From contig NZ_LT984803.1 in NCBI RefSeq assembly GCF_900250115.1, positions 930,001 through 994,000 of the forward strand: a DNA stretch of 64,000 nucleotides, in the 5' to 3' direction. Of the stretch, positions 1 through 64,000 are shown in pieces (within the stretch, counting starts at the first letter, position 1; each line of letters opens with the position of its first letter). Both the position numbers and the translations under genes were made by a program. Origin of the DNA: Cupriavidus taiwanensis (GTDB lineage: Bacteria; Pseudomonadota; Gammaproteobacteria; Burkholderiales; Burkholderiaceae). The notes under the pieces were generated by a model. That model was not told the DNA's origin, did not search any database, and was given only the letters and a program-made list of their open reading frames with translations.

Positions 1-58
1 CGACACAAATAGTGCTTGCCATGCGCCGCTGGATCGCCCATAATCCATCTCCTTCAGA

Positions 59-134
59 CGCGGGGTGGAGCAGTTGGCAGCTCGTCGGGCTCATAACCCG
101 AAGGTCGCAGGTTCAAGTCCTGCCCCCGCAACCA
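59..134 (+). tRNA. initiator tRNA-fMet (CAT)
   Basis: A 76-nt cloverleaf with encoded CCA (132-134). The anticodon CAT is at 92-94. Two initiator hallmarks are visible: the first acceptor base C59 faces A130 and cannot pair, and the anticodon stem carries three consecutive G-C pairs (87-89 with 97-99). The acceptor stem 60-65 pairs with 124-129. Sequence is very close to the E. coli initiator tRNA. No integrase or att-like repeat is seen beside it. Confidence 0.97.
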
Positions 135-257
135 ACGCCTGGCATCCGCCACAGTCCCTCAAGCGTTGTTCCACAGGCCGACCGGCCGGATTCCCTTAGT
201 GTTTTGACATCGATGCCAATGCGGCCAGTGCACGCATGGACTCGCGGCGCATTCACG

Positions 258-539
258 TCAGGCCGGCACGCGTTGCGCCGCAAGCCTGAAGGTATCGCGT
301 ACCAGCGGCTGGTCTTCGCGTTCGGCGGCATCGGCGCGATCGCGCAGGCGCGCGGCCAGCACCGTCAGCGTTCCCTGCGCCTGCGGCCCGCCGGCGGCCT
401 GGCATTTGGTCACGGCTTCGCGCATCACCGCATCGAGTTCGCCGCTGACGTCGGCGCCATCGAAGGCGCTGACCGAAAGGGCCGAGATGCGTTCCAGGTA
501 GAGATTGACCAGCGCTTCGTCGTGTAGCGGTTCGGACAT
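258..539 (-). CDS. hypothetical protein, 93 aa
   Basis: I do not recognise a named family. The start at 539 is chosen because an AAGGAGA ribosome-binding site lies just upstream; a longer reading to 575 has no such support. The product is a small, acidic, probably all-helical cytoplasmic protein without signal peptide or membrane segment. It is divergent from the PiuC-like gene, so the 540-688 region serves both. Real coding is likely from the good ribosome-binding site and soluble composition; function unknown. Confidence 0.65.
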   Translation of the reverse strand: MSEPLHDEALVNLYLERISALSVSAFDGADVSGELDAVMREAVTKCQAAGGPQAQGTLTVLAARLRDRADAAEREDQPLVRDTFRLAAQRVPA

Positions 540-608
540 GTCTTCTCCTTGTCGATGGCGGCATGCATCAACCATTGTAGTGAAGCCGCCGCCTGCCCGG
601 GATCAAAC

Positions 609-627
609 AATAATGATTCTTGTTATC
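609..627. promoter_or_regulatory. Fur box upstream of the PiuC-like gene
   Basis: The 19 bases AATAATGATTCTTGTTATC match the classical Fur consensus (GATAATGATAATCATTATC) at 14 of 19 positions. It lies about 60 bp before the PiuC-like start, and PiuC genes are typically iron-repressed. Seen: the match and its position. Inferred: Fur binding and repression when iron is plentiful. Confidence 0.65.
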
Positions 628-688
628 GGCCTGTATCGGCTTCCCATACAATGGGCGCCTGCCGATTTATCCCGACGTAGAAGCCATC

Positions 689-1372
689 ATGATGCTGCAG
701 ATTCCCGATGTACTGACCAAGGCCCAGGTCGCGCAAGTGCGCGAGATCATCGACGCGGCGCCGTGGGCCGACGGCAATGAAACTTCCGGCTACCAGTCGG
801 CGCTGGCCAAGCGCAACCTGCAGTTGCCCGAGGGCTCGCCGGCGGCGCGGCAGGTCGGCGACCTGATCCAGGATGCATTGGGCAACCATGCCCTGTTCTT
901 CTCGGCGGCGCTGCCGCTGAAGGTTTATCCGCCGCTGTTCAACCGCTACGAAGGCGGGCATACCTTTGCCAACCATGTCGACAACGCGATCCGCTATCTG
1001 CGCGGCACCAGCTTCCGCATCCGCAGCGACCTGTCGGCGACGCTGTTCCTGACCGAACCGGAGGACTATGACGGCGGCGAGCTGGTGGTCGAGGACACCT
1101 ACGGCCAGCAGCGCGTGAAGCTGCCGGCCGGGCACATGGTGCTGTACCCGGCCACCAGCATCCACCACGTGACACCGGTCACGCGCGGGGCGCGGGTGTC
1201 GTCGTTCTTCTGGATCCAGAGCATGGTCCGCGACGACGGCCAGCGCGCGATGCTGTTCGAGCTCGATGGGCGCATCCGCCACGTGGCGCAGCAACTCGGC
1301 CAGGCGCACGAAGCGGTGATTGGCCTGACCGGCGTCTATCACAACCTGCTGCGGCGCTGGGCGGACGCGTGA
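689..1372 (+). CDS. piuC: PKHD-type Fe(II)/2-oxoglutarate oxygenase, PiuC/YbiX-like
   Basis: Predicted iron- and 2-oxoglutarate-dependent hydroxylase of the PiuC/YbiX family (usual length about 226 aa; here 227). The iron ligands are readable as H96-x-D98 in the segment [10 protein letters not shown] and a distal histidine at 159/160 in SIHHVTPV, followed by an arginine near 169 suited to bind 2-oxoglutarate. Two adjacent ATG codons occur at 689 and 692; either could start the protein. The reading frame stays open upstream to 620, but that would overlap the Fur box. Family members are linked to iron uptake with TonB-dependent receptors, although none is adjacent here. The substrate is unknown. 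Confidence 0.9.
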
Positions 1373-1430
1373 GCGCTGCCGGCGCCCGGGTGGGCGCGCG
1401 GCGCTGGATCAGCCAGGCTGCGAAACGCGA

Positions 1431-1739
1431 CTATTGGTCGCGCCGCCGCTGGTTCTGCAGCAGCTCGATGGGAGAGGGCTGGATGCGCCGTCGCGCCGGA
1501 CGCAGCGCCCGGTTCGGCCACAGCACGTAGTTGGTGTGCGGGTCCAGCGGTTTGCCGAAGTACGAGACCCAGACCTGTACGCCCTGCTCGGTTTCGGCAA
1601 CGATGGCCGCGACGGCGCGCGCCGCGGCGGACGGGGACTTGAGCAGCTCCGCCAGGGCCTCGACGCCCTGCACGACATGGTGCTTCACCCCTGCAAACCA
1701 TGCGTACTGACGCATGGCGGACAACAAACGCTTGGTCAT
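1431..1739 (-). CDS. hypothetical protein, 102 aa
   Basis: No family recognised. The N-terminal half is helical and alanine-rich; the C-terminus is basic with many arginines. The start at 1739 (MTKRLLSAMRQ) is a guess, because no strong ribosome-binding site is visible; the frame is open to 1835. It lies between the end of the PiuC-like gene and the MocR gene. Likely a real lineage-specific small protein, but the coding call is only moderately supported. Confidence 0.5.
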   Translation of the reverse strand: MTKRLLSAMRQYAWFAGVKHHVVQGVEALAELLKSPSAAARAVAAIVAETEQGVQVWVSYFGKPLDPHTNYVLWPNRALRPARRRIQPSPIELLQNQRRRDQ

Positions 1740-1893
1740 GAACGCGACTCGGGTTGGTTGGAAGTGCGAATGAGACTTTCGGACATCCGATTTGTTCACA
1801 GCAAATTCGCCGGGCAAGTATGACTGAGGCGCCATGTCGAAGGTGTGTCACCTGCTTGCCGTGCGAGGCTGGCGTCTCCCGGTGCCGGCCCCG

Positions 1894-3354
1894 TCACGCA
1901 ATGGACGGCGCAATGGGCGGCGGGGCCGGAGCCAAGGCAGAGAGTACCATTGCCAGCCGGTCCAGGGCAGGGTCGATATCCAGCAGGTCGATCGCGCCAA
2001 AGCCCAGCAGCAGCCCGGCGCAACTGGCGGGCGGACTGGCATAGCAGGGGTCCAGCGTGGCCAGCTCCAGATCCGCCAGCCGCGCCATCGACACCAGCGC
2101 CTCGGTTGCCACCGGCACGCGCAGTCGTGCCGCCAGGTGGAAGCCGGCCACCGCCGGTAACGGCTCCAGCCACGGCGACAGGTCGCCCTGCAGCCGCGCC
2201 AGCAGCCGCGCGCGGCGCTGGGCATGGCGCGCATGCGAACGCCGGATATGGCGCAGCAGGTGGCCTTCCGACAGGAAGCGCGCCAGCGCCTGCTGCAGCA
2301 GCGTCGGCGTGTACCAGTCCATCAGGTGCTTGACCTTGCGCGCCGCCGGCATCAGCCAGGGCGGCACCACCACATAGCCGCCGCGCAGGTTGGCCGCCAG
2401 GGTCTTGGAAAACGTGCCCAGGTAGACCACGCGGCCGTGCCGGTCCAGCGTCTGCAGCGCGTCCAGCGCCTGGCCGCCGTAGCGGAACTCGCTGTCATAG
2501 TCGTCTTCCAGGATCACCGCATGGCGGCGCGCGGCCCAGTCGAGCAGGGCCTGGCGCCGCGCCAGGCTCATCGGCACGCCCAGCGGCGACTGGTGCGAGG
2601 GCGTGACATAGACCAGGGTGGCGTCACTGGGCAGCGCCGCCACCACCAGTCCTTCCGCATCGACCGGCACCGGCACCACCGGGGCACCAAGGCCCTGGAA
2701 CAGGGCGCGCGCCATCGGATAGCCCGGATCCTCCATCGCCACCACCGCGCCCGGCCCGAGCAGCAGCCGCGCCAGCAGGTCGATGCCCTGCTGCGCGCCG
2801 CTGGTGACCAGGATGTCGGTCGGGGCGCTCTGCACGCCGCGGGTAAAGGCGATATGGCGCGCGATTGCCTGGCGCAGCGGCATCTCGCCCGCGGCGTCGG
2901 CCGGGCCGGGTGCGCGCACGCGCTCGGCCGCCAGCGCCGCGCGCACGCAACGTGCCCAGGCTTCATGCGGAAAGCGGGTGGTATCCGCCTGGCCGGGCTG
3001 GAAGGCGTAGCGTGCGCCACCGGACGGAGCCAGGAACGGCGTCGGCACCGCCAGCCAGCGCTGCACCGCCGGCGGCTGCACCGGCGCTGCGGCGATCCGC
3101 ACCGCCGAGCGCGCCAGGCCGTGCGCGACATAGGTGCCGTCGCCGATGCGCGCGTGCAGCCAGCCCTCCGCCACCAGCCGCTCATAGGCCGTGGTCACGG
3201 TCTTGCGCGCCACGCCCAGTTGCGTGCCGAGCAGGCGCGAGGGTGGCATGCGCGCGCCGGCTTCGAGCCGGCCGCCCTGGATCGCGTCGCGGATGTGGTG
3301 GACGATCTGCGCGGTCAGGTCGCCGGCGTGATCCAGGGCCAGATGCAGTTCCAT
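1894..3354 (-). CDS. MocR/PdxR-type transcriptional regulator
   Basis: 486 aa with the two-part MocR layout: an N-terminal GntR-type winged helix (about residues 10-75, with SRLLGTQLGVARKTVTTAYE as helix-turn-helix) joined to a fold-type I aminotransferase-like domain. The PLP-binding lysine is K317 in GTFSKTLAANL, and the EDDYDSEFRYGG motif typical of MocR proteins precedes it. Such proteins usually sense PLP or an amino-compound and act as repressor/activator of a divergent gene, here the AhpD-like gene at 3516. Start 3354 is preferred over 3396 because conserved sequence begins there. The effector cannot be predicted. Confidence 0.92.
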   Translation of the reverse strand: MELHLALDHAGDLTAQIVHHIRDAIQGGRLEAGARMPPSRLLGTQLGVARKTVTTAYERLVAEGWLHARIGDGTYVAHGLARSAVRIAAAPVQPPAVQRWLAVPTPFLAPSGGARYAFQPGQADTTRFPHEAWARCVRAALAAERVRAPGPADAAGEMPLRQAIARHIAFTRGVQSAPTDILVTSGAQQGIDLLARLLLGPGAVVAMEDPGYPMARALFQGLGAPVVPVPVDAEGLVVAALPSDATLVYVTPSHQSPLGVPMSLARRQALLDWAARRHAVILEDDYDSEFRYGGQALDALQTLDRHGRVVYLGTFSKTLAANLRGGYVVVPPWLMPAARKVKHLMDWYTPTLLQQALARFLSEGHLLRHIRRSHARHAQRRARLLARLQGDLSPWLEPLPAVAGFHLAARLRVPVATEALVSMARLADLELATLDPCYASPPASCAGLLLGFGAIDLLDIDPALDRLAMVLSALAPAPPPIAPSIA

Positions 3355-3390
3355 GGCGGGTAGCGTCGATCGCGATTGGTCTACTGATTT

Positions 3391-3405
3391 TGCCAAAAAT
3401 TGGCA
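3391..3405. promoter_or_regulatory. inverted repeat between MocR regulator and AhpD-like gene
   Basis: TGCCAA-AAA-TTGGCA is a perfect 6-bp inverted repeat in the divergent promoter region. A direct repeat GGTCTA occurs at 3378-3383 and 3425-3430 on either side. MocR proteins commonly bind direct and inverted repeats in such intergenic regions, so these are candidate operator elements. Binding is inference. Confidence 0.45.
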
Positions 3406-3515
3406 GTGTACGGAGCCAATGTTCGGGTCTATCGTTCATTCCGTCGGGCGCCGAACCAGCGCCCGCTGCATCGAACCGGAATCCAACCTGCTGAACCTGC
3501 TCAAGGAGATCGATC

Positions 3516-3959
3516 ATGGAAGAACGGATGAACTGGCAAGACGTGGCCCCCGACGCCTACAAGGCAATGATCGGGGTCGAGGTCTACCTGGCGCGCTGCT
3601 CGCTGGAAACCACGCTGAAGGAACTGGTCAAGATCCGCGCCTCGCAGATCAACGGCTGCGCCTTCTGCCTCGACATGCACGTGACCGACGCGCGCAAGCA
3701 CGGCGAAAGCGAGCGCCGCCTGAACCTGCTGCCGGCCTGGCGCGAAGTGGGCTGGTTCACCCCGCGCGAGCGCGCCGCGCTGGCCTGGACCGAGGCGCTG
3801 ACGCTGCTGCCGCAGAGCCAGGCGCCGGATGCGGACTACCAGGCCCTGTGCGAGCAGTTCTCGGAAAAGGAAATGGCCGACCTGACGCTGCTGATCTCGG
3901 CCATCAACGCGTGGAACCGCTTTGGCGTCGGCTTCCGCCGCCAGCCGCCGGCGCTCTGA
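3516..3959 (+). CDS. carboxymuconolactone decarboxylase / AhpD-like protein
   Basis: 147 aa, a single CMD domain. The redox motif C48-AF-C51 followed by H55 (GCAFCLDMH) is the AhpD-type active site, so alkylhydroperoxidase or general peroxidase activity is more likely than lactone decarboxylation. A good ribosome-binding site (AAGGAG) precedes the ATG. It is divergent from the MocR regulator, a pairing often seen for this family, and probably its main target. The physiological substrate is not known. Confidence 0.9.
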   Translation: MEERMNWQDVAPDAYKAMIGVEVYLARCSLETTLKELVKIRASQINGCAFCLDMHVTDARKHGESERRLNLLPAWREVGWFTPRERAALAWTEALTLLPQSQAPDADYQALCEQFSEKEMADLTLLISAINAWNRFGVGFRRQPPAL

Positions 3960-4066
3960 AGCCGGCACGCCTGGTCGCTTGACAAGCCGGCGCGCTGCAT
4001 TGGCTCCCGTTGCAGCAACACCACATCGGGCAACAGCCGGCCGCGCCGGACCGCAAGGCCGACGTG

Positions 4067-4195
4067 ATGGTAGGCTATGCCAGTGGCTATGCCGACCAGG
4101 CCGAGCGCGACTACGATCAGTCTGTCGCTGCCTGCCGCTCGGGGCGGCTGGAAGCGCGCACCGATGCCGACATGGCCGCGGATTTCCGCGTGTAG
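4067..4195 (+). pseudogene. C-terminal remnant of a DUF2252 protein
   Basis: The reading MVGYASGYADQAERDYD and the following SVAACRSGRLEAR resemble the last 40 or so residues of DUF2252 proteins (typical ending: ...AYADQNERDY-x-x-LV-x-A-x-x-SGRI). The rest of that family (normally above 400 aa) is absent: upstream sequence back to the AhpD-like gene is only about 100 bp and shows no matching frame. I therefore read it as a decayed remnant rather than a small gene. The similarity is judged from memory of the family. Confidence 0.5.
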
Positions 4196-4222
4196 TTGAC
4201 TTGGCCCGCCAGGAGTCTGCCC

Positions 4223-4534
4223 ATGACCGAAGACACCCTGCTGCAACTGATGACCGAAGTCGAAAAGGAAGACCCGATCGACTACGCCGACCTGCCGTTC
4301 GACGACGCCGCGCTGCGCCGGCTGGCTTGCCGCCTGATCGCCGAGCGCTCCAGCGAGCTCGAAGCCTCCGGCCTGCCGGTGGAGGCGCTGCTGGCCACGA
4401 TGTGGGCCTCGACCGCCAAGCTGGTGCTGGAGAACCTGGTGCTCAATGCGCGCCTGCTGACGCTGCAGGGACAGCCCGGCGACGCGCGCGCGCTGATCGA
4501 GCGCATCGCCCGCCAGTCGCGCGGCGACACCTGA
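4223..4534 (+). CDS. hypothetical protein, 103 aa
   Basis: Unrecognised small acidic helical protein, without signal peptide or membrane segments. A CAGGAG ribosome-binding site stands 8 bases before the ATG at 4223, which decides the start over an upstream ATG at 4196. It sits alone between the DUF2252 remnant and lpxO. Codon usage is similar to its neighbours, with GC-rich third positions, which supports coding. No function is proposed. Confidence 0.65.
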   Translation: MTEDTLLQLMTEVEKEDPIDYADLPFDDAALRRLACRLIAERSSELEASGLPVEALLATMWASTAKLVLENLVLNARLLTLQGQPGDARALIERIARQSRGDT

Positions 4535-4697
4535 TTCGCTGCTATCCGACGCTATCGGCCGGCGCTTGCGCCGGCCTCGCCATGTGCCGCAGCCGGCGCA
4601 AGCTGCGGTGCTCCCGCCGTTTCGCTAAAATGCGGGTTTTCACCCAGCCGGGCCGCGGCACGCCGTGCGGCGCAGGCGGCTGACCAGGAGGATTTCG

Positions 4698-5600
4698 GTG
4701 ATCAAGTGGATAATCGTCGCGGGCTACCTCGGTGCCATCCTGTATGTGCACTTCCGCGGCAAGGTGCGCCTGCGCCTGTGGCGCCAGCTGCTGGACCATT
4801 CGGCCCTGGTGGCCCCGATCAACTGCTTCATGTACGCGTTCTCGGGCGTGCCGCGCACCCCGTACATCCCGGTCGACGATTTCCCCGACCTGGAAAAGCT
4901 GCGCGCGGCCTGGCCGGAGATCCGCGATGAAGGCCTGGCCCTGGCGGCGATGCGCAAGATCAAGGCCGCCGACAAGAACGACGATGCCGGCTTCAATTCC
5001 TTCTTCAAGTACGGCTGGAAGCGCTTCTACCTGAAATGGTACGAGGCCCAGCACCCGTCGGCCGAGCAGCTGTGCCCCAAGACCGTGGCGCTGCTGCGCG
5101 AGTTGCCCACGGTCAAGGCGGCGATGTTCGCCGAGCTGCCGCCGGGCGGCAAGCTCAATCCGCACCGCGATCCGTTTGCCGGCTCGCTGCGCTATCACCT
5201 GGGCCTGGCCACGCCCAACGATGACCGCTGCTTTATCGAGGTCGACGGCGAGCGCCACAGCTGGCGCGACGGCGAGGGCGTGGTGTTCGACGAGACCTAC
5301 CTGCACTGGGCCGAGAACCGCAGCGACGCGAACCGGCTGATCCTGTTCTGCGATATCGAGCGCCCGATGCGCTACGGCTGGGCCGCGAAATTCAACCACT
5401 GGATGGGCCGCAAGGTCATGACCGCGGCCAGCTCGCCCAACGACGAGCACGACCAGACCGGCATGATCAACCGCCTGTTCCGCTTTGTCTGGCTGGGCGG
5501 CCAGTATCGCCGCCGCTTCAAGGCCTGGAACCGCCAGCTCTACTACGTGGCCAAGTTCGGCCTGATCGTGCTGGGCGTGGGGTTGATCGTCTACCTGTAA
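4698..5600 (+). CDS. lpxO: lipid A hydroxylase LpxO
   Basis: 300 aa aspartyl/asparaginyl beta-hydroxylase family protein, predicted Fe(II)/2-oxoglutarate dioxygenase that adds a 2-hydroxyl to a lipid A acyl chain on the inner face of the inner membrane. It has an N-terminal membrane anchor (about residues 3-19), the H156-R-D158 iron motif (NPHRDPFAGSLRYH), the distal H203 (YLHWAENRS) and a second hydrophobic segment at the C-terminus. The start is GTG at 4698, set by a strong AGGAGG ribosome-binding site; the frame from 4665 lacks one. A rho-independent terminator follows at once, so it is probably transcribed alone. Confidence 0.92.
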   Translation: MIKWIIVAGYLGAILYVHFRGKVRLRLWRQLLDHSALVAPINCFMYAFSGVPRTPYIPVDDFPDLEKLRAAWPEIRDEGLALAAMRKIKAADKNDDAGFNSFFKYGWKRFYLKWYEAQHPSAEQLCPKTVALLRELPTVKAAMFAELPPGGKLNPHRDPFAGSLRYHLGLATPNDDRCFIEVDGERHSWRDGEGVVFDETYLHWAENRSDANRLILFCDIERPMRYGWAAKFNHWMGRKVMTAASSPNDEHDQTGMINRLFRFVWLGGQYRRRFKAWNRQLYYVAKFGLIVLGVGLIVYL

Positions 5601-5608
5601 GCAGCACG

Positions 5609-5638
5609 AGAGCCGGCGCCAGCCGGCTCTTTCGTTTT
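5609..5638 (+). terminator. rho-independent terminator after lpxO
   Basis: Perfect 9-bp stem AGAGCCGGC / GCCGGCTCT with a 4-base loop, followed by TTCGTTTT. It begins 9 bases after the lpxO stop. Confidence 0.9.
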
Positions 5639-5669
5639 GCTGACCTGTTTGCGCCTGCCGGAGATGTCG

Positions 5670-5936
5670 ATGCGCTTTCTTGCCGTAGCCCTCGGGCTGG
5701 CTGCCAGCCTTGCGGCGGCCGCTTGCAGCACCACGCCTGCCGAGCGTGCCGCCAGCCCAGCCAGCAGCGGGGCCGCCGTCGGCATGGCCAACCCCGCCTC
5801 GGTCAACTGCGCGCAGCGCGGTGGCAAGCTGCAGATCGTGTCGACGCCGGCGGGCCAGACCGGCATCTGCACCTTCCCTTCGGGCAAGCAGTGCGAGGAA
5901 TGGGCGCTGATGCGCGGCGAGTGCACGCCGGGCTGA
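5670..5936 (+). CDS. DUF333-domain lipoprotein
   Basis: 88 aa. A hydrophobic signal peptide ends in a lipobox (LAAAACSTT), so the mature protein should be lipid-anchored in the outer membrane or periplasm. After a low-complexity linker comes a DUF333 domain with its typical pattern NPASVNCAQRGGKLQI ... GICTFPSGKQCEEWALMRGEC and its conserved cysteines. Some members are called putative hemolysins, without good functional proof. Start at 5670 gives better spacing to GGAG than the ATG at 5664. Confidence 0.88.
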   Translation: MRFLAVALGLAASLAAAACSTTPAERAASPASSGAAVGMANPASVNCAQRGGKLQIVSTPAGQTGICTFPSGKQCEEWALMRGECTPG

Positions 5937-5945
5937 GGTGACGCC

Positions 5946-5981
5946 CTGAAGCGACACCGCTGAAGCGACACCGCTGAAGCG
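5946..5981. repeat. 14-bp tandem repeat, two and a half copies
   Basis: CTGAAGCGACACCG occurs twice in tandem (5946-5959, 5960-5973) followed by its first eight bases. It lies between two convergent genes, just before the stop codon of the diguanylate cyclase, so it touches no coding sequence. Confidence 0.8.
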
Positions 5982-5989
5982 CCTGGCCT

Positions 5990-7501
5990 TCAGTCGCGGC
6001 GGCGTTCGTTGGCGAGCGCGGCGTAGTGGTCGCGCTTGGCCTGGTACATGCGGCTGTCGGCCAGCTTGACGATGTCGGCGAGGCGTTCGCCTTCGTGGCA
6101 GGTGGCCTGGCCGATGGAGAAGCTGAGCCGCGTGCCGGGGTAGAACTGGTTGTTCAGCTCCACCACCTTGTCGATCTGCTCGATTACGGTGGCGGCGCCG
6201 CGCTCGTCGCGCCCGGGCAGCAGCACCATGAACTCGTCGCCGCCGATGCGCGCCACGCAGGCCTGCTCGCCCACGGCTTTCTTCAGCACCTCGCCGGTGC
6301 GGCGCAGCAGGCTGTCGCCGTCGGCGTGGCCGAACTGGTCGTTGACGACCTTGAGCCCGTTCAGGTCGACCGCCACCACGCTCACCGGCCACGGGCCCTT
6401 GCGGCCCAGCCGCGCCAGTTCGTCCTCATAGTAGGCGCGGTTGTAGAGCTTGGTCAGCACGTCATGCTTGCCGAGGAACTCGACATAGGCCTCGGCCTTC
6501 TTGCGCGCCGTGATATCGGTCAGCGACACCAGCACCTGGTCCCAGTCCGCTTCGCGCCCGGGAAACACCGACCACTGCATGAACACGTCGACGGCGCGGC
6601 CATCGAGCGCGTAGTTGATGACCTCGCGCTGCTTCCACAGCCGGCCATGCCACAGGTCGATCAGCTGCTCGGCAAAATGGATGCGCATGTCGTCGCGAAA
6701 CACGTCGCCGAGCCGCGACAGCAGCGTCGCCTTGCTGTCGGCGCCGAACATCAGCAAGGTCTGCTGGTTGACATCGAGCACGCGGATTTCCTGCATGCAG
6801 CGCGAGACGAAGTCCGGATGCACGTTGAGGAAGGTGCGAAAGTCGGTGATGCCGGCGGCGCGCACCTCGTCGATCAGCACCTTGACCGGGCTGAAGTCCT
6901 CCACCCACAGCGACACCGGCGAATGCTCGAACAGGCCCAGCGCGTACTGTTCGCTGCGGCGCAGCTCGCGCTCGGTGCGCAGGCGCGGGGTGATGTCCTT
7001 GATCGACAGCAGCACGCGTTCCCAGGTCTGTTCGTGGCCCGGCATCACCGTGGCCTCGAGCTGGATGTCGAGCCGCGTGCCGTCCAGCGCGTAGTTGACG
7101 GTCTGGCTGGCAAAGCCGTCGGCGCCGTCCCACAGCTGGCCGAGTTCTTCGACATGCTGCTCGAACATGTCGTCGCGGAAGACGGTGTCGAGGTTGGCTA
7201 CCAGCTCGTCGAGGTCGGCCGCGCGGAACAGCTCCAGCGTGCGCCGGTTCACCGCGATCACGCTGATCAGCGCGGAACACTGCGCCACCCGCCGGGGCTC
7301 GGCGCGCAAATGCGCGCGCACGTCGGTGATGCCCTGCTGCCGCCATTGCGCGAAGCACTCGCGCACCGCGCTGAAATCCTCCAGCCACAGCGACACCGGC
7401 GCCAGCTGGAACAGGGCCTGGTAATCGTCAGCCAGGGCGCGGGCAGGGTCGCCGCTACCCTGGCCGGCGGAAGGCGCCACGGATGTACTGGTCAAGGCCA
7501 T
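5990..7501 (-). CDS. diguanylate cyclase with two PAS-like sensor domains
   Basis: 503 aa. Two related PAS-like modules are followed by a GGDEF domain. Both modules carry the same signature (APVSLWLEDFSAV and SPVSLWVEDFSPV) and end in a PAC-like VLLSIKDITPR / VLVSLTDITAR, so they look like an internal duplication. The catalytic loop IGGDEF is intact, predicting synthesis of c-di-GMP. The inhibitory RxxD site that normally lies five residues before it is absent (GEQA instead). No signal peptide or membrane segment, so it is cytoplasmic. The start at 7501 follows AAGGAGA; a frame open to 9442 runs through the neighbouring gene and is not real. Confidence 0.92.
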   Translation of the reverse strand: MALTSTSVAPSAGQGSGDPARALADDYQALFQLAPVSLWLEDFSAVRECFAQWRQQGITDVRAHLRAEPRRVAQCSALISVIAVNRRTLELFRAADLDELVANLDTVFRDDMFEQHVEELGQLWDGADGFASQTVNYALDGTRLDIQLEATVMPGHEQTWERVLLSIKDITPRLRTERELRRSEQYALGLFEHSPVSLWVEDFSPVKVLIDEVRAAGITDFRTFLNVHPDFVSRCMQEIRVLDVNQQTLLMFGADSKATLLSRLGDVFRDDMRIHFAEQLIDLWHGRLWKQREVINYALDGRAVDVFMQWSVFPGREADWDQVLVSLTDITARKKAEAYVEFLGKHDVLTKLYNRAYYEDELARLGRKGPWPVSVVAVDLNGLKVVNDQFGHADGDSLLRRTGEVLKKAVGEQACVARIGGDEFMVLLPGRDERGAATVIEQIDKVVELNNQFYPGTRLSFSIGQATCHEGERLADIVKLADSRMYQAKRDHYAALANERRRD

Positions 7502-7677
7502 TCTCCTTGTTCTTGTTGTGAAGGTGCGCGGCGGCCGCGGCCAACCGATGCGATCAGGCCTCCGGGGACCAGCCGGACGGGCGCCCGCACACCAGCGCAC
7601 TAGGATAGGCGAGGCGCCGGCAAAAAGGGAGGGTTGTTGCAAATCGGAGCGAGCAGCGGCGCCGACCTCCGCATCGC

Positions 7678-9114
7678 TCAGCCCGCCAGCCGCTGCACGA
7701 TCGCGGCCAGCGTGCCGAGCGCGCGCTCGATCTGCGCGGAGCGCGGCGCGCCGCAGTTGATGCGCAGGCAGTGGTCGAAGCGCCCGGCGTTGGAGAACAT
7801 CACGCCCGGCATCACGCGGATGCCGGCCTGCAGCGCCTGGTCGAACACCGCCTCGGACGAGACCTGCGCGGGCAGTTCCACCCACAGGTGCATGCCGCCG
7901 CGCGGCGCGCCCAGCCGCGTGCCGGCGGGAAAACTGGCGCCGATGGCCTGCGCGAACCATTCGCGCTGCGCGCGCAGCCGCGTGCGCAGCCGGCGCAGGT
8001 GGCGGTCGTGCGCGCCCGATGCCAGGAACTCGGCCGCCGCCATCTGCGACAGCATCTCGTTGGGCCGCGACAGGCCGAACTTCAGCATCTCGACGCGCGC
8101 CTGCCATCTGCCCGCGGCGATCCAGCCCAGCCGCATGCCGGGCGCCAGCACCTTGTGCAGCGAGGCGCAGTGAATCACGTTGCCGCTGCCGTCCCAGGCC
8201 TTGGCCGCCGCCGGCGGCGCGTCGCCGTCGGCGGTGGCCGAGAAGCAGTCGTCCTCGATCAGCGCGATGCCGCGCGCCTCGCACCACTGCACCAACCGCG
8301 CCTTGTGCGCGTCGGGCATGATGCAGCCGAGCGGGTTCTGCAGGTTCGGCACCACCGCGACCGCGCGGATGTTGTCGTAGTGCTGCGCGGCCAGCTCCAG
8401 CGCTTCGAGCGAGATGCCGGTCTGCGGGCTGCACGGGATCTCCAGCGCGCGCATGCCCAGGCTTTCCAGGATCTGCAGCAGGCCGTAGTAGGTGGGGGAC
8501 TCCACCGCGATCACATCGCCCGGTCCCGCGACCGCGCGCAACGCGAGGTTCAGCGCCTCGGTGCAGCCGTTGGTGATGACGATCTCCTCCGGCGCCAGCT
8601 GCACGCGGTGGCGCAGCGCCTGCCGGGCGATCGCGGCGCGCAGCGGATGGTAGCCATCGGGCTCGACGCCCTCGCCGAACAGCTGCGGATGCCGGCGCAG
8701 CGCGCGCAACGCGGCACTGCGCAGGGCCTCGGTCGGGTACAGCGAGGGCGCACAGTAGGCGCCGCCGAGGTTGGTGTGCACGTGCTCGTGCTGGCCGCGC
8801 GCGAGCAGGCCGGAGATGCGCTGGTGGATGCCGACGTACTGGGCCGGATCGGGCAGCGCGGCGGCGGGCTCGGACAGCGCGGCCAGCGCGGCGCGCCGCG
8901 GCGCGGCAACGAAGTAGCCCGAGCGCGGCCGCGCTTCGAGCATGCCGTCGCTTTCCAGCTGCCGGCAGGCCTGCAGCGCCGTCGACAGGCTCACGCCATG
9001 CAGCGCCATCAGCGCGCGCACCGACGGCATGCGGTCGCCGGCGGCGAGCGTGCCGGAGTCGATGGCGCGGCGGTAATGGCTGGCAAGCTGGCGATAGAGC
9101 GGGGAGGTATCCAT
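7678..9114 (-). CDS. MocR-type transcriptional regulator (GntR/aminotransferase)
   Basis: 478 aa. A GntR winged helix (about residues 5-70) leads into an aminotransferase-like domain; the PLP lysine lies in the motif SLHKVLAPGMRLGW, and EDDCFSATADGD replaces the EDDYDSEFRY of the other MocR in this window. This is the subgroup with a tandem winged helix and long linker. It is divergent from the small gene at 9290, and a perfect operator-like inverted repeat lies in the shared region. It probably autoregulates and controls 9290. Effector unknown. Confidence 0.9.
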   Translation of the reverse strand: MDTSPLYRQLASHYRRAIDSGTLAAGDRMPSVRALMALHGVSLSTALQACRQLESDGMLEARPRSGYFVAAPRRAALAALSEPAAALPDPAQYVGIHQRISGLLARGQHEHVHTNLGGAYCAPSLYPTEALRSAALRALRRHPQLFGEGVEPDGYHPLRAAIARQALRHRVQLAPEEIVITNGCTEALNLALRAVAGPGDVIAVESPTYYGLLQILESLGMRALEIPCSPQTGISLEALELAAQHYDNIRAVAVVPNLQNPLGCIMPDAHKARLVQWCEARGIALIEDDCFSATADGDAPPAAAKAWDGSGNVIHCASLHKVLAPGMRLGWIAAGRWQARVEMLKFGLSRPNEMLSQMAAAEFLASGAHDRHLRRLRTRLRAQREWFAQAIGASFPAGTRLGAPRGGMHLWVELPAQVSSEAVFDQALQAGIRVMPGVMFSNAGRFDHCLRINCGAPRSAQIERALGTLAAIVQRLAG

Positions 9115-9149
9115 GGCGGCATCGTGGCGTGGCCGGCCGCATCGGTACA

Positions 9150-9174
9150 GATACAGAGGCGGGCGCTCTGTATC
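9150..9174. promoter_or_regulatory. operator-like perfect inverted repeat for the MocR regulator
   Basis: GATACAGAG-(7 bp)-CTCTGTATC, a perfect 9-bp inverted repeat, lies 36 bp upstream of the MocR start (9114) and 116 bp before the divergent small gene. Symmetry, length and position are those of a regulator binding site. Which protein binds is inferred from proximity. Confidence 0.65.
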
Positions 9175-9289
9175 GTAACAGGCGAAAATCCCGGTTGCTG
9201 TTCCGGTCGCCGCAATGCGGCCTTGTGCCTGCCGCGCGTTTGAGGCGATCGATACGCTGGAGTCCTGTGCCTGCTACCGGAGTCCTGCC

Positions 9290-9661
9290 ATGCCAAGCAA
9301 TCTCGACGACATCCCGACCGTGATGCCACTGCCGGCCGGCCAGGCCTTGCGCCTGCAGGTGGCGGCCGGCACCGTGCTGCACGCCCTGACGGGCGAAATG
9401 GCGCTGGCCGGGCCGATGCAATGGCTCGCCGGCCACTGCCACATGCCGCGGCGGCGCCTGCGCACGGGCGACACCTGGATCGTGCCCGAGCGCGGCTGGC
9501 TGACGGTGTCGGCGAGCCAGAGCGGGGCGTTGTCGGTCACGGTCCCGCCGGGGTGGCTGGCGCGGCTGCGGGCGCGGCTGGCGCTACCGTGGCGCGGTCC
9601 TGGTCCGGCCTCCCGGCCGGCCCCGCAGCGGATTCCCGACCCCGCGCGCCAAAGACGATAA
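9290..9661 (+). CDS. small protein, DUF2917-like
   Basis: 123 aa. The central part (LPAGQALRLQVAAGTVL ... GDTWIVPERGWLTVSA) has the beta-rich pattern I associate with DUF2917 proteins, which are common next to MocR regulators in Burkholderiales. The C-terminus is basic and proline-rich. The ATG at 9290 is preferred to the open frame from 9215, which lacks a conserved start. The function of the family is not known. The likely relation to the adjacent MocR gene is as its regulated target. Confidence 0.6.
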   Translation: MPSNLDDIPTVMPLPAGQALRLQVAAGTVLHALTGEMALAGPMQWLAGHCHMPRRRLRTGDTWIVPERGWLTVSASQSGALSVTVPPGWLARLRARLALPWRGPGPASRPAPQRIPDPARQRR

Positions 9662-9727
9662 AATTGCGCTCCGGCCGGCCTGGCACATTGGTGTGCCCAA
9701 CCCCCGGCCGCAGTTCCCGGGTTCCCC

Positions 9728-11353
9728 ATGCTACGTCTAAGTGAAGTCAAACTCCCGCTCGACCATACCGAAAGCGACCTCGACGCCGCCGTGCGCGCCG
9801 GTGCCGCGCAGATCGGCGTCAAGGGCGACGGCCTGATCGGCTATACCGTATTCCGCCGTGCCCACGATGCGCGCAAGCGCTCGGATATCAAGCTGACCTA
9901 CATCATCGATATCGAGGTGCGCGACGAGGCCACGGCCATCCGCCGCATGGCCGGCAAGCCGAACTGGAGCGTGACGCCCGACATGGCGTACCACTTCGTC
10001 GCGCGCGCGCCGCAGGGCGGCACGCATCCGCGCCCGGTGGTCATCGGCATGGGCCCGTGCGGCCTGCTGGCCGGCCTGATCCTGGCACAGTCGGGCTTCC
10101 GCCCGATCATCCTCGAGCGCGGCAAGGAAGTGCGCGAGCGCACCAAGGACACCTTCGGCCTGTGGCGCAAGAGCGTGCTCAACCCGGAGTCGAACGTGCA
10201 GTTCGGCGAAGGCGGCGCCGGCACCTTCTCGGACGGCAAGCTGTACAGCCAGATCAAGGACCCGAAGCACTACGGGCGCAAGGTGCTGAACGAGTTCGTG
10301 CGCGCGGGCGCGCCGGAAGACATCCTGTACAAGGCACGCCCGCATATCGGCACCTTCCGGCTGGTCAGCATGGTCGAGAAGATGCGCGCCGAGATCATCG
10401 AGCTGGGCGGGGAGATCCGCTTCGAAACCCGCGTCGACGATATCGACATCGACGGCGGCAAGGTGCGCGGCCTGAAGCTGTCGAATGGCGAGTACCTCGA
10501 AGCCGACCACGTCATCATGGCGGTCGGCCACAGCGCGCGCGATACCTTCCAGATGCTGCATGACCGCGGCGTGTTCATGGAGGCCAAGCCGTTCTCGCTG
10601 GGTTTCCGCATCGAGCATCCGCAGGGGCTGATCAATCGCAGCCGCTTCGGCAAGTTCGCCGGCAACAAGCTGCTGGGCGCGGCCGACTACAAGGTGGTGC
10701 ACCACTGCAGCAACGGCCGCTCGGTGTACAGCTTCTGCATGTGCCCGGGCGGCACGGTGGTGGCAGCGGCGTCGGAGCCGGGGCGCGTGGTGACCAACGG
10801 CATGAGCCAGTACAAGCGCGCCGAGCGCAATGCCAATGCCGGCATCGTGGTCGGCATCACGCCGGAAGACTACCCGGGCGGCCCGCTCGCCGGCATCGAG
10901 TTCCAGCGCAAGTGGGAAGAGCGCGCGTTCGAGCTGGGCGGCGGCAACTACAACGCGCCGGGCCAGCTGGTCGGCGACTTTATCGCCGGCCGCGCGTCGA
11001 CCGCGCTGGGCTCGGTCGAGCCTTCCTACAAGCCAGGCGTGACGCCCACCGACCTGAGCACGTCGTTGCCCGACTACGTGATCGAGGCGATCCGCGAAGG
11101 CATTCCCGAAATCGACAAGAAGTTGCCTGGCTTCGCCCTGCATGATGCGGTGCTGACCGGGGTCGAGACGCGCACCTCGTCGCCGCTGCGCATCCGCCGC
11201 AATCACGACGACTACCAGAGCATCAACGTCAAGGGCCTGTACCCGGCCGGCGAGGGCGCGGGCTATGCGGGCGGCATCTACTCGGCGGCGATCGATGGCA
11301 TCGAAGTGGCCGAGGCGGTGGCGCTCAGCATCGCCGGCGGCAGGGCTGCCTAA
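9728..11353 (+). CDS. FAD-dependent dehydrogenase (COG2509 type)
   Basis: 541 aa. An N-terminal region of about 100 residues unique to this family precedes a Rossmann dinucleotide-binding fold (IGMGPCGLLAGLILAQSG near residue 105). The end contains GEGAGYAGGIYSAAIDGIEV, the second FAD-contacting motif. The family is widespread but its substrate is unknown. Soluble, no signal peptide. Its stop codon overlaps the stop of the convergent flavoprotein gene by four bases (11350-11353). Confidence 0.88.
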   Translation: MLRLSEVKLPLDHTESDLDAAVRAGAAQIGVKGDGLIGYTVFRRAHDARKRSDIKLTYIIDIEVRDEATAIRRMAGKPNWSVTPDMAYHFVARAPQGGTHPRPVVIGMGPCGLLAGLILAQSGFRPIILERGKEVRERTKDTFGLWRKSVLNPESNVQFGEGGAGTFSDGKLYSQIKDPKHYGRKVLNEFVRAGAPEDILYKARPHIGTFRLVSMVEKMRAEIIELGGEIRFETRVDDIDIDGGKVRGLKLSNGEYLEADHVIMAVGHSARDTFQMLHDRGVFMEAKPFSLGFRIEHPQGLINRSRFGKFAGNKLLGAADYKVVHHCSNGRSVYSFCMCPGGTVVAAASEPGRVVTNGMSQYKRAERNANAGIVVGITPEDYPGGPLAGIEFQRKWEERAFELGGGNYNAPGQLVGDFIAGRASTALGSVEPSYKPGVTPTDLSTSLPDYVIEAIREGIPEIDKKLPGFALHDAVLTGVETRTSSPLRIRRNHDDYQSINVKGLYPAGEGAGYAGGIYSAAIDGIEVAEAVALSIAGGRAA

Positions 11354-12624
11354 GCCTGTTGCTTCAGATAAGCCGCGGCCCCCAGCGCCGCGGTGCGGCC
11401 GCTGGCGAAGCAAGCCGTCAGCAGGTAGCCGCCGGTGGGCGCTTCCCAGTCCAGCATCTCGCCCGCGCAGAACACGCCGGGCAGGGCGCGCAGCATCAGG
11501 CTGGCATCCATCGCCTCGAAGCGCACGCCGCCGGCGCTGCTGATGACCTCGTCGATCGGGCGCGGGCGCAGCAGGCGCAACGGCAGCGCCTTCAGCGACA
11601 CGGCCAGCGTGCCAGGGTCCTGCATCGCATCTTTCGTCAGGCATTCGCGCAGCAGCCCGGCCTTGACGCCGGTAATGCCGAGCCGGCTTTGCAGATGGCT
11701 GGATAGCGAACGCGAGCCGCGCGGATGCTCCACCTGCGCGCTGACCTGTTCGGCGCTGTGCGACGGCAGCAGGTCGAGGTGGACGGTGGCCTCGCCATCG
11801 GCTTCGATGCGGTCGCGGATCGGTGCCGACAGCGCGTAGACCAGGCTGCCTTCGATGCCGTCGCGGCTGATCACGAATTCACCCTGACGGTAGTGTGCGT
11901 GGCCATCACGGTCATTCAGCGCGATCGCCACCGGCTTGACCGGCGCGCCGGCAAAGCGCTCCGCGAAGGCCTCGCTCCACGCCACGTCGAAGCCGCAATT
12001 GGCTGGCCGCAGCGGGTCGATCCCGACGCCGCGCTCGGCCAGCCGCGGCACCCATGCGCCATCTGAGCCCAGCCTGGCCCAGCTGGCACCGCCCAGCGCC
12101 AGCACCACGGCGCGCGCGCGTACGATCGTGTCACCCTGCGGCGTGGCAAAGCGCAGCGCATGCGGCGCGGCGTCGCCATCCTCCCAGCCGAGCCAGCGAT
12201 GGCGCATATGGAACTGCACGCCGGACTCGCGCAGCCGGTGCAGCCACGCGCGCAGCATCGGCGCGGCCTTCATGTCGGTCGGAAAGACGCGCCCGGAGCT
12301 GCCGACGAAGGTGTCGATGCCCAGCCCATGGACCCAGTCGCGCAGCGCCTGCGCGCCGAAGCCGGCCAGCATCGGCGCCAGCTGCGCCGTGCGCGCGCCG
12401 TAGCGGCCCAGGAAGGCCGGCTCGGGCTCGGCATGGGTCAGGTTCATGCCGCCCTTGCCGGCCATCAGGAACTTGCGGCCGACCGACGGCATCGCGTCAT
12501 AGACCGCCACGCCGGCGCCCTGCGCCGCCAGCACTTCGGCCGCCATCAGGCCGGCCGGGCCGCCGCCGATGACGGCAACGTCGGCAGTGGCATAGTCAGG
12601 GGCGGGCGTGGTGGCAGCGGGCAT
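11350..12624 (-). CDS. flavoprotein, BaiN/RdsA-like (TIGR03862 type)
   Basis: 424 aa NAD(P)/FAD-binding protein. GxGxxG motif in AVIGGGPAGLMAAEVL near residue 18, then KFLMAGKGGMNLTHAEP, the family's signature, and a C-terminal CAGEMLDWEAPTGGYLL FAD motif. Family members are poorly characterised oxidoreductases. The ATG at 12624 is immediately preceded by five copies of a 10-bp repeat, and no good ribosome-binding site is visible there, so expression could depend on the repeat region. Convergent overlap of stop codons with the COG2509 gene. Confidence 0.88.
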   Translation of the reverse strand: MPAATTPAPDYATADVAVIGGGPAGLMAAEVLAAQGAGVAVYDAMPSVGRKFLMAGKGGMNLTHAEPEPAFLGRYGARTAQLAPMLAGFGAQALRDWVHGLGIDTFVGSSGRVFPTDMKAAPMLRAWLHRLRESGVQFHMRHRWLGWEDGDAAPHALRFATPQGDTIVRARAVVLALGGASWARLGSDGAWVPRLAERGVGIDPLRPANCGFDVAWSEAFAERFAGAPVKPVAIALNDRDGHAHYRQGEFVISRDGIEGSLVYALSAPIRDRIEADGEATVHLDLLPSHSAEQVSAQVEHPRGSRSLSSHLQSRLGITGVKAGLLRECLTKDAMQDPGTLAVSLKALPLRLLRPRPIDEVISSAGGVRFEAMDASLMLRALPGVFCAGEMLDWEAPTGGYLLTACFASGRTAALGAAAYLKQQA

Positions 12625-12630
12625 CGGCAG

Positions 12631-12680
12631 GACTCGGCAGGACTCGGCAGGACTCGGCAGGACTCGGCAGGACTCGGCAG
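12631..12680. repeat. five perfect copies of a 10-bp tandem repeat
   Basis: GACTCGGCAG repeats five times without mismatch, with a partial copy (TCGGCAG, 12624-12630) running into the start codon of the minus-strand flavoprotein gene. On that strand the unit reads CTGCCGAGTC, so the whole 5' leader next to the ATG is repeat. Such arrays can change copy number by slippage. Confidence 0.95.
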
Positions 12681-12754
12681 GGCGGGGGTGTTTCCGCCGC
12701 GGATTATAGAGCCTGCGGCAGCGCTAGAATGAGGCTTTGCCGCGCCTTGCCATC

Positions 12755-13366
12755 ATGTCTTCCCCCATGCACTCCGACAGCCAGCCCGACGATGCCGTCA
12801 TTGCCGCCACCCGCCACTGGCTCGAGCGCGCGGTGATCGGGCTCAACCTGTGCCCGTTCGCCAAGAGCGTGTACGTGAAGGAGCAGGTGCGCTATGTGGT
12901 CAGCGCCGTCACCGAGGCGCCGGATGTGATGGATGAGCTCGAGCGCGAGCTGCGCCTGCTGGCCGCTGCCGACCCGGCGCAGATCGACACCACCCTGCTG
13001 ATCCTGCCGCATGCGGTGGCCGATTTTCTGGACTTCAACGACCTGCTGTACTTTGCCGAGCGCCTGCTCGCCAGCCTGGGGCTGGAAGGCACGCTGCAGA
13101 TCGCCAGCTTCCATCCGCAGTACCAGTTTGCCGGAACCGAGCCGGACGATATCGAGAACTACACCAACCGCGCGCCATACCCGATCCTGCATCTGCTGCG
13201 CGAGGACTCGATCGCGCGCGCGGCGGCGGCCTTCCCCGATGCGGCGGACATCTACGAGCGCAACCAGGCGGTCATGCGCCGCCTCGGCCACGAGGGCTGG
13301 CAACGCTGGATGGCTGGCGAGGATGAGCCCCGGACCGAGCCCGGCATCGAGCCCCGGAAGGCGTAG
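12755..13366 (+). CDS. DUF1415 family protein
   Basis: 203 aa. The sequence follows the DUF1415 pattern throughout: TRHWLERAVIGLNLCPFAK near the N-terminus, a central TTLLILPHAVADFLDFNDLL, then QIASFHPQYQFAGTEPDD and YTNRAPYPILHLLRE. The family is conserved in proteobacteria and of unknown function. Soluble and cytoplasmic. ATG 12755 is chosen over 12737 because the conserved block begins shortly after. It ends directly against the stop of the convergent methyltransferase gene. Confidence 0.88.
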   Translation: MSSPMHSDSQPDDAVIAATRHWLERAVIGLNLCPFAKSVYVKEQVRYVVSAVTEAPDVMDELERELRLLAAADPAQIDTTLLILPHAVADFLDFNDLLYFAERLLASLGLEGTLQIASFHPQYQFAGTEPDDIENYTNRAPYPILHLLREDSIARAAAAFPDAADIYERNQAVMRRLGHEGWQRWMAGEDEPRTEPGIEPRKA

Positions 13367-14209
13367 TTACGCCACCGCTGCCGGCGCGGTGAAGAAGCGC
13401 TCGCGCAGTTCTTCCAGTCCCAGCCGCCCCAGCACCTCCTCCAGCCGCTCGGCCGGGCGGCGGCGCGGCAGGTCCTTGTACTGGGCGATGATCAGTTCGT
13501 TCTTCATCGAGTGTTCCCAGCCCACCAGCTCGGTCACGCTGACCTGGTAGCCGTGCGCCTCCAGCTGCAGGCAGCGCAGCACGTTGGTCACCTGGCTGCC
13601 GAACTCGCGCGTGTGCAGCGGATGGCGCCAGATCTCGGTCAGCGGATTGCCAGCCAGCAGCTTGCCCTTGTGCTTGCGCAGCACGCCGGCCACTTCGGCC
13701 TGGCAGCAAGGTACCAGCACGATGTGCTGCGCGTGCCTGGCCAGCGCGAAGCGGATCGCGTCGTCGGTCGCGGTATTGCACGCATGCAGCGCGGTGACCA
13801 CGTCGACGGTGGGCGGCAACTGCGGCGAGGCGATCGAGTCCGCCACCGACAGGTTCAGGAACGACATCCCCGCAAAGCCCAGCCGCGCCGCCAGCGCCTG
13901 CGAAGTCTTCACCAGTTCTTCACGGGTCTCGATGCCGTAGATGTGCGAGTCGTCCTGCAGGGCCTTGAAGAACAGGTCATAGAGGATGAAACCGAGATAG
14001 GACTTGCCGGCGCCGTGGTCCACCAGCGTGACGCGGCCGCGCGCGGCCTTGACCTCCTGCAGCAGCGGTTCGATGAACTGGAACAGGTGGTAGACCTGCT
14101 TGAGCTTGCGCCGGCTGTCCTGGTTCATCTTGCCGTCGCGCGTCAGGATATGGAGTTCCTTGAGCAGTTCGATGGACTGGCCGGGGCGGATTTCGTGGGT
14201 ATTTGACAT
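13367..14209 (-). CDS. SAM-dependent methyltransferase (Methyltransf_32 type)
   Basis: 280 aa. The AdoMet-binding motif I is readable as VTLVDHGAGKSYLGFILYD (about residue 60), with the acidic residue of motif II in IYGIETRE and motif IV around VVTALHACNTATDDA. The HACN and VPCCQAEV segments are typical of the Methyltransf_32 group, whose members resemble RNA or small-molecule methyltransferases. The substrate is unknown. Start 14209 (MSNTHEIRPGQS) is favoured over a longer frame to 14398 that overlaps the divergent gene. No strong ribosome-binding site. Confidence 0.82.
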   Translation of the reverse strand: MSNTHEIRPGQSIELLKELHILTRDGKMNQDSRRKLKQVYHLFQFIEPLLQEVKAARGRVTLVDHGAGKSYLGFILYDLFFKALQDDSHIYGIETREELVKTSQALAARLGFAGMSFLNLSVADSIASPQLPPTVDVVTALHACNTATDDAIRFALARHAQHIVLVPCCQAEVAGVLRKHKGKLLAGNPLTEIWRHPLHTREFGSQVTNVLRCLQLEAHGYQVSVTELVGWEHSMKNELIIAQYKDLPRRRPAERLEEVLGRLGLEELRERFFTAPAAVA

Positions 14210-14396
14210 GGAGGGACTGCACAAGGCTGCGGGGCGCGGCGCGCCCGGGAATGGCGACAGTTTACCGAAAAGTCGCGCGGAGCCCGCCGCGGGGACCGGG
14301 TGCGCTAAAGTTCCCAGCGCGCCGGCCGTTGGTGATGTATCGATAACAAGCAGAGCGCCGGCAATCGCCGTCGCCGCCAGACGATTCAGGGGACGC

Positions 14397-16010
14397 ATGA
14401 TGCATGAATCGGGACTGAGCCTGGAGCTTGCCGAGCCGGGCGAACAGGTGCATGCACGCTACACGCCGCAGCCGGGCCGGCTGCCGCCGGACCCCGGCAG
14501 TCTGCAGCAATGCCTGGAGGGGCTGGGCTGGTCCGGCGCGCGGCTCGATGCGCGTGCGGTGGCGCGGTTCCTGGCGCAATGCCAGGGTGCCGAGCATGAG
14601 ATCGACGCCACCATCGGCGCGCTGATCGATGGCGCATTCGAGCTCGACATCAGCAATGACGGCCTCGCCGTGCGGCTGACGCTGATGCCGGCGGAGGGCG
14701 GCCGGCCGGTCAGCGCGGAAGAGATCCGCCGCGCCGTGGCGGAGCGCGGCGTGGTGGCGCCGATCCAGGCGCTCGCGCTGGACGACGCACTGGCCGAGGG
14801 CGGCTGCGAATTGCGCACCATCGCCGCAGGCATTGCGCCGCGGCAGGGCGAGCCGGCGCGCTTCATCAACCTGCTCGAGCCGCGCAAGCCGGCGCAGAGC
14901 GACGACGATGCCGGCAAGGTCGACCTGCGCGAGCTGGGCAACCTGCTGCTGGTCAGCCCCGGCACGCCGCTGATGCGGCGCATTGCGGCGGTGCCGGGCC
15001 ATGCCGGCGTCGACGTGTTCGGCCAGCCGATTGCCGCCGATGCGGTCGACGACCCGCCATTTGCCGAGGGCCTGACCGGCGCCGCGGCCGATGCGGACGA
15101 CCCCGGACTGCTGCGCGCGACGATAGCCGGAGCGCCGGTGGTCGGCATCTGCGGCATCTCGGTCAGCCCCGTGGTGCAGGTGGAATCGGTGGACCTGCAC
15201 TCCGGCAACGTGGCGTTCGACGGCACGCTGCGCGTGTCGGGCGACATCCGCACCGGCATGTCGGTCAACGTCAGCGGCGACGTGGTGGTCGAAGGCACCA
15301 TCGAAGCCGCCAGCGTCGAGGCCGGCGGCAACGTCATCGTCAAGGGCGGCATTATCGGCAAGTCCGAAAGCGTCCATGCCGAAGGCGGCATCCGCCGCGC
15401 CAGCGTGCGCTGCAAGGGCGCGGTGAAGGCGCGCTTCATCGAGAATGCGGTGGTCGAGGCCGGCACCGAAGTCACCGTCGACAGTGGCATCCGCCAGAGC
15501 GACGTCGCCGCGGGCCAGCGCATCGTGGTGGGCGGCACCGGCATGCAGGGCAGCATCAGCGGCGGCCGCAGCCGCGCCTTGCTGGCGGTGCGGGCCGCGG
15601 TGCTGGGCGCGCCGGCCGGCACCGCCACCAGCATCCAGGTCGGCCTCAATCCCTATGCCGACGCCCAGCGCGCCGCGCTCGAGGCCGAGCGCCGGCGCAT
15701 GCTGGAGGAGCAGAACAAGGTCAGGCAGCTAGTGGACTTCTTTGCCAGGCACCCCGAGCGCGCCGTTGGCGACCTGCGCGAAAAGGCGCGCGCGACGCTG
15801 TTCAAGCTGTCGCGCGACCTGTTCGAGCTGGAGGCGCGCGTGACCGAACTGGGGCAGCAGATGCAGCCGACCGCCGATGCCGTCATCGATGCTCCGCGCC
15901 GTATCCACGGCGGGGTCATGCTGCAGGTGGGCAGCCGCGTGCTCAAAGTGATGGAAGACAAGCCCGGCGGCCAGGTCCGCCTGCTCGACGACCGCATTAC
16001 GGTCGGCTGA
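14397..16010 (+). CDS. DUF342 (FapA-like) protein
   Basis: 537 aa. An N-terminal domain with a mixed fold (about 1-190) is followed by a FapA-type beta-helical core, visible as regularly spaced GxVxVxG turns (VDLHSGNVAFDGTLRVSGD, VNVSGDVVVEGTIEAASVE), then a coiled-coil region near residues 420-490 (QRAALEAERRRMLEEQNKVR) and a short C-terminal beta tail. DUF342 proteins are cytoplasmic, and some affect cell envelope or surface polymer control; the exact role is unknown. The gene stands alone, without flagellar or polysaccharide genes. It is divergent from the methyltransferase. Confidence 0.85.
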   Translation: MMHESGLSLELAEPGEQVHARYTPQPGRLPPDPGSLQQCLEGLGWSGARLDARAVARFLAQCQGAEHEIDATIGALIDGAFELDISNDGLAVRLTLMPAEGGRPVSAEEIRRAVAERGVVAPIQALALDDALAEGGCELRTIAAGIAPRQGEPARFINLLEPRKPAQSDDDAGKVDLRELGNLLLVSPGTPLMRRIAAVPGHAGVDVFGQPIAADAVDDPPFAEGLTGAAADADDPGLLRATIAGAPVVGICGISVSPVVQVESVDLHSGNVAFDGTLRVSGDIRTGMSVNVSGDVVVEGTIEAASVEAGGNVIVKGGIIGKSESVHAEGGIRRASVRCKGAVKARFIENAVVEAGTEVTVDSGIRQSDVAAGQRIVVGGTGMQGSISGGRSRALLAVRAAVLGAPAGTATSIQVGLNPYADAQRAALEAERRRMLEEQNKVRQLVDFFARHPERAVGDLREKARATLFKLSRDLFELEARVTELGQQMQPTADAVIDAPRRIHGGVMLQVGSRVLKVMEDKPGGQVRLLDDRITVG

Positions 16011-16189
16011 TAACGCGCGCTTTCCTGATCCTGCTTTGATCCGCGGGGATTTGTACTATCCTGCAGGTATGTCCTGGGGTGCCGCAGGATGGGCGACCGA
16101 GCTAGCGTTGGGCAATGAATGCAGAAGCGGATCAGCACTCTGTGGAAGCGTTACACCGAACCGACGCACGTGGCACTTGAATCAACGGG

Positions 16190-16221
16190 AAGGCCAGCCA
16201 TCGCGCTGGCCTTTCTGTTTT
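16190..16221 (+). terminator. rho-independent terminator
   Basis: Perfect 9-bp stem AAGGCCAGC / GCTGGCCTT, 6-base loop, then TCTGTTTT. It lies 180 bp beyond the DUF342 stop, leaving a long 3' untranslated stretch or room for a small RNA. Confidence 0.85.
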
Positions 16222-16271
16222 CCTGCGGCCGGATTGGCAGCTACCGGGATCGTGGCAGGTACGGCCTGCGC

Positions 16272-17384
16272 TCATGCCGCCCCCAGCCGCAACTCATGCA
16301 GTCCGCTACGCGCCACGCGTGTGCCAAGCGCGCGTCCTTGTGCTTCGAACATGGCTTGCAGCCATGCCATGTCGACTTCGCGCGCATACGCCAGCCGGAA
16401 GTGGCTGCGCCGCAAGGGCACCAGCCGCAGCTCCGCGCTGCCGCCGCGATCGAAGCCGACGAATGCCATCAGCGCCAGGTCCGGGCGGTAGTCATCGTAT
16501 CCGCCGATGCCCTCGTAGTCGTTGATGAAATCGCCGCAGCCATACAGGATCGGCTTGCCGGCATGCAGCTCGATGCCCAGCGGATGATGCGAGGAATGCC
16601 CGTGCACGATGTCGATGCCGGCGTGCTCGACCAGCGCGCGGGCGAAGGCGCGCTGCGCGGGGTCGATGTGGTAGCCCCAGTTCGGGCCCCAGTGGATCGA
16701 CAGCACCATCACATCGCCGGGGCGCCGCAATTGCAGGGCCTGCGCGGCAATGCGCTGCTGCGCGTCCGTGCACCAGTCGTCCAGCAGGTTCACGCCCGAG
16801 TGCCCGGCGGTGGCGCGCCACGCCGCCGGCGTGCCGGCATTTGGCATGGCGCAGGCGAGCACCACCACGCGGCCGCCGCCGGGCCGCGCCAGCACCGCGG
16901 CGCGTGCCGCGCTGGCCTCGTCGGGACCGGCGCCGGCGTGCGCGATGTGCGCGCGATCCAGCGCGTCGAGCGTATCGGCCAGGCCGGCGCGGCCCCAGTC
17001 GAGCACATGGTTGTTGGCGAGCACCGCGCAGTCGATGCCGGCGGCCTGCAGGCAATCGACGTTGCGCGGATGCATGCGGTAGTGCACGGACTTGCCGGGC
17101 CAGGCATCGTCGCTGGTGGTGATGGCGGTTTCCAGGTTGACGATGCGCGGCTGCGCGGCGCGGCTTGCCAGTTCCGCCAGCGCATCGCCCCACGGATAGT
17201 CCGGCCCGGCGGGGCGCGCGATCGGGCCGGCCTTGCGTTCCGCCAGGCGCACGTAGTCGAGCGCGGAATGCACATACGATTCATGCAGCAGCGGCTGGCT
17301 GGGATGCGCCAGGATCTGGTCGATGCCGCGACCTGTCATCACGTCGCCGCACAGGAACAGGGGAGGTTGGCTGGCAGGGTCCAT
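16272..17384 (-). CDS. CapA-family protein (PGA_cap, calcineurin-like fold)
   Basis: 370 aa. Metallophosphatase-like motifs of the CapA/PgsA family in order: CGDVMTGRGID, NLETAITTSD, VLANNHVLDWG, HWGPNWGYH, HGHSSHHPLGIEL and YGCGDFINDYEG. Related proteins take part in poly-gamma-glutamate capsule production, but no CapB/CapC partner is present here and there is no signal peptide, so a capsule role is unlikely to be safe. It may be a soluble metal-dependent phosphatase-like enzyme. Start 17384 is chosen because conserved sequence begins there. Confidence 0.85.
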   Translation of the reverse strand: MDPASQPPLFLCGDVMTGRGIDQILAHPSQPLLHESYVHSALDYVRLAERKAGPIARPAGPDYPWGDALAELASRAAQPRIVNLETAITTSDDAWPGKSVHYRMHPRNVDCLQAAGIDCAVLANNHVLDWGRAGLADTLDALDRAHIAHAGAGPDEASAARAAVLARPGGGRVVVLACAMPNAGTPAAWRATAGHSGVNLLDDWCTDAQQRIAAQALQLRRPGDVMVLSIHWGPNWGYHIDPAQRAFARALVEHAGIDIVHGHSSHHPLGIELHAGKPILYGCGDFINDYEGIGGYDDYRPDLALMAFVGFDRGGSAELRLVPLRRSHFRLAYAREVDMAWLQAMFEAQGRALGTRVARSGLHELRLGAA

Positions 17385-17609
17385 TGTGCAGGCGCACGGC
17401 GCGCGGCACCGTGCCGCCGTGCCTCCATGATAGGCCGCGCGGCCACGACACGATCTCGGAGCCACCCGCGCAATGCGCCATGTGCAGCGCGCATTTACAT
17501 TCCCGCGGTGCCTGCCTTAAATGATGAAGTCATCGGTCCTCGTGGCCATTTTTTCGCTCCTGGCGCCGCGTGCCGTCCGATGTTTCCAACCAGCATCGGG
17601 AGGCAGATC

Positions 17610-18998
17610 ATGGCCCAGCCATCGCAGGAACATATTGAGGCACTCAAGGCGCAGCTGCGCGGGCGCTTGCTGCAGCCGGGCGACGGCGGCTACGACGACG
17701 CGCGCCGGATCTGGAACGCGATGATTGACCGCCATCCGCAGTGGATCGTGCAGGCCGCGGGCGCGGCCGACGTTGCCGCGGCGGTGAACTTCGCGCGCGA
17801 GCACGGCGTGCTGATGTCGGTCCGCGGTGGCGGCCACAATATCGGCGGGCTGGCGATCTGCGAGAGCGGCATGGTGCTGGACCTGTCGCCGATGCGCTCG
17901 GTGCGCATCGATCCCCACGCCCAGCGCGCGTGGGTAGAGCCGGGCGCCACGCTGCGCGACTTCGACCACGAAGCGCAGGCCCAGGGCCTGGCCACGCCGC
18001 TCGGCATCAACTCCACCACCGGCGTGGCCGGGCTGACGCTCGGCGGCGGCTTCGGCTGGCTCAGCCGCAAGTTCGGCACCACCGTCGACAACCTGATGTC
18101 GGCGCAGGTCGTCACCGCCGACGGCAAGCTGGTGCGCGCCAGCAGCGACGAGAACGCCGACCTGTTCTGGGCGCTGCGCGGCGGCGGCGGCAACTTCGGC
18201 GTGGTGACGATGTTCGAGTTCCGGCTGCATCCGGTCGGGCCGCAGGTCTATGGCGGACTGATCGTCTATCCGCTGGAGCAGGCCGCCAGCGTGCTGCCGG
18301 CCTATCGCGAGCTGTATGAATCGATGCCCGATGAACTGACGGTATGGGTGGTGCTGCGCCAGGCGCCGCCGCTGCCGTTCCTGCCGCCCGAGGTGCACGG
18401 CAAGCCGGTGGCGGCGCTGGCGATCTGCTATATCGGTCCGCCGGAGAAGGGGCCGGAACTGGTCGAGCCGCTGCGCCGGCTCGGCACCCCGTATGGCGAG
18501 CACCTGGGGCCGATGCCGCTCACCGCGTGGCAGCAGGCCTTCGATCCGCTGCTGACGCCGGGCGCGCGCAACTACTGGAAGTCGCATAACTTCGCGGGCC
18601 TGGACGACGGGCTGATCGCGATGCTGATCGAGCAGATCGGCAAGCTGCCGTCGCCGCAATGCGAGGTGTTTATCGGCGCGATGGGCGGGCAGACCAACCG
18701 CGTCGCGCCCGACGCCACCGCCTACGCCGCCCGCGACGCCAAGTTCATCATGAACCTACACGGGCGCTGGGATAGCCCCGCCGATGACGACCGGTGCATC
18801 GGCTGGGCGCGCGAGGTGTTCCGCGCGGCGGCGCCGTATGCGCTCGGCAGCGTCTATGTCAACTTCCTCACTCAGGAGGAGGTCGACCGCGTCGGCGCCG
18901 CCTATGGGCCGAACTACGACCGGCTGGTGGCAGTGAAGCGGCGCTACGATCCCGACAACCTGTTCCGCCATAACCACAACATCAATCCCGCGGGCTGA
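17610..18998 (+). CDS. FAD-linked oxidase, berberine-bridge-enzyme type
   Basis: 462 aa. FAD_binding_4 domain followed by a BBE C-terminal motif. The histidine expected to carry covalent FAD is in MSVRGGGHNIGG (about residue 75). The second region INSTTGVAGLTLGGGFGWL shows the Thr/Gly motif, without the cysteine needed for bicovalent attachment. The C-terminus has the BBE signature YGPNYDRLVAVKRRYDPDNLF. Such enzymes oxidise sugars, alcohols or alkaloid-like compounds; substrate unknown. GGGAGG before the ATG at 17610 fixes the start; the long open frame upstream to 16119 is antisense to CapA and not real. Confidence 0.92.
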   Translation: MAQPSQEHIEALKAQLRGRLLQPGDGGYDDARRIWNAMIDRHPQWIVQAAGAADVAAAVNFAREHGVLMSVRGGGHNIGGLAICESGMVLDLSPMRSVRIDPHAQRAWVEPGATLRDFDHEAQAQGLATPLGINSTTGVAGLTLGGGFGWLSRKFGTTVDNLMSAQVVTADGKLVRASSDENADLFWALRGGGGNFGVVTMFEFRLHPVGPQVYGGLIVYPLEQAASVLPAYRELYESMPDELTVWVVLRQAPPLPFLPPEVHGKPVAALAICYIGPPEKGPELVEPLRRLGTPYGEHLGPMPLTAWQQAFDPLLTPGARNYWKSHNFAGLDDGLIAMLIEQIGKLPSPQCEVFIGAMGGQTNRVAPDATAYAARDAKFIMNLHGRWDSPADDDRCIGWAREVFRAAAPYALGSVYVNFLTQEEVDRVGAAYGPNYDRLVAVKRRYDPDNLFRHNHNINPAG

Positions 18999-19023
18999 AA
19001 GCCGTAACCCGTGGCGGGCCGGA

Positions 19024-19046
19024 GCGGAGCAGGGTGCCTGCTCCGC
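19024..19046. other. strong hairpin without U-tract
   Basis: GCGGAGCAGG / CCTGCTCCGC, perfect 10-bp stem with a 3-base loop, between the FAD oxidase and PPK2. No run of T follows on either strand, so it is not a standard terminator. Confidence 0.6.
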
Positions 19047-19118
19047 CTTCACGCGGCTGCAATACAGCCGTGCCAGCATCGCCGCGACCGCGTTGTATCG
19101 ACAGGGAGAGCAGATCAG

Positions 19119-20036
19119 ATGAGACCGGGCGAAGCAGAACTGGTGCGGCGCATCCACAACGAGGTGGCCGACTACTACGACGAAGAGATCGAACTGGAAC
19201 TGGACGACCGCGAGGCCAGCGAGGCCTTCGGCGATCCTGTGCAGCTGGACGACCAGGCCGCGCAGGAAAGCCGCCGGCGCTATTTCCGCGAGCTGTTCCG
19301 GCTGCAGGGCGAGCTGGTGCGGCTGCAAAGCTGGGTCGCCGCCAGCGGGCACAAGGTGGTGATCCTGTTCGAGGGGCGCGACGCCGCCGGCAAGGGCGGC
19401 GTGATCAAGCGCATCACGCAGCGGCTGAACCCGCGCGTGTGCCGTGTCGCCGCGCTGCCCGCGCCGAACGACCGTGAACGCACCCAGTGGTATTTCCAGC
19501 GCTACGTCGCGCACCTGCCCGCCGCCGGCGAGATCGTGCTGTTCGACCGCAGCTGGTACAACCGCGCCGGCGTCGAGCGCGTGATGGGCTTCTGCAGCGA
19601 CGACCAGTACGAAGAATTCTTCCGCTCCGTGCCCGAATTCGAAAAGATGCTGGTGCGTTCCGGCATCCAGGTGATCAAGTACTGGTTCTCGATCACGCAC
19701 GAAGAGCAGCGCCTGCGCTTCCTCAGCCGCATCCATGACCCGCTCAAGCAGTGGAAGCTCAGCCCGATGGACCTGGAATCGCAGCGCCGCTGGGAAGACT
19801 ACACCCGGGCCAAGGAGATCATGCTCGAGCGCACCCACATCCCCGAGGCGCCGTGGTGGGTGGTGCAGGCCGACGACAAGAAGCGCGCGCGGCTGAACTG
19901 CATCCATCACTTGCTGAGCCTGGTGCCGTATGCCGAAGTGGAGACCCCCACGGTAGTGCTGCCCGGCCGCGAGCGCCATGAAGACTACGTGCGCCAGCCG
20001 GTGCCCAAGGAGATGATCGTGCCGGAGGTGTACTGA
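19119..20036 (+). CDS. ppk2: polyphosphate kinase 2
   Basis: 305 aa, single-domain PPK2. Walker A is FEGRDAAGKGG (85-94), Walker B LFDRSWYNRAGVERVMGF (141-158), with the lid region after it. The enzyme transfers phosphate between polyphosphate and nucleoside (di)phosphates; PPK2 family enzymes mostly regenerate nucleoside triphosphate or diphosphate from polyphosphate. The class (GDP/ADP- or AMP-preferring) cannot be set from the sequence by eye, though the length and the LPAPNDRERTQWYFQRYV segment fit class I. GGGAGAG precedes the ATG at 19119. Cupriavidus is known for several PPK2 paralogs. Confidence 0.93.
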   Translation: MRPGEAELVRRIHNEVADYYDEEIELELDDREASEAFGDPVQLDDQAAQESRRRYFRELFRLQGELVRLQSWVAASGHKVVILFEGRDAAGKGGVIKRITQRLNPRVCRVAALPAPNDRERTQWYFQRYVAHLPAAGEIVLFDRSWYNRAGVERVMGFCSDDQYEEFFRSVPEFEKMLVRSGIQVIKYWFSITHEEQRLRFLSRIHDPLKQWKLSPMDLESQRRWEDYTRAKEIMLERTHIPEAPWWVVQADDKKRARLNCIHHLLSLVPYAEVETPTVVLPGRERHEDYVRQPVPKEMIVPEVY

Positions 20037-20104
20037 GCGATGCCCCGGGCCTAGGGTATCCACGGGGTGCGCCATCGGCCCCATGCCGGAGGCAGCTACC
20101 TATA

Positions 20105-20341
20105 ATGAAAGCGGCCACCCCGACATCCGCGGCGGCCGTGATCGTGGAACTGCTAGCCTTCTGGGCGGCCATGCTTGCCGCCTATCTTCTAATGAAGCGT
20201 GCCGGCTGCTTCAGCCAGCCGGTGCTCTATCCCGATCTGGACCACCCCTTCCGCTACTGGTGGGCGCAACGGCTGGGGCGCCAGTCGGCGCCATTGCCAT
20301 CCCCACCGGAACGCGGGCAACAAAAAACCCGGAGAGCGTGA
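20105..20341 (+). CDS. possible small membrane protein, 78 aa
   Basis: One hydrophobic segment (AAAVIVELLAFWAAMLAAYLLMK, read here in two parts as AAVIVELLAFW and AAMLAAYLLMK) near the N-terminus, then a cytoplasmic or periplasmic tail VLYPDLDHPFRYWWAQRLG. A GGAGG lies 12 bases before the ATG. A perfect TATAAT (20101-20106) overlaps the start codon, which could instead be a -10 element. The gene ends in the terminator of the facing tRNA-Thr. A true small protein is plausible, not certain. Confidence 0.4.
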   Translation: MKAATPTSAAAVIVELLAFWAAMLAAYLLMKRAGCFSQPVLYPDLDHPFRYWWAQRLGRQSAPLPSPPERGQQKTRRA

Positions 20342-20355
20342 CGCTGTCCGGGTTT
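20321..20355 (-). terminator. rho-independent terminator of tRNA-Thr
   Basis: On the minus strand AAACCCGGA ... TCCGGGTTT forms a 9-bp stem followed by TTTTTTG. It lies 27 bases beyond the tRNA 3' end. Confidence 0.9.
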
Positions 20356-20381
20356 GCGCGGGCTGGGCCCTGGAATTCTGG

Positions 20382-20457
20382 TGGTGCCGAAGAGAGGAAT
20401 CGAACCCCCGACCTTCTCATTACGAATGAGCTGCTCTACCGACTGAGCTACTTCGGC
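20382..20457 (-). tRNA. tRNA-Thr (CGT)
   Basis: 76 nt including the encoded CCA. Acceptor stem GCCGAAG pairs fully with CTTCGGC. The anticodon CGT lies at 20424-20422 in the loop TTCGTAA with a 5-bp stem CTCAT/ATGAG, so it reads ACG threonine codons. The T stem contains two G-U pairs. A terminator follows at 20355-20321. No integrase or duplicated 3' end nearby. Confidence 0.95.
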
Positions 20458-20555
20458 AACATGTTCCGTTGATCTGGAACAGCCCGCAATAGTAGCAGCG
20501 TTTTCCGGCCTTGTGAAGCCCTTTGTGTCGCCGATGCCATCCGGGGCCGGCACGG

Positions 20556-20581
20556 AAAAACGGGGCGCGCAGCGCCCCGTT
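20556..20581 (-). terminator. rho-independent terminator after fbp
   Basis: AACGGGGCGC / GCGCCCCGTT, a perfect 10-bp stem with a GCA-type 3-base loop, followed on the minus strand by a T run; 20 bp beyond the fbp stop. Confidence 0.9.
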
Positions 20582-20601
20582 CAATGCGGTGGCGGCCGGA
20601 A

Positions 20602-21618
<1,017 letters not shown>

Positions 21619-21699
21619 GGTTGGTTCTCCTTGGATGGCCGCAATTCTACATGCCCGGCCGCGCCAGGGCCGGGCATTGGGGGCGTGGGCCGGTCGCGC

Positions 21700-24411
21700 T
21701 CAGCCGGCCAGCGCCTTGCCGACGATCTCGCGCACGTCGCGCGACAGCGTGCTGCAGGCGGCGACGCGTTCCAGCTCGGCGCGCATGCGGTCGCGCAACG
21801 CCAGTTCGTATTTCTGCCAGCGGTCCATCACGCGTGCCAGGCGCGCCGCCACCTGCGGGTTGATGGCGTCCAGCGCCAGCACCTGGTCGGCCCAGAAGCG
21901 GTAGCCCGAGCCGTCCTCGGCGTGGAACTGCGCCGGGTTGCCCGAGCAGAAGCTGAAGATCAGCGAGCGCGCGCGGTTGGGGTTGCGCAGGTTGAAGGCG
22001 GGATGCTCCATCAGCGCGCGCACGGTATCGATGGTGCGCTTGCCGGCGTGCGGGCCGCCGGGCTGCGGGCCAACGCTGCCGCGCTGCATGCCCTGCAGCG
22101 AGAACCACTTGTCGATCACCAGCGGGTCGTCTTCGAAGCGTTGGTAGAAGTCAGCCAGCGCATGCTCGCGGCCGGGGGCGAAGCTGTTGACCAGCGCCGA
22201 CAGCGCGGCGAAGCGGTCGGTCATGTTGTCGGCCTGCTGGTATTGCTGGTCGGCCAGCGCCTGCAGCGCGGCGTCGCCGCTGTCGGCCAGGTAGCCGAGC
22301 GCGAGGTTGCGCAGCGCGCGCTTCGCCGCCGAGGCGGCATCGGGCGAATACAGGCCAGGCGTGGCATTGGCGTCGTAGGCGGCGAGCCAGTCGGCCTGCA
22401 GCGCGCGCGCCAGGCCTTCGCGCATGAACTGGCGGGCGCGGTGGATGGCGGCGGGATCGGCCACGCCCATGCGCTCGGCCAGGTAGGCCTCGGCCGGCAG
22501 CACCAGCGCCTGCTCGCGGAAGGCGGGGTTGAGCGTGTCGTCGGTCAGCACCGCGCGCATGGCGCGCACCAGCGCGGGATCGAGCTCGAGCTGGCGGCCG
22601 GCCTGCACATCGGCCACCAGCTGCAGCAGCGCGCGCGTGGCCAGGCGCTGGCCGGCTTCCCAGCGGTTGAAGGCGTCGCCGTCGTGCGACAGCTGGAAGG
22701 TCAGCTGCGTGTCGGTGTATTCGGCATCGACGATCACCGGCGCGGAGAAATTGCGCAGCAGCGAAGGCAGCGGCGCGTCGGTGCCGCGCGGCAGGTTGAT
22801 GAAGCGAAAGCTCTGCTCGGCCTGCGTGAAGTCGAGCACGCGCGTGGTGCCGGCGGGCGCGCTCTCGCCCTCGAGCTGCAGCGGCAGGTCGTTGCCGTCG
22901 GCGCCGAGCAGGCCGAGCGCGAAGGGAATATGGAAGGGCTGCTTCTCGGGCGTGCCGGCGCGGGTCTCGATGCCGACCTTGGGGCAGCGCTGCGACAGCG
23001 TCAGCGTCAGGCTGCCGTCGTCGCCGTTCCACGCGGTGCGCGCGGTCACCACCGGCGTGCCGGCCTGGCTGTACCACAGGCCGAACTGGTTCAGGTCGCG
23101 GCCATTGGCATCGGCCATGGCGGCGCGGAAGTCATCGCAGGTCACGGCCTGGCCGTCGTGGCGCTCGAAGTACAGGTCCATGCCCTTGCGGAAGCCGTCG
23201 CGGCCGAGCAGGGTCTGGTACATGCGCACCACCTCGGCGCCTTTCTCGTACACCGTGACGGTGTAGAAATTGTTGATCTCTTCGTAGCTGTCGGGGCGCA
23301 CCGGGTGCGCCATCGGGCCGGCGTCCTCGGGGAACTGCACCTGGCGCAGCACGCGCACGTCCTCGATGCGCTTGACCGCGCGGCCCGATTCCGAGCCCAT
23401 CATGTCGGCCGAGAACTCCTGGTCGCGGAACACGGTCAGGCCTTCCTTCAGCGACAGCTGGAACCAGTCGCGGCAGGTCACGCGGTTGCCGGTCCAGTTG
23501 TGGAAGTACTCGTGGCCGACCACTGCCTCGATATTGGCGAAGTCGGTGTCGGTGGCGGTTTCCGCATTGGCCAGCACGTACTTGGTGTTGAAAATGTTCA
23601 GGCCCTTGTTCTCCATCGCGCCCATGTTGAAGTCGCCGACGGCGACGATCATGAAGCGGTCGAGATCGAGCTCAAGGCCGAAGCGCTGCTCGTCCCAGCG
23701 GATCGAATGGACCAGCGAATCCATCGCGTGCCGGGTCTTGTCGAGGTCGCGCGGCTCGACCCACACCTGCAGCAGCTTGTCCTTGCCCGAGGCGGACTGG
23801 ATCCGTTGCTCGATGCATTGGAGCTTGCCCGCCACCAGCGCGAACAGGTAGGACGGCTTGGGGAACGGGTCTTCCCACACGGCCTCGTGGCGGCCGTCGG
23901 GCAGTTCGCGCTGGCTCACCAGGTTGCCGTTGGACAGCAGCACCGGATAGGCGGCGCGGTCGGCGCGCAGCGTGACGCGGTAGGTCGCCATCACGTCGGG
24001 GCGGTCGAGGAAATAGGTGATGCGGCGAAAGCCCTCGGCTTCGCACTGGGTAAAGAAGTTGCCGTTGGACACATAGAGGCCCGACAGCGTGGTGTTGGCC
24101 GCGGGCTGGCACGCGGTGGTGATTTCCAGCGTGCCCTGCGCCGGCAGCCCGGGCAGTGTCAGCGTGCCGCCGTCCTGGGTGGCGTTGGCCACCGGCTTGC
24201 CGTCCAGGCTGACGCCGATCAGCTCGAGTTCTTCGCCGGCCAGCACCAGCGGCGCGTCGGGGGCGCCGGCCGTGCGCGCAAAGCGCAGCGTACTGGTGAC
24301 CACGGTGCGCCGGGGATCGAGTTCCAGCACCAGTTCGGCGTGGTCGATGGCGAACGGCGGCGGGGTATAGTCCTTGCGATAGACGGTAACGGGCGTGTCG
24401 GTGCGCAGCAT
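21700..24411 (-). CDS. pepN: aminopeptidase N (M1 family)
   Basis: 903 aa, slightly longer than the 870-aa E. coli enzyme. It removes N-terminal residues from peptides in the cytoplasm. The exopeptidase motif GAMEN is at residues 264-268 and the zinc site H300-E-x-x-H304 with E323 (EGLTVFRD) is complete. Four-domain layout typical of PepN, without a signal peptide. The start at 24411 (MLRTDTPVTVYRKDY) agrees with the family N-terminus; the frame extends to 24504 without support. It probably shares transcription with fbp downstream. Confidence 0.96.
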   Translation of the reverse strand: MLRTDTPVTVYRKDYTPPPFAIDHAELVLELDPRRTVVTSTLRFARTAGAPDAPLVLAGEELELIGVSLDGKPVANATQDGGTLTLPGLPAQGTLEITTACQPAANTTLSGLYVSNGNFFTQCEAEGFRRITYFLDRPDVMATYRVTLRADRAAYPVLLSNGNLVSQRELPDGRHEAVWEDPFPKPSYLFALVAGKLQCIEQRIQSASGKDKLLQVWVEPRDLDKTRHAMDSLVHSIRWDEQRFGLELDLDRFMIVAVGDFNMGAMENKGLNIFNTKYVLANAETATDTDFANIEAVVGHEYFHNWTGNRVTCRDWFQLSLKEGLTVFRDQEFSADMMGSESGRAVKRIEDVRVLRQVQFPEDAGPMAHPVRPDSYEEINNFYTVTVYEKGAEVVRMYQTLLGRDGFRKGMDLYFERHDGQAVTCDDFRAAMADANGRDLNQFGLWYSQAGTPVVTARTAWNGDDGSLTLTLSQRCPKVGIETRAGTPEKQPFHIPFALGLLGADGNDLPLQLEGESAPAGTTRVLDFTQAEQSFRFINLPRGTDAPLPSLLRNFSAPVIVDAEYTDTQLTFQLSHDGDAFNRWEAGQRLATRALLQLVADVQAGRQLELDPALVRAMRAVLTDDTLNPAFREQALVLPAEAYLAERMGVADPAAIHRARQFMREGLARALQADWLAAYDANATPGLYSPDAASAAKRALRNLALGYLADSGDAALQALADQQYQQADNMTDRFAALSALVNSFAPGREHALADFYQRFEDDPLVIDKWFSLQGMQRGSVGPQPGGPHAGKRTIDTVRALMEHPAFNLRNPNRARSLIFSFCSGNPAQFHAEDGSGYRFWADQVLALDAINPQVAARLARVMDRWQKYELALRDRMRAELERVAACSTLSRDVREIVGKALAG

Positions 24412-24618
24412 GGAGGGATCCTGTCTTCGGAAGACCGTTAGGAAAAAGGGGGCGGCCACGCGCGTGCAAGCAAAGCATGGCGCTGAAGTCCTCATTGTAG
24501 CCAAGGGGTTGGGGCGCGGTCTGGCGGGCGCCGCACCAAGCGCTGCAGGGAATTCCGCGGCACCGGCGTGGTCTCAGAGACACGCAGGGTTCAGCAGACA
24601 GAAGAGCGAGGTAGCACT

Positions 24619-25326
24619 ATGTGGCAGCGCGCAGGCGGTGTCGGCAAGGATGGGGCAGCGGGCCGGTGGCCGGGGCTGCGCGGAACGTGGGGCGCGTTGG
24701 CGCTGCTGGCGGCGCTGCTGCTGACGGGGTGCGCCAGCACCGTGACCACCGATGTCACGGCGTTCCGCCTGCCGGGCTGGCAGAACGACGCGCCGCGCAC
24801 CTACAGCTTCGATCGCAGCGCCGAGCAGGCGGCCCAGCTCGACCGCCAGACCTATGAACAGTGGCTGGCGGCGGCGCTGGCCGGGGTCGGCTTCGAGCAG
24901 GTGCCGGCCCGGCAGGCGCGCTACCTGGTCAGCATGGACTACGACTCGGCACCAGGTCTGGTGCGCGTGGTCGAGACGATCTACCCGGACCCGTGGTACG
25001 GGCCGTGGGGCCCGTACTGGGGCCCATACTGGGGACCGGGCTACTACCGGCCGTGGGGCCCTTGGGGGCCGTGGGGCCCGGGCTACTGGCCGCCCCAGAC
25101 GGTGGTGCGCGACGTGCCGGTGACGTTCTCGAGCCTGCGGGTGTATTTCAAGGACGCGGCCAGCGGCAAGCGGGTCTGGCAGGTCACGGCGCAGAACCAG
25201 ACCGAGAACGGAAGTTTGCCGGCGATGATGCCCTACCTGATCCGCAGCGCCTTCACCGACTTCCCGTCCGACAGCGGCCGGCCGCGCCGGGTGACGCTGG
25301 AGGTAGAAAAAGAGAACGGCAAGTAG
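24619..25326 (+). CDS. DUF4136 lipoprotein with W-G-P repeats
   Basis: 235 aa. A hydrophobic signal ends at the lipobox LLTGCAST (cysteine near residue 36). The DUF4136 start TTDVTAFRLPGW and FEQVPARQARYLVSMDYD follow. Inside the domain lies an unusual stretch rich in Trp, Gly and Pro (GPWGPYWGPYWGPG and PWGPWGPWGPGYWPP, about residues 131-155), likely a flexible or aggregation-prone insert. The domain resumes with VTFSSLRVYFKDAASGKRVW. Predicted outer-membrane or periplasmic lipoprotein of unknown function. GAGG precedes ATG 24619. Confidence 0.88.
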   Translation: MWQRAGGVGKDGAAGRWPGLRGTWGALALLAALLLTGCASTVTTDVTAFRLPGWQNDAPRTYSFDRSAEQAAQLDRQTYEQWLAAALAGVGFEQVPARQARYLVSMDYDSAPGLVRVVETIYPDPWYGPWGPYWGPYWGPGYYRPWGPWGPWGPGYWPPQTVVRDVPVTFSSLRVYFKDAASGKRVWQVTAQNQTENGSLPAMMPYLIRSAFTDFPSDSGRPRRVTLEVEKENGK

Positions 25327-25629
25327 GCCCGCCAGCGCAATGCGTGCGGATGCATGCAGGAGCATGCTTTTGCATCGCTATTGCATACCCAATGGTAAAA
25401 GCTGTTTAACGGCCAGAATCCGCGCAAAATGCGGCCTGCAGGCGTGCCGCGGTGGTACTTTGCGCGGGCGCGTGGGCTAGAATAGCTGCTCGATTTTTCC
25501 GGCCTGGCTGCCGGAGTCGTCAGTTTCGCTGCCAGAGCTTGTCCTTCGCTGCCGGCTTGTCGCTTGAGCCGCGCCGAACCATGGCGGGAGAGGGGCGCTT
25601 CCGGTCCGGGCCATTTTCCGGACGAGCCA
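25327..25629. other. 303-bp intergenic region upstream of maeB
   Basis: No gene is visible. A -10-like TAGAAT occurs at 25478-25483, 146 bp before the maeB start, without a convincing -35. A short GCATGC-containing inverted repeat sits near 25350-25376. No riboswitch recognised. Confidence 0.3.
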
Positions 25630-27951
25630 ATGAGCAGCAAGAACGGCGGTGATGCACCGCAACATGCCCCGAACAGTCCTGAAGCGCAGCTGCGCCTCGC
25701 CGCGCTGGAATACCACCGCAGCCCGACCAAGGGCAAGATCCAGGTCACCGCGACCAAGGCGCTGTCCAACCAGCGCGACCTGTCGCTGGCCTACTCGCCG
25801 GGCGTAGCGTACGCCTGCGAGGAGATTGCCAAGGATCCCGCCACCGCCGCCGAATACACCTCGCGCGCCAACCTGGTGGCCGTGATCACCAACGGCACCG
25901 CCGTGCTGGGCCTGGGCGACATCGGCCCGCTTGCCGGCAAGCCGGTGATGGAGGGCAAGGGCTGCCTGTTCAAGAAGTTCGCCGGCATCGACGTGTTCGA
26001 CATCGAGCTCGACGCGCGCGATCCGGACCAGATCGTCGAGATCGTCGCCGCGCTCGAGCCCACGCTGGGCGGCGTCAACCTGGAAGACATCAAGGCGCCC
26101 GAGTGCTTCTACATCGAGCAGAAGCTGCGCGAGCGCATGAACATCCCCGTGTTCCACGACGACCAGCATGGCACCGCGATCATCTCGGCGGCGGCGCTGC
26201 TGAACGGCCTGAAGGTGGTCGGCAAGGACATCGCCAAGGTCAGGATGGCGGTGTCGGGCGCCGGCGCTGCCGCGATCGCCTGCCTGGACACCATGGTGAG
26301 CCTGGGCGTGAAGCGCGAGAACATCTCGGTGGTCGATTCCAAGGGCGTGATCCATGTGGGCCGCGACGCCAACATGGAAGCCAACAAGGCGCGCTACGCG
26401 CAGGACACCTCGGCGCGCACGCTGGCCGACATCGTCAAGGGCGCCGACGTGTTCCTGGGCTGCTCGACCGCCGGCGTGCTGACCGGCGACATGGTCAAGA
26501 CCATGGCCGACCAGCCCATCATCCTGGCGCTGGCCAACCCCGAGCCCGAGATCCGCCCGGAAGTGGCCAAGGCCGCGCGGCCGGACTGCATCATCGCCAC
26601 CGGCCGTTCGGACTACCCGAACCAGGTCAACAACGTGCTGTGCTTCCCGTACATCTTCCGCGGCGCGCTCGATTGCGGCGCCACCAAGATCACGGAAGCG
26701 ATGAAGCTGGCCTGCGTCAAGGCCATCGCCGAGCTGGCCGAGGCCGAGCTCAACGACGCCGTCGCCGCCGCCTACGGTGGCCGCGAGCTGAAGTTCGGCC
26801 CCGACTACATCATCCCGACGCCGTTCGACCAGCGCCTGATCGAGAAGATCGCGCCGGCGGTGGCCAAGGCCGCCGCAGAGTCCGGCGTGGCCACGCGCCC
26901 GATCCAGGACCTGGAAGCGTATCGCCAGCAGCTGTCCACCTACGTCTACCACACCGGCCTGATCATGAAGCCGGTGTTCTCGGCCGCCAAGGCCGCGCCC
27001 AAGCGCGTGGCCTATGCCGAGGGCGAGGAAGAGCGCGTGCTGCGCGCGGTGCAGTCGGTGGTCGACGAAGGCCTGGCGCGTCCGATCCTGATCGGCCGCC
27101 CGCACGTGATCCAGATGCGCATCGACAAGGCCGGCCTGCGCCTGAAGCCGGGCGTTGACTTCGAGCTGATCAACCCCGAGGACGATCCGCGCTACCGCGC
27201 CTACCACGAGGCCTACCACGCGCTGCGCGGCCGCGACGGCGTGACGCCGGACATGGCCAAGGTGGCGCTGCGCCGCTCCAACACGCTGATCGGCACCATG
27301 CTGATGCACATGGGCGACGCCGACGCGCTGCTTTGCGGCACCGTGGGCCGCTTCGAGGCGCACCTCGAGCACGTGCGCGACGTGATCGGCCTGGCGCCGG
27401 GCGCGCATGTGTTCGCCGCGATGAACGCGCTGATGCTGGAGAAGTACACGCTGTTCATCACCGACACCTTCGTCAACGACGACCCCAGCGCGGAACAGCT
27501 GGCGGCCATCGCCCAACTGGCCGCGGAAGAGATCGCGCGCTTCGGCCTGCAGCCCAAGGTGGCGCTGATGTCGCACTCGATGTTCGGCTCGTCGACGCGG
27601 CCGTCGGCGCGAAAAATGCGCGAGGCCGCGCAGATCCTTGCGCGCGAGGCGCCGCACCTGGAAGTCGAAGGCGAGATGCAGGGCGATGCCGCCCTGGTCG
27701 AGGACGTGCGCCGCCACTTCCTGCCGTCTACCAAGCTGGCCGGCAGCGCCAACCTGCTGGTGATGCCGACGCTGGACGCCGCCAACATTGCCTTCAACCT
27801 GCTCAAGATCACGGGCGGGCAGGGCGTGACGGTGGGGCCGATCCTGCTGGGCGCGGCCAAGCCCGTGCACATCCTCAACCCGCAGGCCACCACCCGCCGG
27901 ATCGTCAACATGACGGCCGTCGCCGTGGCCGAGTCCAACGCGGTGCGCTGA
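25630..27951 (+). CDS. maeB: NADP-dependent malic enzyme MaeB
   Basis: 773 aa, the two-domain MaeB type: malic enzyme (about 1-430) fused to a phosphotransacetylase-like domain (about 430-760). It oxidatively decarboxylates malate to pyruvate, supplying NADPH. The substrate/metal region [16 protein letters not shown] and the Rossmann motif [13 protein letters not shown] are clear; the C-terminal domain has the PTA pattern but is thought to be regulatory, responding to acetyl-CoA. Start 25630 (MSSKNGG) fits family length; the frame from 25564 is not supported. A terminator follows. Confidence 0.95.
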
Positions 27952-27973
27952 TTCGGCGCGCAGTCCGCCATGC

Positions 27974-28007
27974 AAAAAGCCGGGTCGATGACCCGGCTTT
28001 TTGTTTG
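27974..28007 (+). terminator. rho-independent terminator after maeB
   Basis: Perfect 12-bp stem AAAAAGCCGGGT / ACCCGGCTTTTT with 5-base loop, ending in T-rich sequence (TTTTTGTTTG); symmetric enough to stop transcription from either side. Confidence 0.93.
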
Positions 28008-28051
28008 TTGCCCCGCCGCATCGGTGCGGCAAGGGGCGGTTGGGGTGGTGG

Positions 28052-28297
28052 CTACTGCAGCACGTTGTACTGCTCGCGCATGACCACGATGATCGATTTC
28101 GCCGCTGCGAGCTGGTGACCCAGGTTGTCGACGGACTCCTGCGGGAAATCGACCTCCGCGCTCCAGTTGCAACCGGTATGGTCAGGCTGGTGCATTCGCA
28201 CCGCGTGCAGCTCGCATTCGCCGCACTCGGGGTTGTTGTCGAGGCACTGGTTCAGGATGGCCATCAGTTCCGAACGGGTCTTCGCGTATCGCCGCAT
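28052..28297 (-). CDS. hypothetical cysteine-containing protein, 81 aa
   Basis: No named family recognised. Four cysteines (LNQCLDNNPECGECEL and TGCNW) could bind a metal or form disulfides, and the C-terminus is helical. The ribosome-binding site CGAGGTGACAC precedes the ATG at 28297. Convergent with maeB across its terminator. Cytoplasmic by absence of a signal peptide. Confidence 0.65.
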   Translation of the reverse strand: MRRYAKTRSELMAILNQCLDNNPECGECELHAVRMHQPDHTGCNWSAEVDFPQESVDNLGHQLAAAKSIIVVMREQYNVLQ

Positions 28298-28471
28298 GTG
28301 TCACCTCGCTGTCATGGTTTTTGAGGCCTGGAACACCAATCTAGGAAGCGCGCCGGGGCCATTCCAATTGAATCCGCCTATGGAGCGGCAGTTTCCCATC
28401 CGCCACGGCATGGCGCAGCGCAGCATGGCTGCGCGCCACCGGTGACGCGCGAGGCGCCTCGTCGCCAATAG

Positions 28472-28496
28472 AAAAAGCCCGCCGGAAAGGCGGGCT
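28472..28496 (-). terminator. rho-independent terminator after the porin gene
   Basis: On the minus strand AGCCCGCC-(5 nt)-GGCGGGCT then TTTTTC, 30 bp beyond the porin stop codon. Confidence 0.9.
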
Positions 28497-28525
28497 CCAG
28501 TGCTGCCGGTGACGCGCTCAGCGCA

Positions 28526-29593
28526 TCAGAATTTGTGGCGCACGCCAACGCCGAAGGTATCGCCGTGCTCGATGCCGGTGATCTTGTCGTAGTAATAGGC
28601 GGCGTACACGTCGGTGCGCTTGGACAGGTTGTAGTCGTAGGCGACGGCAAAGGTGTTGCGCTTGAAGTCGCCCAGCGAGTTGTCGACCTTGCCGTAGGCG
28701 TACGACGCCAGCAGGTTGCCGGCGCCGATCGGCACCGAGGCGCCGAACTGGCCGTCGATGTGCTTGATGTCGCCCGACGGCGCGGTGGTGGCGCGGGTCT
28801 TGATGTACTGGCCCTGCGCGAACAGCTTGACCACCTTGAAGTCATAGGACAGGCCGAGCTGCGCGGCGTCCTGGCGCGACAGGCCGATGTCGGACATGTC
28901 GGTCGGCACGTTGTTGAAGCGCACCTGCTGGTAGGCCACGGTCGCGGCGAACGGGCCGTTGAAGTACAGGACGTTGCCGCCGAACTTCTGCTTGCCCGCG
29001 GCGCCCGGCTGCTCGCCGAAGCCGTAGATGAAGTTGGCGGTCAGGCCGCCGAAGTTCGGCGTGCTGTACACCACCGAGTTGTTCCAGCCCGAATCGCCGA
29101 TGATGCCGGGATCGGCAACGGCGCCGCTGACCGCGCCGAAGTAGGTGTGGAAGATCGTCGGCGAGAACACGTAGGAGTCGACCAGCGGGTTGAACAGGAT
29201 GGTCGAGATGAAGTACGGCGTGGTGTTGCGGCCCAGCTTGATGGTGCCGGCCTTGTCGTTCTGCAGGCCGACATAGGCGTTGCGGCTGAACATCGAGTCG
29301 CCGTTGAAGCGGCCGCTGCTGCCGCTGTCAGTGCGGAAGAAGCCGTTCAGGTCGAAGATCGCCTTGGTGCCGCCGCCCAGGTCTTCGGTGCCCTTGATGC
29401 CCCAGTAGGACGTCTGCATGCCGCCCGAATTGGCTACCCAGGCGCGCTCGCCCGAACCCGGGCTTTTCACGCCGCCGACGAACATGTCAGCCTGGCCGTA
29501 CAGCGTGACGCTGGACTGGGCCATGGCAGCGCCGGAAAAAAGGGTAGCCGCTACCGCCGCCAGCTTGAGCGCCGGCTTGTACTGCTTCTGCAT
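28526..29593 (-). CDS. Gram-negative porin (Burkholderiales Omp32/OmpC type)
   Basis: 355 aa. A cleavable signal peptide (LKLAAVAATLFSGAAMA) is followed by the porin start QSSVTLYGQADMFVGGV, the usual N-terminal strand of beta-proteobacterial 16-strand trimeric porins. The protein ends with the aromatic C-terminal signature (GVRHKF) needed for Bam insertion. Loop sequences are poorly conserved so selectivity cannot be told. It sits directly after the uraD gene of the purine cluster on the same strand, but 180 bp away and with its own terminator. A role in purine or urate uptake is only a suggestion. GGAGG gives the start. Confidence 0.92.
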   Translation of the reverse strand: MQKQYKPALKLAAVAATLFSGAAMAQSSVTLYGQADMFVGGVKSPGSGERAWVANSGGMQTSYWGIKGTEDLGGGTKAIFDLNGFFRTDSGSSGRFNGDSMFSRNAYVGLQNDKAGTIKLGRNTTPYFISTILFNPLVDSYVFSPTIFHTYFGAVSGAVADPGIIGDSGWNNSVVYSTPNFGGLTANFIYGFGEQPGAAGKQKFGGNVLYFNGPFAATVAYQQVRFNNVPTDMSDIGLSRQDAAQLGLSYDFKVVKLFAQGQYIKTRATTAPSGDIKHIDGQFGASVPIGAGNLLASYAYGKVDNSLGDFKRNTFAVAYDYNLSKRTDVYAAYYYDKITGIEHGDTFGVGVRHKF

Positions 29594-29773
29594 TGTTAGA
29601 CCTCCGTGGTTTTGATCCTGCTTGGAACGTTGTGTACTGGGTCCCTGACGGGTTCTTGTCATGTCTTTGTGCTTTTATTCGTGCCGCCTGGCCAGGGCTC
29701 GGTGTGTGTTGCTGTGGGGGGCCGGCGGCATCGGGGTACAGCGTTTTTTGTTATACAGGTGACGCTTTTTTGC

Positions 29774-30292
29774 TCACGCGGATACTAAGTCGTCAAGACG
29801 GAACTGCGCAATGCGATGGATCTGGTTGATGCAAGTTTGCAACTCCTGCTGCGGCGTGTTTTCGATGCGGCGCGCGAACTCGGCGATGATGCCGTGGCGG
29901 TCGTAGCCGCGCACCGCCAGGATGAACGGGAAGCCAAATTTCTGGTTGTACGCCGCGTTGAGTGACTGCAGGCGCTCGAACTCCTCGGGCGTGCACTGGT
30001 TCAGGCCGGCGCCGCCCTGCTCGCGCGTCGATTCGGCGGTCAGCTCGCCGCGCACGGCGGCCTTGCCAGCCAGCTCCGGGTGGGCGCGCACCAGCTTCAA
30101 CTGCGCCGCCTCGCCGGCTTCATCGACAGCCTGGCGCAGCGCCTGCGCCAGCGCGGCGCCATCGGCGAAGGGCCGTTGCGCGGCCGCGGTCTCGGCAAAC
30201 CACGGCGAATGTTCGTAGATGCCGCCCAGCACCTGCACGAATTCCGCGACCGGCATGGTGTTGAGTTGGGCGATGGTGTAGGTCTGGCTCAT
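29774..30292 (-). CDS. uraD: OHCU decarboxylase UraD
   Basis: 172 aa, single domain. It converts 2-oxo-4-hydroxy-4-carboxy-5-ureidoimidazoline to S-allantoin, the third step from urate. The conserved segments AHPELAGKAAV (with the catalytic histidine), STREQGGAGLNQC and FPFILAVRGYDR are present. It starts inside the stop of puuE (ATGA overlap at 30289-30292), so the two are translationally coupled. The start at 30292 follows that overlap. Soluble, cytoplasmic. Confidence 0.95.
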   Translation of the reverse strand: MSQTYTIAQLNTMPVAEFVQVLGGIYEHSPWFAETAAAQRPFADGAALAQALRQAVDEAGEAAQLKLVRAHPELAGKAAVRGELTAESTREQGGAGLNQCTPEEFERLQSLNAAYNQKFGFPFILAVRGYDRHGIIAEFARRIENTPQQELQTCINQIHRIAQFRLDDLVSA

Positions 30293-31239
30293 GCTTGGTT
30301 CCGGGGAGTGTAGGGATGGATGGCGGCCCAGTGCCGGGCGATGTCGACACGGCGGCAGATCCACACCTTGTCGTGCCCCTGCACGTAATCAAGAAAGCGC
30401 TGCAGCGCGCGGAAGCGGCCCGGGCGGCCGAGCAGGCGGCAGTGCATGCCGATCGACAGCATCTTGGGGCTGTCCTGGCCGCTCGGGTCGCCTTCCTCGT
30501 ACAGCACGTCGAACGCGTCCTTCAGGTACTGGAAGAAGTGCTCGCCGGTGTTGAAGCCCTGCGGCGTGGCGAAGCGCATGTCGTTCGAGTCGAGCGTGTA
30601 CGGCACCACCAGGTGCGGCTTCTTCTCGCCGCCGGTGACTTCGACCTCGGTCCAGAACGGCAGGTCGTCGCCGTAGTAGTCGGAGTCATAGAGGAAGCCG
30701 CCGTGCTCGACCACCAGGCGGCGCGTGTTGGGGCTGTCGCGGCCGGTGTACCAGCCCAGCGGCAACTCGCCGGTCAGGTCCTTGATGATCTGCATGCCGA
30801 TGCGCATGTGCTCGCGCTCGGTGGCTTCGTCGATGTTCTGGTAGTGGATCCAGCGCCAGCCGTGGCAGGCGATCTCGTGGCCCAGCTCGACGAAGGCGCG
30901 GGTCAGCTCCGGATGGCGCTGCAGCGCCATCGACACGCCGAAGATGGTCAGCGGCAGGCCGCGCTTTTCGAATTCGCGCAGGAGGCGCCAGACGCCGGCG
31001 CGCGAGCCGTATTCGTAGATGCCCTCCATGCTCATGTGGCGGTCGGGATAGGCCGCGGCGCCGACGATCTCGGACAGGAACTGCTCGGAGGCGGCGTCGC
31101 CGTGCAGCACGCAGTTCTCGCCGCCTTCTTCGTAGTTGAGCACGAACTGCAGCGCGACGCGCGCGCCGCCCGGCCAGCGGGCGTGCGGCGGACGGGCGCC
31201 GTAACCGATGAGATCGCGTGGATAGTTATCGTTGGTCAT
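30289..31239 (-). CDS. puuE: allantoinase PuuE (polysaccharide-deacetylase family)
   Basis: 316 aa, full length. Metal-dependent allantoinase of the deacetylase superfamily that opens allantoin to allantoate; it is unrelated to the amidohydrolase-type AllB. Family features: NYPRDLIGYGARPP at the start, FVLNYEEGGENCVLHGD, the histidine motif EIACHGWRWIHYQ, and GWYTGRDSPNTRRL. It belongs to the urate cluster, upstream of uraD with a 4-bp overlap. The order puuE-uraD is common in purine clusters. The gap upstream to the permease gene is 157 bp, and it may be cotranscribed with it. Confidence 0.93.
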   Translation of the reverse strand: MTNDNYPRDLIGYGARPPHARWPGGARVALQFVLNYEEGGENCVLHGDAASEQFLSEIVGAAAYPDRHMSMEGIYEYGSRAGVWRLLREFEKRGLPLTIFGVSMALQRHPELTRAFVELGHEIACHGWRWIHYQNIDEATEREHMRIGMQIIKDLTGELPLGWYTGRDSPNTRRLVVEHGGFLYDSDYYGDDLPFWTEVEVTGGEKKPHLVVPYTLDSNDMRFATPQGFNTGEHFFQYLKDAFDVLYEEGDPSGQDSPKMLSIGMHCRLLGRPGRFRALQRFLDYVQGHDKVWICRRVDIARHWAAIHPYTPRNQA

Positions 31240-31396
31240 GTGTCGTTGCTTGCTTCAGGAAACCACCCGGCACCGCCGTCCCGCCGCAGGCGCCACCGTC
31301 ACGCAATGAGCGTGCCAGTGGTGCCAGCGTCGGCGCCGGTACTGCTTCGGGCCGGCCCCCTGCGGGGGCGGCGGCCCAGCCTTGCCGGTACTTCGA

Positions 31397-32803
31397 TTAC
31401 TCGGTGCCGTGCGAGTTGGCCGCGGCGTTGCGCATGGCCTCTTCGCGCGACTGGATGCCGTTGTAGAACAGGTTCAGCGCCACCGCGACGATGGTGCCGA
31501 GCACGATGCCGCTGTGAGTGAACGGGCTGGTCCACTTGGGCAGGTACTGGAAGAACGTCGGCGCCAGCGTCGGGATCATGCCGAAGCCGATCGAGATGGC
31601 GACGATGAACAGGTTGTGGCGGTTGCGGTTGAAATCGCACGCGCCCAGGATGCGGATGCCGGTGGCTGCCACCATGCCGAACATCACGATGCCGGCGCCG
31701 CCCAGCACGAACTGCGGCACCGAGGCCACCACGTGGGCCATCTTGGGGAACAGGCCGAAGGCGATCAGGATGATGCCGCCGGCCGCCGCCACGTAGCGCG
31801 AGCGCACGCCGGTCACCGTCACCAGGCCCACGTTCTGCGAGAACGAGGTGTAGGGGAAGGTGTTGAAGATGCCGCCGATCACCGTGCCCAGGCCGTCGGC
31901 GCGCAGGCCGCGGGTCAGGTCCTGGTTGCTCAGCTTCTTGCCGGTGATGTCCGACAGGGCCAGGAACATGCCGGTCGACTCCACCAGCGTGATCAGCATG
32001 ACGATGCACATCGACAGGATCGCGGTCACTTCGAAGGTCGGCATGCCGAAGTGCAGCGGCGTGATGACGGCGACGAGGCTGGCTTCATCTAGGCCGTCGA
32101 ACGACACCTTGCCCATCGCCATTGCCGCCAGCGTGCCGGCGATAATGCCCAGCAGCACCGCGCAGTTGGCCACCAGGCCGCGGCCGTACTTGGTCAGCAG
32201 CAGGATGATGACCAGCGTCAGGCCCGCGATGCCAAGGTTGGCCAGGTCGCCATAGGCGAGGTTGGGCACTTCCTTGGCGACGCCGTCGATGACCGCGCGC
32301 GTTGTGGGCTGGCCGCCGGCCGACCAGTTGATGGCCACGCGCATCAGCGACACGCCGATCAGCGTGATCACCGTGCCGGTCACCACCGGCGGGAACAGGC
32401 CGAGCATGCGCCCCATCATCGGCGAAATCAGGATGCCGAAGATCCCTGACGCAATCACTGCGCCGTAGATGCCGAGCAGGCCGACGTTGGGATCGGTGCC
32501 GATGGCGATCATCGGCGCCACCGAGGCGAAGGTCACGCCCATCATCACCGGCAGGCGGATACCGAATTTCCAGAAGCCGATGGCCTGGATCAGCGTGGCC
32601 AGGCCGGCGGCGAACAGGTCGGCGTTGATCAGGAAGGCCAGCTGGTCCTTGGGCAGCTTGAGCGCGCCACCCACGATCAGTGGCACGGCAACCGTGCCGG
32701 CGTACATCACCAGAACGTGCTGCAACCCGAGCGCGAGCAGGCGCCCGGAAGGCAAACGCTCGTTGGTGAGGTCCGTCGGGACCGTGGTGCTTGCGGAATT
32801 CAT
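31397..32803 (-). CDS. NCS2 nucleobase permease, probably urate/xanthine
   Basis: 468 aa with about 12-14 hydrophobic helices. NCS2 (UapA/UraA) family: proton-coupled uptake of purines or urate across the inner membrane. The family signature QNVGLVTVTGVRSRY is intact, preceded by the substrate-site acidic residue in TLVESTGMFLALSD. The start at 32803 follows a strong AAGGAGAGGAG site. It lies between the GntR regulator and puuE; location argues for urate, xanthine or uric acid derivatives as substrate. Specificity cannot be read from the sequence alone. Confidence 0.9.
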   Translation of the reverse strand: MNSASTTVPTDLTNERLPSGRLLALGLQHVLVMYAGTVAVPLIVGGALKLPKDQLAFLINADLFAAGLATLIQAIGFWKFGIRLPVMMGVTFASVAPMIAIGTDPNVGLLGIYGAVIASGIFGILISPMMGRMLGLFPPVVTGTVITLIGVSLMRVAINWSAGGQPTTRAVIDGVAKEVPNLAYGDLANLGIAGLTLVIILLLTKYGRGLVANCAVLLGIIAGTLAAMAMGKVSFDGLDEASLVAVITPLHFGMPTFEVTAILSMCIVMLITLVESTGMFLALSDITGKKLSNQDLTRGLRADGLGTVIGGIFNTFPYTSFSQNVGLVTVTGVRSRYVAAAGGIILIAFGLFPKMAHVVASVPQFVLGGAGIVMFGMVAATGIRILGACDFNRNRHNLFIVAISIGFGMIPTLAPTFFQYLPKWTSPFTHSGIVLGTIVAVALNLFYNGIQSREEAMRNAAANSHGTE

Positions 32804-32974
32804 TGGTGCGTCTCCTCTCCTTTGGTTTGATGGGAACGCCACGTCCGGTGCCGGCAGTTTGGTCGGTGTTGTTATGGGCCCATCGTCGCCGCGCTCTCGT
32901 TTGCACTGCCTGGGCGCGGTACTGACGACGGGCCTGCTGCCTTCTTCTTGCGGGGGCGTGACGGGAACACCGTG

Positions 32975-33751
32975 CTAGGTGGAGCGGCCTAGTACGCTGC
33001 GAAGATCGAAGTTGCCGGGTTCGTCGGGCTGCACGCGGTCGGCGCAGGCGCCAAGGTGGTGCGCCATGCGCGACTGGGCCAGTGCGGCGTTGCCCTGTTC
33101 GAGGGCGTCGAGGATTTCTTCGTGCTCGTCGAACGAGCAGGCGTTGTTGCCCGGCGCTTCCACGCTGGCGATCATCAGCGTGGTGCGCGACACCAGGCGG
33201 CGCATCATGTTGACCAGCAGCGCATTGCCCGACAGTTCCGCCAGCGCGGTGTGGAATTCGGCGGAGAGGCGGATCCACTTGGGGCGGTCGTGCGTCAGGA
33301 AGGCCTGGCGCTCGTTGGCCACCATCTGGCGCAGCGGCGCGATCACGGCCTTGACGTCAGGCATGCCGGCCAGCTTTTCCAGCACCGCGCGCTCCAGCAT
33401 CTGGCGCAGCTCGAACATGTCGTGCGCTTCGTCGGTGGACGGGCTGGCGATAAAGGCGCCGCGGTTGGGCTCGAGGTCGACCATGCCGTCCGCCGCCAGG
33501 TGCGACAGCACCTTGCGCACGGTGTGGCGCGCGGTGGCATAGATCTCGCAAAGCGAATGCTCGGTGAGCTTGGTGCGCGGCGGCAGCCGGTGCTCCATGA
33601 TCGCGTCGTAGATCTCGTGGTACATGCGCTCCTCGACCGAGCCCTTGCGCGCGGGCTTGGCGGGCTTGCCCGCGGTCTCGGTCGGCTCGCCGACGTTGGA
33701 TTCGGCCTTGGATTCGGCGTTGGCGGCAATCAGCTTCAGGCTCTTGGACAT
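32975..33751 (-). CDS. GntR-family regulator (FCD type) of purine/urate genes
   Basis: 258 aa. After a charged, disordered N-terminus (about 36 residues) comes a GntR winged helix (RMYHEIYDAIMEHRLPPRTK ... ATARHTVRKVLSHLAADGMV) and then a FCD ligand-binding domain with the helical pattern FELRQMLERAVLEKL and the metal/ligand histidines in EFHTALAELSGNALL and RMAHHLGAC. It probably represses the divergent uraH-puuD operon until a purine breakdown product binds. Location between the two urate arms supports this. The specific ligand is unknown. Confidence 0.92.
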   Translation of the reverse strand: MSKSLKLIAANAESKAESNVGEPTETAGKPAKPARKGSVEERMYHEIYDAIMEHRLPPRTKLTEHSLCEIYATARHTVRKVLSHLAADGMVDLEPNRGAFIASPSTDEAHDMFELRQMLERAVLEKLAGMPDVKAVIAPLRQMVANERQAFLTHDRPKWIRLSAEFHTALAELSGNALLVNMMRRLVSRTTLMIASVEAPGNNACSFDEHEEILDALEQGNAALAQSRMAHHLGACADRVQPDEPGNFDLRSVLGRST

Positions 33752-33814
33752 CGTGGCACCAGCAGGTCAGGCAGGGCACCGTAAATCCTGCGTATCAGGG
33801 TACGGTGATCCAAA

Positions 33815-33828
33815 AATTGTTGACAATT
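33815..33828. promoter_or_regulatory. operator-like palindrome with embedded -35 element
   Basis: AATTGTT-GACAATT is a near-perfect palindrome in the 298-bp region between the GntR gene and uraH. The bases TTGACA at 33820-33825 form a perfect -35 hexamer pointing toward uraH, but no good -10 is seen 17 bp on, so promoter assignment is tentative. Binding by the GntR protein would cover it. Confidence 0.55.
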
Positions 33829-33847
33829 ATTTGGTTACGGCCTCAAT

Positions 33848-33859
33848 ATTGTCAACAAA
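33848..33859. promoter_or_regulatory. second copy of the palindromic operator motif
   Basis: ATTGTCAACAAA; read on the minus strand it contains TTGTTGACAAT, the same sequence as the first site, in opposite orientation. A weaker half copy (TTTTCGACAA) lies at 33871-33880. Confidence 0.5.
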
Positions 33860-34049
33860 ACCAACTCAGGTTTTCGACAACTCAGGGAAATCCCTGAATT
33901 GCCAACGGGGAAGTGCAGGCGCATTGTCGCCACGCACCAACCCAGCGCCGGGATGCGTTACCAGACGTACCGAGCGGGCACCATCCCACACATGGTGCTA
34001 GTGAAGGCAGCGGCGCCCCTCACAACCCAATCGCAAAAGGACAAATACG

Positions 34050-34403
34050 ATGGGACGCTTGACCACCCATGTTCTCGACACCGCTGCGGGCACGCCCGGG
34101 CAGGGCATGTCGATTACTCTCCATAAAATTGTCGACAATCGTAGGGAAACCCTCAAGACCGTGGTCACCAACCACGACGGCCGCTGCGACCAGCCCCTGC
34201 TGGAAGGCGCCGACCTTGCCGCGGGGGTGTACGAGCTGGAGTTCGCCGCCGGCGACTACTTCCGCGCCCAGGGCGTGAAGCTGCCCGAGCCGGCCTTCCT
34301 CGACGTGGTGCCGCTGCGCTTCGGCATTGCCGACGTCAACGCGCACTATCACGTGCCCCTCCTGGTTTCGCCCTGGTCGTACTCGACCTACCGCGGCAGC
34401 TGA
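34050..34403 (+). CDS. uraH: 5-hydroxyisourate hydrolase UraH
   Basis: 117 aa transthyretin-like protein. It hydrolyses 5-hydroxyisourate to OHCU, the second step after urate oxidation. Diagnostic features: the N-terminal histidine in TTHVLDTAAGTPGQ, the H-x-H in NAHYHVPLLVSPWSYSTY, and the C-terminal tetrapeptide YRGS that defines the enzyme against transthyretin. Soluble and cytoplasmic. AGGA precedes the ATG. It is the first gene of a two-gene operon with puuD (31-bp gap). Codons 27-30 contain a perfect copy of the presumed GntR operator. Confidence 0.96.
   Translation: MGRLTTHVLDTAAGTPGQGMSITLHKIVDNRRETLKTVVTNHDGRCDQPLLEGADLAAGVYELEFAAGDYFRAQGVKLPEPAFLDVVPLRFGIADVNAHYHVPLLVSPWSYSTYRGS
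34128..34139. promoter_or_regulatory. operator-like palindrome inside uraH
   Basis: ATTGTCGACAAT is a perfect 12-bp palindrome of the same type as the two sites upstream, but it lies inside the uraH coding region (codons for K-I-V-D-N). It is about 300 bp from the first site, a distance suited to looping or roadblock repression. Function is inferred. Confidence 0.45.
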
Positions 34404-34434
34404 AGCGGTGGCATAGGGAAACAGGAGACAAGAC

Positions 34435-35646
34435 ATGGAAGGCTATATCCTCGACTGGGCCAATATGCTGCTGCGGTGGGTGCACGTCATCACCGCCATC
34501 GCATGGATCGGCTCTTCGTTCTATTTCGTGTGGCTGGACAACAGCCTGACCAAGCCCACCGCGCCGGACCTGAAGGACAAGGGTGTCGACGGCGAACTGT
34601 GGGCCGTGCACGGCGGCGGCTTCTACAACCCGCAGAAGTACCTGACCGCGCCCAAGCAGCTGCCGGAAAACCTGCACTGGTTCTACTGGGAGTCGTACTC
34701 GACCTGGATGAGCGGCTTTGCGCTGCTGGTGGTGCTGTACCTGTTCAACGCCAGCACGTTCCTGATCGACAAGAACGTGTTCGACATGTCGCCCGGCGCG
34801 GCGGTCGGGTTCGCGGTGTCGTACCTGCTGATCGGCTGGATCGTCTATGACAGCATCTGCCGCCTGTTCAACAAGAACGATCGCCTGGTCGGCATCCTGG
34901 TGGCGATCTACATCGCCGCCGCCGCCTACGTTGCGTGCCATATCTTCTCGGGCCGCGCGGCGTTCCTGCTGACCGGCGCGATGATCGCGACGATCATGAG
35001 CGCAAACGTGCTGGCGTGGATCATCCCGGGCCAGCGCAAGGTGGTGGCGGCACTGAAGGCCGGCCAGCCGGTGGATCCGATCCACGGCAAGCGCGGCAAG
35101 CAGCGCAGCGTGCACAACACCTACTTCACGCTGCCGGTGCTGTTCGCGATGCTGTCGAACCACTACAGCATGACCTACGCCCACAAGTACAACTGGGTGG
35201 TGCTGATCCTGATCATGCTGTCGGGCGTGCTGATCCGCCAGTTCTTCATCCTGAAGCACAAGGGCAAGATCAACGTGCTGTGGCCTGCCGCCGGCGTCGC
35301 CGCGCTGGCCGTGGTGGCGGTGATGATCGCGCCGCAGCCGCGACCTGCAGTGGCCAAGGCCGAAGGTGCCGACGCCGCAGCGACCAGCGTGAGCTTCGCC
35401 AAGGTGCAGGAAGTGATGAACGCGCGCTGCGTGCAGTGCCACGCCGAGCAGCCGAAGATGATGCCGACCGCGGCCAAGGGCATCAAGCTCGATACCGCCG
35501 AGGACATCAAGGCCCACGCCCAGCTGATCTACCAGCAAGCGGTGCAGCAGAAGGCGATGCCGCTGGGCAACGTGACGCAGATTACCGACGACGAGCGGGC
35601 GCTGCTGGGGCAGTGGTTCGAAGGCGGTGCCAAGACTACGAATTAA
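34435..35646 (+). CDS. puuD: urate hydroxylase PuuD, membrane-bound with cytochrome c domain
   Basis: 403 aa. It has about eight transmembrane helices (residues 10-300) carrying the urate-oxidising unit, then a C-terminal c-type cytochrome domain with the heme motif C332-V-Q-C335-H336 and a likely axial methionine near 374 (QQKAMPLGN). It oxidises urate to 5-hydroxyisourate and passes electrons to the respiratory chain rather than to oxygen. The N-terminus MLLRWVHVITAIAWIGSSFY is typical. It follows uraH and ends in a terminator, so uraH-puuD form one unit. Confidence 0.94.
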   Translation: MEGYILDWANMLLRWVHVITAIAWIGSSFYFVWLDNSLTKPTAPDLKDKGVDGELWAVHGGGFYNPQKYLTAPKQLPENLHWFYWESYSTWMSGFALLVVLYLFNASTFLIDKNVFDMSPGAAVGFAVSYLLIGWIVYDSICRLFNKNDRLVGILVAIYIAAAAYVACHIFSGRAAFLLTGAMIATIMSANVLAWIIPGQRKVVAALKAGQPVDPIHGKRGKQRSVHNTYFTLPVLFAMLSNHYSMTYAHKYNWVVLILIMLSGVLIRQFFILKHKGKINVLWPAAGVAALAVVAVMIAPQPRPAVAKAEGADAAATSVSFAKVQEVMNARCVQCHAEQPKMMPTAAKGIKLDTAEDIKAHAQLIYQQAVQQKAMPLGNVTQITDDERALLGQWFEGGAKTTN

Positions 35647-35775
35647 CGCGTTCTGAATCGAGAAGCATCGGGGCTGGCTCTTGCAGAGCTGGCCTCGGAA
35701 ATCCGAGCATCGGTGATCGACGGTCCGGAGGGCTGAGCAATTGGCAGCCGTCAGTACCGGACCGGCGAGGGTTTG

Positions 35776-35802
35776 AACGGGGCCTCGTGCCCCGTTTTTT
35801 TT
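35776..35802 (+). terminator. rho-independent terminator of uraH-puuD
   Basis: AACGGGGC-(5 nt)-GCCCCGTT stem of 8 bp followed by a run of T, 130 bp beyond the puuD stop. Confidence 0.92.
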
Positions 35803-35813
35803 CGCCTGGCGAG

Positions 35814-36389
35814 TTATCCGCCGATATTCAGCAGCGCCAGCACACCCAGCGCCAGGAAGATCACGGCCGCAATCTTGTGCACCAGCCCGATCGGCATCTT
35901 GTTGGCGAACTTGTCGCCAAGCAGAACCGCCGGCGCATTGGCGACCATCATGCCGAAGGTCGTGCCGGCCACCACCGCGAGCACCGCATCGCTGAAGCGC
36001 GCCGCCAGCGCCACCGTGGCGATCTGGGTCTTGTCGCCCATCTCGGCGAAGAAGAAGGCAATCAGCGTGGTGCCGAGGATACCAATAAAGCCCTTGACCG
36101 GCCGCGCCTGCTCGGCGTCGTCGAGCTTGTCGGGGATCAGCATCCACGCGGCCATCGCGATAAAGCCGAGGCCCAGGATCCAGCGCAGCAGGCTCTCGCC
36201 CACCACCTGCGTGAGCCAGCCGCCGAGCGCGCCGGCGAAGCCGTGGTTGAACAGCGTGGCGATCAGGATGCCGAGGATGATGGGCACCGGCTTGCGGTAG
36301 CGCGCGGCCAGCACCAGTGACAGCAATTGCGTCTTGTCGCCCATTTCTGCGAGGGCGACGATGCCTGTGGAGACGAGGAAGGCTTCCAT
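35814..36389 (-). CDS. TMEM165/GDT1-family (UPF0016) manganese exporter
   Basis: 191 aa, six to seven transmembrane helices arranged as two inverted repeats, each with the family's metal motif (ALAEMGDKTQLL near residue 14 and FFAEMGDKTQIA near 107). Bacterial members (MneA) export Mn2+ and protect from manganese excess. A manganese-sensing yybP-ykoY riboswitch lies in its leader, which supports that assignment. Start 36389 (MEAFLVSTG) is chosen; a frame open to 36545 would place coding sequence inside the riboswitch. Confidence 0.93.
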   Translation of the reverse strand: MEAFLVSTGIVALAEMGDKTQLLSLVLAARYRKPVPIILGILIATLFNHGFAGALGGWLTQVVGESLLRWILGLGFIAMAAWMLIPDKLDDAEQARPVKGFIGILGTTLIAFFFAEMGDKTQIATVALAARFSDAVLAVVAGTTFGMMVANAPAVLLGDKFANKMPIGLVHKIAAVIFLALGVLALLNIGG

Positions 36390-36439
36390 ATTGGTCTTGT
36401 GGGGTAACCGGGCCGCAATGCATCGCGAGATGCCAATGA

Positions 36440-36640
36440 CGCAACCCTTTCCCGGCCCGGCCAGAAAGGGATGGTCATCGGTCTCGCCAGGCATGGACGC
36501 TGCCTGGGCCGTCTGGCCAGGCGGGTCCGGAGCTGCGCACGCCATAACCGCAAGCGGTCAAGTCTGTTGACGTACGCCCCTGTCCCCGGGAATCCGCATT
36601 GCGCGGCGCGGTGAGAGCAGGGCGGCTACTCCCCAATGGA
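36440..36640 (-). ncRNA. yybP-ykoY manganese riboswitch
   Basis: On the minus strand the leader carries the class landmarks in order: GGGGAGTAG (36634-36626), GTCAACAGACTTG (from 36571), and GGCGAGACC (36488-36480), the last two being the metal-binding loops that meet in the folded aptamer. Directly after it CCCTTTC ... GGGAAAGGG (about 36470-36443) can form a hairpin that is a candidate expression platform. Boundaries are approximate. Mn2+ binding should turn on the exporter. Confidence 0.88.
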
Positions 36641-36701
36641 AGCGGCGATTATAACCGCGGCGGCGCTGGATCGTCCACCACCGCCGCGGCTGGCAAGGCG
36701 A

Positions 36702-37865
36702 TCAGGCCGGCACCGGCGCGTTCTCGCTGGTCTGGCGGCCGCGGAAATCGGTCCAGCACAGCGCCTTGAAGTCATAGAGCTTGCAGCGACGCGCGGTGTC
36801 GAAATACCAGCGCCAGGAGAAGTTCTCGATGATGATGCGGCCCGGCAGCGCGTGTTCCAGCAGCGCCTGCGCGCGCTTGAGGCGGTACAGCGGCACGCTC
36901 ATGTCGACGTGGTGCGCGGTGTGTTCCATGATGTGGTGCAGCGCCGCGCCGATGCCATGGCGGAAGCGCAGGTGCACGGTGGTCGAGACGAAGGGCTGGG
37001 CCCGCGCCCACATCGTCTTGGTGTCGTACCAGGCGACGCTGGTGTGGGTATGGTGCACGTACAGCACGAAGCCGACGGTGATGTTCCACACCAGGAAGGG
37101 CAGCACGAAACCGGCGCCGACCAGCATCCACACCGATTGCTGCGTGGCCAGCGCGAGGCCCGCCAGCGCGCCGATCCAGGCCAGCCCGAACACTGCGACC
37201 AGCACGCAGTCGCCGGTAAAGATCGGGCGGCGCGTGGCCATCTGGCGCTTGCTGGGGAAGAACAGCTTGCACCACCAGATCTCCACCAGGTAATACAGGC
37301 CCGGGCCGAAGCCGGTGCGGTAGATGCGCTCCATCACGCGGCGCCAGCGTGGCAGCGCGTTGAATTCCTCGAGCGAATACGGCGCCCAGACGAAGTCGAA
37401 GCCCTTCAGGTTGGTGTAGCCGTGGTGCACCACGTTGTGGCCGACTTCCCACAGGCTGTATGGCGTCAGCGACGGCAGGAAGGTCAGCCGGCCCAGCCAC
37501 TTGTTCAGGCCCCGGCGCGGGGTCAGGCTCTGGTGGCAGGCATCGTGGCCGATGATAAACAGGCGCGCGATCACCAGCCCGGCCAGCACGCCCAGCGCCA
37601 GCTTGGCGGCCCAGTGCGGCGCCAGCACCACGCCGGCCAGCACGGCGCCGAACAGCAGGTAATCGAACCCGAACAGCATCAGCGCGCGCGGCGTGCTGCG
37701 CTGGCCCAGCGGGATCAGCCAGCCGCGGATGATCTTGCGCGAGGGCAGCGGCGCGTCCGCTGCGATCGGTTCGGGCAGCGGCGCCTGGTGCCGGGCCTGG
37801 GCGCGCGCGCCGGCATGCGACTGGACGTGCCCGGGGGCGGGGTCAACGGATTGATATGCGGTCAT
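36702..37865 (-). CDS. membrane fatty acid desaturase (acyl-lipid)
   Basis: 387 aa. Membrane di-iron desaturase with all three histidine boxes: HDACH (107-111), HNVVHH (143-148) and HTAHH (near residue 315), and about four transmembrane helices. It introduces a double bond into membrane acyl chains; sequence resembles the omega-6/delta-12 (DesA-like) group, but the position of the double bond cannot be inferred safely. The N-terminal 40 residues are disordered. AAGG precedes ATG 37865. A 16-bp palindrome lies upstream as possible regulator site. It is unrelated to the purine genes that flank it. Confidence 0.9.
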   Translation of the reverse strand: MTAYQSVDPAPGHVQSHAGARAQARHQAPLPEPIAADAPLPSRKIIRGWLIPLGQRSTPRALMLFGFDYLLFGAVLAGVVLAPHWAAKLALGVLAGLVIARLFIIGHDACHQSLTPRRGLNKWLGRLTFLPSLTPYSLWEVGHNVVHHGYTNLKGFDFVWAPYSLEEFNALPRWRRVMERIYRTGFGPGLYYLVEIWWCKLFFPSKRQMATRRPIFTGDCVLVAVFGLAWIGALAGLALATQQSVWMLVGAGFVLPFLVWNITVGFVLYVHHTHTSVAWYDTKTMWARAQPFVSTTVHLRFRHGIGAALHHIMEHTAHHVDMSVPLYRLKRAQALLEHALPGRIIIENFSWRWYFDTARRCKLYDFKALCWTDFRGRQTSENAPVPA

Positions 37866-37958
37866 GCAGAACCTTCTGATTGCGGTCGTTGGGTATCGGT
37901 GCGCGGCAAGAGTGGCCGCGGCGGAACCGCAAGGTTAGAAGGCTTTGTCGAAGGCAGT

Positions 37959-37974
37959 CTTGACGGTCGTCAAG
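37959..37974. promoter_or_regulatory. 16-bp palindrome upstream of the desaturase
   Basis: CTTGACG-GT-CGTCAAG, perfect 7-bp arms with a 2-bp centre, 94 bp upstream of the desaturase ATG and facing the end of guaD. TTGACG could double as a -35 element on the minus strand. It is a good candidate operator for a TetR-type lipid regulator, but no such gene is adjacent. Confidence 0.45.
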
Positions 37975-38049
37975 CCGGTGGGACGGCGGAAGCGGTAAAG
38001 GCGGGTCCGCCGCAGGTGCGGCGGGCCCGAGATGCTGCGGTGTGGCGGA

Positions 38050-39372
38050 TCAGGCTGCCGGGACGCTGGCCGGCTCGCCCATCACATAGACGCTGTCGAT
38101 CACGCGGTCGTCGCCCAGCATGGCAAAGGCGAACAGTTCTTCCTCCAGCGTTTCGGAGCGGTTGCTGCGGCGTGCGATCAGCGGCGTGGCCTGCGGATCC
38201 AGCACGATGAAGTCCGCCTCGCAGCCCTCGCTGAAGCTGCCGACGCGGCCGGTCCAGCCCAGCGCCTCCGCCGCGGCGCGGGTGGCGAGATAGAACATGC
38301 GCAGCGCGGTCAGGTAGTAGCCGCCCATGCGCGCCACCTTGTGCGCGGCGTTCATGGTGCGGAACATCGAGAACGAGGTGCCGCCGCCGACGTCAGTGGC
38401 CAAGGTCACGTTCAGGCGGTTGGCATCGGACTGGTGGAAGTCATAAAAGCCGCTGCCGAGGAACAGGTTGGAAGTCGGGCAGTGCGCCACCGCGGCGCCG
38501 CTGTCGGCCAGCCGGCGGCGGTCGTCCTGGTCCAGGTAGATGGCGTGGCCGTACATCGCGCCGGGGCGCAGCAGGCCGTAGCGGTCGTAGACGTCGAGGT
38601 AGCTGCGCGCGTCCGGGAACAGCTCGGCCACCCATTTGACCTCGTCGCGGTTCTCCGCCACGTGGGTCTGGATAAAGGCGTCCGGATAGGCGCGCGCCAG
38701 TTCGCCGCAGGCGGCCAGCTGCGCCTCGGTCGAGGTCGGCGCGAAGCGCGGCGTGATCGCATACGACAGCCGTCCCTTGTTATGCCAGCGCGACAACAGG
38801 TCTGCGGAATCCCGGGCGCCGCTTTCGGCGGTGTCGCGCAGGAATTCGGGACAGTTGCGGTCCATCATTACCTTGCCGGTGACCATGCGCAGGTTGCGCG
38901 CCTCGCTTTCGGCGAAGAGGGCCTCGGCCGAGGCCTTGTGCACCGTGCTCCAGACCACCGCGCTGGTGGTGCCGTTGCGCAGCAGTTCCTCGGTGAAGAA
39001 GCCGGCCACGCCGCGCGCATAGTCGTGATCGGCGAAGCGGCGCTCTTCGGGGAAGGTGTAGGTGTCGAGCCAGTGCAGCAGGCCGGGCGACGGCGACGCG
39101 ATCATGTCGGTCTGCGGGAAGTGCACGTGGGTGTCGATAAAGCCGGGCACGATCAGCTTGCCGCGGTGGTCGATGACCTCGGCGCCGGCCGGGATGCGCG
39201 CCGACAGCTGCGCGTAGTCGCCGGCGGCGGCGATGCGGCCGTCGGTGACGATCAGCACCCCGTCGTCCCAATACTGATACGCGTCCTCATGGAATTGCGG
39301 GTCGCGCAGGAAATGCAGCACGCGGCCGCGGATGGCACGGGTACGGGAGTCAGTGGTGGGGTGCGTCGTCAT
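38050..39372 (-). CDS. guaD: guanine deaminase
   Basis: 440 aa amidohydrolase. It converts guanine to xanthine. The metal motif THVHFPQTDMIAS (near residue 80), the GuaD-typical PTHVAENRDEVKWV-like segment (QTHVAENRDEV), GHAIYLDQDD and the catalytic aspartate in TLATDVGGGTSFSM are present. Soluble. Start 39372 is preferred over 39417. It is the last gene of a block guaD-deaminase-xdhC-xdhB-xdhA on the same strand (77-bp gap to the next), feeding xanthine dehydrogenase. Confidence 0.95.
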   Translation of the reverse strand: MTTHPTTDSRTRAIRGRVLHFLRDPQFHEDAYQYWDDGVLIVTDGRIAAAGDYAQLSARIPAGAEVIDHRGKLIVPGFIDTHVHFPQTDMIASPSPGLLHWLDTYTFPEERRFADHDYARGVAGFFTEELLRNGTTSAVVWSTVHKASAEALFAESEARNLRMVTGKVMMDRNCPEFLRDTAESGARDSADLLSRWHNKGRLSYAITPRFAPTSTEAQLAACGELARAYPDAFIQTHVAENRDEVKWVAELFPDARSYLDVYDRYGLLRPGAMYGHAIYLDQDDRRRLADSGAAVAHCPTSNLFLGSGFYDFHQSDANRLNVTLATDVGGGTSFSMFRTMNAAHKVARMGGYYLTALRMFYLATRAAAEALGWTGRVGSFSEGCEADFIVLDPQATPLIARRSNRSETLEEELFAFAMLGDDRVIDSVYVMGEPASVPAA

Positions 39373-39449
39373 TGCTTTGTCTCTCGTGGCCGGCCCGCGC
39401 GGCACCGCATGGTGCAAGCAGCAGGCCGGGCTATTGGCATGCGCCGGGC

Positions 39450-40505
39450 TCAGGCCGCGGGGGCCGTCGCGGGCGGGGACTTGGGTGGAGCGGACCAGAA
39501 GTGGTCGACTTCCGCCAGGAACTCGGCCTTCTGCATGGCAGGCAGGAAGGCCGCTTCAAAACTGTTGCGGGCCAGCTTGTGCGCGTCGGCCGCATCCAGC
39601 GGCAGCGCGTCGAAGGTGGCTTCCCAGTTTGCATTCATATAGCCGCCGAAGTAGGCCGGGTCGTCCGAATGCAGGGTGATCGCGACGCCCGCGTCCAGCA
39701 TGCGCTTGAGCGGGTGGTCGCGCAGGTCGGGGTAGACCTTGAGCTTGACGTTCGACAGCGGGCACACCGTCAGCGCCACGCGCTCGCGCGCCAGGCGCTC
39801 GACCAGCGCGGCATCGTCGATGGCGCGCACGCCGTGATCGATGCGCTCCGCCTTGAGGATGTCGAGGGCATCGGTCACGTATTGCGCCGGGCCTTCCTCG
39901 CCCGCGTGCGCCACCAGGTGCAGGCCGAGCTCGCGCGCGCGGGCGAACACGCGCGCGAATTTCTCGGGCGGATTGCCTTTTTCCGACGAATCGAGTCCGA
40001 CCCCGACGAAGCGGTCGCGGTAGGGCAGCGCTGCTTCCAGCGTGGCGAACGCATCCTCTTCCGACAGATGGCGCAGGAAGCACAGGATCAGGCTGCTGGA
40101 GAAGTCGTACTCGGTGCGCGCCTGCGCCAGCGCATCGGCAATGCCGTCGATCACCACGCCGATCGGCACGCCACGCGCGGTATGGGTCTGCGGATCGAAG
40201 AAGATCTCGGCGTGGCGGACATTGTCGGCGACCGCGCGCTTGACGTAGTCCATGGTCATGTCGAAGAAATCTTCCTCGGTCAGCAGCACGCTGGCGCCGG
40301 CATAGTAGATGTCCAGGAACGACTGCAGGTCGGTGAAGGCATAGGCGGCGCGCAGCGCGTCGACGCTGGGGTAGGGCAGCGCCACCTGGTTGCGCTGCGC
40401 CAGCCGGAAGATCAGTTCCGGCTCAAGCGTGCCTTCGATATGCACATGCAGTTCGGCCTTGGGGGTGCGGCGGATCTGGTCCGCGAGCGCGGCATCGATG
40501 GTCAT
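39450..40505 (-). CDS. adenine/adenosine deaminase
   Basis: 351 aa, adenosine deaminase superfamily. Metal ligands HVHIEGT, the catalytic HAGEEG and the SDDPAYFGGYM metal aspartate are all in place. The segment CPLSNVKLKVYPDL is the form found in adenine deaminases of this superfamily (adenine to hypoxanthine), rather than the CPTSN of classical adenosine deaminase, so adenine is the more likely substrate. It is 55 bp downstream of xdhC. A GAGG site before ATG 40505 fixes the start. The product would be the substrate for XdhAB. Confidence 0.88.
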   Translation of the reverse strand: MTIDAALADQIRRTPKAELHVHIEGTLEPELIFRLAQRNQVALPYPSVDALRAAYAFTDLQSFLDIYYAGASVLLTEEDFFDMTMDYVKRAVADNVRHAEIFFDPQTHTARGVPIGVVIDGIADALAQARTEYDFSSSLILCFLRHLSEEDAFATLEAALPYRDRFVGVGLDSSEKGNPPEKFARVFARARELGLHLVAHAGEEGPAQYVTDALDILKAERIDHGVRAIDDAALVERLARERVALTVCPLSNVKLKVYPDLRDHPLKRMLDAGVAITLHSDDPAYFGGYMNANWEATFDALPLDAADAHKLARNSFEAAFLPAMQKAEFLAEVDHFWSAPPKSPPATAPAA

Positions 40506-40560
40506 GGGGGCCTCGTTTCTGGGCTTTTCTGTGCCGGCCGGCAGCGCCGGCGGCACGGGT

Positions 40561-41550
40561 TCAGGGATGCACCGTCTCCGTGCGTCCCGCACGCAGCGCG
40601 GCAAGGCGCTGTTCGCGGACCTGGAGCAGCTGGGCGACGATGGCTACCGCAATCATAGCCGGAGCCTTGTCGGTGATCCCGGGAACCCCCATGGGGCATG
40701 TCATTTCCGCAAACCGGGCCGGGTCGATGCCGTGCTCGGCCATGCGGTGTTCAAAGCGCGCGCGCTTGGTCTTGGAGCCGATCAGGCCGAAGTAGGCGAA
40801 ATCGGTGCGCTTGAGGATTTCCTCGCACAGGGTCTGGTCGAGCGCATGGCTGTGCGTCATCACCAGGAAGTAGCTGCCCGCCGGCGCCTGCGCTACCACG
40901 GCCTCGGGCGTGTCGCTGGCCTCGGCCTCGACGTTGTCGGGCAGGCCGCCGGGGAACAGCGTGTCGCGCTCGTCGACCCAGTGTACGCGGCACGGCAGCG
41001 TGGCCAGCACCTTGACCAGCGCATGGCCGACGTGGCCGGCGCCGAACAGCACCACGTGCATGGTGTCGGGCACCAGCGTGTCGGTCCAGCTGCCGTCCGC
41101 TTCCAGTTCCACGCCGGCGAGCACGGCGCGGCTGTCGCAAAAAGTCACCGCGCCGCTGGCCGGCACCCGGCGTTGCAGCGCGCGCTGCGCGGCGAAATTG
41201 CGCTCGACCGCATCGAGCCAGGCCAGGTCGGCCGGGCCCAGCACTTCGAAGGCGAGCTGCACCACCCCGCCGCAGCACTGCCCCAGCGCCGGGCCGAGCG
41301 GAATGCGCTCGATCCGGCGCGGCTCGCCGTCCACCAGCATCGCGCGGGCGATGTCCATGCCGCGCCATTCCAGGTGGCCGCCGCCGATGGTGCCGACCAG
41401 GTCGTCGGCGCTGACCAGCATGCGGATGCCGGCCTCGCGCGGCGCCGAGCCCTTGACCTCGACGATGGTGACCATCGCCACCGGCACGCCGGCGCGCACC
41501 ATGCGGGCGGCGTCGGCGAAGCGGAAGGGTTTGAGCGGTGCGTCCTGCAT
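40561..41550 (-). CDS. xdhC: xanthine dehydrogenase accessory protein XdhC
   Basis: 329 aa. XdhC binds the molybdenum cofactor and delivers it, in sulfurated form, to the large subunit; it is not part of the final enzyme. N-terminal CoxI-like domain (VTIVEVKGSAPREAG ... TIGGGHLEW) and C-terminal Rossmann domain (VLFGAGHVGHALV), ending in MGVPGITDKAPAMIAVAIVAQLL. Start at 41550 (MQDAPLKPFRF) is supported by GAGG; a frame open to 42279 is antisense-like extension into xdhB. Gap to xdhB is 152 bp. Confidence 0.94.
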   Translation of the reverse strand: MQDAPLKPFRFADAARMVRAGVPVAMVTIVEVKGSAPREAGIRMLVSADDLVGTIGGGHLEWRGMDIARAMLVDGEPRRIERIPLGPALGQCCGGVVQLAFEVLGPADLAWLDAVERNFAAQRALQRRVPASGAVTFCDSRAVLAGVELEADGSWTDTLVPDTMHVVLFGAGHVGHALVKVLATLPCRVHWVDERDTLFPGGLPDNVEAEASDTPEAVVAQAPAGSYFLVMTHSHALDQTLCEEILKRTDFAYFGLIGSKTKRARFEHRMAEHGIDPARFAEMTCPMGVPGITDKAPAMIAVAIVAQLLQVREQRLAALRAGRTETVHP

Positions 41551-41702
41551 GGTCGTGGCCTCGGGGAGATGCGGGTGATGTCTGGCGTTGCGTTGTGTCA
41601 GCGGTGGCGCGCGCCTGCTTCTTCCGCCGGCCCCTCGCCTGTCAACGCAGTCGAGGGGGGAAAGTCCGGGGGGTCCGCAGGCGCGCGCTTCCTTGCCACC
41701 GT

Positions 41703-44063
41703 TCAGGCTGCCTGCGCAGCCCCTTGCGCCGCCGCCGCGCGCACGGCGTCGACGGCGTCGAGGATAGCCTCGCTGGTGGCCGGAGCCTTCAGCGGCGGGT
41801 TGATGCGATAGTCGCCCAGCGCGGCCACGGCATCGCGAATCGCGAAGAACACCGAGAACGGCAGCAGCAGCGGCGGCTCGCCCACGGCCTTGGAACGGTG
41901 GATGCTGTCCTCGACGTTGCGGTTCTGGAACAGGCGCACGTTGAAGGCTTCCGGGCAGTCGTTGACCGTCGGGATCTTGTACGTCGACGGGGCGTGCGTC
42001 ATCAGCTTGCCGTCCTTGTTCCACCACAGTTCCTCGGTGGTCAGCCAGCCCATGCCCTGGATAAAGGCGCCTTCGACCTGGCCGATGTCCAGCGCCGGGT
42101 TCAGCGAGCGGCCGGCGTCGTGCAGCGCGTCGGCGCGCAGCAGCTTCCATTCGCCGGTGAGCGTGTCGACCAGCACCTCGGAGCACGCGGCGCCGTAGGC
42201 GAAGTAGTAGAACGGGCGGCCCTGCAGCGTCTTCTGGTCCCAGTGCAGCTTGGGCGTGGTGTAGAAGCCGTCGGACCACAGCTGCACGCGCGCCACGTAG
42301 GCTTCGCGCGCCAGCTCGCCGAACGACAGGCGCAGCTCGCCGGCGCTGACCACATCGTCGTTGAAACGCACCGCGGACGACTCCACCCCCGCCTTGCGCG
42401 CGGCAAACGCGGCCAGGCGCTCGCGGATCTGGCGCGCGGCGTCCTGCGCGGCCTTGCCGTTAAGGTCGGCGCCGGTCGATGCCGCGGTGGCCGAGGTATT
42501 GGCCACCTTGCTGGTATCGGTCGCGGTCACGCGCACGCGCTCCATGCGGATGCCGAGCTCGTGCGCCACCACCATCGCCACCTTGGTGTTCAGGCCCTGG
42601 CCCATTTCAGTGCCGCCGTGGTTCACCAGCACCGAACCGTCGTTGTAGACGTGCACCAGCGCGCCGGCCTGGTTGAAGTGGGCCACGTTGAAGGAGATGC
42701 CGAACTTCACCGGGGTGATGGCGATGCCCTTCTTCAGCACCGGGCTGGTGGCGTTGAACGCGCGCGTGGCCTCGCGGCGGGCGCGGTATTCGCTGCTGGC
42801 CACCAGCTCGTCGATCAGCTCGTGGATGACGTTGTCTTCCACGGTCTGGCCGTAAGGCGTGACGTTGTTCTCGCCCTTGCCGTAGAAGTTGGCGCGGCGC
42901 ACGTCCAGCGAATCCTTGCCGACCGTGCGGGCGATATTGTCCAGGATGTACTCGACCGCGAACGCGCCCTGCGGGCCGCCGAAGCCGCGAAAGGCGGTGT
43001 TGCTCTGCGTATTGGTCTTGCCGCAGTAGCCGTCGATCTGCACGTTCGGCAGCCAGTAGGCGTTGTCGAAGTGGCAGATGGCGCGGGTCATCACCGGGCC
43101 CGACAGGTCGGCCGAGAAGCCGGCGCGCGACACCATCTCGACCTTGACGCCTTCGATATGGCCCTCGTCGTCGTGGCCGACGCTGTAGTCGAACACGAAG
43201 TCATGGCGCTTGCCGGTGATCATCATGTCGTCGTCGCGGTCCGGGCGCAGCTTGACCGGGCACATCAGCTTCCACGCCGCCAGCGCGGCGCAGCACGCAA
43301 ACAGCGCCGACTGCGATTCCTTGCCGCCGAAGCCGCCGCCCATGCGGCGGCATTCGACCAGCACCTGGTGCGCCTGCCAGCCCAGCATATGGCACACCGC
43401 GTGCTGCATCTCGGTCGGGTGCTGGGTCGAGCACCACACTTGCATGCCGTCGTTCTCGCGCGGCGCGGCGTAGGAGATCTGGCCTTCCAGGTAGAACTGC
43501 TCCTGGCCACCCAGGTGGATCTCGCCGCTGTCCTGGTGGGTGGCGCCGGCAATGCGCGCGGCCGGTTCGCCGCGGGTCAGGTGCATCGGCGGCAGCACAT
43601 AGCTGCCGGCCTCGTGCGCGGCCTGCGGCGACAGCACCGGCGGCAGGTCTTCATAGTCGATCACGCCGAGGCGGGCGGCGCGGCGGGCCGCGTCATGCGA
43701 GGTCGCCACCACGATAAAGACCGGCTGGCCGATGAACTGCACCACGTCGCGCGCCAGGATCGGGTCGTCGTGGATGATCGGGCCGCAGTCGTTGGTGCCG
43801 GGGATGTCGTCCACCGTCAGCACGTCGACCACGCCCGGCGCGGCGCGCACCTTGTCGAGCGAGACCGACTTGATGCGCGCGTGCGCGCGGGTGCTCATGC
43901 CGAGCGCGGCGTGCAGCGTGCCGGCCAGCTCGGGGATGTCGTCGGTGTAGGTGGCGGTGCCGGCCACATGCAGGTGGGCGGATTCGTGCGGACGCGAGAT
44001 GCCGACCTGCGGTACCTGTTCGGCGGCGGCGTCGAGCAGGAAGGGTTCGGTTTGCTTGTTCAT
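41703..44063 (-). CDS. xdhB: xanthine dehydrogenase molybdopterin subunit
   Basis: 786 aa, full-length large subunit. It oxidises hypoxanthine and xanthine to urate, with a molybdopterin cofactor. Cofactor motifs: MGGGFGGKESQ (near residue 235), AFRGFGGPQG (near 345), and the catalytic glutamate in VGEPPLLLPFSV at the C-terminus. Soluble cytoplasmic; pairs with XdhA. Start is ATG 44063 (MNKQTEPFLLD), with AAGGA upstream, 26 bp from the xdhA stop; the frame to 44426 is the antisense of xdhA. Operon xdhABC. Confidence 0.95.
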   Translation of the reverse strand: MNKQTEPFLLDAAAEQVPQVGISRPHESAHLHVAGTATYTDDIPELAGTLHAALGMSTRAHARIKSVSLDKVRAAPGVVDVLTVDDIPGTNDCGPIIHDDPILARDVVQFIGQPVFIVVATSHDAARRAARLGVIDYEDLPPVLSPQAAHEAGSYVLPPMHLTRGEPAARIAGATHQDSGEIHLGGQEQFYLEGQISYAAPRENDGMQVWCSTQHPTEMQHAVCHMLGWQAHQVLVECRRMGGGFGGKESQSALFACCAALAAWKLMCPVKLRPDRDDDMMITGKRHDFVFDYSVGHDDEGHIEGVKVEMVSRAGFSADLSGPVMTRAICHFDNAYWLPNVQIDGYCGKTNTQSNTAFRGFGGPQGAFAVEYILDNIARTVGKDSLDVRRANFYGKGENNVTPYGQTVEDNVIHELIDELVASSEYRARREATRAFNATSPVLKKGIAITPVKFGISFNVAHFNQAGALVHVYNDGSVLVNHGGTEMGQGLNTKVAMVVAHELGIRMERVRVTATDTSKVANTSATAASTGADLNGKAAQDAARQIRERLAAFAARKAGVESSAVRFNDDVVSAGELRLSFGELAREAYVARVQLWSDGFYTTPKLHWDQKTLQGRPFYYFAYGAACSEVLVDTLTGEWKLLRADALHDAGRSLNPALDIGQVEGAFIQGMGWLTTEELWWNKDGKLMTHAPSTYKIPTVNDCPEAFNVRLFQNRNVEDSIHRSKAVGEPPLLLPFSVFFAIRDAVAALGDYRINPPLKAPATSEAILDAVDAVRAAAAQGAAQAA

Positions 44064-44089
44064 GCCGATGTCGTTCCTTGTTCTCCGGC

Positions 44090-45592
<1,503 letters not shown>

Positions 45593-45732
45593 GGTCTTCT
45601 CTCTCTTGGTGATGGCGGAAACATAGCACCCGGGACTTTCCAGCAATATTCGGCCCAGGTGATATGCCCCATCAGCGGGCACCCTGGACGGTGCGCCGCC
45701 GCACCAGGCGGCGCCCCCCGGCAGTGGGTGAT

Positions 45733-45761
45733 TTGACCGATTGTGGGGTGCCTGTCATACA
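45733..45761 (+). promoter_or_regulatory. putative sigma70 promoter for the LysR gene
   Basis: TTGACC (-35, 5 of 6), 17-bp spacer, CATACA (-10, weak), 62 bp before the LysR start, in the 230-bp divergent region with xdhA. Confidence 0.4.
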
Positions 45762-45822
45762 CTATGCGCCGTTCCCATCCCCCACGCCACCCATCCGGCC
45801 GCGCCGGAGGGCCGCCATCGCC

Positions 45823-46770
45823 ATGCACGGACGCGACCATCTCGATACCTATTTGCTGCGGGTGCTCCATACCCTGCTCACCGAGCAGAGCGTGACCCGC
45901 ACCGCCGTGCGCCTAGGCCAGTCCCAGCCCGCCATCAGCAATACCCTGAAGCGCCTGCGCGAGATCACCGGCGATGCCATTTTGGTGCGGGGCAAAAACG
46001 GCATGGTGCCCACCGAGCGCGGCCGCGAACTGCTGGCCCTGGCCGAGCAGAGCCTGGCGGCGATGGACCGCATCGCGCGGCCGCCGCAGCAGTTCGACCC
46101 GGCCACCACGACGCGCACCTTCCACCTTGGCGCCCCCGACTACCTGGACGCCTTCTTCCTGCCCAATATCGTCGAGCGCGTGCGGCGGCTGGCGCCGGGT
46201 GCCAAGCTGTTCGTGCATCCGATGACGTCGTCGTCGGATTTCCTCGACGACCTCGAGCAAGGGCAGCTGGATATCGTGGTCGGCAACTGGCTGTCGCCGC
46301 CCGAGCATCTGCATATCTCGCCGCTGTTCGACGATGAGGTGGTGTGCATGCTGGGCGCCCAGCACCCGCTGGCGCGCAAGGGGCTGACGCTCAAGCACTA
46401 CCTGGAGATGCCGCACTTGGCGCCGGCGCCCTATGCGTCGATGCAGCGCAGCATGATCGACCAGGCGCTCGCCGAGCAGGGCTACAAGCGCAATATCCAG
46501 GTCACGCTGCCGTATTTCGGGCTGGTGCCGTACGTGCTGATGAAGACCGACATGGTCTTCACCACCGGCCGGCAGTTCGCCGCGCACTATGCGCAGTACC
46601 TGCCGATCCGGATGGTGCCGTCGCCGGTATCGTTCCCCCGCATGCGCTTCTACCAGCTATGGCACGAGCGCTGCCATGCCGCGCCGGACGTGATGTGGAT
46701 CCGGCGCATGATCGCGGAGGTAGCGGCGGATCTGCCGCAGTTGCCGAGGCTGGAGGCCGAGGCGGGCTGA
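45823..46770 (+). CDS. LysR-family regulator, likely of xdhABC
   Basis: 315 aa. N-terminal winged helix (LDTYLLRVLHTLLTEQSVTR ... QPAISNTLKRLREITGDAIL, residues about 5-65) and a type 2 periplasmic-binding effector domain to the end. Divergent from xdhA across 230 bp, the usual placement of a LysR regulator and its target, so control of xanthine dehydrogenase is a reasonable inference. Ligand unknown. GGAGG lies 12 bases before ATG 45823. It is followed within 9 bp by the GrpB-like gene. Confidence 0.92.
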   Translation: MHGRDHLDTYLLRVLHTLLTEQSVTRTAVRLGQSQPAISNTLKRLREITGDAILVRGKNGMVPTERGRELLALAEQSLAAMDRIARPPQQFDPATTTRTFHLGAPDYLDAFFLPNIVERVRRLAPGAKLFVHPMTSSSDFLDDLEQGQLDIVVGNWLSPPEHLHISPLFDDEVVCMLGAQHPLARKGLTLKHYLEMPHLAPAPYASMQRSMIDQALAEQGYKRNIQVTLPYFGLVPYVLMKTDMVFTTGRQFAAHYAQYLPIRMVPSPVSFPRMRFYQLWHERCHAAPDVMWIRRMIAEVAADLPQLPRLEAEAG

Positions 46771-46779
46771 GGCGGCGCG

Positions 46780-47301
46780 ATGTCCGGTGATGGCGGGGAA
46801 CGGTTGCGGCTCGATCCTTCCGCAGCGACCGGTGGCGCCGCGGAGCGCTTATTCCGGGCGCTCCGTCGTCGCCTCGCCGCGATCCTGCCGGCCGACGCCG
46901 TCATAGAGCATGTCGGTGCCACGGCAGTGGGCGGCTGCCTGACCAAGGGTGATCTCGATATCTGCGTGCGGGTCAGCGAGGAAACGTTTGCCGAGGCCGA
47001 TCGGGCGCTGGGCGCTCTGTATGAAAGAAACCTGGACTCGGTGCGTACGGCTGATTTTTCCGCCTTCAAGCACGACGGCCTGCGGCCAACAGTGGGCATC
47101 CAGCTGGTGGCGCGTGGCGCGCCCCTAGACGTATTTGTTCGCTTCCGTGATTGCCTGCGGGCTGATCCCGTATTGGTCGAGCACTACAATGCGCTGAAGC
47201 GCAGCTACGATGGCGCGGCAATGAGCGACTACCGCGCAGCCAAATCGGCCTTTATTGAGCAGGTGCTGGGCGCAGCCGGCAAGGCGACAGCCACTCAATA
47301 G
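46780..47301 (+). CDS. GrpB/UPF0157 family protein
   Basis: 173 aa nucleotidyltransferase-fold protein. The family motif is recognisable as IEHVGATAVGGCLTKGDLDI, where the usual form is GSTAVPGL-x-x-KP-x-x-D, so one catalytic position may differ (G-G-C-L-T-K instead of P-G-L-x-x-K). The C-terminal helical region (YNALKRSYDGAAM, DYRAAKSAFIE) is standard. Function of the family is unknown. It starts 9 bp after the LysR stop, probably cotranscribed, and its end faces tupA 4 bp away. Confidence 0.85.
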   Translation: MSGDGGERLRLDPSAATGGAAERLFRALRRRLAAILPADAVIEHVGATAVGGCLTKGDLDICVRVSEETFAEADRALGALYERNLDSVRTADFSAFKHDGLRPTVGIQLVARGAPLDVFVRFRDCLRADPVLVEHYNALKRSYDGAAMSDYRAAKSAFIEQVLGAAGKATATQ

Positions 47302-47305
47302 GACG

Positions 47306-48148
47306 TCATTTGGCCTTGTGGTCCGGAAAAAACAGCTGCTCCCCATCCACCTTATACCCCGCAATCGCCTCCTGCCCTTCTCTTGACGTGATCCACTCGA
47401 CCAGCTTCATCGCGTCCTTGTAGTTGGTGCCCGGATGTTTGGCCGGGTTGACCGCGATGATGCCGTAGGGATTGAACATCTTCGGATCGCCCTCGATGGC
47501 GATCGCCAGGCCGGTCTTGGCACGGTAGGCGCCGTAGGTGGCGCGGTCCGACAGCGTATAGGCCGGCATCTGCGCCGCCATGGTCAGCACCTCGCCCATG
47601 CCCAGGCCGGCGTTGACGTACCACGGCTGGCCCTTGGGCTCGATGCCGATCTGTTTCCAGTAGTCCTTCTCCATCACGTCGGTGCCGGAATTGTCGCCGC
47701 GCGAGATGAACTTGCTGCCGCTGGCGGCGAGCTTGCGGAACCCGGCCAGCACGTCCTTGCCGCCCTGCACGCCCTTGAGGCCGGCCGGGTCGCTGGCGGG
47801 CCCGACCACGATGAAATCGTTGTACATCACGTCGCGCCGGTTGACGCCGTAGCCGGCGGCGACGAAGGCGTCTTCCAGCTTGCGCGCGTGCACCAGCAAC
47901 ACGTCGACATCGCCCATCTCGCCCATCTTCATGGCCTTGCCCGAGCCCACCGCGATGACTTTCACGGTGACGCCTGATTGGTGCTCGAAACGCGGCAGCA
48001 GGTATTTGAGCAGGCCGGAGTTGTCGGTGCTGGTGGTGGTGGCGAGCTTGATCTCGCCGGCATGCGCGGCCGACAGCAGGCCGAGGCAGAGCAGCGGCAC
48101 GGCGAGGTGGCGCGCGCGGCGGCGCAAGGATTGGGCACGGCGGGACAT
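47306..48148 (-). CDS. tupA: tungstate ABC transporter substrate-binding protein TupA
   Basis: 280 aa periplasmic protein. A signal peptide (PLLCLGLLSAAHA) is followed by EIKLATTTSTDNSGLLKYLL, the tungstate-binding signature, and SRGDNSGTDVMEKDYWK. These residues form the oxyanion pocket of TupA. Molybdate binding is possible, but TupA proteins usually prefer tungstate. AGGAG gives the start at 48148. No tupB (permease) or tupC (ATPase) gene is adjacent: GrpB lies convergent just downstream. It is divergent from the ModE-like regulator. Confidence 0.9.
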   Translation of the reverse strand: MSRRAQSLRRRARHLAVPLLCLGLLSAAHAGEIKLATTTSTDNSGLLKYLLPRFEHQSGVTVKVIAVGSGKAMKMGEMGDVDVLLVHARKLEDAFVAAGYGVNRRDVMYNDFIVVGPASDPAGLKGVQGGKDVLAGFRKLAASGSKFISRGDNSGTDVMEKDYWKQIGIEPKGQPWYVNAGLGMGEVLTMAAQMPAYTLSDRATYGAYRAKTGLAIAIEGDPKMFNPYGIIAVNPAKHPGTNYKDAMKLVEWITSREGQEAIAGYKVDGEQLFFPDHKAK

Positions 48149-48164
48149 GGGCGATCTCCTCGTT

Positions 48165-48186
48165 ATTATGTTTTTACCGACATAAT
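48165..48186. promoter_or_regulatory. inverted repeat between tupA and the ModE-like gene
   Basis: ATTATGT-(8 bp)-ACATAAT is a perfect 7-bp inverted repeat just upstream of the tupA ribosome-binding site; a further half site ACATAA occurs at 48227-48232. It is AT-rich within GC-rich flanks and symmetric as ModE/TunR-type sites are. Recognition by the adjacent ModE-like protein is inferred. Confidence 0.6.
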
Positions 48187-48292
48187 TGATTTTGCCTTCG
48201 GATCTCACGGAGAATCCGGCAAAACAACATAAGAATGGGGTATTCATTGTGGTCCAGCCGAGATCGACAAGTAAATATGTAGCGGGGAACCT

Positions 48293-49390
48293 ATGACCTT
48301 CCGCTTCGACCTGTTTCCGGTGATCGCCTCCGACGACAATCCGCGCGCCAATGCCAAGGTGTTCCAGCTGCTCAAGGCCGTGCGCGAAACCGGATCGCTG
48401 CACCGCGCCGCGCGCGAGATCGGGCTGTCGTACCGCCACGCCTGGGGGGTGATGCGGTCGTGGGAAGAGATGCTTGGCCGCAGCATGCTGGATATGGAGC
48501 GCGGGCGCGGCGCCTCGCTGACGCGCTTCGGCGAGCGGCTGCTGCGCGCCGAGCTGCGCCTGCGCGAGTCGATCGAGCCGGCGGTGCAGCGCGCCATGGC
48601 GGAGTTCATTGCCGAGCTGGACGATGCCCAGCAGCCGCAGTCGTGCGTGCATTTCACCGGCAGCCACGACCCGGCGGTGGAGGTGCTGGCCGCCGCGCTG
48701 GGCACGGCCGGGAGTCCGCTGCAACTTGATACGGTGTTCTGCGGCAGCGTGGAGGGGCTGATCTGCCTGCAGGAGCGCCAGTCCGAGCTGGCCGGGTTCT
48801 ATGTCTCGCCGGTGCAGACCGCGGGCTCGGTGGCGCATGTGACCTTGCGCAAGTGGCTGCGGCCAGGCGCGGTGCGGCTGCTGCGGCTGGCGTGGCGCGA
48901 GCAGGGCCTGATCCTGGCGCCGGAGCTGGCGCGCGAGGTACCCGACCTGCGCGGCCTGGCGCGCAGCCAGGCGCGCTTCGTCAACCGGCAGCGCAGTTCG
49001 GGCACGCGCATGCTGTTCGACCAGCTGCTGGCCGCCGAGGGCCTGTATCCGGACCAGATCGCCGGCTACGACGAAACCGAGTTCAGCAACGAAAAAGTGG
49101 CGGAAGCCGTGCACAGCGGCCGGGCCCAGGCGGGATTCGGGCTGCGCATGAACGCCGAGGCCCACGGCCTGGCGTTCGTGCCGCTGACGCGCGAGGCCTA
49201 TTACCTGGCGTTGCGCAAGAACGACCAGACCGCCGGCTGGATGGGCGCGCTGCTGGCCTTGCTGGCCGATCCGGCCTTTGCGCGGCGCATCGAGGCGCTG
49301 CCCGGCTACGCCATGGCCGAGCCGGCGGGCATCCTGACGCCGCAGGAGGCGCTGCCGTGGTTCGGCCCGGACGGCAAGGAAGACGGCTGA
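48293..49390 (+). CDS. ModE-like one-component regulator with substrate-binding domain
   Basis: 365 aa. The N-terminal ModE-type winged helix (FQLLKAVRETGSLHRAAREI ... GLSYRHAWGVMRSWEEMLGR) is joined to a periplasmic-binding-protein-like domain (from about residue 110: HFTGSHDPAVEVL ... SQARFVNRQRSSGTRMLFDQ), instead of the MOP domains of standard ModE. Such fusions sense small ligands in the cytoplasm. Divergent to tupA with a palindrome in between, it likely controls tungstate uptake. The N-terminus is well supported. There is no transmembrane segment. Confidence 0.88.
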   Translation: MTFRFDLFPVIASDDNPRANAKVFQLLKAVRETGSLHRAAREIGLSYRHAWGVMRSWEEMLGRSMLDMERGRGASLTRFGERLLRAELRLRESIEPAVQRAMAEFIAELDDAQQPQSCVHFTGSHDPAVEVLAAALGTAGSPLQLDTVFCGSVEGLICLQERQSELAGFYVSPVQTAGSVAHVTLRKWLRPGAVRLLRLAWREQGLILAPELAREVPDLRGLARSQARFVNRQRSSGTRMLFDQLLAAEGLYPDQIAGYDETEFSNEKVAEAVHSGRAQAGFGLRMNAEAHGLAFVPLTREAYYLALRKNDQTAGWMGALLALLADPAFARRIEALPGYAMAEPAGILTPQEALPWFGPDGKEDG

Positions 49391-49510
49391 GGGCCTGACC
49401 TTCCCCGACCGCGCACGGCCGGGCGCACCGCGCGCGGGTCCGTATTACACTCCCTGCCAGGGCGCGCCGATGTCTGCACCGGCCCGCGCCGGACCCTTGC
49501 AAGGAGCGCC

Positions 49511-50110
49511 ATGCTGGAAACCGCCGCGCTGGCCGCGGGCATGTCCTGGGCCAGCGGCTTTCGCCTCTATCTGGCCGTGCTGGCCGCCGGAGTGCTGGCG
49601 CGGCTGGGCTGGCTGGAACTGCCGCCCGGGCTGCAGCCGCTGGAGTCCTGGTGGGTGATCGGCGTGGCCGCGGTGCTTGCCGTGGCCGAGTTCGTCGCTG
49701 ACAAGGTGCCGGCTTTCGACACCGTCTGGGACGGCATCCATACCTTCATCCGCATTCCGGCCGGGGCGATCCTGGCGGCCGCCGCGTTCGGCCAGCTGGA
49801 TCCGCAATGGGTGGTGGCGGCGGGGCTGGTCGGCGGCACGCTGGCCGGCACCGCGCATGCGGTCAAGGCCGGCACGCGAGCGCTGATCAACGTGTCGCCG
49901 GAACCGTTTTCCAACTGGACGGCCTCATTCACTGAGGACCTGACCGCCACCGGCAGCCTGCTGCTGGCGTTCTTCGTGCCGGTGCTGTTCCTGGTCCTGC
50001 TGGCGGTGTTCCTGGTGGGCGCGGTGTGGCTGCTGCCGAAGTTGTGGCGCGGGGTGCGCCGCCTCCATGCCAGCCTGCGCGGCGCGGCCCGGCATGACGT
50101 GACGCGCTAG
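49511..50110 (+). CDS. DUF4126 membrane protein
   Basis: 199 aa with about four to five hydrophobic helices. The sequence begins ETAALAAGMSWASGFRLYLA, typical of DUF4126, and contains VADKVPAFDTVWDGIHTFIRI and the central GTAHAVKAGTRALINVSPEP. Inner membrane protein of unknown function. AAGGAG precedes the ATG. It may open an operon with the permease gene 84 bp downstream. Confidence 0.88.
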   Translation: MLETAALAAGMSWASGFRLYLAVLAAGVLARLGWLELPPGLQPLESWWVIGVAAVLAVAEFVADKVPAFDTVWDGIHTFIRIPAGAILAAAAFGQLDPQWVVAAGLVGGTLAGTAHAVKAGTRALINVSPEPFSNWTASFTEDLTATGSLLLAFFVPVLFLVLLAVFLVGAVWLLPKLWRGVRRLHASLRGAARHDVTR

Positions 50111-50194
50111 CGGCGCGGCCGTTCCCGCCAGCTTTTTGCATTGCCTGACTGACCCGAGGCGCACCGGCGCCAGCAACCAAGAACCAACCAACCG

Positions 50195-52810
50195 ATGCCT
50201 TCCGAGTCCGCCATCGACGTCCCGGCCACCGCCGCACAGTCCGCCGGACTGCATGCCGCCGCTGGCGGCAAGTTTTCCGCCTGGCGCCAGGCGCTGCGCA
50301 TGGCCCGGCGCGACTGGCTCGCGGGCGAACTCTACCTGCTGCTGTTTGCGCTGGTGCTGGCCGTGGCCGCGCTGACCAGCGTGGGCTTCATGGCCGACCG
50401 CATGCGGCTGGGCCTTGAGCGCGACGCGCGGCAGATGATTGCCTCGGATGTGCTGCTGGTGGCCGACCAGCCGTTCCACGCCGCGTTTGCGCAGCGCGCC
50501 CGGGCAGCGGGCCTGGTGGTGGCGCAGACCGTCACCTTCCCCAGCATGGCCACCGCCAACGTCAACGCGCGCGACGGCGCCGAGCCGCCCAGCCAGCTGG
50601 CCGCGCTCAAGGCGGTGACCGACGGCTATCCGCTGCGTGGCCGGCTCAGGGTGGCCGGCGCGCCGGGCGGGCCGGACGCGCCCGCGGACGGCATTCCCGC
50701 GCCGGGCACGGTATGGGTCGACGAAGCGCTGCTTGGCGCGCTGGGCGTAGCGGTGGGCGACAGCCTGCGGCTGGGCAGCCGCAGCTTTCGCATCGACCGC
50801 ATCATCACGCAGGAACTCGACCGCGGCACCGGCTTCATGAATTTCGCGCCGCGCGTGCTGATGCCGCTGTCGGACCTGGACAGCACCGGCCTGATCGGCT
50901 GGGGCAGCCGCGTCACCTACCGGCTGCTGGTGGCGGGCCCCGATGCCGCCGGCGCGGCCTTCCGGAAATGGGCCCAGGACGAGATCGAACGCCGCCGGCT
51001 GCGCAATACGCGGGTCGAGTCGCTGGAATCCGGCCAGCCGCAGATGCGTGCCACGCTGGATCGCGCCGAGCGCTTCCTGTCGCTGGTGGCGGTGCTGTCG
51101 TCGATGATCGCGGCGGTGGCGATCGCGATGTCGGCGCGCCGCTATATGCAGCGCCACACCGACGCCTGCGCGGTCTACAAGTGCCTGGGGCTGTCGCGCG
51201 GGCAGATCCTGCGAACCTTCGGGCTGGAATTCCTGCTGGTCGGCGCGGGCGGCGCGCTGGCCGGCGTGCTGCTCGGCTACCTGGCGCACTATGGCCTGCT
51301 GCTGTCGCTGGGCGGGCTGCTCAAGGTGTCGCTGCCGCAGCCGTCGCTGCTGCCGGCGCTGGTGGGCGTGCTGGCCGGGCTGGTGCTGCTGGCCGGGTTT
51401 GCGCTGCCGCCGCTGCTGGCGCTGACGCGGGTCGCGCCGCTGCGGGTGCTGCGGCGCGATATCGGGCTGCCGCCGGTGTCGGCCTGGGTGGCCTACGCGC
51501 TGGGGCTGGGCGCCTTTGTCGCGTTGCTGCTGGTGGCGGCGCGCGACCTGCGCCTCGGCCTGACCACCGCCGGCGGCTTTGTCGCCGCCGGGGTGGTGTT
51601 CGGGGTGCTGGCGCTGGGCCTGCTGACGCTGCTGTCGCGGCTGCTGCGCGGACGCCTGCGCGGGCGCGCGGCGATGGGCTGGCGTTTTGCGCTGGCGGTG
51701 CTGGAGCGCCGCCGCGGGGTCACGGTGCTGCAGACCGTGGCGCTGGCGGTGGGACTGATGGCGCTGCTGCTGCTCGGCATGACCCGCAACGACCTGGTCG
51801 ATTCCTGGCGCAACGCCACGCCGGCCGACGCCCCCAACCGCTTCATCATCAATATCCAGCCGGACCAGCGCGAGCCCCTGCGCCAGATGCTGGCCGGCGC
51901 CGGCATCGCCGACCTGCTGTACCCGATGGTGCGCGGGCGCCTGACCCATATCGGCGAGCGCGCCATCCGCAGCGACAGCTTCGAGGACGGGCGCGCGCGC
52001 AACCTGGTCGAGCGCGAGTTCAACCTGTCCTATACCGATGCGCTGCCGGAAGGCAACCGCGTCATCGCCGGGCGCTGGTCGAACGGGTCCGACGGCGCCG
52101 TGGCGGGCGCGTCGGTGGAAGAGGGCATCGCCAAGACCCTGGGCATCCGGCTCGGCGACACGCTGCGCTTCGACGTCGCCGGCCAGCCGGTGCAGGCGCG
52201 CGTGACCTCGCTGCGCAAGCTCGACTGGGGCTCGATGCGCGTCAACTTCTTCGTGATCCTGCCGCCGCGGGCAATGCAGGGCATGCCCGAGACCTACATC
52301 ACCTCGTTCCACCTGCCGGCCGCCAGCGCCGCGCTGGGCAACCGGCTGATCGCGGCCTTTCCCAACATCACCGTGGTCAACACCGACATGATCCTGCGCC
52401 AGATCCAGGACATCCTGGACCAGGTGATCGCGGCGGTGGAGTTCCTGTTCGTGTTCACGCTGGCCGCCGGCGTGACGGTGCTGTACGCGGCGTTGTCCGG
52501 CGCGCGCGACGAGCGCATGCGCGACGCGGGACTGCTCAAGGCGCTGGGCGCCTCGGCCGCGCTGGTGCGGCAGACGCAGTATGCCGAGTTCCTGGTGGTG
52601 GGTGGCCTTGCCGGCCTGCTGGCCAGCCTGGGCGCGATCGCGGTGGGCTGGGGGCTGTCGCAGTTCGTGTTCGACTTCCCCTACCGCTTCAATGCGTGGA
52701 TCGTGCCGGTTGGCGTGGTTTCTGGCATGCTGTGCGCTTTTGCCGGCGGCTGGCTGGGCCTGCGCGAAGTGCTGCGCCAGCCCGCGCTGGCAACCTTGCG
52801 CGATGCCTGA
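50195..52810 (+). CDS. FtsX-type ABC transporter permease, YbbP-like
   Basis: 871 aa. Two FtsX domains and about ten transmembrane helices, with a large extracytoplasmic region between the first pair: the layout of MacB-type YbbP. N-terminal RQALRMARRDWLAGELYLLL and ERFLSLVAVLSSMIAAVAIAM are characteristic. YbbP normally pairs with the ATPase YbbA and often with the esterase TesA, but no ATPase gene is adjacent here. Substrate unknown, possibly a lipid or lipoprotein-like cargo. The first ATG at 50195 has no clear ribosome-binding site, so the start is uncertain. Confidence 0.85.
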   Translation: MPSESAIDVPATAAQSAGLHAAAGGKFSAWRQALRMARRDWLAGELYLLLFALVLAVAALTSVGFMADRMRLGLERDARQMIASDVLLVADQPFHAAFAQRARAAGLVVAQTVTFPSMATANVNARDGAEPPSQLAALKAVTDGYPLRGRLRVAGAPGGPDAPADGIPAPGTVWVDEALLGALGVAVGDSLRLGSRSFRIDRIITQELDRGTGFMNFAPRVLMPLSDLDSTGLIGWGSRVTYRLLVAGPDAAGAAFRKWAQDEIERRRLRNTRVESLESGQPQMRATLDRAERFLSLVAVLSSMIAAVAIAMSARRYMQRHTDACAVYKCLGLSRGQILRTFGLEFLLVGAGGALAGVLLGYLAHYGLLLSLGGLLKVSLPQPSLLPALVGVLAGLVLLAGFALPPLLALTRVAPLRVLRRDIGLPPVSAWVAYALGLGAFVALLLVAARDLRLGLTTAGGFVAAGVVFGVLALGLLTLLSRLLRGRLRGRAAMGWRFALAVLERRRGVTVLQTVALAVGLMALLLLGMTRNDLVDSWRNATPADAPNRFIINIQPDQREPLRQMLAGAGIADLLYPMVRGRLTHIGERAIRSDSFEDGRARNLVEREFNLSYTDALPEGNRVIAGRWSNGSDGAVAGASVEEGIAKTLGIRLGDTLRFDVAGQPVQARVTSLRKLDWGSMRVNFFVILPPRAMQGMPETYITSFHLPAASAALGNRLIAAFPNITVVNTDMILRQIQDILDQVIAAVEFLFVFTLAAGVTVLYAALSGARDERMRDAGLLKALGASAALVRQTQYAEFLVVGGLAGLLASLGAIAVGWGLSQFVFDFPYRFNAWIVPVGVVSGMLCAFAGGWLGLREVLRQPALATLRDA

Positions 52811-52846
52811 GCCCGCGTGCCGGCGCCGCCGCAGACCGAGTGTGTG

Positions 52847-53263
52847 ATGAGTACTGAATCCGACGACAAGCCCGGCAATGCCGAGGTCACTGCCTTTGAA
52901 CTGGTGGGCGGCGAGGCGCGCGTGCGCGAACTGGTCGACCGCTTCTACGACCTGATGGACCTGGAGCCGCAGTTCGCGGCGCTGCGCGCGCTGCACCCGC
53001 CGTCGCTCGAGGGCTCGCGCGACAAGCTGTTCTGGTTCCTGTGCGGCTGGCTGGGCGGCCCCAACCACTTTATCGAGCGCTTCGGCCATCCGCGCCTGCG
53101 CGCGCGGCATATGCCGTTCGAGATCGGCGTCAGCGAGCGCGACCAGTGGATGCGCTGCATGGCGCTGGCGATGCAGGACATCGGCCTGCCCGAAGACCTG
53201 CAGCTGCGCCTGATGCAGGCCTTCTACCAGACCGCCGACTGGATGCGCAACGTGGCGCGCTGA
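52847..53263 (+). CDS. group II truncated haemoglobin
   Basis: 138 aa, the group II (trHbO-like) size. The B10 tyrosine is in LVDRFYDLM, the proximal histidine in RARHMPFEIG, and the G8 tryptophan in RDQWMRCMALAM. The LYPPSLEGSRDKLFWFL-like segment (HPPSLEGSRDKLFWFLCGWL) is the CD/E region, and GGPNHFIERFGHP matches the pre-F region. It binds heme and probably oxygen, NO or peroxide. Starts 36 bp after the permease stop, so it is likely part of the same operon, and leads into the DUF924 gene. Confidence 0.92.
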   Translation: MSTESDDKPGNAEVTAFELVGGEARVRELVDRFYDLMDLEPQFAALRALHPPSLEGSRDKLFWFLCGWLGGPNHFIERFGHPRLRARHMPFEIGVSERDQWMRCMALAMQDIGLPEDLQLRLMQAFYQTADWMRNVAR

Positions 53264-53307
53264 GGCGCCCACGCTGCCGTTTCTACACCGAGAGCTTGCC
53301 CCTGCCG

Positions 53308-53904
53308 ATGACAGCCCAACTGCCTGAAGACGCCCTGCGGGTGCTGGATTTCTGGTTCGACCGGCCCGGGTCGGCCGCCTGGAATACGGCGCGGCCGCAA
53401 TGGTTCACCAAGTCGGATGCGTTCGACGCGCAGATTCGCGCGAACTTCCTGTCCGACTGGCAGGTCGCCTGCGACGGGGGGGCTGACGACTGGTCGGTCA
53501 CGCCCGAGGGCGCCTGCGCGCGCGTGGTGCTGCTGGACCAGTTCCCGCGCAACATGTTCCGCAACGATGCGCGCAGCTTCGGCACCGATGCGCAGGCACT
53601 GGCACTGGCCAAGCGCATCGTCGCCAGCGGCATCGACCGCGCGCTGCCGACCGACTACCACCGCATGTTCTGCTACATGCCCTTTGAGCATTCCGAGGCG
53701 CTGGAAGACCAGGACGAGGCGGTGCGCCTGATGACGCAGCTGCGCGAAGCCAGCGGCGGGGTGGTGGATGCCGTCGAGTGGGCCGAGAAACACCGCGTGA
53801 TCATCGCGCGCTTTGGCCGCTTCCCGCACCGCAATGCGGTGCTGGGCCGGCACAGTAGCGCCGAGGAGCAGGCGTTCCTGCGGCAGCCGGGCTCGTCGTT
53901 CTGA
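53308..53904 (+). CDS. DUF924 family protein
   Basis: 198 aa, soluble, predominantly helical (TPR-like fold). Family motifs: LRVLDFWFDRPGSAAWN at the start, VVLLDQFPRNMFRNDARSFG centrally, and RMFCYMPFEHSEALEDQDEA. Length is typical. Function of the family is not known. It follows the globin gene by 44 bp and is convergent with the LOG gene. ATG 53308 begins the conserved sequence; the frame from 53041 is antisense-like. Confidence 0.9.
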   Translation: MTAQLPEDALRVLDFWFDRPGSAAWNTARPQWFTKSDAFDAQIRANFLSDWQVACDGGADDWSVTPEGACARVVLLDQFPRNMFRNDARSFGTDAQALALAKRIVASGIDRALPTDYHRMFCYMPFEHSEALEDQDEAVRLMTQLREASGGVVDAVEWAEKHRVIIARFGRFPHRNAVLGRHSSAEEQAFLRQPGSSF

Positions 53905-53922
53905 GCCAGGCCCGGGGCGCGC

Positions 53923-54507
53923 TCAGGTCTGGTCGCGCGCCTGCTGCCACTTGTCGACGCGCACGCGCGGCGCGGCCGCCAGCTGCGCCAGCAGGCCGGC
54001 GGGCGTGTCGCCCACGTGCAGCAGCTCGGCATGCACCTGCTTCAGGAAGCCTTCGCGCACCGCGTGCGACAGGAAGCCCAGCATGCCGTCGTAGAACCCG
54101 GCCAGGTTCAGCAAGCCCACCGGCTTGGCGTGGTAGCCCAGCTGCAGCCAGGTGAAGGTCTCGAACAGTTCCTCGAAAGTGCCCACGCCGCCGGGCATGG
54201 CGACGAAGGCGTCGGCGCGGTCGGCCATCATCTGCTTGCGTTCGTGCATGTTGCGCACCACGTGCAGCTCGGTCAGGCCGCGGTGGCCGACTTCCTTCTG
54301 CATCAGCGCTTCGGGGATGATGCCGACGGCATGGCCGCCGTGTTCCAGCACGGCGTCGGCGACGATGCCCATCAGGCCGACCTTGCCGCCGCCGTACACC
54401 AGCGTCAGGCCGCTTTCGGCCAGGGTGCGGCCGAGCAGGCGCGCGCCCTCGGCATATTCGGGACGATTGCCGGGACTGGACCCGCAATACACGCAGACGG
54501 ATTTCAC
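53923..54507 (-). CDS. LOG-family phosphoribohydrolase
   Basis: 194 aa with a nucleotide-binding Rossmann-like fold. Motifs YCGSSPGNRPEYA, LVYGGGKVGLMG and MPGGVGTFEELFETFTW (the PGGxGTxxE active site) are intact. LOG proteins release the base from 5'-monophosphate nucleotides such as cytokinin ribotides, AMP or related. The start is GTG at 54507 with AAGGAAG upstream, overlapping the TetR stop by four bases (GTGA), so the two genes are translationally coupled. A link to purine breakdown is possible but speculative. Confidence 0.9.
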   Translation of the reverse strand: MKSVCVYCGSSPGNRPEYAEGARLLGRTLAESGLTLVYGGGKVGLMGIVADAVLEHGGHAVGIIPEALMQKEVGHRGLTELHVVRNMHERKQMMADRADAFVAMPGGVGTFEELFETFTWLQLGYHAKPVGLLNLAGFYDGMLGFLSHAVREGFLKQVHAELLHVGDTPAGLLAQLAAAPRVRVDKWQQARDQT

Positions 54508-55202
54508 TTTGCTTCCTTTGCCGCGCCGGCGGCCCTGGCGGCCGCGTAGTCGCGCGCCAGCTGGTCGAATGCCTCCCGCGCCCGGCCGCGCAGGTAGGGC
54601 GCCAGGATCGAGAAGATGTGGTAGCTCGAGCCGTGCAGGTAGCCGCGGATCTGCTCGGGGTCGTTGTACTGGCGCGGATGCTGCACGAACTGGAACGACA
54701 GCCAGTAGGTGGCGATCACCACCATGTTGGTGCAGATGGCCTCGACCTGCTCGGGCGTGGCTTCCATCTCGCCGTCCTCGATGAACTGGCGGCAGATCTC
54801 GTGCGCAAAGCGCTGCTTCTGCTCGACGATGCGCTTGAAGTTGGTCTCCAGCATCCGGTTGCGCGCCAGCAGGTCGTTGATGTCGCGGTACAGGAAGCGG
54901 TAGTTCCACAGGAACTCGGACATGTACTGCAGGTAGCCCCAGCTCTCGTCGAGCGTGGCCTTGTGGTCTTCCGGCATCTTCAGGCGGCGCTCCATCTCCT
55001 GCTCGAAGCGCACGAAGATCGAGTTGATGATGTCGTCCTTGTTGCGGAAGTGGTAGTAGAGATTGCCGGGGCTGATCTCCATCGCTTCCGCGATGGTGGT
55101 GGTGGTGACGTTGGGCTCGCCGACTTCGTTGAACAGGCGCAGCGAGACGTCGAGGATGCGGTCCCTGGTGCGGCGGGGTCCGGTTTGCGGTTTCGGTTCC
55201 AT
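54504..55202 (-). CDS. TetR-family regulator
   Basis: 232 aa. HTH at residues about 25-45 (NVTTTTIAEAMEISPGNLYY ... HFRNKDDIINSIFVRFE) with the C-terminal TetR_C ligand domain of the AcrR-like group (RFLYRDINDLLARNRMLETN). Starts 55202 (MEPKPQTGPRRTRD); the frame to 55232 lacks support. Coupled to the LOG gene downstream by a 4-bp overlap, which implies they act together. No divergent gene shares its promoter, so it may act elsewhere or on its own operon. Confidence 0.9.
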   Translation of the reverse strand: MEPKPQTGPRRTRDRILDVSLRLFNEVGEPNVTTTTIAEAMEISPGNLYYHFRNKDDIINSIFVRFEQEMERRLKMPEDHKATLDESWGYLQYMSEFLWNYRFLYRDINDLLARNRMLETNFKRIVEQKQRFAHEICRQFIEDGEMEATPEQVEAICTNMVVIATYWLSFQFVQHPRQYNDPEQIRGYLHGSSYHIFSILAPYLRGRAREAFDQLARDYAAARAAGAAKEAK

Positions 55203-55310
55203 GGGCGTCCGGGCGATCGGTGCGATCGGCAAGTCGGGGGCAGGGTAGCGATTATAAGCAATCGGCCTGCCTTGCCCATTCTGCGCCGGCCACGCCTGGG
55301 CCGGGGAGGA

Positions 55311-55736
55311 TCAGCGCGCCAGCGCCTGCACCCACCGCAGCACGTGCGGCCCGGCGATGGTGATCCAGGTGCCGCCGCACAGCACCAGCGCCAGCATCAC
55401 CGCGGCGCTGCCGAAGTCCTTGGCACGCTTGGACAGGCTGTGCCGCTCCAGCGAGATGCGGTCGACCGCGGCCTCGACGCTGGAGTTGAGCAGCTCCACG
55501 ATCAGCACCACCAGCAGCGTGCCCAGCAGCAGGATGCGCTCGACCGCCGTCGCCGGCACCAGGAAGGCGCACGGCGTCAGGATCACCACCAGGGTCAGCT
55601 CCTGGCGGAACGCGCTCTCCTCCAGCACCGCATAGCGCAGCCCCGACAGCGAATTGATGGCCGCATGCCAGGCCCGCGCGAGGCCCCGGTTGCCCTTGTG
55701 CGGATTCTGGTCGATCGAGTAGTCAGCGCTCTGCAT
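55311..55736 (-). CDS. dgkA: diacylglycerol kinase DgkA
   Basis: 141 aa, three transmembrane helices. DgkA motifs: RAWHAAINSLSGLRYAVLEE, VVLIVELLNSSVEAAVDRIS and RAKDFGSAAVMLAL. It phosphorylates diacylglycerol to phosphatidic acid in the inner membrane, returning lipid to phospholipid synthesis. The start at 55736 overlaps the preceding glycosyltransferase stop (55723) by 14 bp, so it is coupled to it. It is the third gene after plcP and agt, which make and use diacylglycerol. Confidence 0.95.
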   Translation of the reverse strand: MQSADYSIDQNPHKGNRGLARAWHAAINSLSGLRYAVLEESAFRQELTLVVILTPCAFLVPATAVERILLLGTLLVVLIVELLNSSVEAAVDRISLERHSLSKRAKDFGSAAVMLALVLCGGTWITIAGPHVLRWVQALAR

Positions 55737-56862
55737 GGCGGGCGGCGGCCTCTGCATTGGCGGGTCGGACGGCAGTTGCGGATGCGGTTTCGGCATGGGT
55801 TTGCGGGGCGGAAGGCTTGGCTGTGGCCGCCGCGGGCGCTGCGCCGCCCCGGTCCGGCCTGGTGGCGGCGAACGGCCGCAGGTGGGCCAGGAACTGCTCG
55901 GACGCGGCGCGCCACGAGAAGCGCTCGGCATGGGCCCGGGCCGTGGCGCGGTCGATGCGCAACGCTTCCAGGCAGGCTTCGCGCAGGTCTTCGTGCATCA
56001 CGCCGGCGGGACTGTCGCCGAGCACGTCGATCGGGCCCGTGACGGGATACGCGGCCACCGGCAGGCCGCTGGCCAGCGCTTCCAGCAGCACCAGCCCGAA
56101 GGTATCGGTGCGGCTCGGGAACACGAACACGTCAGCGGAAGCATACACCCGCGCCAGCTCGGGCTGGCTCAGCACGCCCAGGTAGTTGGCGCCGGGATAG
56201 CGCGCGCGCAGCGCCGGCAGCGCCGGGCCGTCGCCGACCACCCATTTGGAGCCGGGCAGGTCCAGCGCCAGGAACGCCTCGACGTTCTTCTCCACCGCCA
56301 CGCGGCCCACGTACAGGAAGATCGGGTGGGCGGTGTTGAGCACATTGGCGCGCTGCGGCGTGAACACGTCCAGGTCGACGCCGCGCGTCCACAGCACGGC
56401 GTTGTCGATACCGTAGCGCCGCAGGTCGTCGAGCACCACCGGCGTCGGCGCCATCACCGCCTGGGCGGGGCCATGGAACCAGCGCAGGAAGCGGTAGGTC
56501 CACGCCAGCGGAATGCCGAAGCGGGCCTGCACATACTCCGGGAAGCGCGTGTGGTAGGCGGTGGTGAAGGGCAGCCTGTGGCGCAGCGCATGGCTGCGCG
56601 CGGCCAGCCCCAGGGGGCCTTCGGTGGCGATGTGCAGGGCGTCGGGACCGAAGGCCCCGATGCGCCGCCGCACGCGCGCGCCCGGCAGCAGCGACAGCCG
56701 GATCTCGGGGTAGGTCGGGCATGGCACCGTGCGGAATTCCAGCGGCGTGATCATCTCGACCGTGTGGCCCATCGCCTCCAGTTCGCGGCGCGTGGACTTG
56801 AGCGTGCGCACCACGCCATTGACCTGCGGTTCCCAGGCATCGGTGACGATCAGGATCTTCAT
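55723..56862 (-). CDS. agt: GT4 glycosyltransferase, Agt-like (diacylglycerol glycosyltransferase)
   Basis: 379 aa GT-B glycosyltransferase of family 4. Start KILIVTDAWEPQVNGVVRTL is highly typical of Agt-like lipid glycosyltransferases, and EKNVEAFLALDLPGSKWVVG, FPSRTDTFGLVLLEALASGL (sugar-nucleotide EX7E motif) follow. C-terminal 45 residues are an alanine-rich disordered tail. In other bacteria Agt makes glucosyl- or glucuronosyl-diacylglycerol when phosphate is scarce, using diacylglycerol released by PlcP. Here it follows plcP by 72 bp and overlaps dgkA. AAGGAGG sets start 56862. The exact sugar cannot be predicted. Confidence 0.85.
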   Translation of the reverse strand: MKILIVTDAWEPQVNGVVRTLKSTRRELEAMGHTVEMITPLEFRTVPCPTYPEIRLSLLPGARVRRRIGAFGPDALHIATEGPLGLAARSHALRHRLPFTTAYHTRFPEYVQARFGIPLAWTYRFLRWFHGPAQAVMAPTPVVLDDLRRYGIDNAVLWTRGVDLDVFTPQRANVLNTAHPIFLYVGRVAVEKNVEAFLALDLPGSKWVVGDGPALPALRARYPGANYLGVLSQPELARVYASADVFVFPSRTDTFGLVLLEALASGLPVAAYPVTGPIDVLGDSPAGVMHEDLREACLEALRIDRATARAHAERFSWRAASEQFLAHLRPFAATRPDRGGAAPAAATAKPSAPQTHAETASATAVRPANAEAAARHAER

Positions 56863-56934
56863 GCAGCCTCCTTGGGCGCGGTGGAAGGGCAATGGGGATG
56901 GCGCCAGGCGGACCATGGCGCAAGCGTCCCGGAC

Positions 56935-57909
56935 TCAGCCGGCCACGGCAGCGCGGCGCCGCCGGCGCATGGCGGACGCAGGGGCGTCGAGCAGCGTGGT
57001 CCAGTAGACGATCTTCAGTTCGCCTTCCAGGGTTTCGACCAGCGCCGACAGGCTTTCGACCCAGTCGCCGTCGTTGCAGTAGAGCTGGCCGTTGACCTCG
57101 CGGATCTCGGCCTTGTGGATGTGGCCGCAGACCACGCCGTCGCAGCCGCGGCGGCGCGCCTCGTCGACCATCGCGCTCTCGAACGCGCCGATGTAGTTGA
57201 CCGCGTTCTTGACCTGGTGCTTCAGGTACTGCGACAGGGACCAGTACGGAAAGCCCAGGCGCGCGCGCAGGCTGTTGAAGTGCCGGTTCAGCGCCAGGAT
57301 CATGGTGTAGAGCGAATCACCCAGGTAGGCCAGCCAGCGCGCGTGCTGGACCACGCCGTCGAACAGGTCGCCATGCACCACCCACAGGCGGCGCCCGGTG
57401 GCGGTCACGTGCACCGCCTCCTCGCGCACGGTGATGTCGCCGAAGGCCATGCCGTCGAACTGGCGCGCGGCTTCGTCGTGGTTGCCGGGGACGTAGATCA
57501 CCTCGGTGCCCTTGCGCGCCTTGCGCAGCAGCTTCTGCACCACGTCGTTGTGGCTTTGCGGCCAGTACCAGCCGCGGCGCAGCTGCCAGCCGTCGATGAT
57601 GTCGCCGACCAGGTAGAGCTGGTCGGATTCGTTGTGCTTGAGGAAATCCAGCAGGTAATCGGCCTGGCAACCGGGGGTTCCCAGGTGGATGTCCGACAGC
57701 CAGATGGCGCGGTAACGCTGGATCGGATGCGGCTCGGGCGGGTAGCTTTCATGCGCTTCGCGCGGCGGCGCCAGCGTGGCGCTATCGAGCGCCGGCGCCA
57801 TGAAGGCGGTCACCGGCGCGGCGCGGCCGCTGTCAGCGCTGCGGCGCCACGGCGGCAGTTGCGAGGCCTTGGACAGATACCCGCGGGCAGATCGGATTGC
57901 TTGCACCAT
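56935..57909 (-). CDS. plcP: PlcP-like phospholipase C (metallophosphoesterase)
   Basis: 324 aa calcineurin-like phosphoesterase often labelled UDP-2,3-diacylglucosamine hydrolase. Metal motifs: LSDIHLGTPGCQADYLLDFL, LVGDIIDGWQLRRGWYWPQ, PGNHDEAARQF, VVHGDLFDGVVQHARWLA and VCGHIHKAEIREVNG, with HQVKNAVNYIGAFESAM. These segments match PlcP, which turns phosphatidylcholine or phosphatidylethanolamine into diacylglycerol in phosphate-starved cells. The following Agt gene and the PHO-box array just upstream support this reading. Start 57909 is chosen because the 58008 frame would run through the PHO box. It is not a lipid A (LpxH) gene by context. Confidence 0.85.
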   Translation of the reverse strand: MVQAIRSARGYLSKASQLPPWRRSADSGRAAPVTAFMAPALDSATLAPPREAHESYPPEPHPIQRYRAIWLSDIHLGTPGCQADYLLDFLKHNESDQLYLVGDIIDGWQLRRGWYWPQSHNDVVQKLLRKARKGTEVIYVPGNHDEAARQFDGMAFGDITVREEAVHVTATGRRLWVVHGDLFDGVVQHARWLAYLGDSLYTMILALNRHFNSLRARLGFPYWSLSQYLKHQVKNAVNYIGAFESAMVDEARRRGCDGVVCGHIHKAEIREVNGQLYCNDGDWVESLSALVETLEGELKIVYWTTLLDAPASAMRRRRRAAVAG

Positions 57910-57952
57910 GCCAGTCCCGGTTGCGGCGATGGCTGCATTCAGCCAGCCCGCG

Positions 57953-57992
57953 GTGACGGCGCCGTGACGAAAAGATGACTGACATATGAATC
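57953..57992 (-). promoter_or_regulatory. PHO-box array upstream of plcP
   Basis: On the minus strand four 7-bp units spaced 11 bp apart: GATTCAT, CAGTCAT, TCGTCAC, CCGTCAC, with 4-bp spacers (ATGT, CTTT, GGCG). The consensus unit is CTGTCAT/C; matches are 4, 6, 5 and 6 of 7. Two or more such direct repeats define PhoB binding. A -10-like CTGAAT sits about 11 bp after the last unit, and the plcP start 44 bp downstream. Phosphate-starvation control is inferred. Confidence 0.7.
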
Positions 57993-58026
57993 GTTGCGGC
58001 CGCGGCACTGCGCGGCCATCAGCGGC

Positions 58027-59007
58027 TCAGCGGCCGCGGGCGGACAGCTCGGCCAGTGCGTCGAGCACGGCACGCACCGCGGCGGGATGGCGCAGCAGCG
58101 ACACATGGCCGATGCCGGACAACGGGATATGGCCGGCGCCGTCGAGCCAGGCGGTGCAGGGCGGGCCCGCGATCGAATCGTGCCAGCTGAAGATCGAGAT
58201 CATGCGCGCGCGCAGCCGCGGTGTCTCGGCGGCCGCGAGCGCGCGCAGCCAGGGGCTGCCGCAACGCATCTGGCGCGCATTGTGGCCGCCGCCAAAGCGC
58301 GCCAGCGCGCTGCCGTGGTGCGGGCTGCCCAGGGTCACGATGCCAGCGCAGACGTCCTCGTCGCCGGCCAGCCGCAGCGCGGCGCGCGCGGCCAGGCCGC
58401 CCATGCTGTGGCATAGCAGCAGCGGCGCGCGCCCGGCCTCGGCGCGGATGCGCCGCATCGCCGCCAAGAGCGCGTGCGCGTAGTCGTCGATGTCGCCGAA
58501 CACGGGTTCCAGCTCGATCCCCTGGCAGCGGTAGCCGGCGGCGGCCAACGCCGGCTGCATGTCGAGCCAGATCGCCTGGCCGCAGGCGTAGCCGTGGACC
58601 AGCAGCACCGGCGGGGCATCGCGGCCCGGCCGCGCATGGTCGGCCGGCGCAAACGGCGCCCGCGCGCGAAAGGGCTGCAGCCAGTCGAACATGCGCAGCA
58701 CCGCCAGGCATTCCGCCGCGTAGCAGCGCATGGCATCGGCAAGCCGCAGCGGCTTGCGGGTGGCGGCGAGTTCAGCGGGCGGCGCGGGCGGGCGATTGCC
58801 GTGTCCGACCCACAGGCCGCGCCCGGTGAGCGCGAAAGCAATGGCAATGGCGCCGGCAAAGCCGCCCAGGATCAGCCCCGCGGCGGCGGCGAGCGCGCCG
58901 GGCCACGGCCACGCGGCGGTGTGTACCAGCGAAGCGGCAATGCCCAGCGCCGCGGCCGCCTGCAAGGTCACCGCGACGCGGCGAATGCCGGCGGCGCCCA
59001 GGCTCAT
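58027..59007 (-). CDS. alpha/beta hydrolase, membrane-anchored
   Basis: 326 aa. Two N-terminal hydrophobic helices (about residues 15-65) lead into an alpha/beta hydrolase domain: oxyanion loop LLVHGYACGQAIW, nucleophile serine in LLCHSMGGLAAR, then LGSPHHGSAL and the catalytic histidine in GIGHVSLLRHP. This resembles lipase/esterase proteins such as the EstA/LipA-like group. Likely inner-membrane-anchored. Starts with ATG 59007 overlapping the RDD stop by four bases (59004-59007), so it is coupled to RDD. Confidence 0.85.
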   Translation of the reverse strand: MSLGAAGIRRVAVTLQAAAALGIAASLVHTAAWPWPGALAAAAGLILGGFAGAIAIAFALTGRGLWVGHGNRPPAPPAELAATRKPLRLADAMRCYAAECLAVLRMFDWLQPFRARAPFAPADHARPGRDAPPVLLVHGYACGQAIWLDMQPALAAAGYRCQGIELEPVFGDIDDYAHALLAAMRRIRAEAGRAPLLLCHSMGGLAARAALRLAGDEDVCAGIVTLGSPHHGSALARFGGGHNARQMRCGSPWLRALAAAETPRLRARMISIFSWHDSIAGPPCTAWLDGAGHIPLSGIGHVSLLRHPAAVRAVLDALAELSARGR

Positions 59008-59531
59008 GGCTTGGCGCGCAGGTCGGTCAGGCGCGTGCCGGCCAGGCGGTCATGCAGGAACTGGCGGCGCGGGTCCAGCCAGGCCAGCAGGATCCAGAGC
59101 AGCAGGCCGGCGCACAGCACGCCGACGAACGGCCCCTTGACCAGCCCGAGCAGATGGCCGACGGCCGCCGACGGCGGCAGCCACAGCCACGCCAGCAGGT
59201 AGCGCAGCGCCGCCTGCGGCCAGCGCGGCGGCACGCCCGCGTCGTTTTCGACCCGCATGCGCCAGGTCTGCATTGCCAGGGTCTGGCCGTTGCGCTGCCA
59301 GAACCAGGTGAAATACATCCCCATCACCAGGAAGCTCCACAGCTGGATCATCAGCGGCCCGTCCACGCCCAGCTTCTGCAGCAGCGGCCGCAGCAGCAGG
59401 TAGGCGGCGGTCGAGGCGCTCAGCACGCCAAACAGCAGCACGCCTTCATAAAGCATGCAGGCGATGCGGCGGCGCAGCGGCGGGGCGGCCGGCGCGGCGG
59501 ACGGCACGGGGTCGAGAATGGCAGCGGGCAT
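59004..59531 (-). CDS. RDD-family membrane protein
   Basis: 175 aa with three or four transmembrane helices. The RDD domain shows RRIACMLYEGVLLFGVLSA, MYFTWFWQRNGQTLAMQTWR (with the family's arginine/aspartate pattern) and DPRRQFLHDRLAGTRLTDLR. Function is unknown; members are sometimes transporters or chaperone-like. Start at 59531 (MPAAILDPV); the frame to 59807 is low-complexity and not coding-like. It lies 121 bp downstream of the DUF3106 gene and may belong to that operon. Confidence 0.88.
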   Translation of the reverse strand: MPAAILDPVPSAAPAAPPLRRRIACMLYEGVLLFGVLSASTAAYLLLRPLLQKLGVDGPLMIQLWSFLVMGMYFTWFWQRNGQTLAMQTWRMRVENDAGVPPRWPQAALRYLLAWLWLPPSAAVGHLLGLVKGPFVGVLCAGLLLWILLAWLDPRRQFLHDRLAGTRLTDLRAKP

Positions 59532-59652
59532 GGATGGCGATCGGGAACGGGGGCACCGGCGCGCGGCATGCCGATGCCGGTGCGGGCCTGGCAGAGGGCC
59601 GGCTCGCGCGCGGGTCGGCGTCAGGCGGCCATTATGCCAAATGGCCCGCGTA

Positions 59653-60420
59653 TTACTGGCGCACGGTGGCGTCGGAGGCAGCGGCCGCTTCGGTGGCGAC
59701 CTCGGCCGGCGGCGCGGCAGCGGCCGAGGCGGGGGAGGGTGCGGCGGCTGCCGCCGGCGCAGAGGCGGCTTGCGCCCGGGCTTCGCTGGCGGGCATGGCG
59801 GCTGCACGGCTGGCCTGGCCCACGGCTGCGGTAGCCGTCCGGGCCGGGTGGCGCAGCTGGTGGCTGGTGTCGCTGGGCAGGCGCTTGCCGGTGGGCAAGG
59901 CGCTGACCGCGCCCGGGCGGCGCGGCACGTGGTCGGCTGCGGCCAGCTTCTTTTTCTGCTCTTCGGGCAACTGCTGGTACTTGTCCCAGGCCTCGGCCTT
60001 CTTTTCGGTCGGCAGCGAACGGGTGATCTGGTAGTTCTCGCGTGCCAGCCGCCGCTGCTGCGGCGTCATGCTGACCCACTCCGCCATGCGTGCCTGCAGC
60101 CGTGCCTGCTCGGCCGGCGAATACTTCGGATAGCGCGCGGCGATGCGCAGCCACTTGTGGCGGTTCAGCTCCGGCAGGCTGTCCCACAGCGGCTGCAGCG
60201 GTGCCAGGATGCGCTGGTTGACGGGGCTGAGATCGGCCCAGGCGGGCCTGGCGCTGACCGGCTGGGCCGGATGGGGGCCAGCGCTTCCGTCCACCGCGGA
60301 AGCCCCCTGTGCCTGCGCCGGGGCGGGCAGCAGGGCCCAGCAGGTGGCTGCGCCGGCGCCGGCCAGCAGGGCGGCCAGCCGGCGGCGCAGGGCGTCGGGG
60401 CGGAGGTACGGGCGTGTCAT
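59653..60420 (-). CDS. DUF3106 exported protein
   Basis: 255 aa. Signal peptide (LLAGAGAATCWALLPAPAQA), then a DUF3106 domain with repeated helix pairs: LSPVNQRILAPLQPLWDSL, KYSPAEQARLQARMAEWVSM and TPQQRRLARENYQI. The last two resemble the LTxxQ helices of CpxP/Spy-type periplasmic stress proteins. The final 80 residues are alanine-rich and disordered. Starts 1 bp after the DUF3619 stop, so it is part of the sigma factor operon. It may sense envelope stress for the upstream membrane protein, but this is inference. Confidence 0.88.
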   Translation of the reverse strand: MTRPYLRPDALRRRLAALLAGAGAATCWALLPAPAQAQGASAVDGSAGPHPAQPVSARPAWADLSPVNQRILAPLQPLWDSLPELNRHKWLRIAARYPKYSPAEQARLQARMAEWVSMTPQQRRLARENYQITRSLPTEKKAEAWDKYQQLPEEQKKKLAAADHVPRRPGAVSALPTGKRLPSDTSHQLRHPARTATAAVGQASRAAAMPASEARAQAASAPAAAAAPSPASAAAAPPAEVATEAAAASDATVRQ

Positions 60421-60421
60421 G

Positions 60422-60853
60422 CTACTGGCCGTGCTTCAGGAACACGTGGAAGCCTTCGTCGGCATAGGCCGTGGGCGGCAGGTCGTCGAGCAGCATGGCG
60501 GCGTCGATATCGGCCAGTTCTTCGATGCGCTTCTGCTCCTGCCAGTGGTAGATGCCCACCAGGCCGGCGCCCAGCGCCACCAGCGTCCAGACCAGCCCCA
60601 GCCGGCGCAGCCAGGCGCCGGCGCGGTGCAGCGGCGAGGCGTCGTCGTCGAACAGCGGCGCCGGTGCGCCCGGCATGGCGAACTGTGGCACCAGCACGGG
60701 CGCCTCGGCCTTCTTGCGGGCGACCGCCATCCGCCGCGCGGCGGCGAGCCGTTCGGAAATGTCGGCCGGCAAGGCTTCGGCGCCGGCGTCGAGTGCCGCG
60801 CGAACCTCATGCGCAAACCGGCGCTCGCGGATTTCTTTGTCGTTTCTGCTCAT
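60422..60853 (-). CDS. DUF3619 protein, single-pass membrane; possible anti-sigma factor
   Basis: 143 aa. A cytoplasmic N-terminus (KEIRERRFAHEVRAALDAGA, with helix), one transmembrane segment near residues 85-104 (LGLVWTLVALGAGLVGIYHW) and a short periplasmic tail of about 38 residues. The layout fits an anti-sigma factor without a zinc motif. Its ATG overlaps the sigma factor stop by four bases (60850-60853), strongly implying coupled translation. The family is of unknown function. The DUF3106 gene follows at 1 bp. Confidence 0.85.
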   Translation of the reverse strand: MSRNDKEIRERRFAHEVRAALDAGAEALPADISERLAAARRMAVARKKAEAPVLVPQFAMPGAPAPLFDDDASPLHRAGAWLRRLGLVWTLVALGAGLVGIYHWQEQKRIEELADIDAAMLLDDLPPTAYADEGFHVFLKHGQ

Positions 60854-61419
60854 AGTCGGACCCCCCGTGCGCGCAGGGCCTGCGCAAGTGTATGCGTGGC
60901 ACGGGAACAGTGCGTCTTGACGCTGCCTTCGGAACAGCCCATCACGGACGCGGTTTCGGCGACGTCCATATCTTCCCAGTAACGCATCAGGAATGCCTGG
61001 CGTTGACGCGTGGGCAGGCGCTGGATCTCCTGCTCGATGATATGCATGACCTGCGCGCGCTCGACCTTGTCGGCGCTGCTTTCGGCCGATTCAGAGCCGG
61101 CCTGCGCCTCGAGCGTTTCCAGCAGGTCGCTATCGTCCCCGCCGTCGCGGTCGTCGCGCAGGCTGGAAAACAGCGAGACCCAGGTATTGCGCACCTTCTG
61201 GCGCCGGAACCAGTCATGGATGGTGTTCTGCAGGATGCGCTGGAACAGCGGCGCGAGTTCCGCGGCGCTCTTGTCGCCATACTTTTCGGCCAGCTTGATC
61301 ATGGCGTCCTGGACGATGTCCAGCGCGGCCTCGTCGTCGCGGACGGCGAACACGGCCTGCTTGAAGGCGCGCCGCTCGACGCTGGCAAGAAAGGCGGACA
61401 GTTCCTGATCGGTGGCCAT
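60850..61419 (-). CDS. ECF-type RNA polymerase sigma factor
   Basis: 189 aa, sigma-70 family with regions 2 and 4 only. Region 2: ALDIVQDAMIKLAEKYGD; region 4: AETASVMGCSEGSVKTHCSR ... ATHTLAQAL with a clear helix-turn-helix, and an acidic linker with DDRDGGDDSD between. It is the first gene of the operon sigma-DUF3619-DUF3106. Controlled by the DUF3619 protein by inference. Start 61419 begins at MATDQELSAFLASVERRAFK. No autoregulatory ECF promoter was found with certainty in the upstream region. Confidence 0.93.
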   Translation of the reverse strand: MATDQELSAFLASVERRAFKQAVFAVRDDEAALDIVQDAMIKLAEKYGDKSAAELAPLFQRILQNTIHDWFRRQKVRNTWVSLFSSLRDDRDGGDDSDLLETLEAQAGSESAESSADKVERAQVMHIIEQEIQRLPTRQRQAFLMRYWEDMDVAETASVMGCSEGSVKTHCSRATHTLAQALRARGVRL

Positions 61420-61799
61420 TCAGGCGGTTGAGGCTTGTTGCGGCGGGACCAAGGCCCGATTCTGGTGAATGTGCTGCCGAGGGCGCGTGGCACACCCGAT
61501 GTGCTGCGATGCTAGCAAAATTTCGCTCCGCTGTACCGTTTTGTATGGCGCGACATACATTGCGGTGCGCAAAACCACCCCCCGCCTCCCCGGGAACTTT
61601 CCGGCGCGGAGAGCATAAACAACCATAGACCGCGCTGGTGCATTGCAGTATCATCGACGGTTCACACGACATCAGTGGTTGTCTCATCCGGCCGCTTATG
61701 AGGCGGTCTTCCATGCAGACGCGCACCGCTTGAACCCGAGCCACAAGTTCGGCAGAGAGCATCCAAACAATTTTTTGCCGAAAATTGCAAAGGACTGAA
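61420..61799. other. 380-bp divergent intergenic region, sigma factor / ilvB
   Basis: No protein gene is visible. It contains a promoter toward ilvB (61626-61654), a CCGC/GCGG hairpin near 61700, and an AU-only hairpin AATTTT-(6)-AAAATT (61769-61786) just before the ilvB ribosome-binding site. No leader peptide with branched-chain codons could be identified. A GGAACTT at 61593-61599, an ECF -35-like hexamer, points toward ilvB. Confidence 0.5.
61626..61654 (+). promoter_or_regulatory. putative sigma70 promoter of ilvBH
   Basis: TAGACC (-35, 4 of 6) - 17 bp - TATCAT (-10, 5 of 6), oriented toward ilvB, leaving a 5' leader of roughly 140 nt. Confidence 0.5.
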
Positions 61800-63563
61800 A
61801 TGAACATGCCCAGCGCGGAATTCTCCCACGCCGATAGCAATTCATCTGCCGCACCCGAAATGATCGGTGCGGAAATCCTCGTTCACGCACTTGCCGAAGA
61901 AGGCGTCGAGTACGTCTGGGGCTACCCCGGCGGCGCAGTGCTGTATATCTACGACGAGCTCCACAAGCAAACCAAGTTCGAGCACATCCTGGTGCGCCAC
62001 GAGCAGGCCGCGGTCCATGCCGCGGACGGCTACGCACGCGCAACCGGCAAGGTGGGCGTCGCCCTGGTGACCTCCGGCCCCGGCGTGACCAATGCCGTCA
62101 CCGGCATCGCCACCGCGTACCTCGACTCGATCCCGATGGTGGTGATCACCGGCAACGTGCCGACCCACGCCATCGGCCAGGACGCCTTCCAGGAGTGCGA
62201 TACCGTCGGCATTACCCGCCCGATCGTCAAGCACAACTTCCTGGTGAAGGACGTGCGCGACCTCGCCGCGACCATCAAGAAGGCGTTCTTCATCGCCTCG
62301 ACCGGCCGTCCCGGCCCGGTGGTGGTGGACATCCCCAAGGATGTCTCGCGCAATGCCTGCAAGTACGAGTACCCCAAGTCGATCGACATGCGCTCGTACA
62401 ACCCGGTCAACAAGGGCCACTCGGGCCAGATCCGCAAGGCGGTGGCGCTGCTCCAGAATGCCGAGCGCCCGTACATCTACAGCGGCGGCGGCGTGGTGCT
62501 GGCCAATGCCAGCGACGAGCTGCGCCAGCTGGCGGCGCTGACCGGCCACCCGGTGACCAACACGCTGATGGGCCTGGGCGCGTTCCCCGGCACCCACAAG
62601 CAGTTCGTCGGCATGCTCGGCATGCACGGCACGTATGAAGCCAACATGGCCATGCAGAACTGCGACGTGCTGATCGCCATCGGTGCCCGCTTCGACGACC
62701 GCGTGATCGGCAACCCGTCGCACTTCACCTCGCAGGCGCGCAAGATCATCCACATCGACATCGATCCGTCGTCGATTTCCAAGCGCGTCAAGGTCGATAT
62801 CCCCATCGTCGGCAACGTCAAGGACGTGCTGCAGGAACTGATCGCCCAGATCAAGGCCAGCGACGTCAAGCCCAAGCGCGAAGCGCTGGCCAGGTGGTGG
62901 GAGCAGATCGAGCAATGGCGCTCGGTCGATTGCCTGAAGTACGACCGCAGCTCCGAGATCATCAAGCCGCAGTACGTGGTCGAGAAGATCTGGGAACTGA
63001 CCCACGGCGACGCCTTTATCTGCTCGGACGTCGGCCAGCACCAGATGTGGGCCGCGCAGTTCTACAAGTTCAACGAGCCGCGCCGCTGGATCAACTCCGG
63101 TGGCCTGGGCACGATGGGCGTGGGCCTGCCGTATGCAATGGGCATCAAGAAGGCATTCCCGGAGAAGGAAGTCGTCACCATCACCGGCGAGGGCTCGATC
63201 CAGATGTGCATCCAGGAGCTGTCGACCTGCCTGCAGTACGACACCCCGGTGAAGATCTGCTCGCTCAACAACGGCTACCTGGGCATGGTGCGCCAGTGGC
63301 AGGAGATCGAATACGACAACCGCTACTCGCACTCCTACATGGATGCGCTGCCCGATTTCGTCAAGCTGGCCGAGGCCTACGGCCACGTCGGCATGCGCGT
63401 CGAGAAGACTTCGGACGTCGAGCCGGCGCTGCGCGAGGCGTTCCGCCTGAAGGACCGTACCGTGTTCCTGGACTTCCAGACCGATCCCACCGAAAACGTC
63501 TGGCCGATGGTCCAGGCCGGCAAGGGCATTTCCGAAATGCTGCTCGGCGCGGAGGACCTGTAA
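61800..63563 (+). CDS. ilvB: acetolactate synthase large subunit
   Basis: 587 aa, biosynthetic ThDP enzyme. It condenses pyruvate to acetolactate or pyruvate and 2-oxobutyrate to acetohydroxybutyrate for valine, leucine and isoleucine. Catalytic glutamate E68 in VRHEQAAVHAADGYAR; the thiamine/metal motif is ITGEGSIQMCIQELS ... NNGYLGMVRQWQ. AAAGGA precedes ATG 61800, with the 61785 ATG being less likely. Followed by ilvH, sharing one base (TAATG), so the two are coupled; ilvC probably follows beyond the window. Confidence 0.97.
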   Translation: MNMPSAEFSHADSNSSAAPEMIGAEILVHALAEEGVEYVWGYPGGAVLYIYDELHKQTKFEHILVRHEQAAVHAADGYARATGKVGVALVTSGPGVTNAVTGIATAYLDSIPMVVITGNVPTHAIGQDAFQECDTVGITRPIVKHNFLVKDVRDLAATIKKAFFIASTGRPGPVVVDIPKDVSRNACKYEYPKSIDMRSYNPVNKGHSGQIRKAVALLQNAERPYIYSGGGVVLANASDELRQLAALTGHPVTNTLMGLGAFPGTHKQFVGMLGMHGTYEANMAMQNCDVLIAIGARFDDRVIGNPSHFTSQARKIIHIDIDPSSISKRVKVDIPIVGNVKDVLQELIAQIKASDVKPKREALARWWEQIEQWRSVDCLKYDRSSEIIKPQYVVEKIWELTHGDAFICSDVGQHQMWAAQFYKFNEPRRWINSGGLGTMGVGLPYAMGIKKAFPEKEVVTITGEGSIQMCIQELSTCLQYDTPVKICSLNNGYLGMVRQWQEIEYDNRYSHSYMDALPDFVKLAEAYGHVGMRVEKTSDVEPALREAFRLKDRTVFLDFQTDPTENVWPMVQAGKGISEMLLGAEDL

Positions 63564-64000
63564 TGCGACACATCATTTCGGTCCTGCTGGAAAACGAAGC
63601 CGGTGCGCTGTCGCGCGTGGTGGGCCTGTTCTCGGCCCGCGGCTACAACATCGAGACGCTGACCGTGGCGCCCACCGAGGACTCCTCGTTGTCGCGCATG
63701 ACCATCGTCACCACCGGTTCGGATGACGTGATCGAGCAGATCACCAAGCACCTGAACCGCCTGGTGGAAGTGGTCAAGGTGGTCGACCTGACCGAAGGCG
63801 CGCACATCGAGCGCGAGCTGATGCTCGTCAAGGTGCGCGCGGTCGGCAAGGAGCGCGAGGAAATGAAGCGCACCGCCGACATCTTCCGCGGCCGCATCAT
63901 CGATGTCACCGAGAAGACCTACACCATCGAGCTGACCGGCAACGGCGTCAAGCTCGATGCGTTCCTGGACGCGATCGACCGTACCGCCATCCTGGAGACC
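63563..64000 (+). CDS. ilvH: acetolactate synthase small subunit (partial, runs off window)
   Basis: The first 146 codons of the regulatory subunit of acetolactate synthase. The ACT domain starts at once: ISVLLENEAGALSRVVGLFS ... ARGYNIETLTVAPTED, with RMTIVTTGSDDVIEQITKHL and the second half (RELMLVKVRAVGKEREEMKR). Normal length is about 163 aa, so about 17 residues are cut by the window end. It confers valine feedback inhibition. The start overlaps the ilvB stop by one base. Confidence 0.97.
   Translation, partial: MRHIISVLLENEAGALSRVVGLFSARGYNIETLTVAPTEDSSLSRMTIVTTGSDDVIEQITKHLNRLVEVVKVVDLTEGAHIERELMLVKVRAVGKEREEMKRTADIFRGRIIDVTEKTYTIELTGNGVKLDAFLDAIDRTAILET

Follow-up and report, generated by a model that had tools for sequence, protein, structure and literature searches.

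A conserved plcP-agt-dgkA unit in Cupriavidus taiwanensis and other Burkholderiaceae, most likely a PhoB-controlled operon for membrane-lipid replacement

The PlcP-Agt system of lipid replacement is already known in other proteobacteria, as the first-pass annotation of the DNA analysed here had recognised, with described cases in Pseudomonas aeruginosa (PMC8528852) and Methylosinus trichosporium OB3b (PMC9239053). In both species plcP is followed by agt and glycolipids are made under phosphate limitation, and the P. aeruginosa pair (PA3219-PA3218) has a Pho box (PMC8528852). The marine plcP neighbourhoods classified as types 1 to 6 likewise place plcP by lipid-making genes, mostly an agt homologue, and have Pho boxes (PMC4796936). 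The locus that we describe in Cupriavidus taiwanensis shares the order plcP then agt with the first two species, and it has a PHO-box-like array before plcP, comparable to the Pho boxes of P. aeruginosa and the marine types. It differs from the P. aeruginosa and M. trichosporium OB3b units, for which the available portions of the reports describe neither dgkA nor a four-unit array (PMC8528852, PMC9239053), and from the marine types, for which the accessible text names no diacylglycerol kinase and does not contain the words "dgkA", "Burkholderia" or "Betaproteobacteria" (PMC4796936).

A diacylglycerol kinase has already been listed in phosphate-starved Pseudomonas putida BIRD-1, where DagK is enriched together with PlcP, OlsA and OlsB on phosphate depletion; this lowers the novelty of our locus, but the available parts of that study do not describe a shared operon (PMC5082522). 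DagK does not appear among the proteins quoted as lost from the phoBR mutant, and the discussion calls the proteins PHO-dependent (PMC5082522). The mcr-3-dgkA pair also has a kinase gene beside the gene for a diacylglycerol-making enzyme, an arrangement described as recycling, and diacylglycerol is called a membrane-disrupting lipid in the mcr/eptA-dgkA work; there, however, the diacylglycerol comes from lipid A decoration and the setting is not phosphate starvation (PMC7559476, PMC10285318). In the same family as Cupriavidus, Pho boxes precede olsB, a gene for a phosphorus-free lipid, in Burkholderia sensu lato (21 of 43 genomes reported), in work whose available text concerns ornithine lipids only and does not describe plcP-agt-dgkA (PMC7814305). 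Our literature search, made mostly among papers outside subscription, found no description of a plcP-agt-dgkA unit and no text naming plcP, agt and dgkA together. The PlcP-Agt system itself is known; the family-wide inclusion of dgkA is new.

Genes of the unit and their identity

The window is a stretch of 64,000 nucleotides from C. taiwanensis (contig NZ_LT984803.1, positions 930,001 to 994,000), and all coordinates below refer to it. A search against plasmids yielded a single weak match. The features in and around the unit are as follows.

59007 to 58027, minus strand: alpha/beta hydrolase gene, upstream neighbour of plcP on the same strand
57909 to 56935, minus strand: plcP, predicted intracellular phospholipase C of the PlcP type, 324 amino acids
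56862 to 55723, minus strand: agt, predicted diacylglycerol glycosyltransferase, GT4, with GRVAVEKN and FPSRTDTFG, 379 amino acids
55736 to 55311, minus strand: dgkA, predicted integral-membrane diacylglycerol kinase, 141 amino acids
55278 to 55251, minus strand: sigma-70-like promoter match before a tetR-type gene

Pfam models identify the three products as a calcineurin-like phosphoesterase, a GT4 glycosyltransferase and a prokaryotic diacylglycerol kinase (PF01219). Together with the coordinates, these bear out what the first-pass annotation had proposed: three same-strand genes for PlcP, Agt and DgkA in this order, a 14-bp overlap between agt and dgkA, and a Cupriavidus-like genome. The plcP start codon (ATG 57909) is present in all 29 aligned Cupriavidus rows. 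The gene downstream of dgkA encodes a TetR-type regulator, and the sigma-70-like match before it (one found, compared with a mean of 0.1 in 50 shuffles) suggests that the unit ends at dgkA, which is therefore probably its last gene. A simple scan of the minus strand from 55311 to 58300 detected no sigma-70-like promoter.

Model scores and phylogeny separate the phosphoesterase from LpxH, and it is predicted to be of the PlcP type, with a phospholipid-to-diacylglycerol activity. The protein scores 44.1 bits against both PF12850 and PF00149, above either cut-off. The databases point elsewhere: among the 120 relatives listed, none of them a characterised PlcP, most named rows carry the label UDP-2,3-diacylglucosamine diphosphatase, hydrolase or LpxH, and LpxH accounts for four of the five PDB matches, so that the unit could be read as one concerned with lipid A. 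Against this, two LpxH models give only 38.1 bits (cut-off 134) and 30 bits (cut-off 190.35), a separate LpxH is encoded elsewhere in the genome (245.7 bits), and 40 PlcP rows split from 27 LpxH rows at 100% SH-aLRT in a tree built by a quick method, with one row only 23% filled. The LpxH reading was ruled out on these three grounds, and a lipid A function for the unit is extremely improbable. The first-pass annotation had made its proposal depend on the phosphoesterase not grouping with LpxH, and the opposite of such a grouping was found. The LpxH-type name carried by most named relatives of this PlcP is misleading.

Agt contains both signature motifs, GRVAxEKN and FPSxTDTFG, which are motifs of the characterised GTcp (PMC8231724, available text). 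Its motif carries Asp where GT4 enzymes usually have Glu. GRVAxEKN is found in 58 of 58 Agt proteins from the family and FPSxTDTFG in 57 of 58. Agt is accordingly a predicted maker of glycosyl-diacylglycerol, with glucose or glucuronic acid as the candidate sugar. DgkA scores 105.7 bits against PF01219 (cut-off 22.3) and matches the solved DgkA structure 3ze4 over residues 16-131 (E 1.1e-23); its nearest named homologue, among the best 80 of 467 relatives, is from Cupriavidus at 98% identity. It is the single PF01219 match in the genome, and "only kinase" here means the only one of the PF01219 type, the lipid-kinase family that the search covered, as distinct from families such as YegS.

A PHO-box-like array before plcP

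The PHO-box unit has the consensus CTGTCAT. Four 7-bp units at exact 11-bp steps precede plcP.

57992 to 57953, minus strand: PHO-box-like array before plcP
57992 to 57986, minus strand: unit GATTCAT
57981 to 57975, minus strand: unit CAGTCAT
57970 to 57964, minus strand: unit TCGTCAC
57959 to 57953, minus strand: unit CCGTCAC
57942 to 57937, minus strand: CTGAAT, possible -10 hexamer, 10 nt past the last unit

The units match the consensus at 4, 6, 4 and 5 of 7 bases (19 of 28 in total). The four sequences and their spacing had been given correctly in the first-pass annotation, and its count of three good PHO-box units was generous. None of 2000 dinucleotide shuffles reached this score, either for the 450 bp around the start or for the 130-bp upstream stretch, and no other site on the two strands of the window has a higher four-unit score. 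When the whole window was shuffled, however, one of ten shuffles also scored 19, so a single genome is insufficient as proof of the array, which is credible because it is conserved across loci more than from the single sequence.

Among 30 Cupriavidus loci, including that of the window's genome, 28 have the best-scoring placement of the array at -83 relative to the ATG, one has it at -84, and in one it is shifted upstream by one unit, to -94. Averaged over columns in 29 distinct Cupriavidus rows, conservation reaches 0.87 for the units and 0.79 for the spacers, against 0.55 over the 27 bp upstream. The stretch of 43 bp from the array to the ATG is conserved to the same degree as the units (0.88), so conservation is not limited to the units. 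The possible -10 hexamer comes from our own reading of the sequence and of the alignment of these 29 rows.

We tested the array with 200 shuffles per locus and a threshold of p<=0.05, dropping loci with short upstream sequence (family loci from 60 to 57, loci from other families of the order from 19 to 18, named loci from 80 to 69). The array was significant in 30 of 30 Cupriavidus loci and in 20 of 20 in a second set of longer Cupriavidus loci, 14 of which are from genomes already among the 30. Among the other testable loci it was significant in 48 of 57 from the family, 66 of 69 named ones and 10 of 18 from other families, and in four of eight order loci (L134-L141) that had been picked for plcP-dgkA proximity. 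Of the nine family loci in which the array fell short of significance, six are among the seven g42 loci, and four of these failing g42 loci (L083, L087, L125, L129) have the full three-gene order. Array position varies by genus, from -70 relative to the codon aligned with residue 65 in Polynucleobacter to about -359 in Ralstonia, and the unit pattern is constant.

The genome encodes PhoB (347.7 bits, model cut-off 296.2). Its pstS promoter has a two-unit box, ATGTCAC-4-TTGTCAT, with the same spacing as the plcP array (0 of 500 shuffles); scored as a four-unit array, this promoter reaches p 0.03 only. The exact three-unit array occurs at two sites in the 7.0-Mb genome, and these counts are weak statistics because the reversed pattern used as a control also gave one site. 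One of the two sites is before plcP. The other lies 52 bp before an open reading frame with matches to PF13444 and to OlsB models (E 9e-49; 166 bits against a curated cut-off of 320), which is probably the ornithine-lipid synthase gene olsB. A Ppx/GppA-type gene lies beside it, and phoB is about 6 kb away. Both sites thus precede genes for phosphorus-free lipids, which fits one regulon. Among 52 stand-alone dgkA loci (those not part of any retrieved plcP-agt unit, including five second copies), only one upstream region (L182) reaches p<=0.05 for the four-unit array. This rules out general PHO control of dgkA and suggests that DgkA is not generally phosphate-controlled.

Distribution in the family and the order

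The neighbourhood of agt and dgkA, which the first-pass annotation had marked for a survey in Burkholderiales, proved to be spread over the family, and dgkA also lies close to plcP in other families. Among 150 family genomes, 123 have plcP, 122 have agt and 128 have PF01219. All 30 Cupriavidus loci show the order plcP-agt-dgkA. So do 50 of 60 family loci, chosen by hand over genera from the 123 plcP genomes (one of them, G213, a Cupriavidus), and 71 of the 80 named loci, which are the 80 best among 467 relatives; agt adjoins plcP in 57 of the 60. The unit is real and conserved, and a triple peculiar to this genome is ruled out. Two of the named records (L262, L264) are MAGs titled Caenispirillum and Acidobacteriaceae and are probably wrongly binned.

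The ten family exceptions comprise six stretches without dgkA (L085, L086, L112, L113, L115, L116; those of L113 and L116 end at contig ends), one with dgkA 6.6 kb away (L110), two without agt (L091, L114) and one with a broken plcP (L117). Among the named loci, three have agt-dgkA with plcP past the contig end (L260, L268, L288), one is cut 220 bp before dgkA (L298), and five have dgkA with neither plcP nor agt nearby (L262, L295, L296, L297, L304); L296 corresponds to the contig of L110, with plcP-agt 6.6 kb off. Between the agt stop and the start of dgkA (taken at window residue 1), the spacing ranges from -26 to -2 bp in all 20 of the longer Cupriavidus loci; in other genera it can be as much as 392 bp.

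Across 150 genomes of the order, a plcP match at E<=1e-40 is present in 69, and 65 of these genomes lie outside the family. In nine of these 65, from six families and with several gene orders, plcP and dgkA are no more than about 3 kb apart; distances were compared by eye between plcP coordinates and the PF01219 table, and split contigs may conceal further pairs. By our own estimate, chance would give well under one such case (about 0.25% per 4-Mb genome). Five genomes have the order plcP-agt-dgkA (G310, G226, G270, G266, G069), two have a dgkA-glycosyltransferase pair further down (G251, G294), one has dgkA first (G289) and one is divergent (G291). For the glycosyltransferases of G251, G294 and G289, identity to Agt is only 32-36%.

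A tree was built by a quick method from 134 short DgkA rows, 72 of them linked to plcP and 62 free. On it the linkage label needs seven changes, and well-supported branches force at least two. One set (94) holds 81 rows, 67 of them linked, and the three linked rows from family f42 fall elsewhere. Of the 128 inner branches, 56 are open, and L039 and L137 are unplaced. The labels carry some error, as L138-L140 were scored free though dgkA is near plcP, and some free rows are contig ends (L298).

Proposed mechanism and alternative readings

The unit is most likely a PhoB-controlled lipid-replacement operon. Phosphorylated PhoB would bind the array and drive plcP-agt-dgkA as one transcript. PlcP would convert phospholipid to diacylglycerol and a phospho-headgroup, freeing phosphate, and Agt would add a sugar to diacylglycerol to give a phosphorus-free glycolipid, steps that follow published work as far as it is available (PMC8528852, PMC9239053, PMC4796936). 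DgkA would convert diacylglycerol left unused by Agt into phosphatidic acid, which would keep this membrane-disrupting intermediate low and the backbone usable. Removal of surplus diacylglycerol, a valve, is the most likely role for DgkA by analogy with mcr/eptA-dgkA, in which the kinase is described as recycling diacylglycerol. Through the array before the probable olsB, ornithine lipids would be added in the same response. We regard the PlcP-Agt-PhoB part alone as highly probable, and the whole operon for membrane-lipid replacement under phosphate starvation, DgkA step included, as reasonably probable. DgkA spends phosphate, which runs counter to the phosphate saving by the operon.

It is also possible, and we offer this tentatively, that in much of the Burkholderiaceae PhoB sets a branch point at diacylglycerol, with Agt leading to glycolipid and a DgkA-type kinase (the single one of the PF01219 type in this genome), placed under the same starvation control, leading back to the phospholipid pool. 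Lipid replacement would then be graded and reversible, and plcP-dgkA linkage would have arisen repeatedly for this reason.

Two other readings concern the place of dgkA. Diacylglycerol also arises from other reactions, such as those of periplasmic glucans and lipid A decoration, and dgkA could be a housekeeping neighbour that recycles it, mainly under its own transcription, beside a starvation pair of PlcP and Agt. As the sole PF01219 gene of the genome, dgkA should serve phosphate-rich cells too; the wider agt-dgkA gaps of other genera leave room for a separate dgkA promoter, three g50 genomes (G096, G116, G130) keep PF01219 with no plcP match, and stand-alone dgkA genes lack arrays. We nevertheless consider a housekeeping dgkA rather unlikely, given the overlap or near-contact of agt and dgkA in every longer Cupriavidus locus, the three-gene order in most family loci, the recurrence of plcP-dgkA closeness in six other families with differing orders, and the scan of the unit that found no sigma-70-like promoter. 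Alternatively, PlcP and DgkA could form a headgroup-exchange shunt from phosphatidylethanolamine through diacylglycerol and phosphatidic acid to other phospholipids, with Agt as a side branch, so that phospholipids are reshuffled as much as replaced. All the enzymes needed are predicted in one unit, and the shunt would account for a phosphate-spending kinase, but agt sits between plcP and dgkA and almost always adjoins plcP in the family, and the use of ATP would be costly under phosphate starvation. We judge the shunt improbable.

The preferred reading, a PhoB-controlled lipid-replacement operon, would bring lipid replacement by PlcP and Agt into a family whose members include Cupriavidus, Ralstonia, Burkholderia-type genera and freshwater Polynucleobacter. 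It also raises the question of a phosphate-saving response that encodes a phosphate-spending kinase.

Upstream of plcP

The 43 columns between the array and the plcP ATG (57910-57952) are as well conserved within the genus as the array units themselves (mean column value 0.88). This stretch contains a possible small hairpin, GGCTG-AATG-CAGCC (57944-57931), which is broken in some of the aligned Cupriavidus sequences. Farther upstream of the operon lies one further gene:

58027-59007, minus strand (same strand as plcP), alpha/beta hydrolase gene

All 20 of the longer Cupriavidus loci have this gene upstream too, as do the loci fetched from genera g56 and g36; it was not flagged in the Burkholderia-type genera.

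A second array, and dgkA outside the operon

The genome carries a second exact three-unit array:

L195 (fetched locus), 1501-2422, corresponding to the genome's own contig C1 from 2150953 on, array before a probable olsB

The probable olsB (ornithine lipid) gene begins 52 bp downstream of this array. A Ppx/GppA-type gene adjoins the site, and phoB is approximately 6 kb away.

Among the 52 stand-alone dgkA genes scanned, only one (L182, family f34) has a significant PHO-like four-unit array, and a plcP search of its genome returned no match. Some genomes of the Burkholderiaceae have second dgkA copies (L152, L153, L191, L192 and L193), and scanning upstream of these found no array. In families f21, f15 and f18 (L138-L141), the plcP, dgkA and glycosyltransferase genes are arranged otherwise, with changed order or divergent orientation.

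Copies and naming of plcP

One Cupriavidus genome has an extra plcP copy with an in-frame stop, located on a short contig (G041 contig 6, L050). Most named proteins among the 120 listed relatives of the window PlcP (P0001-P0120) are labelled as UDP-2,3-diacylglucosamine diphosphatase, hydrolase or LpxH. The LpxH-type label on these relatives is apparently misleading.
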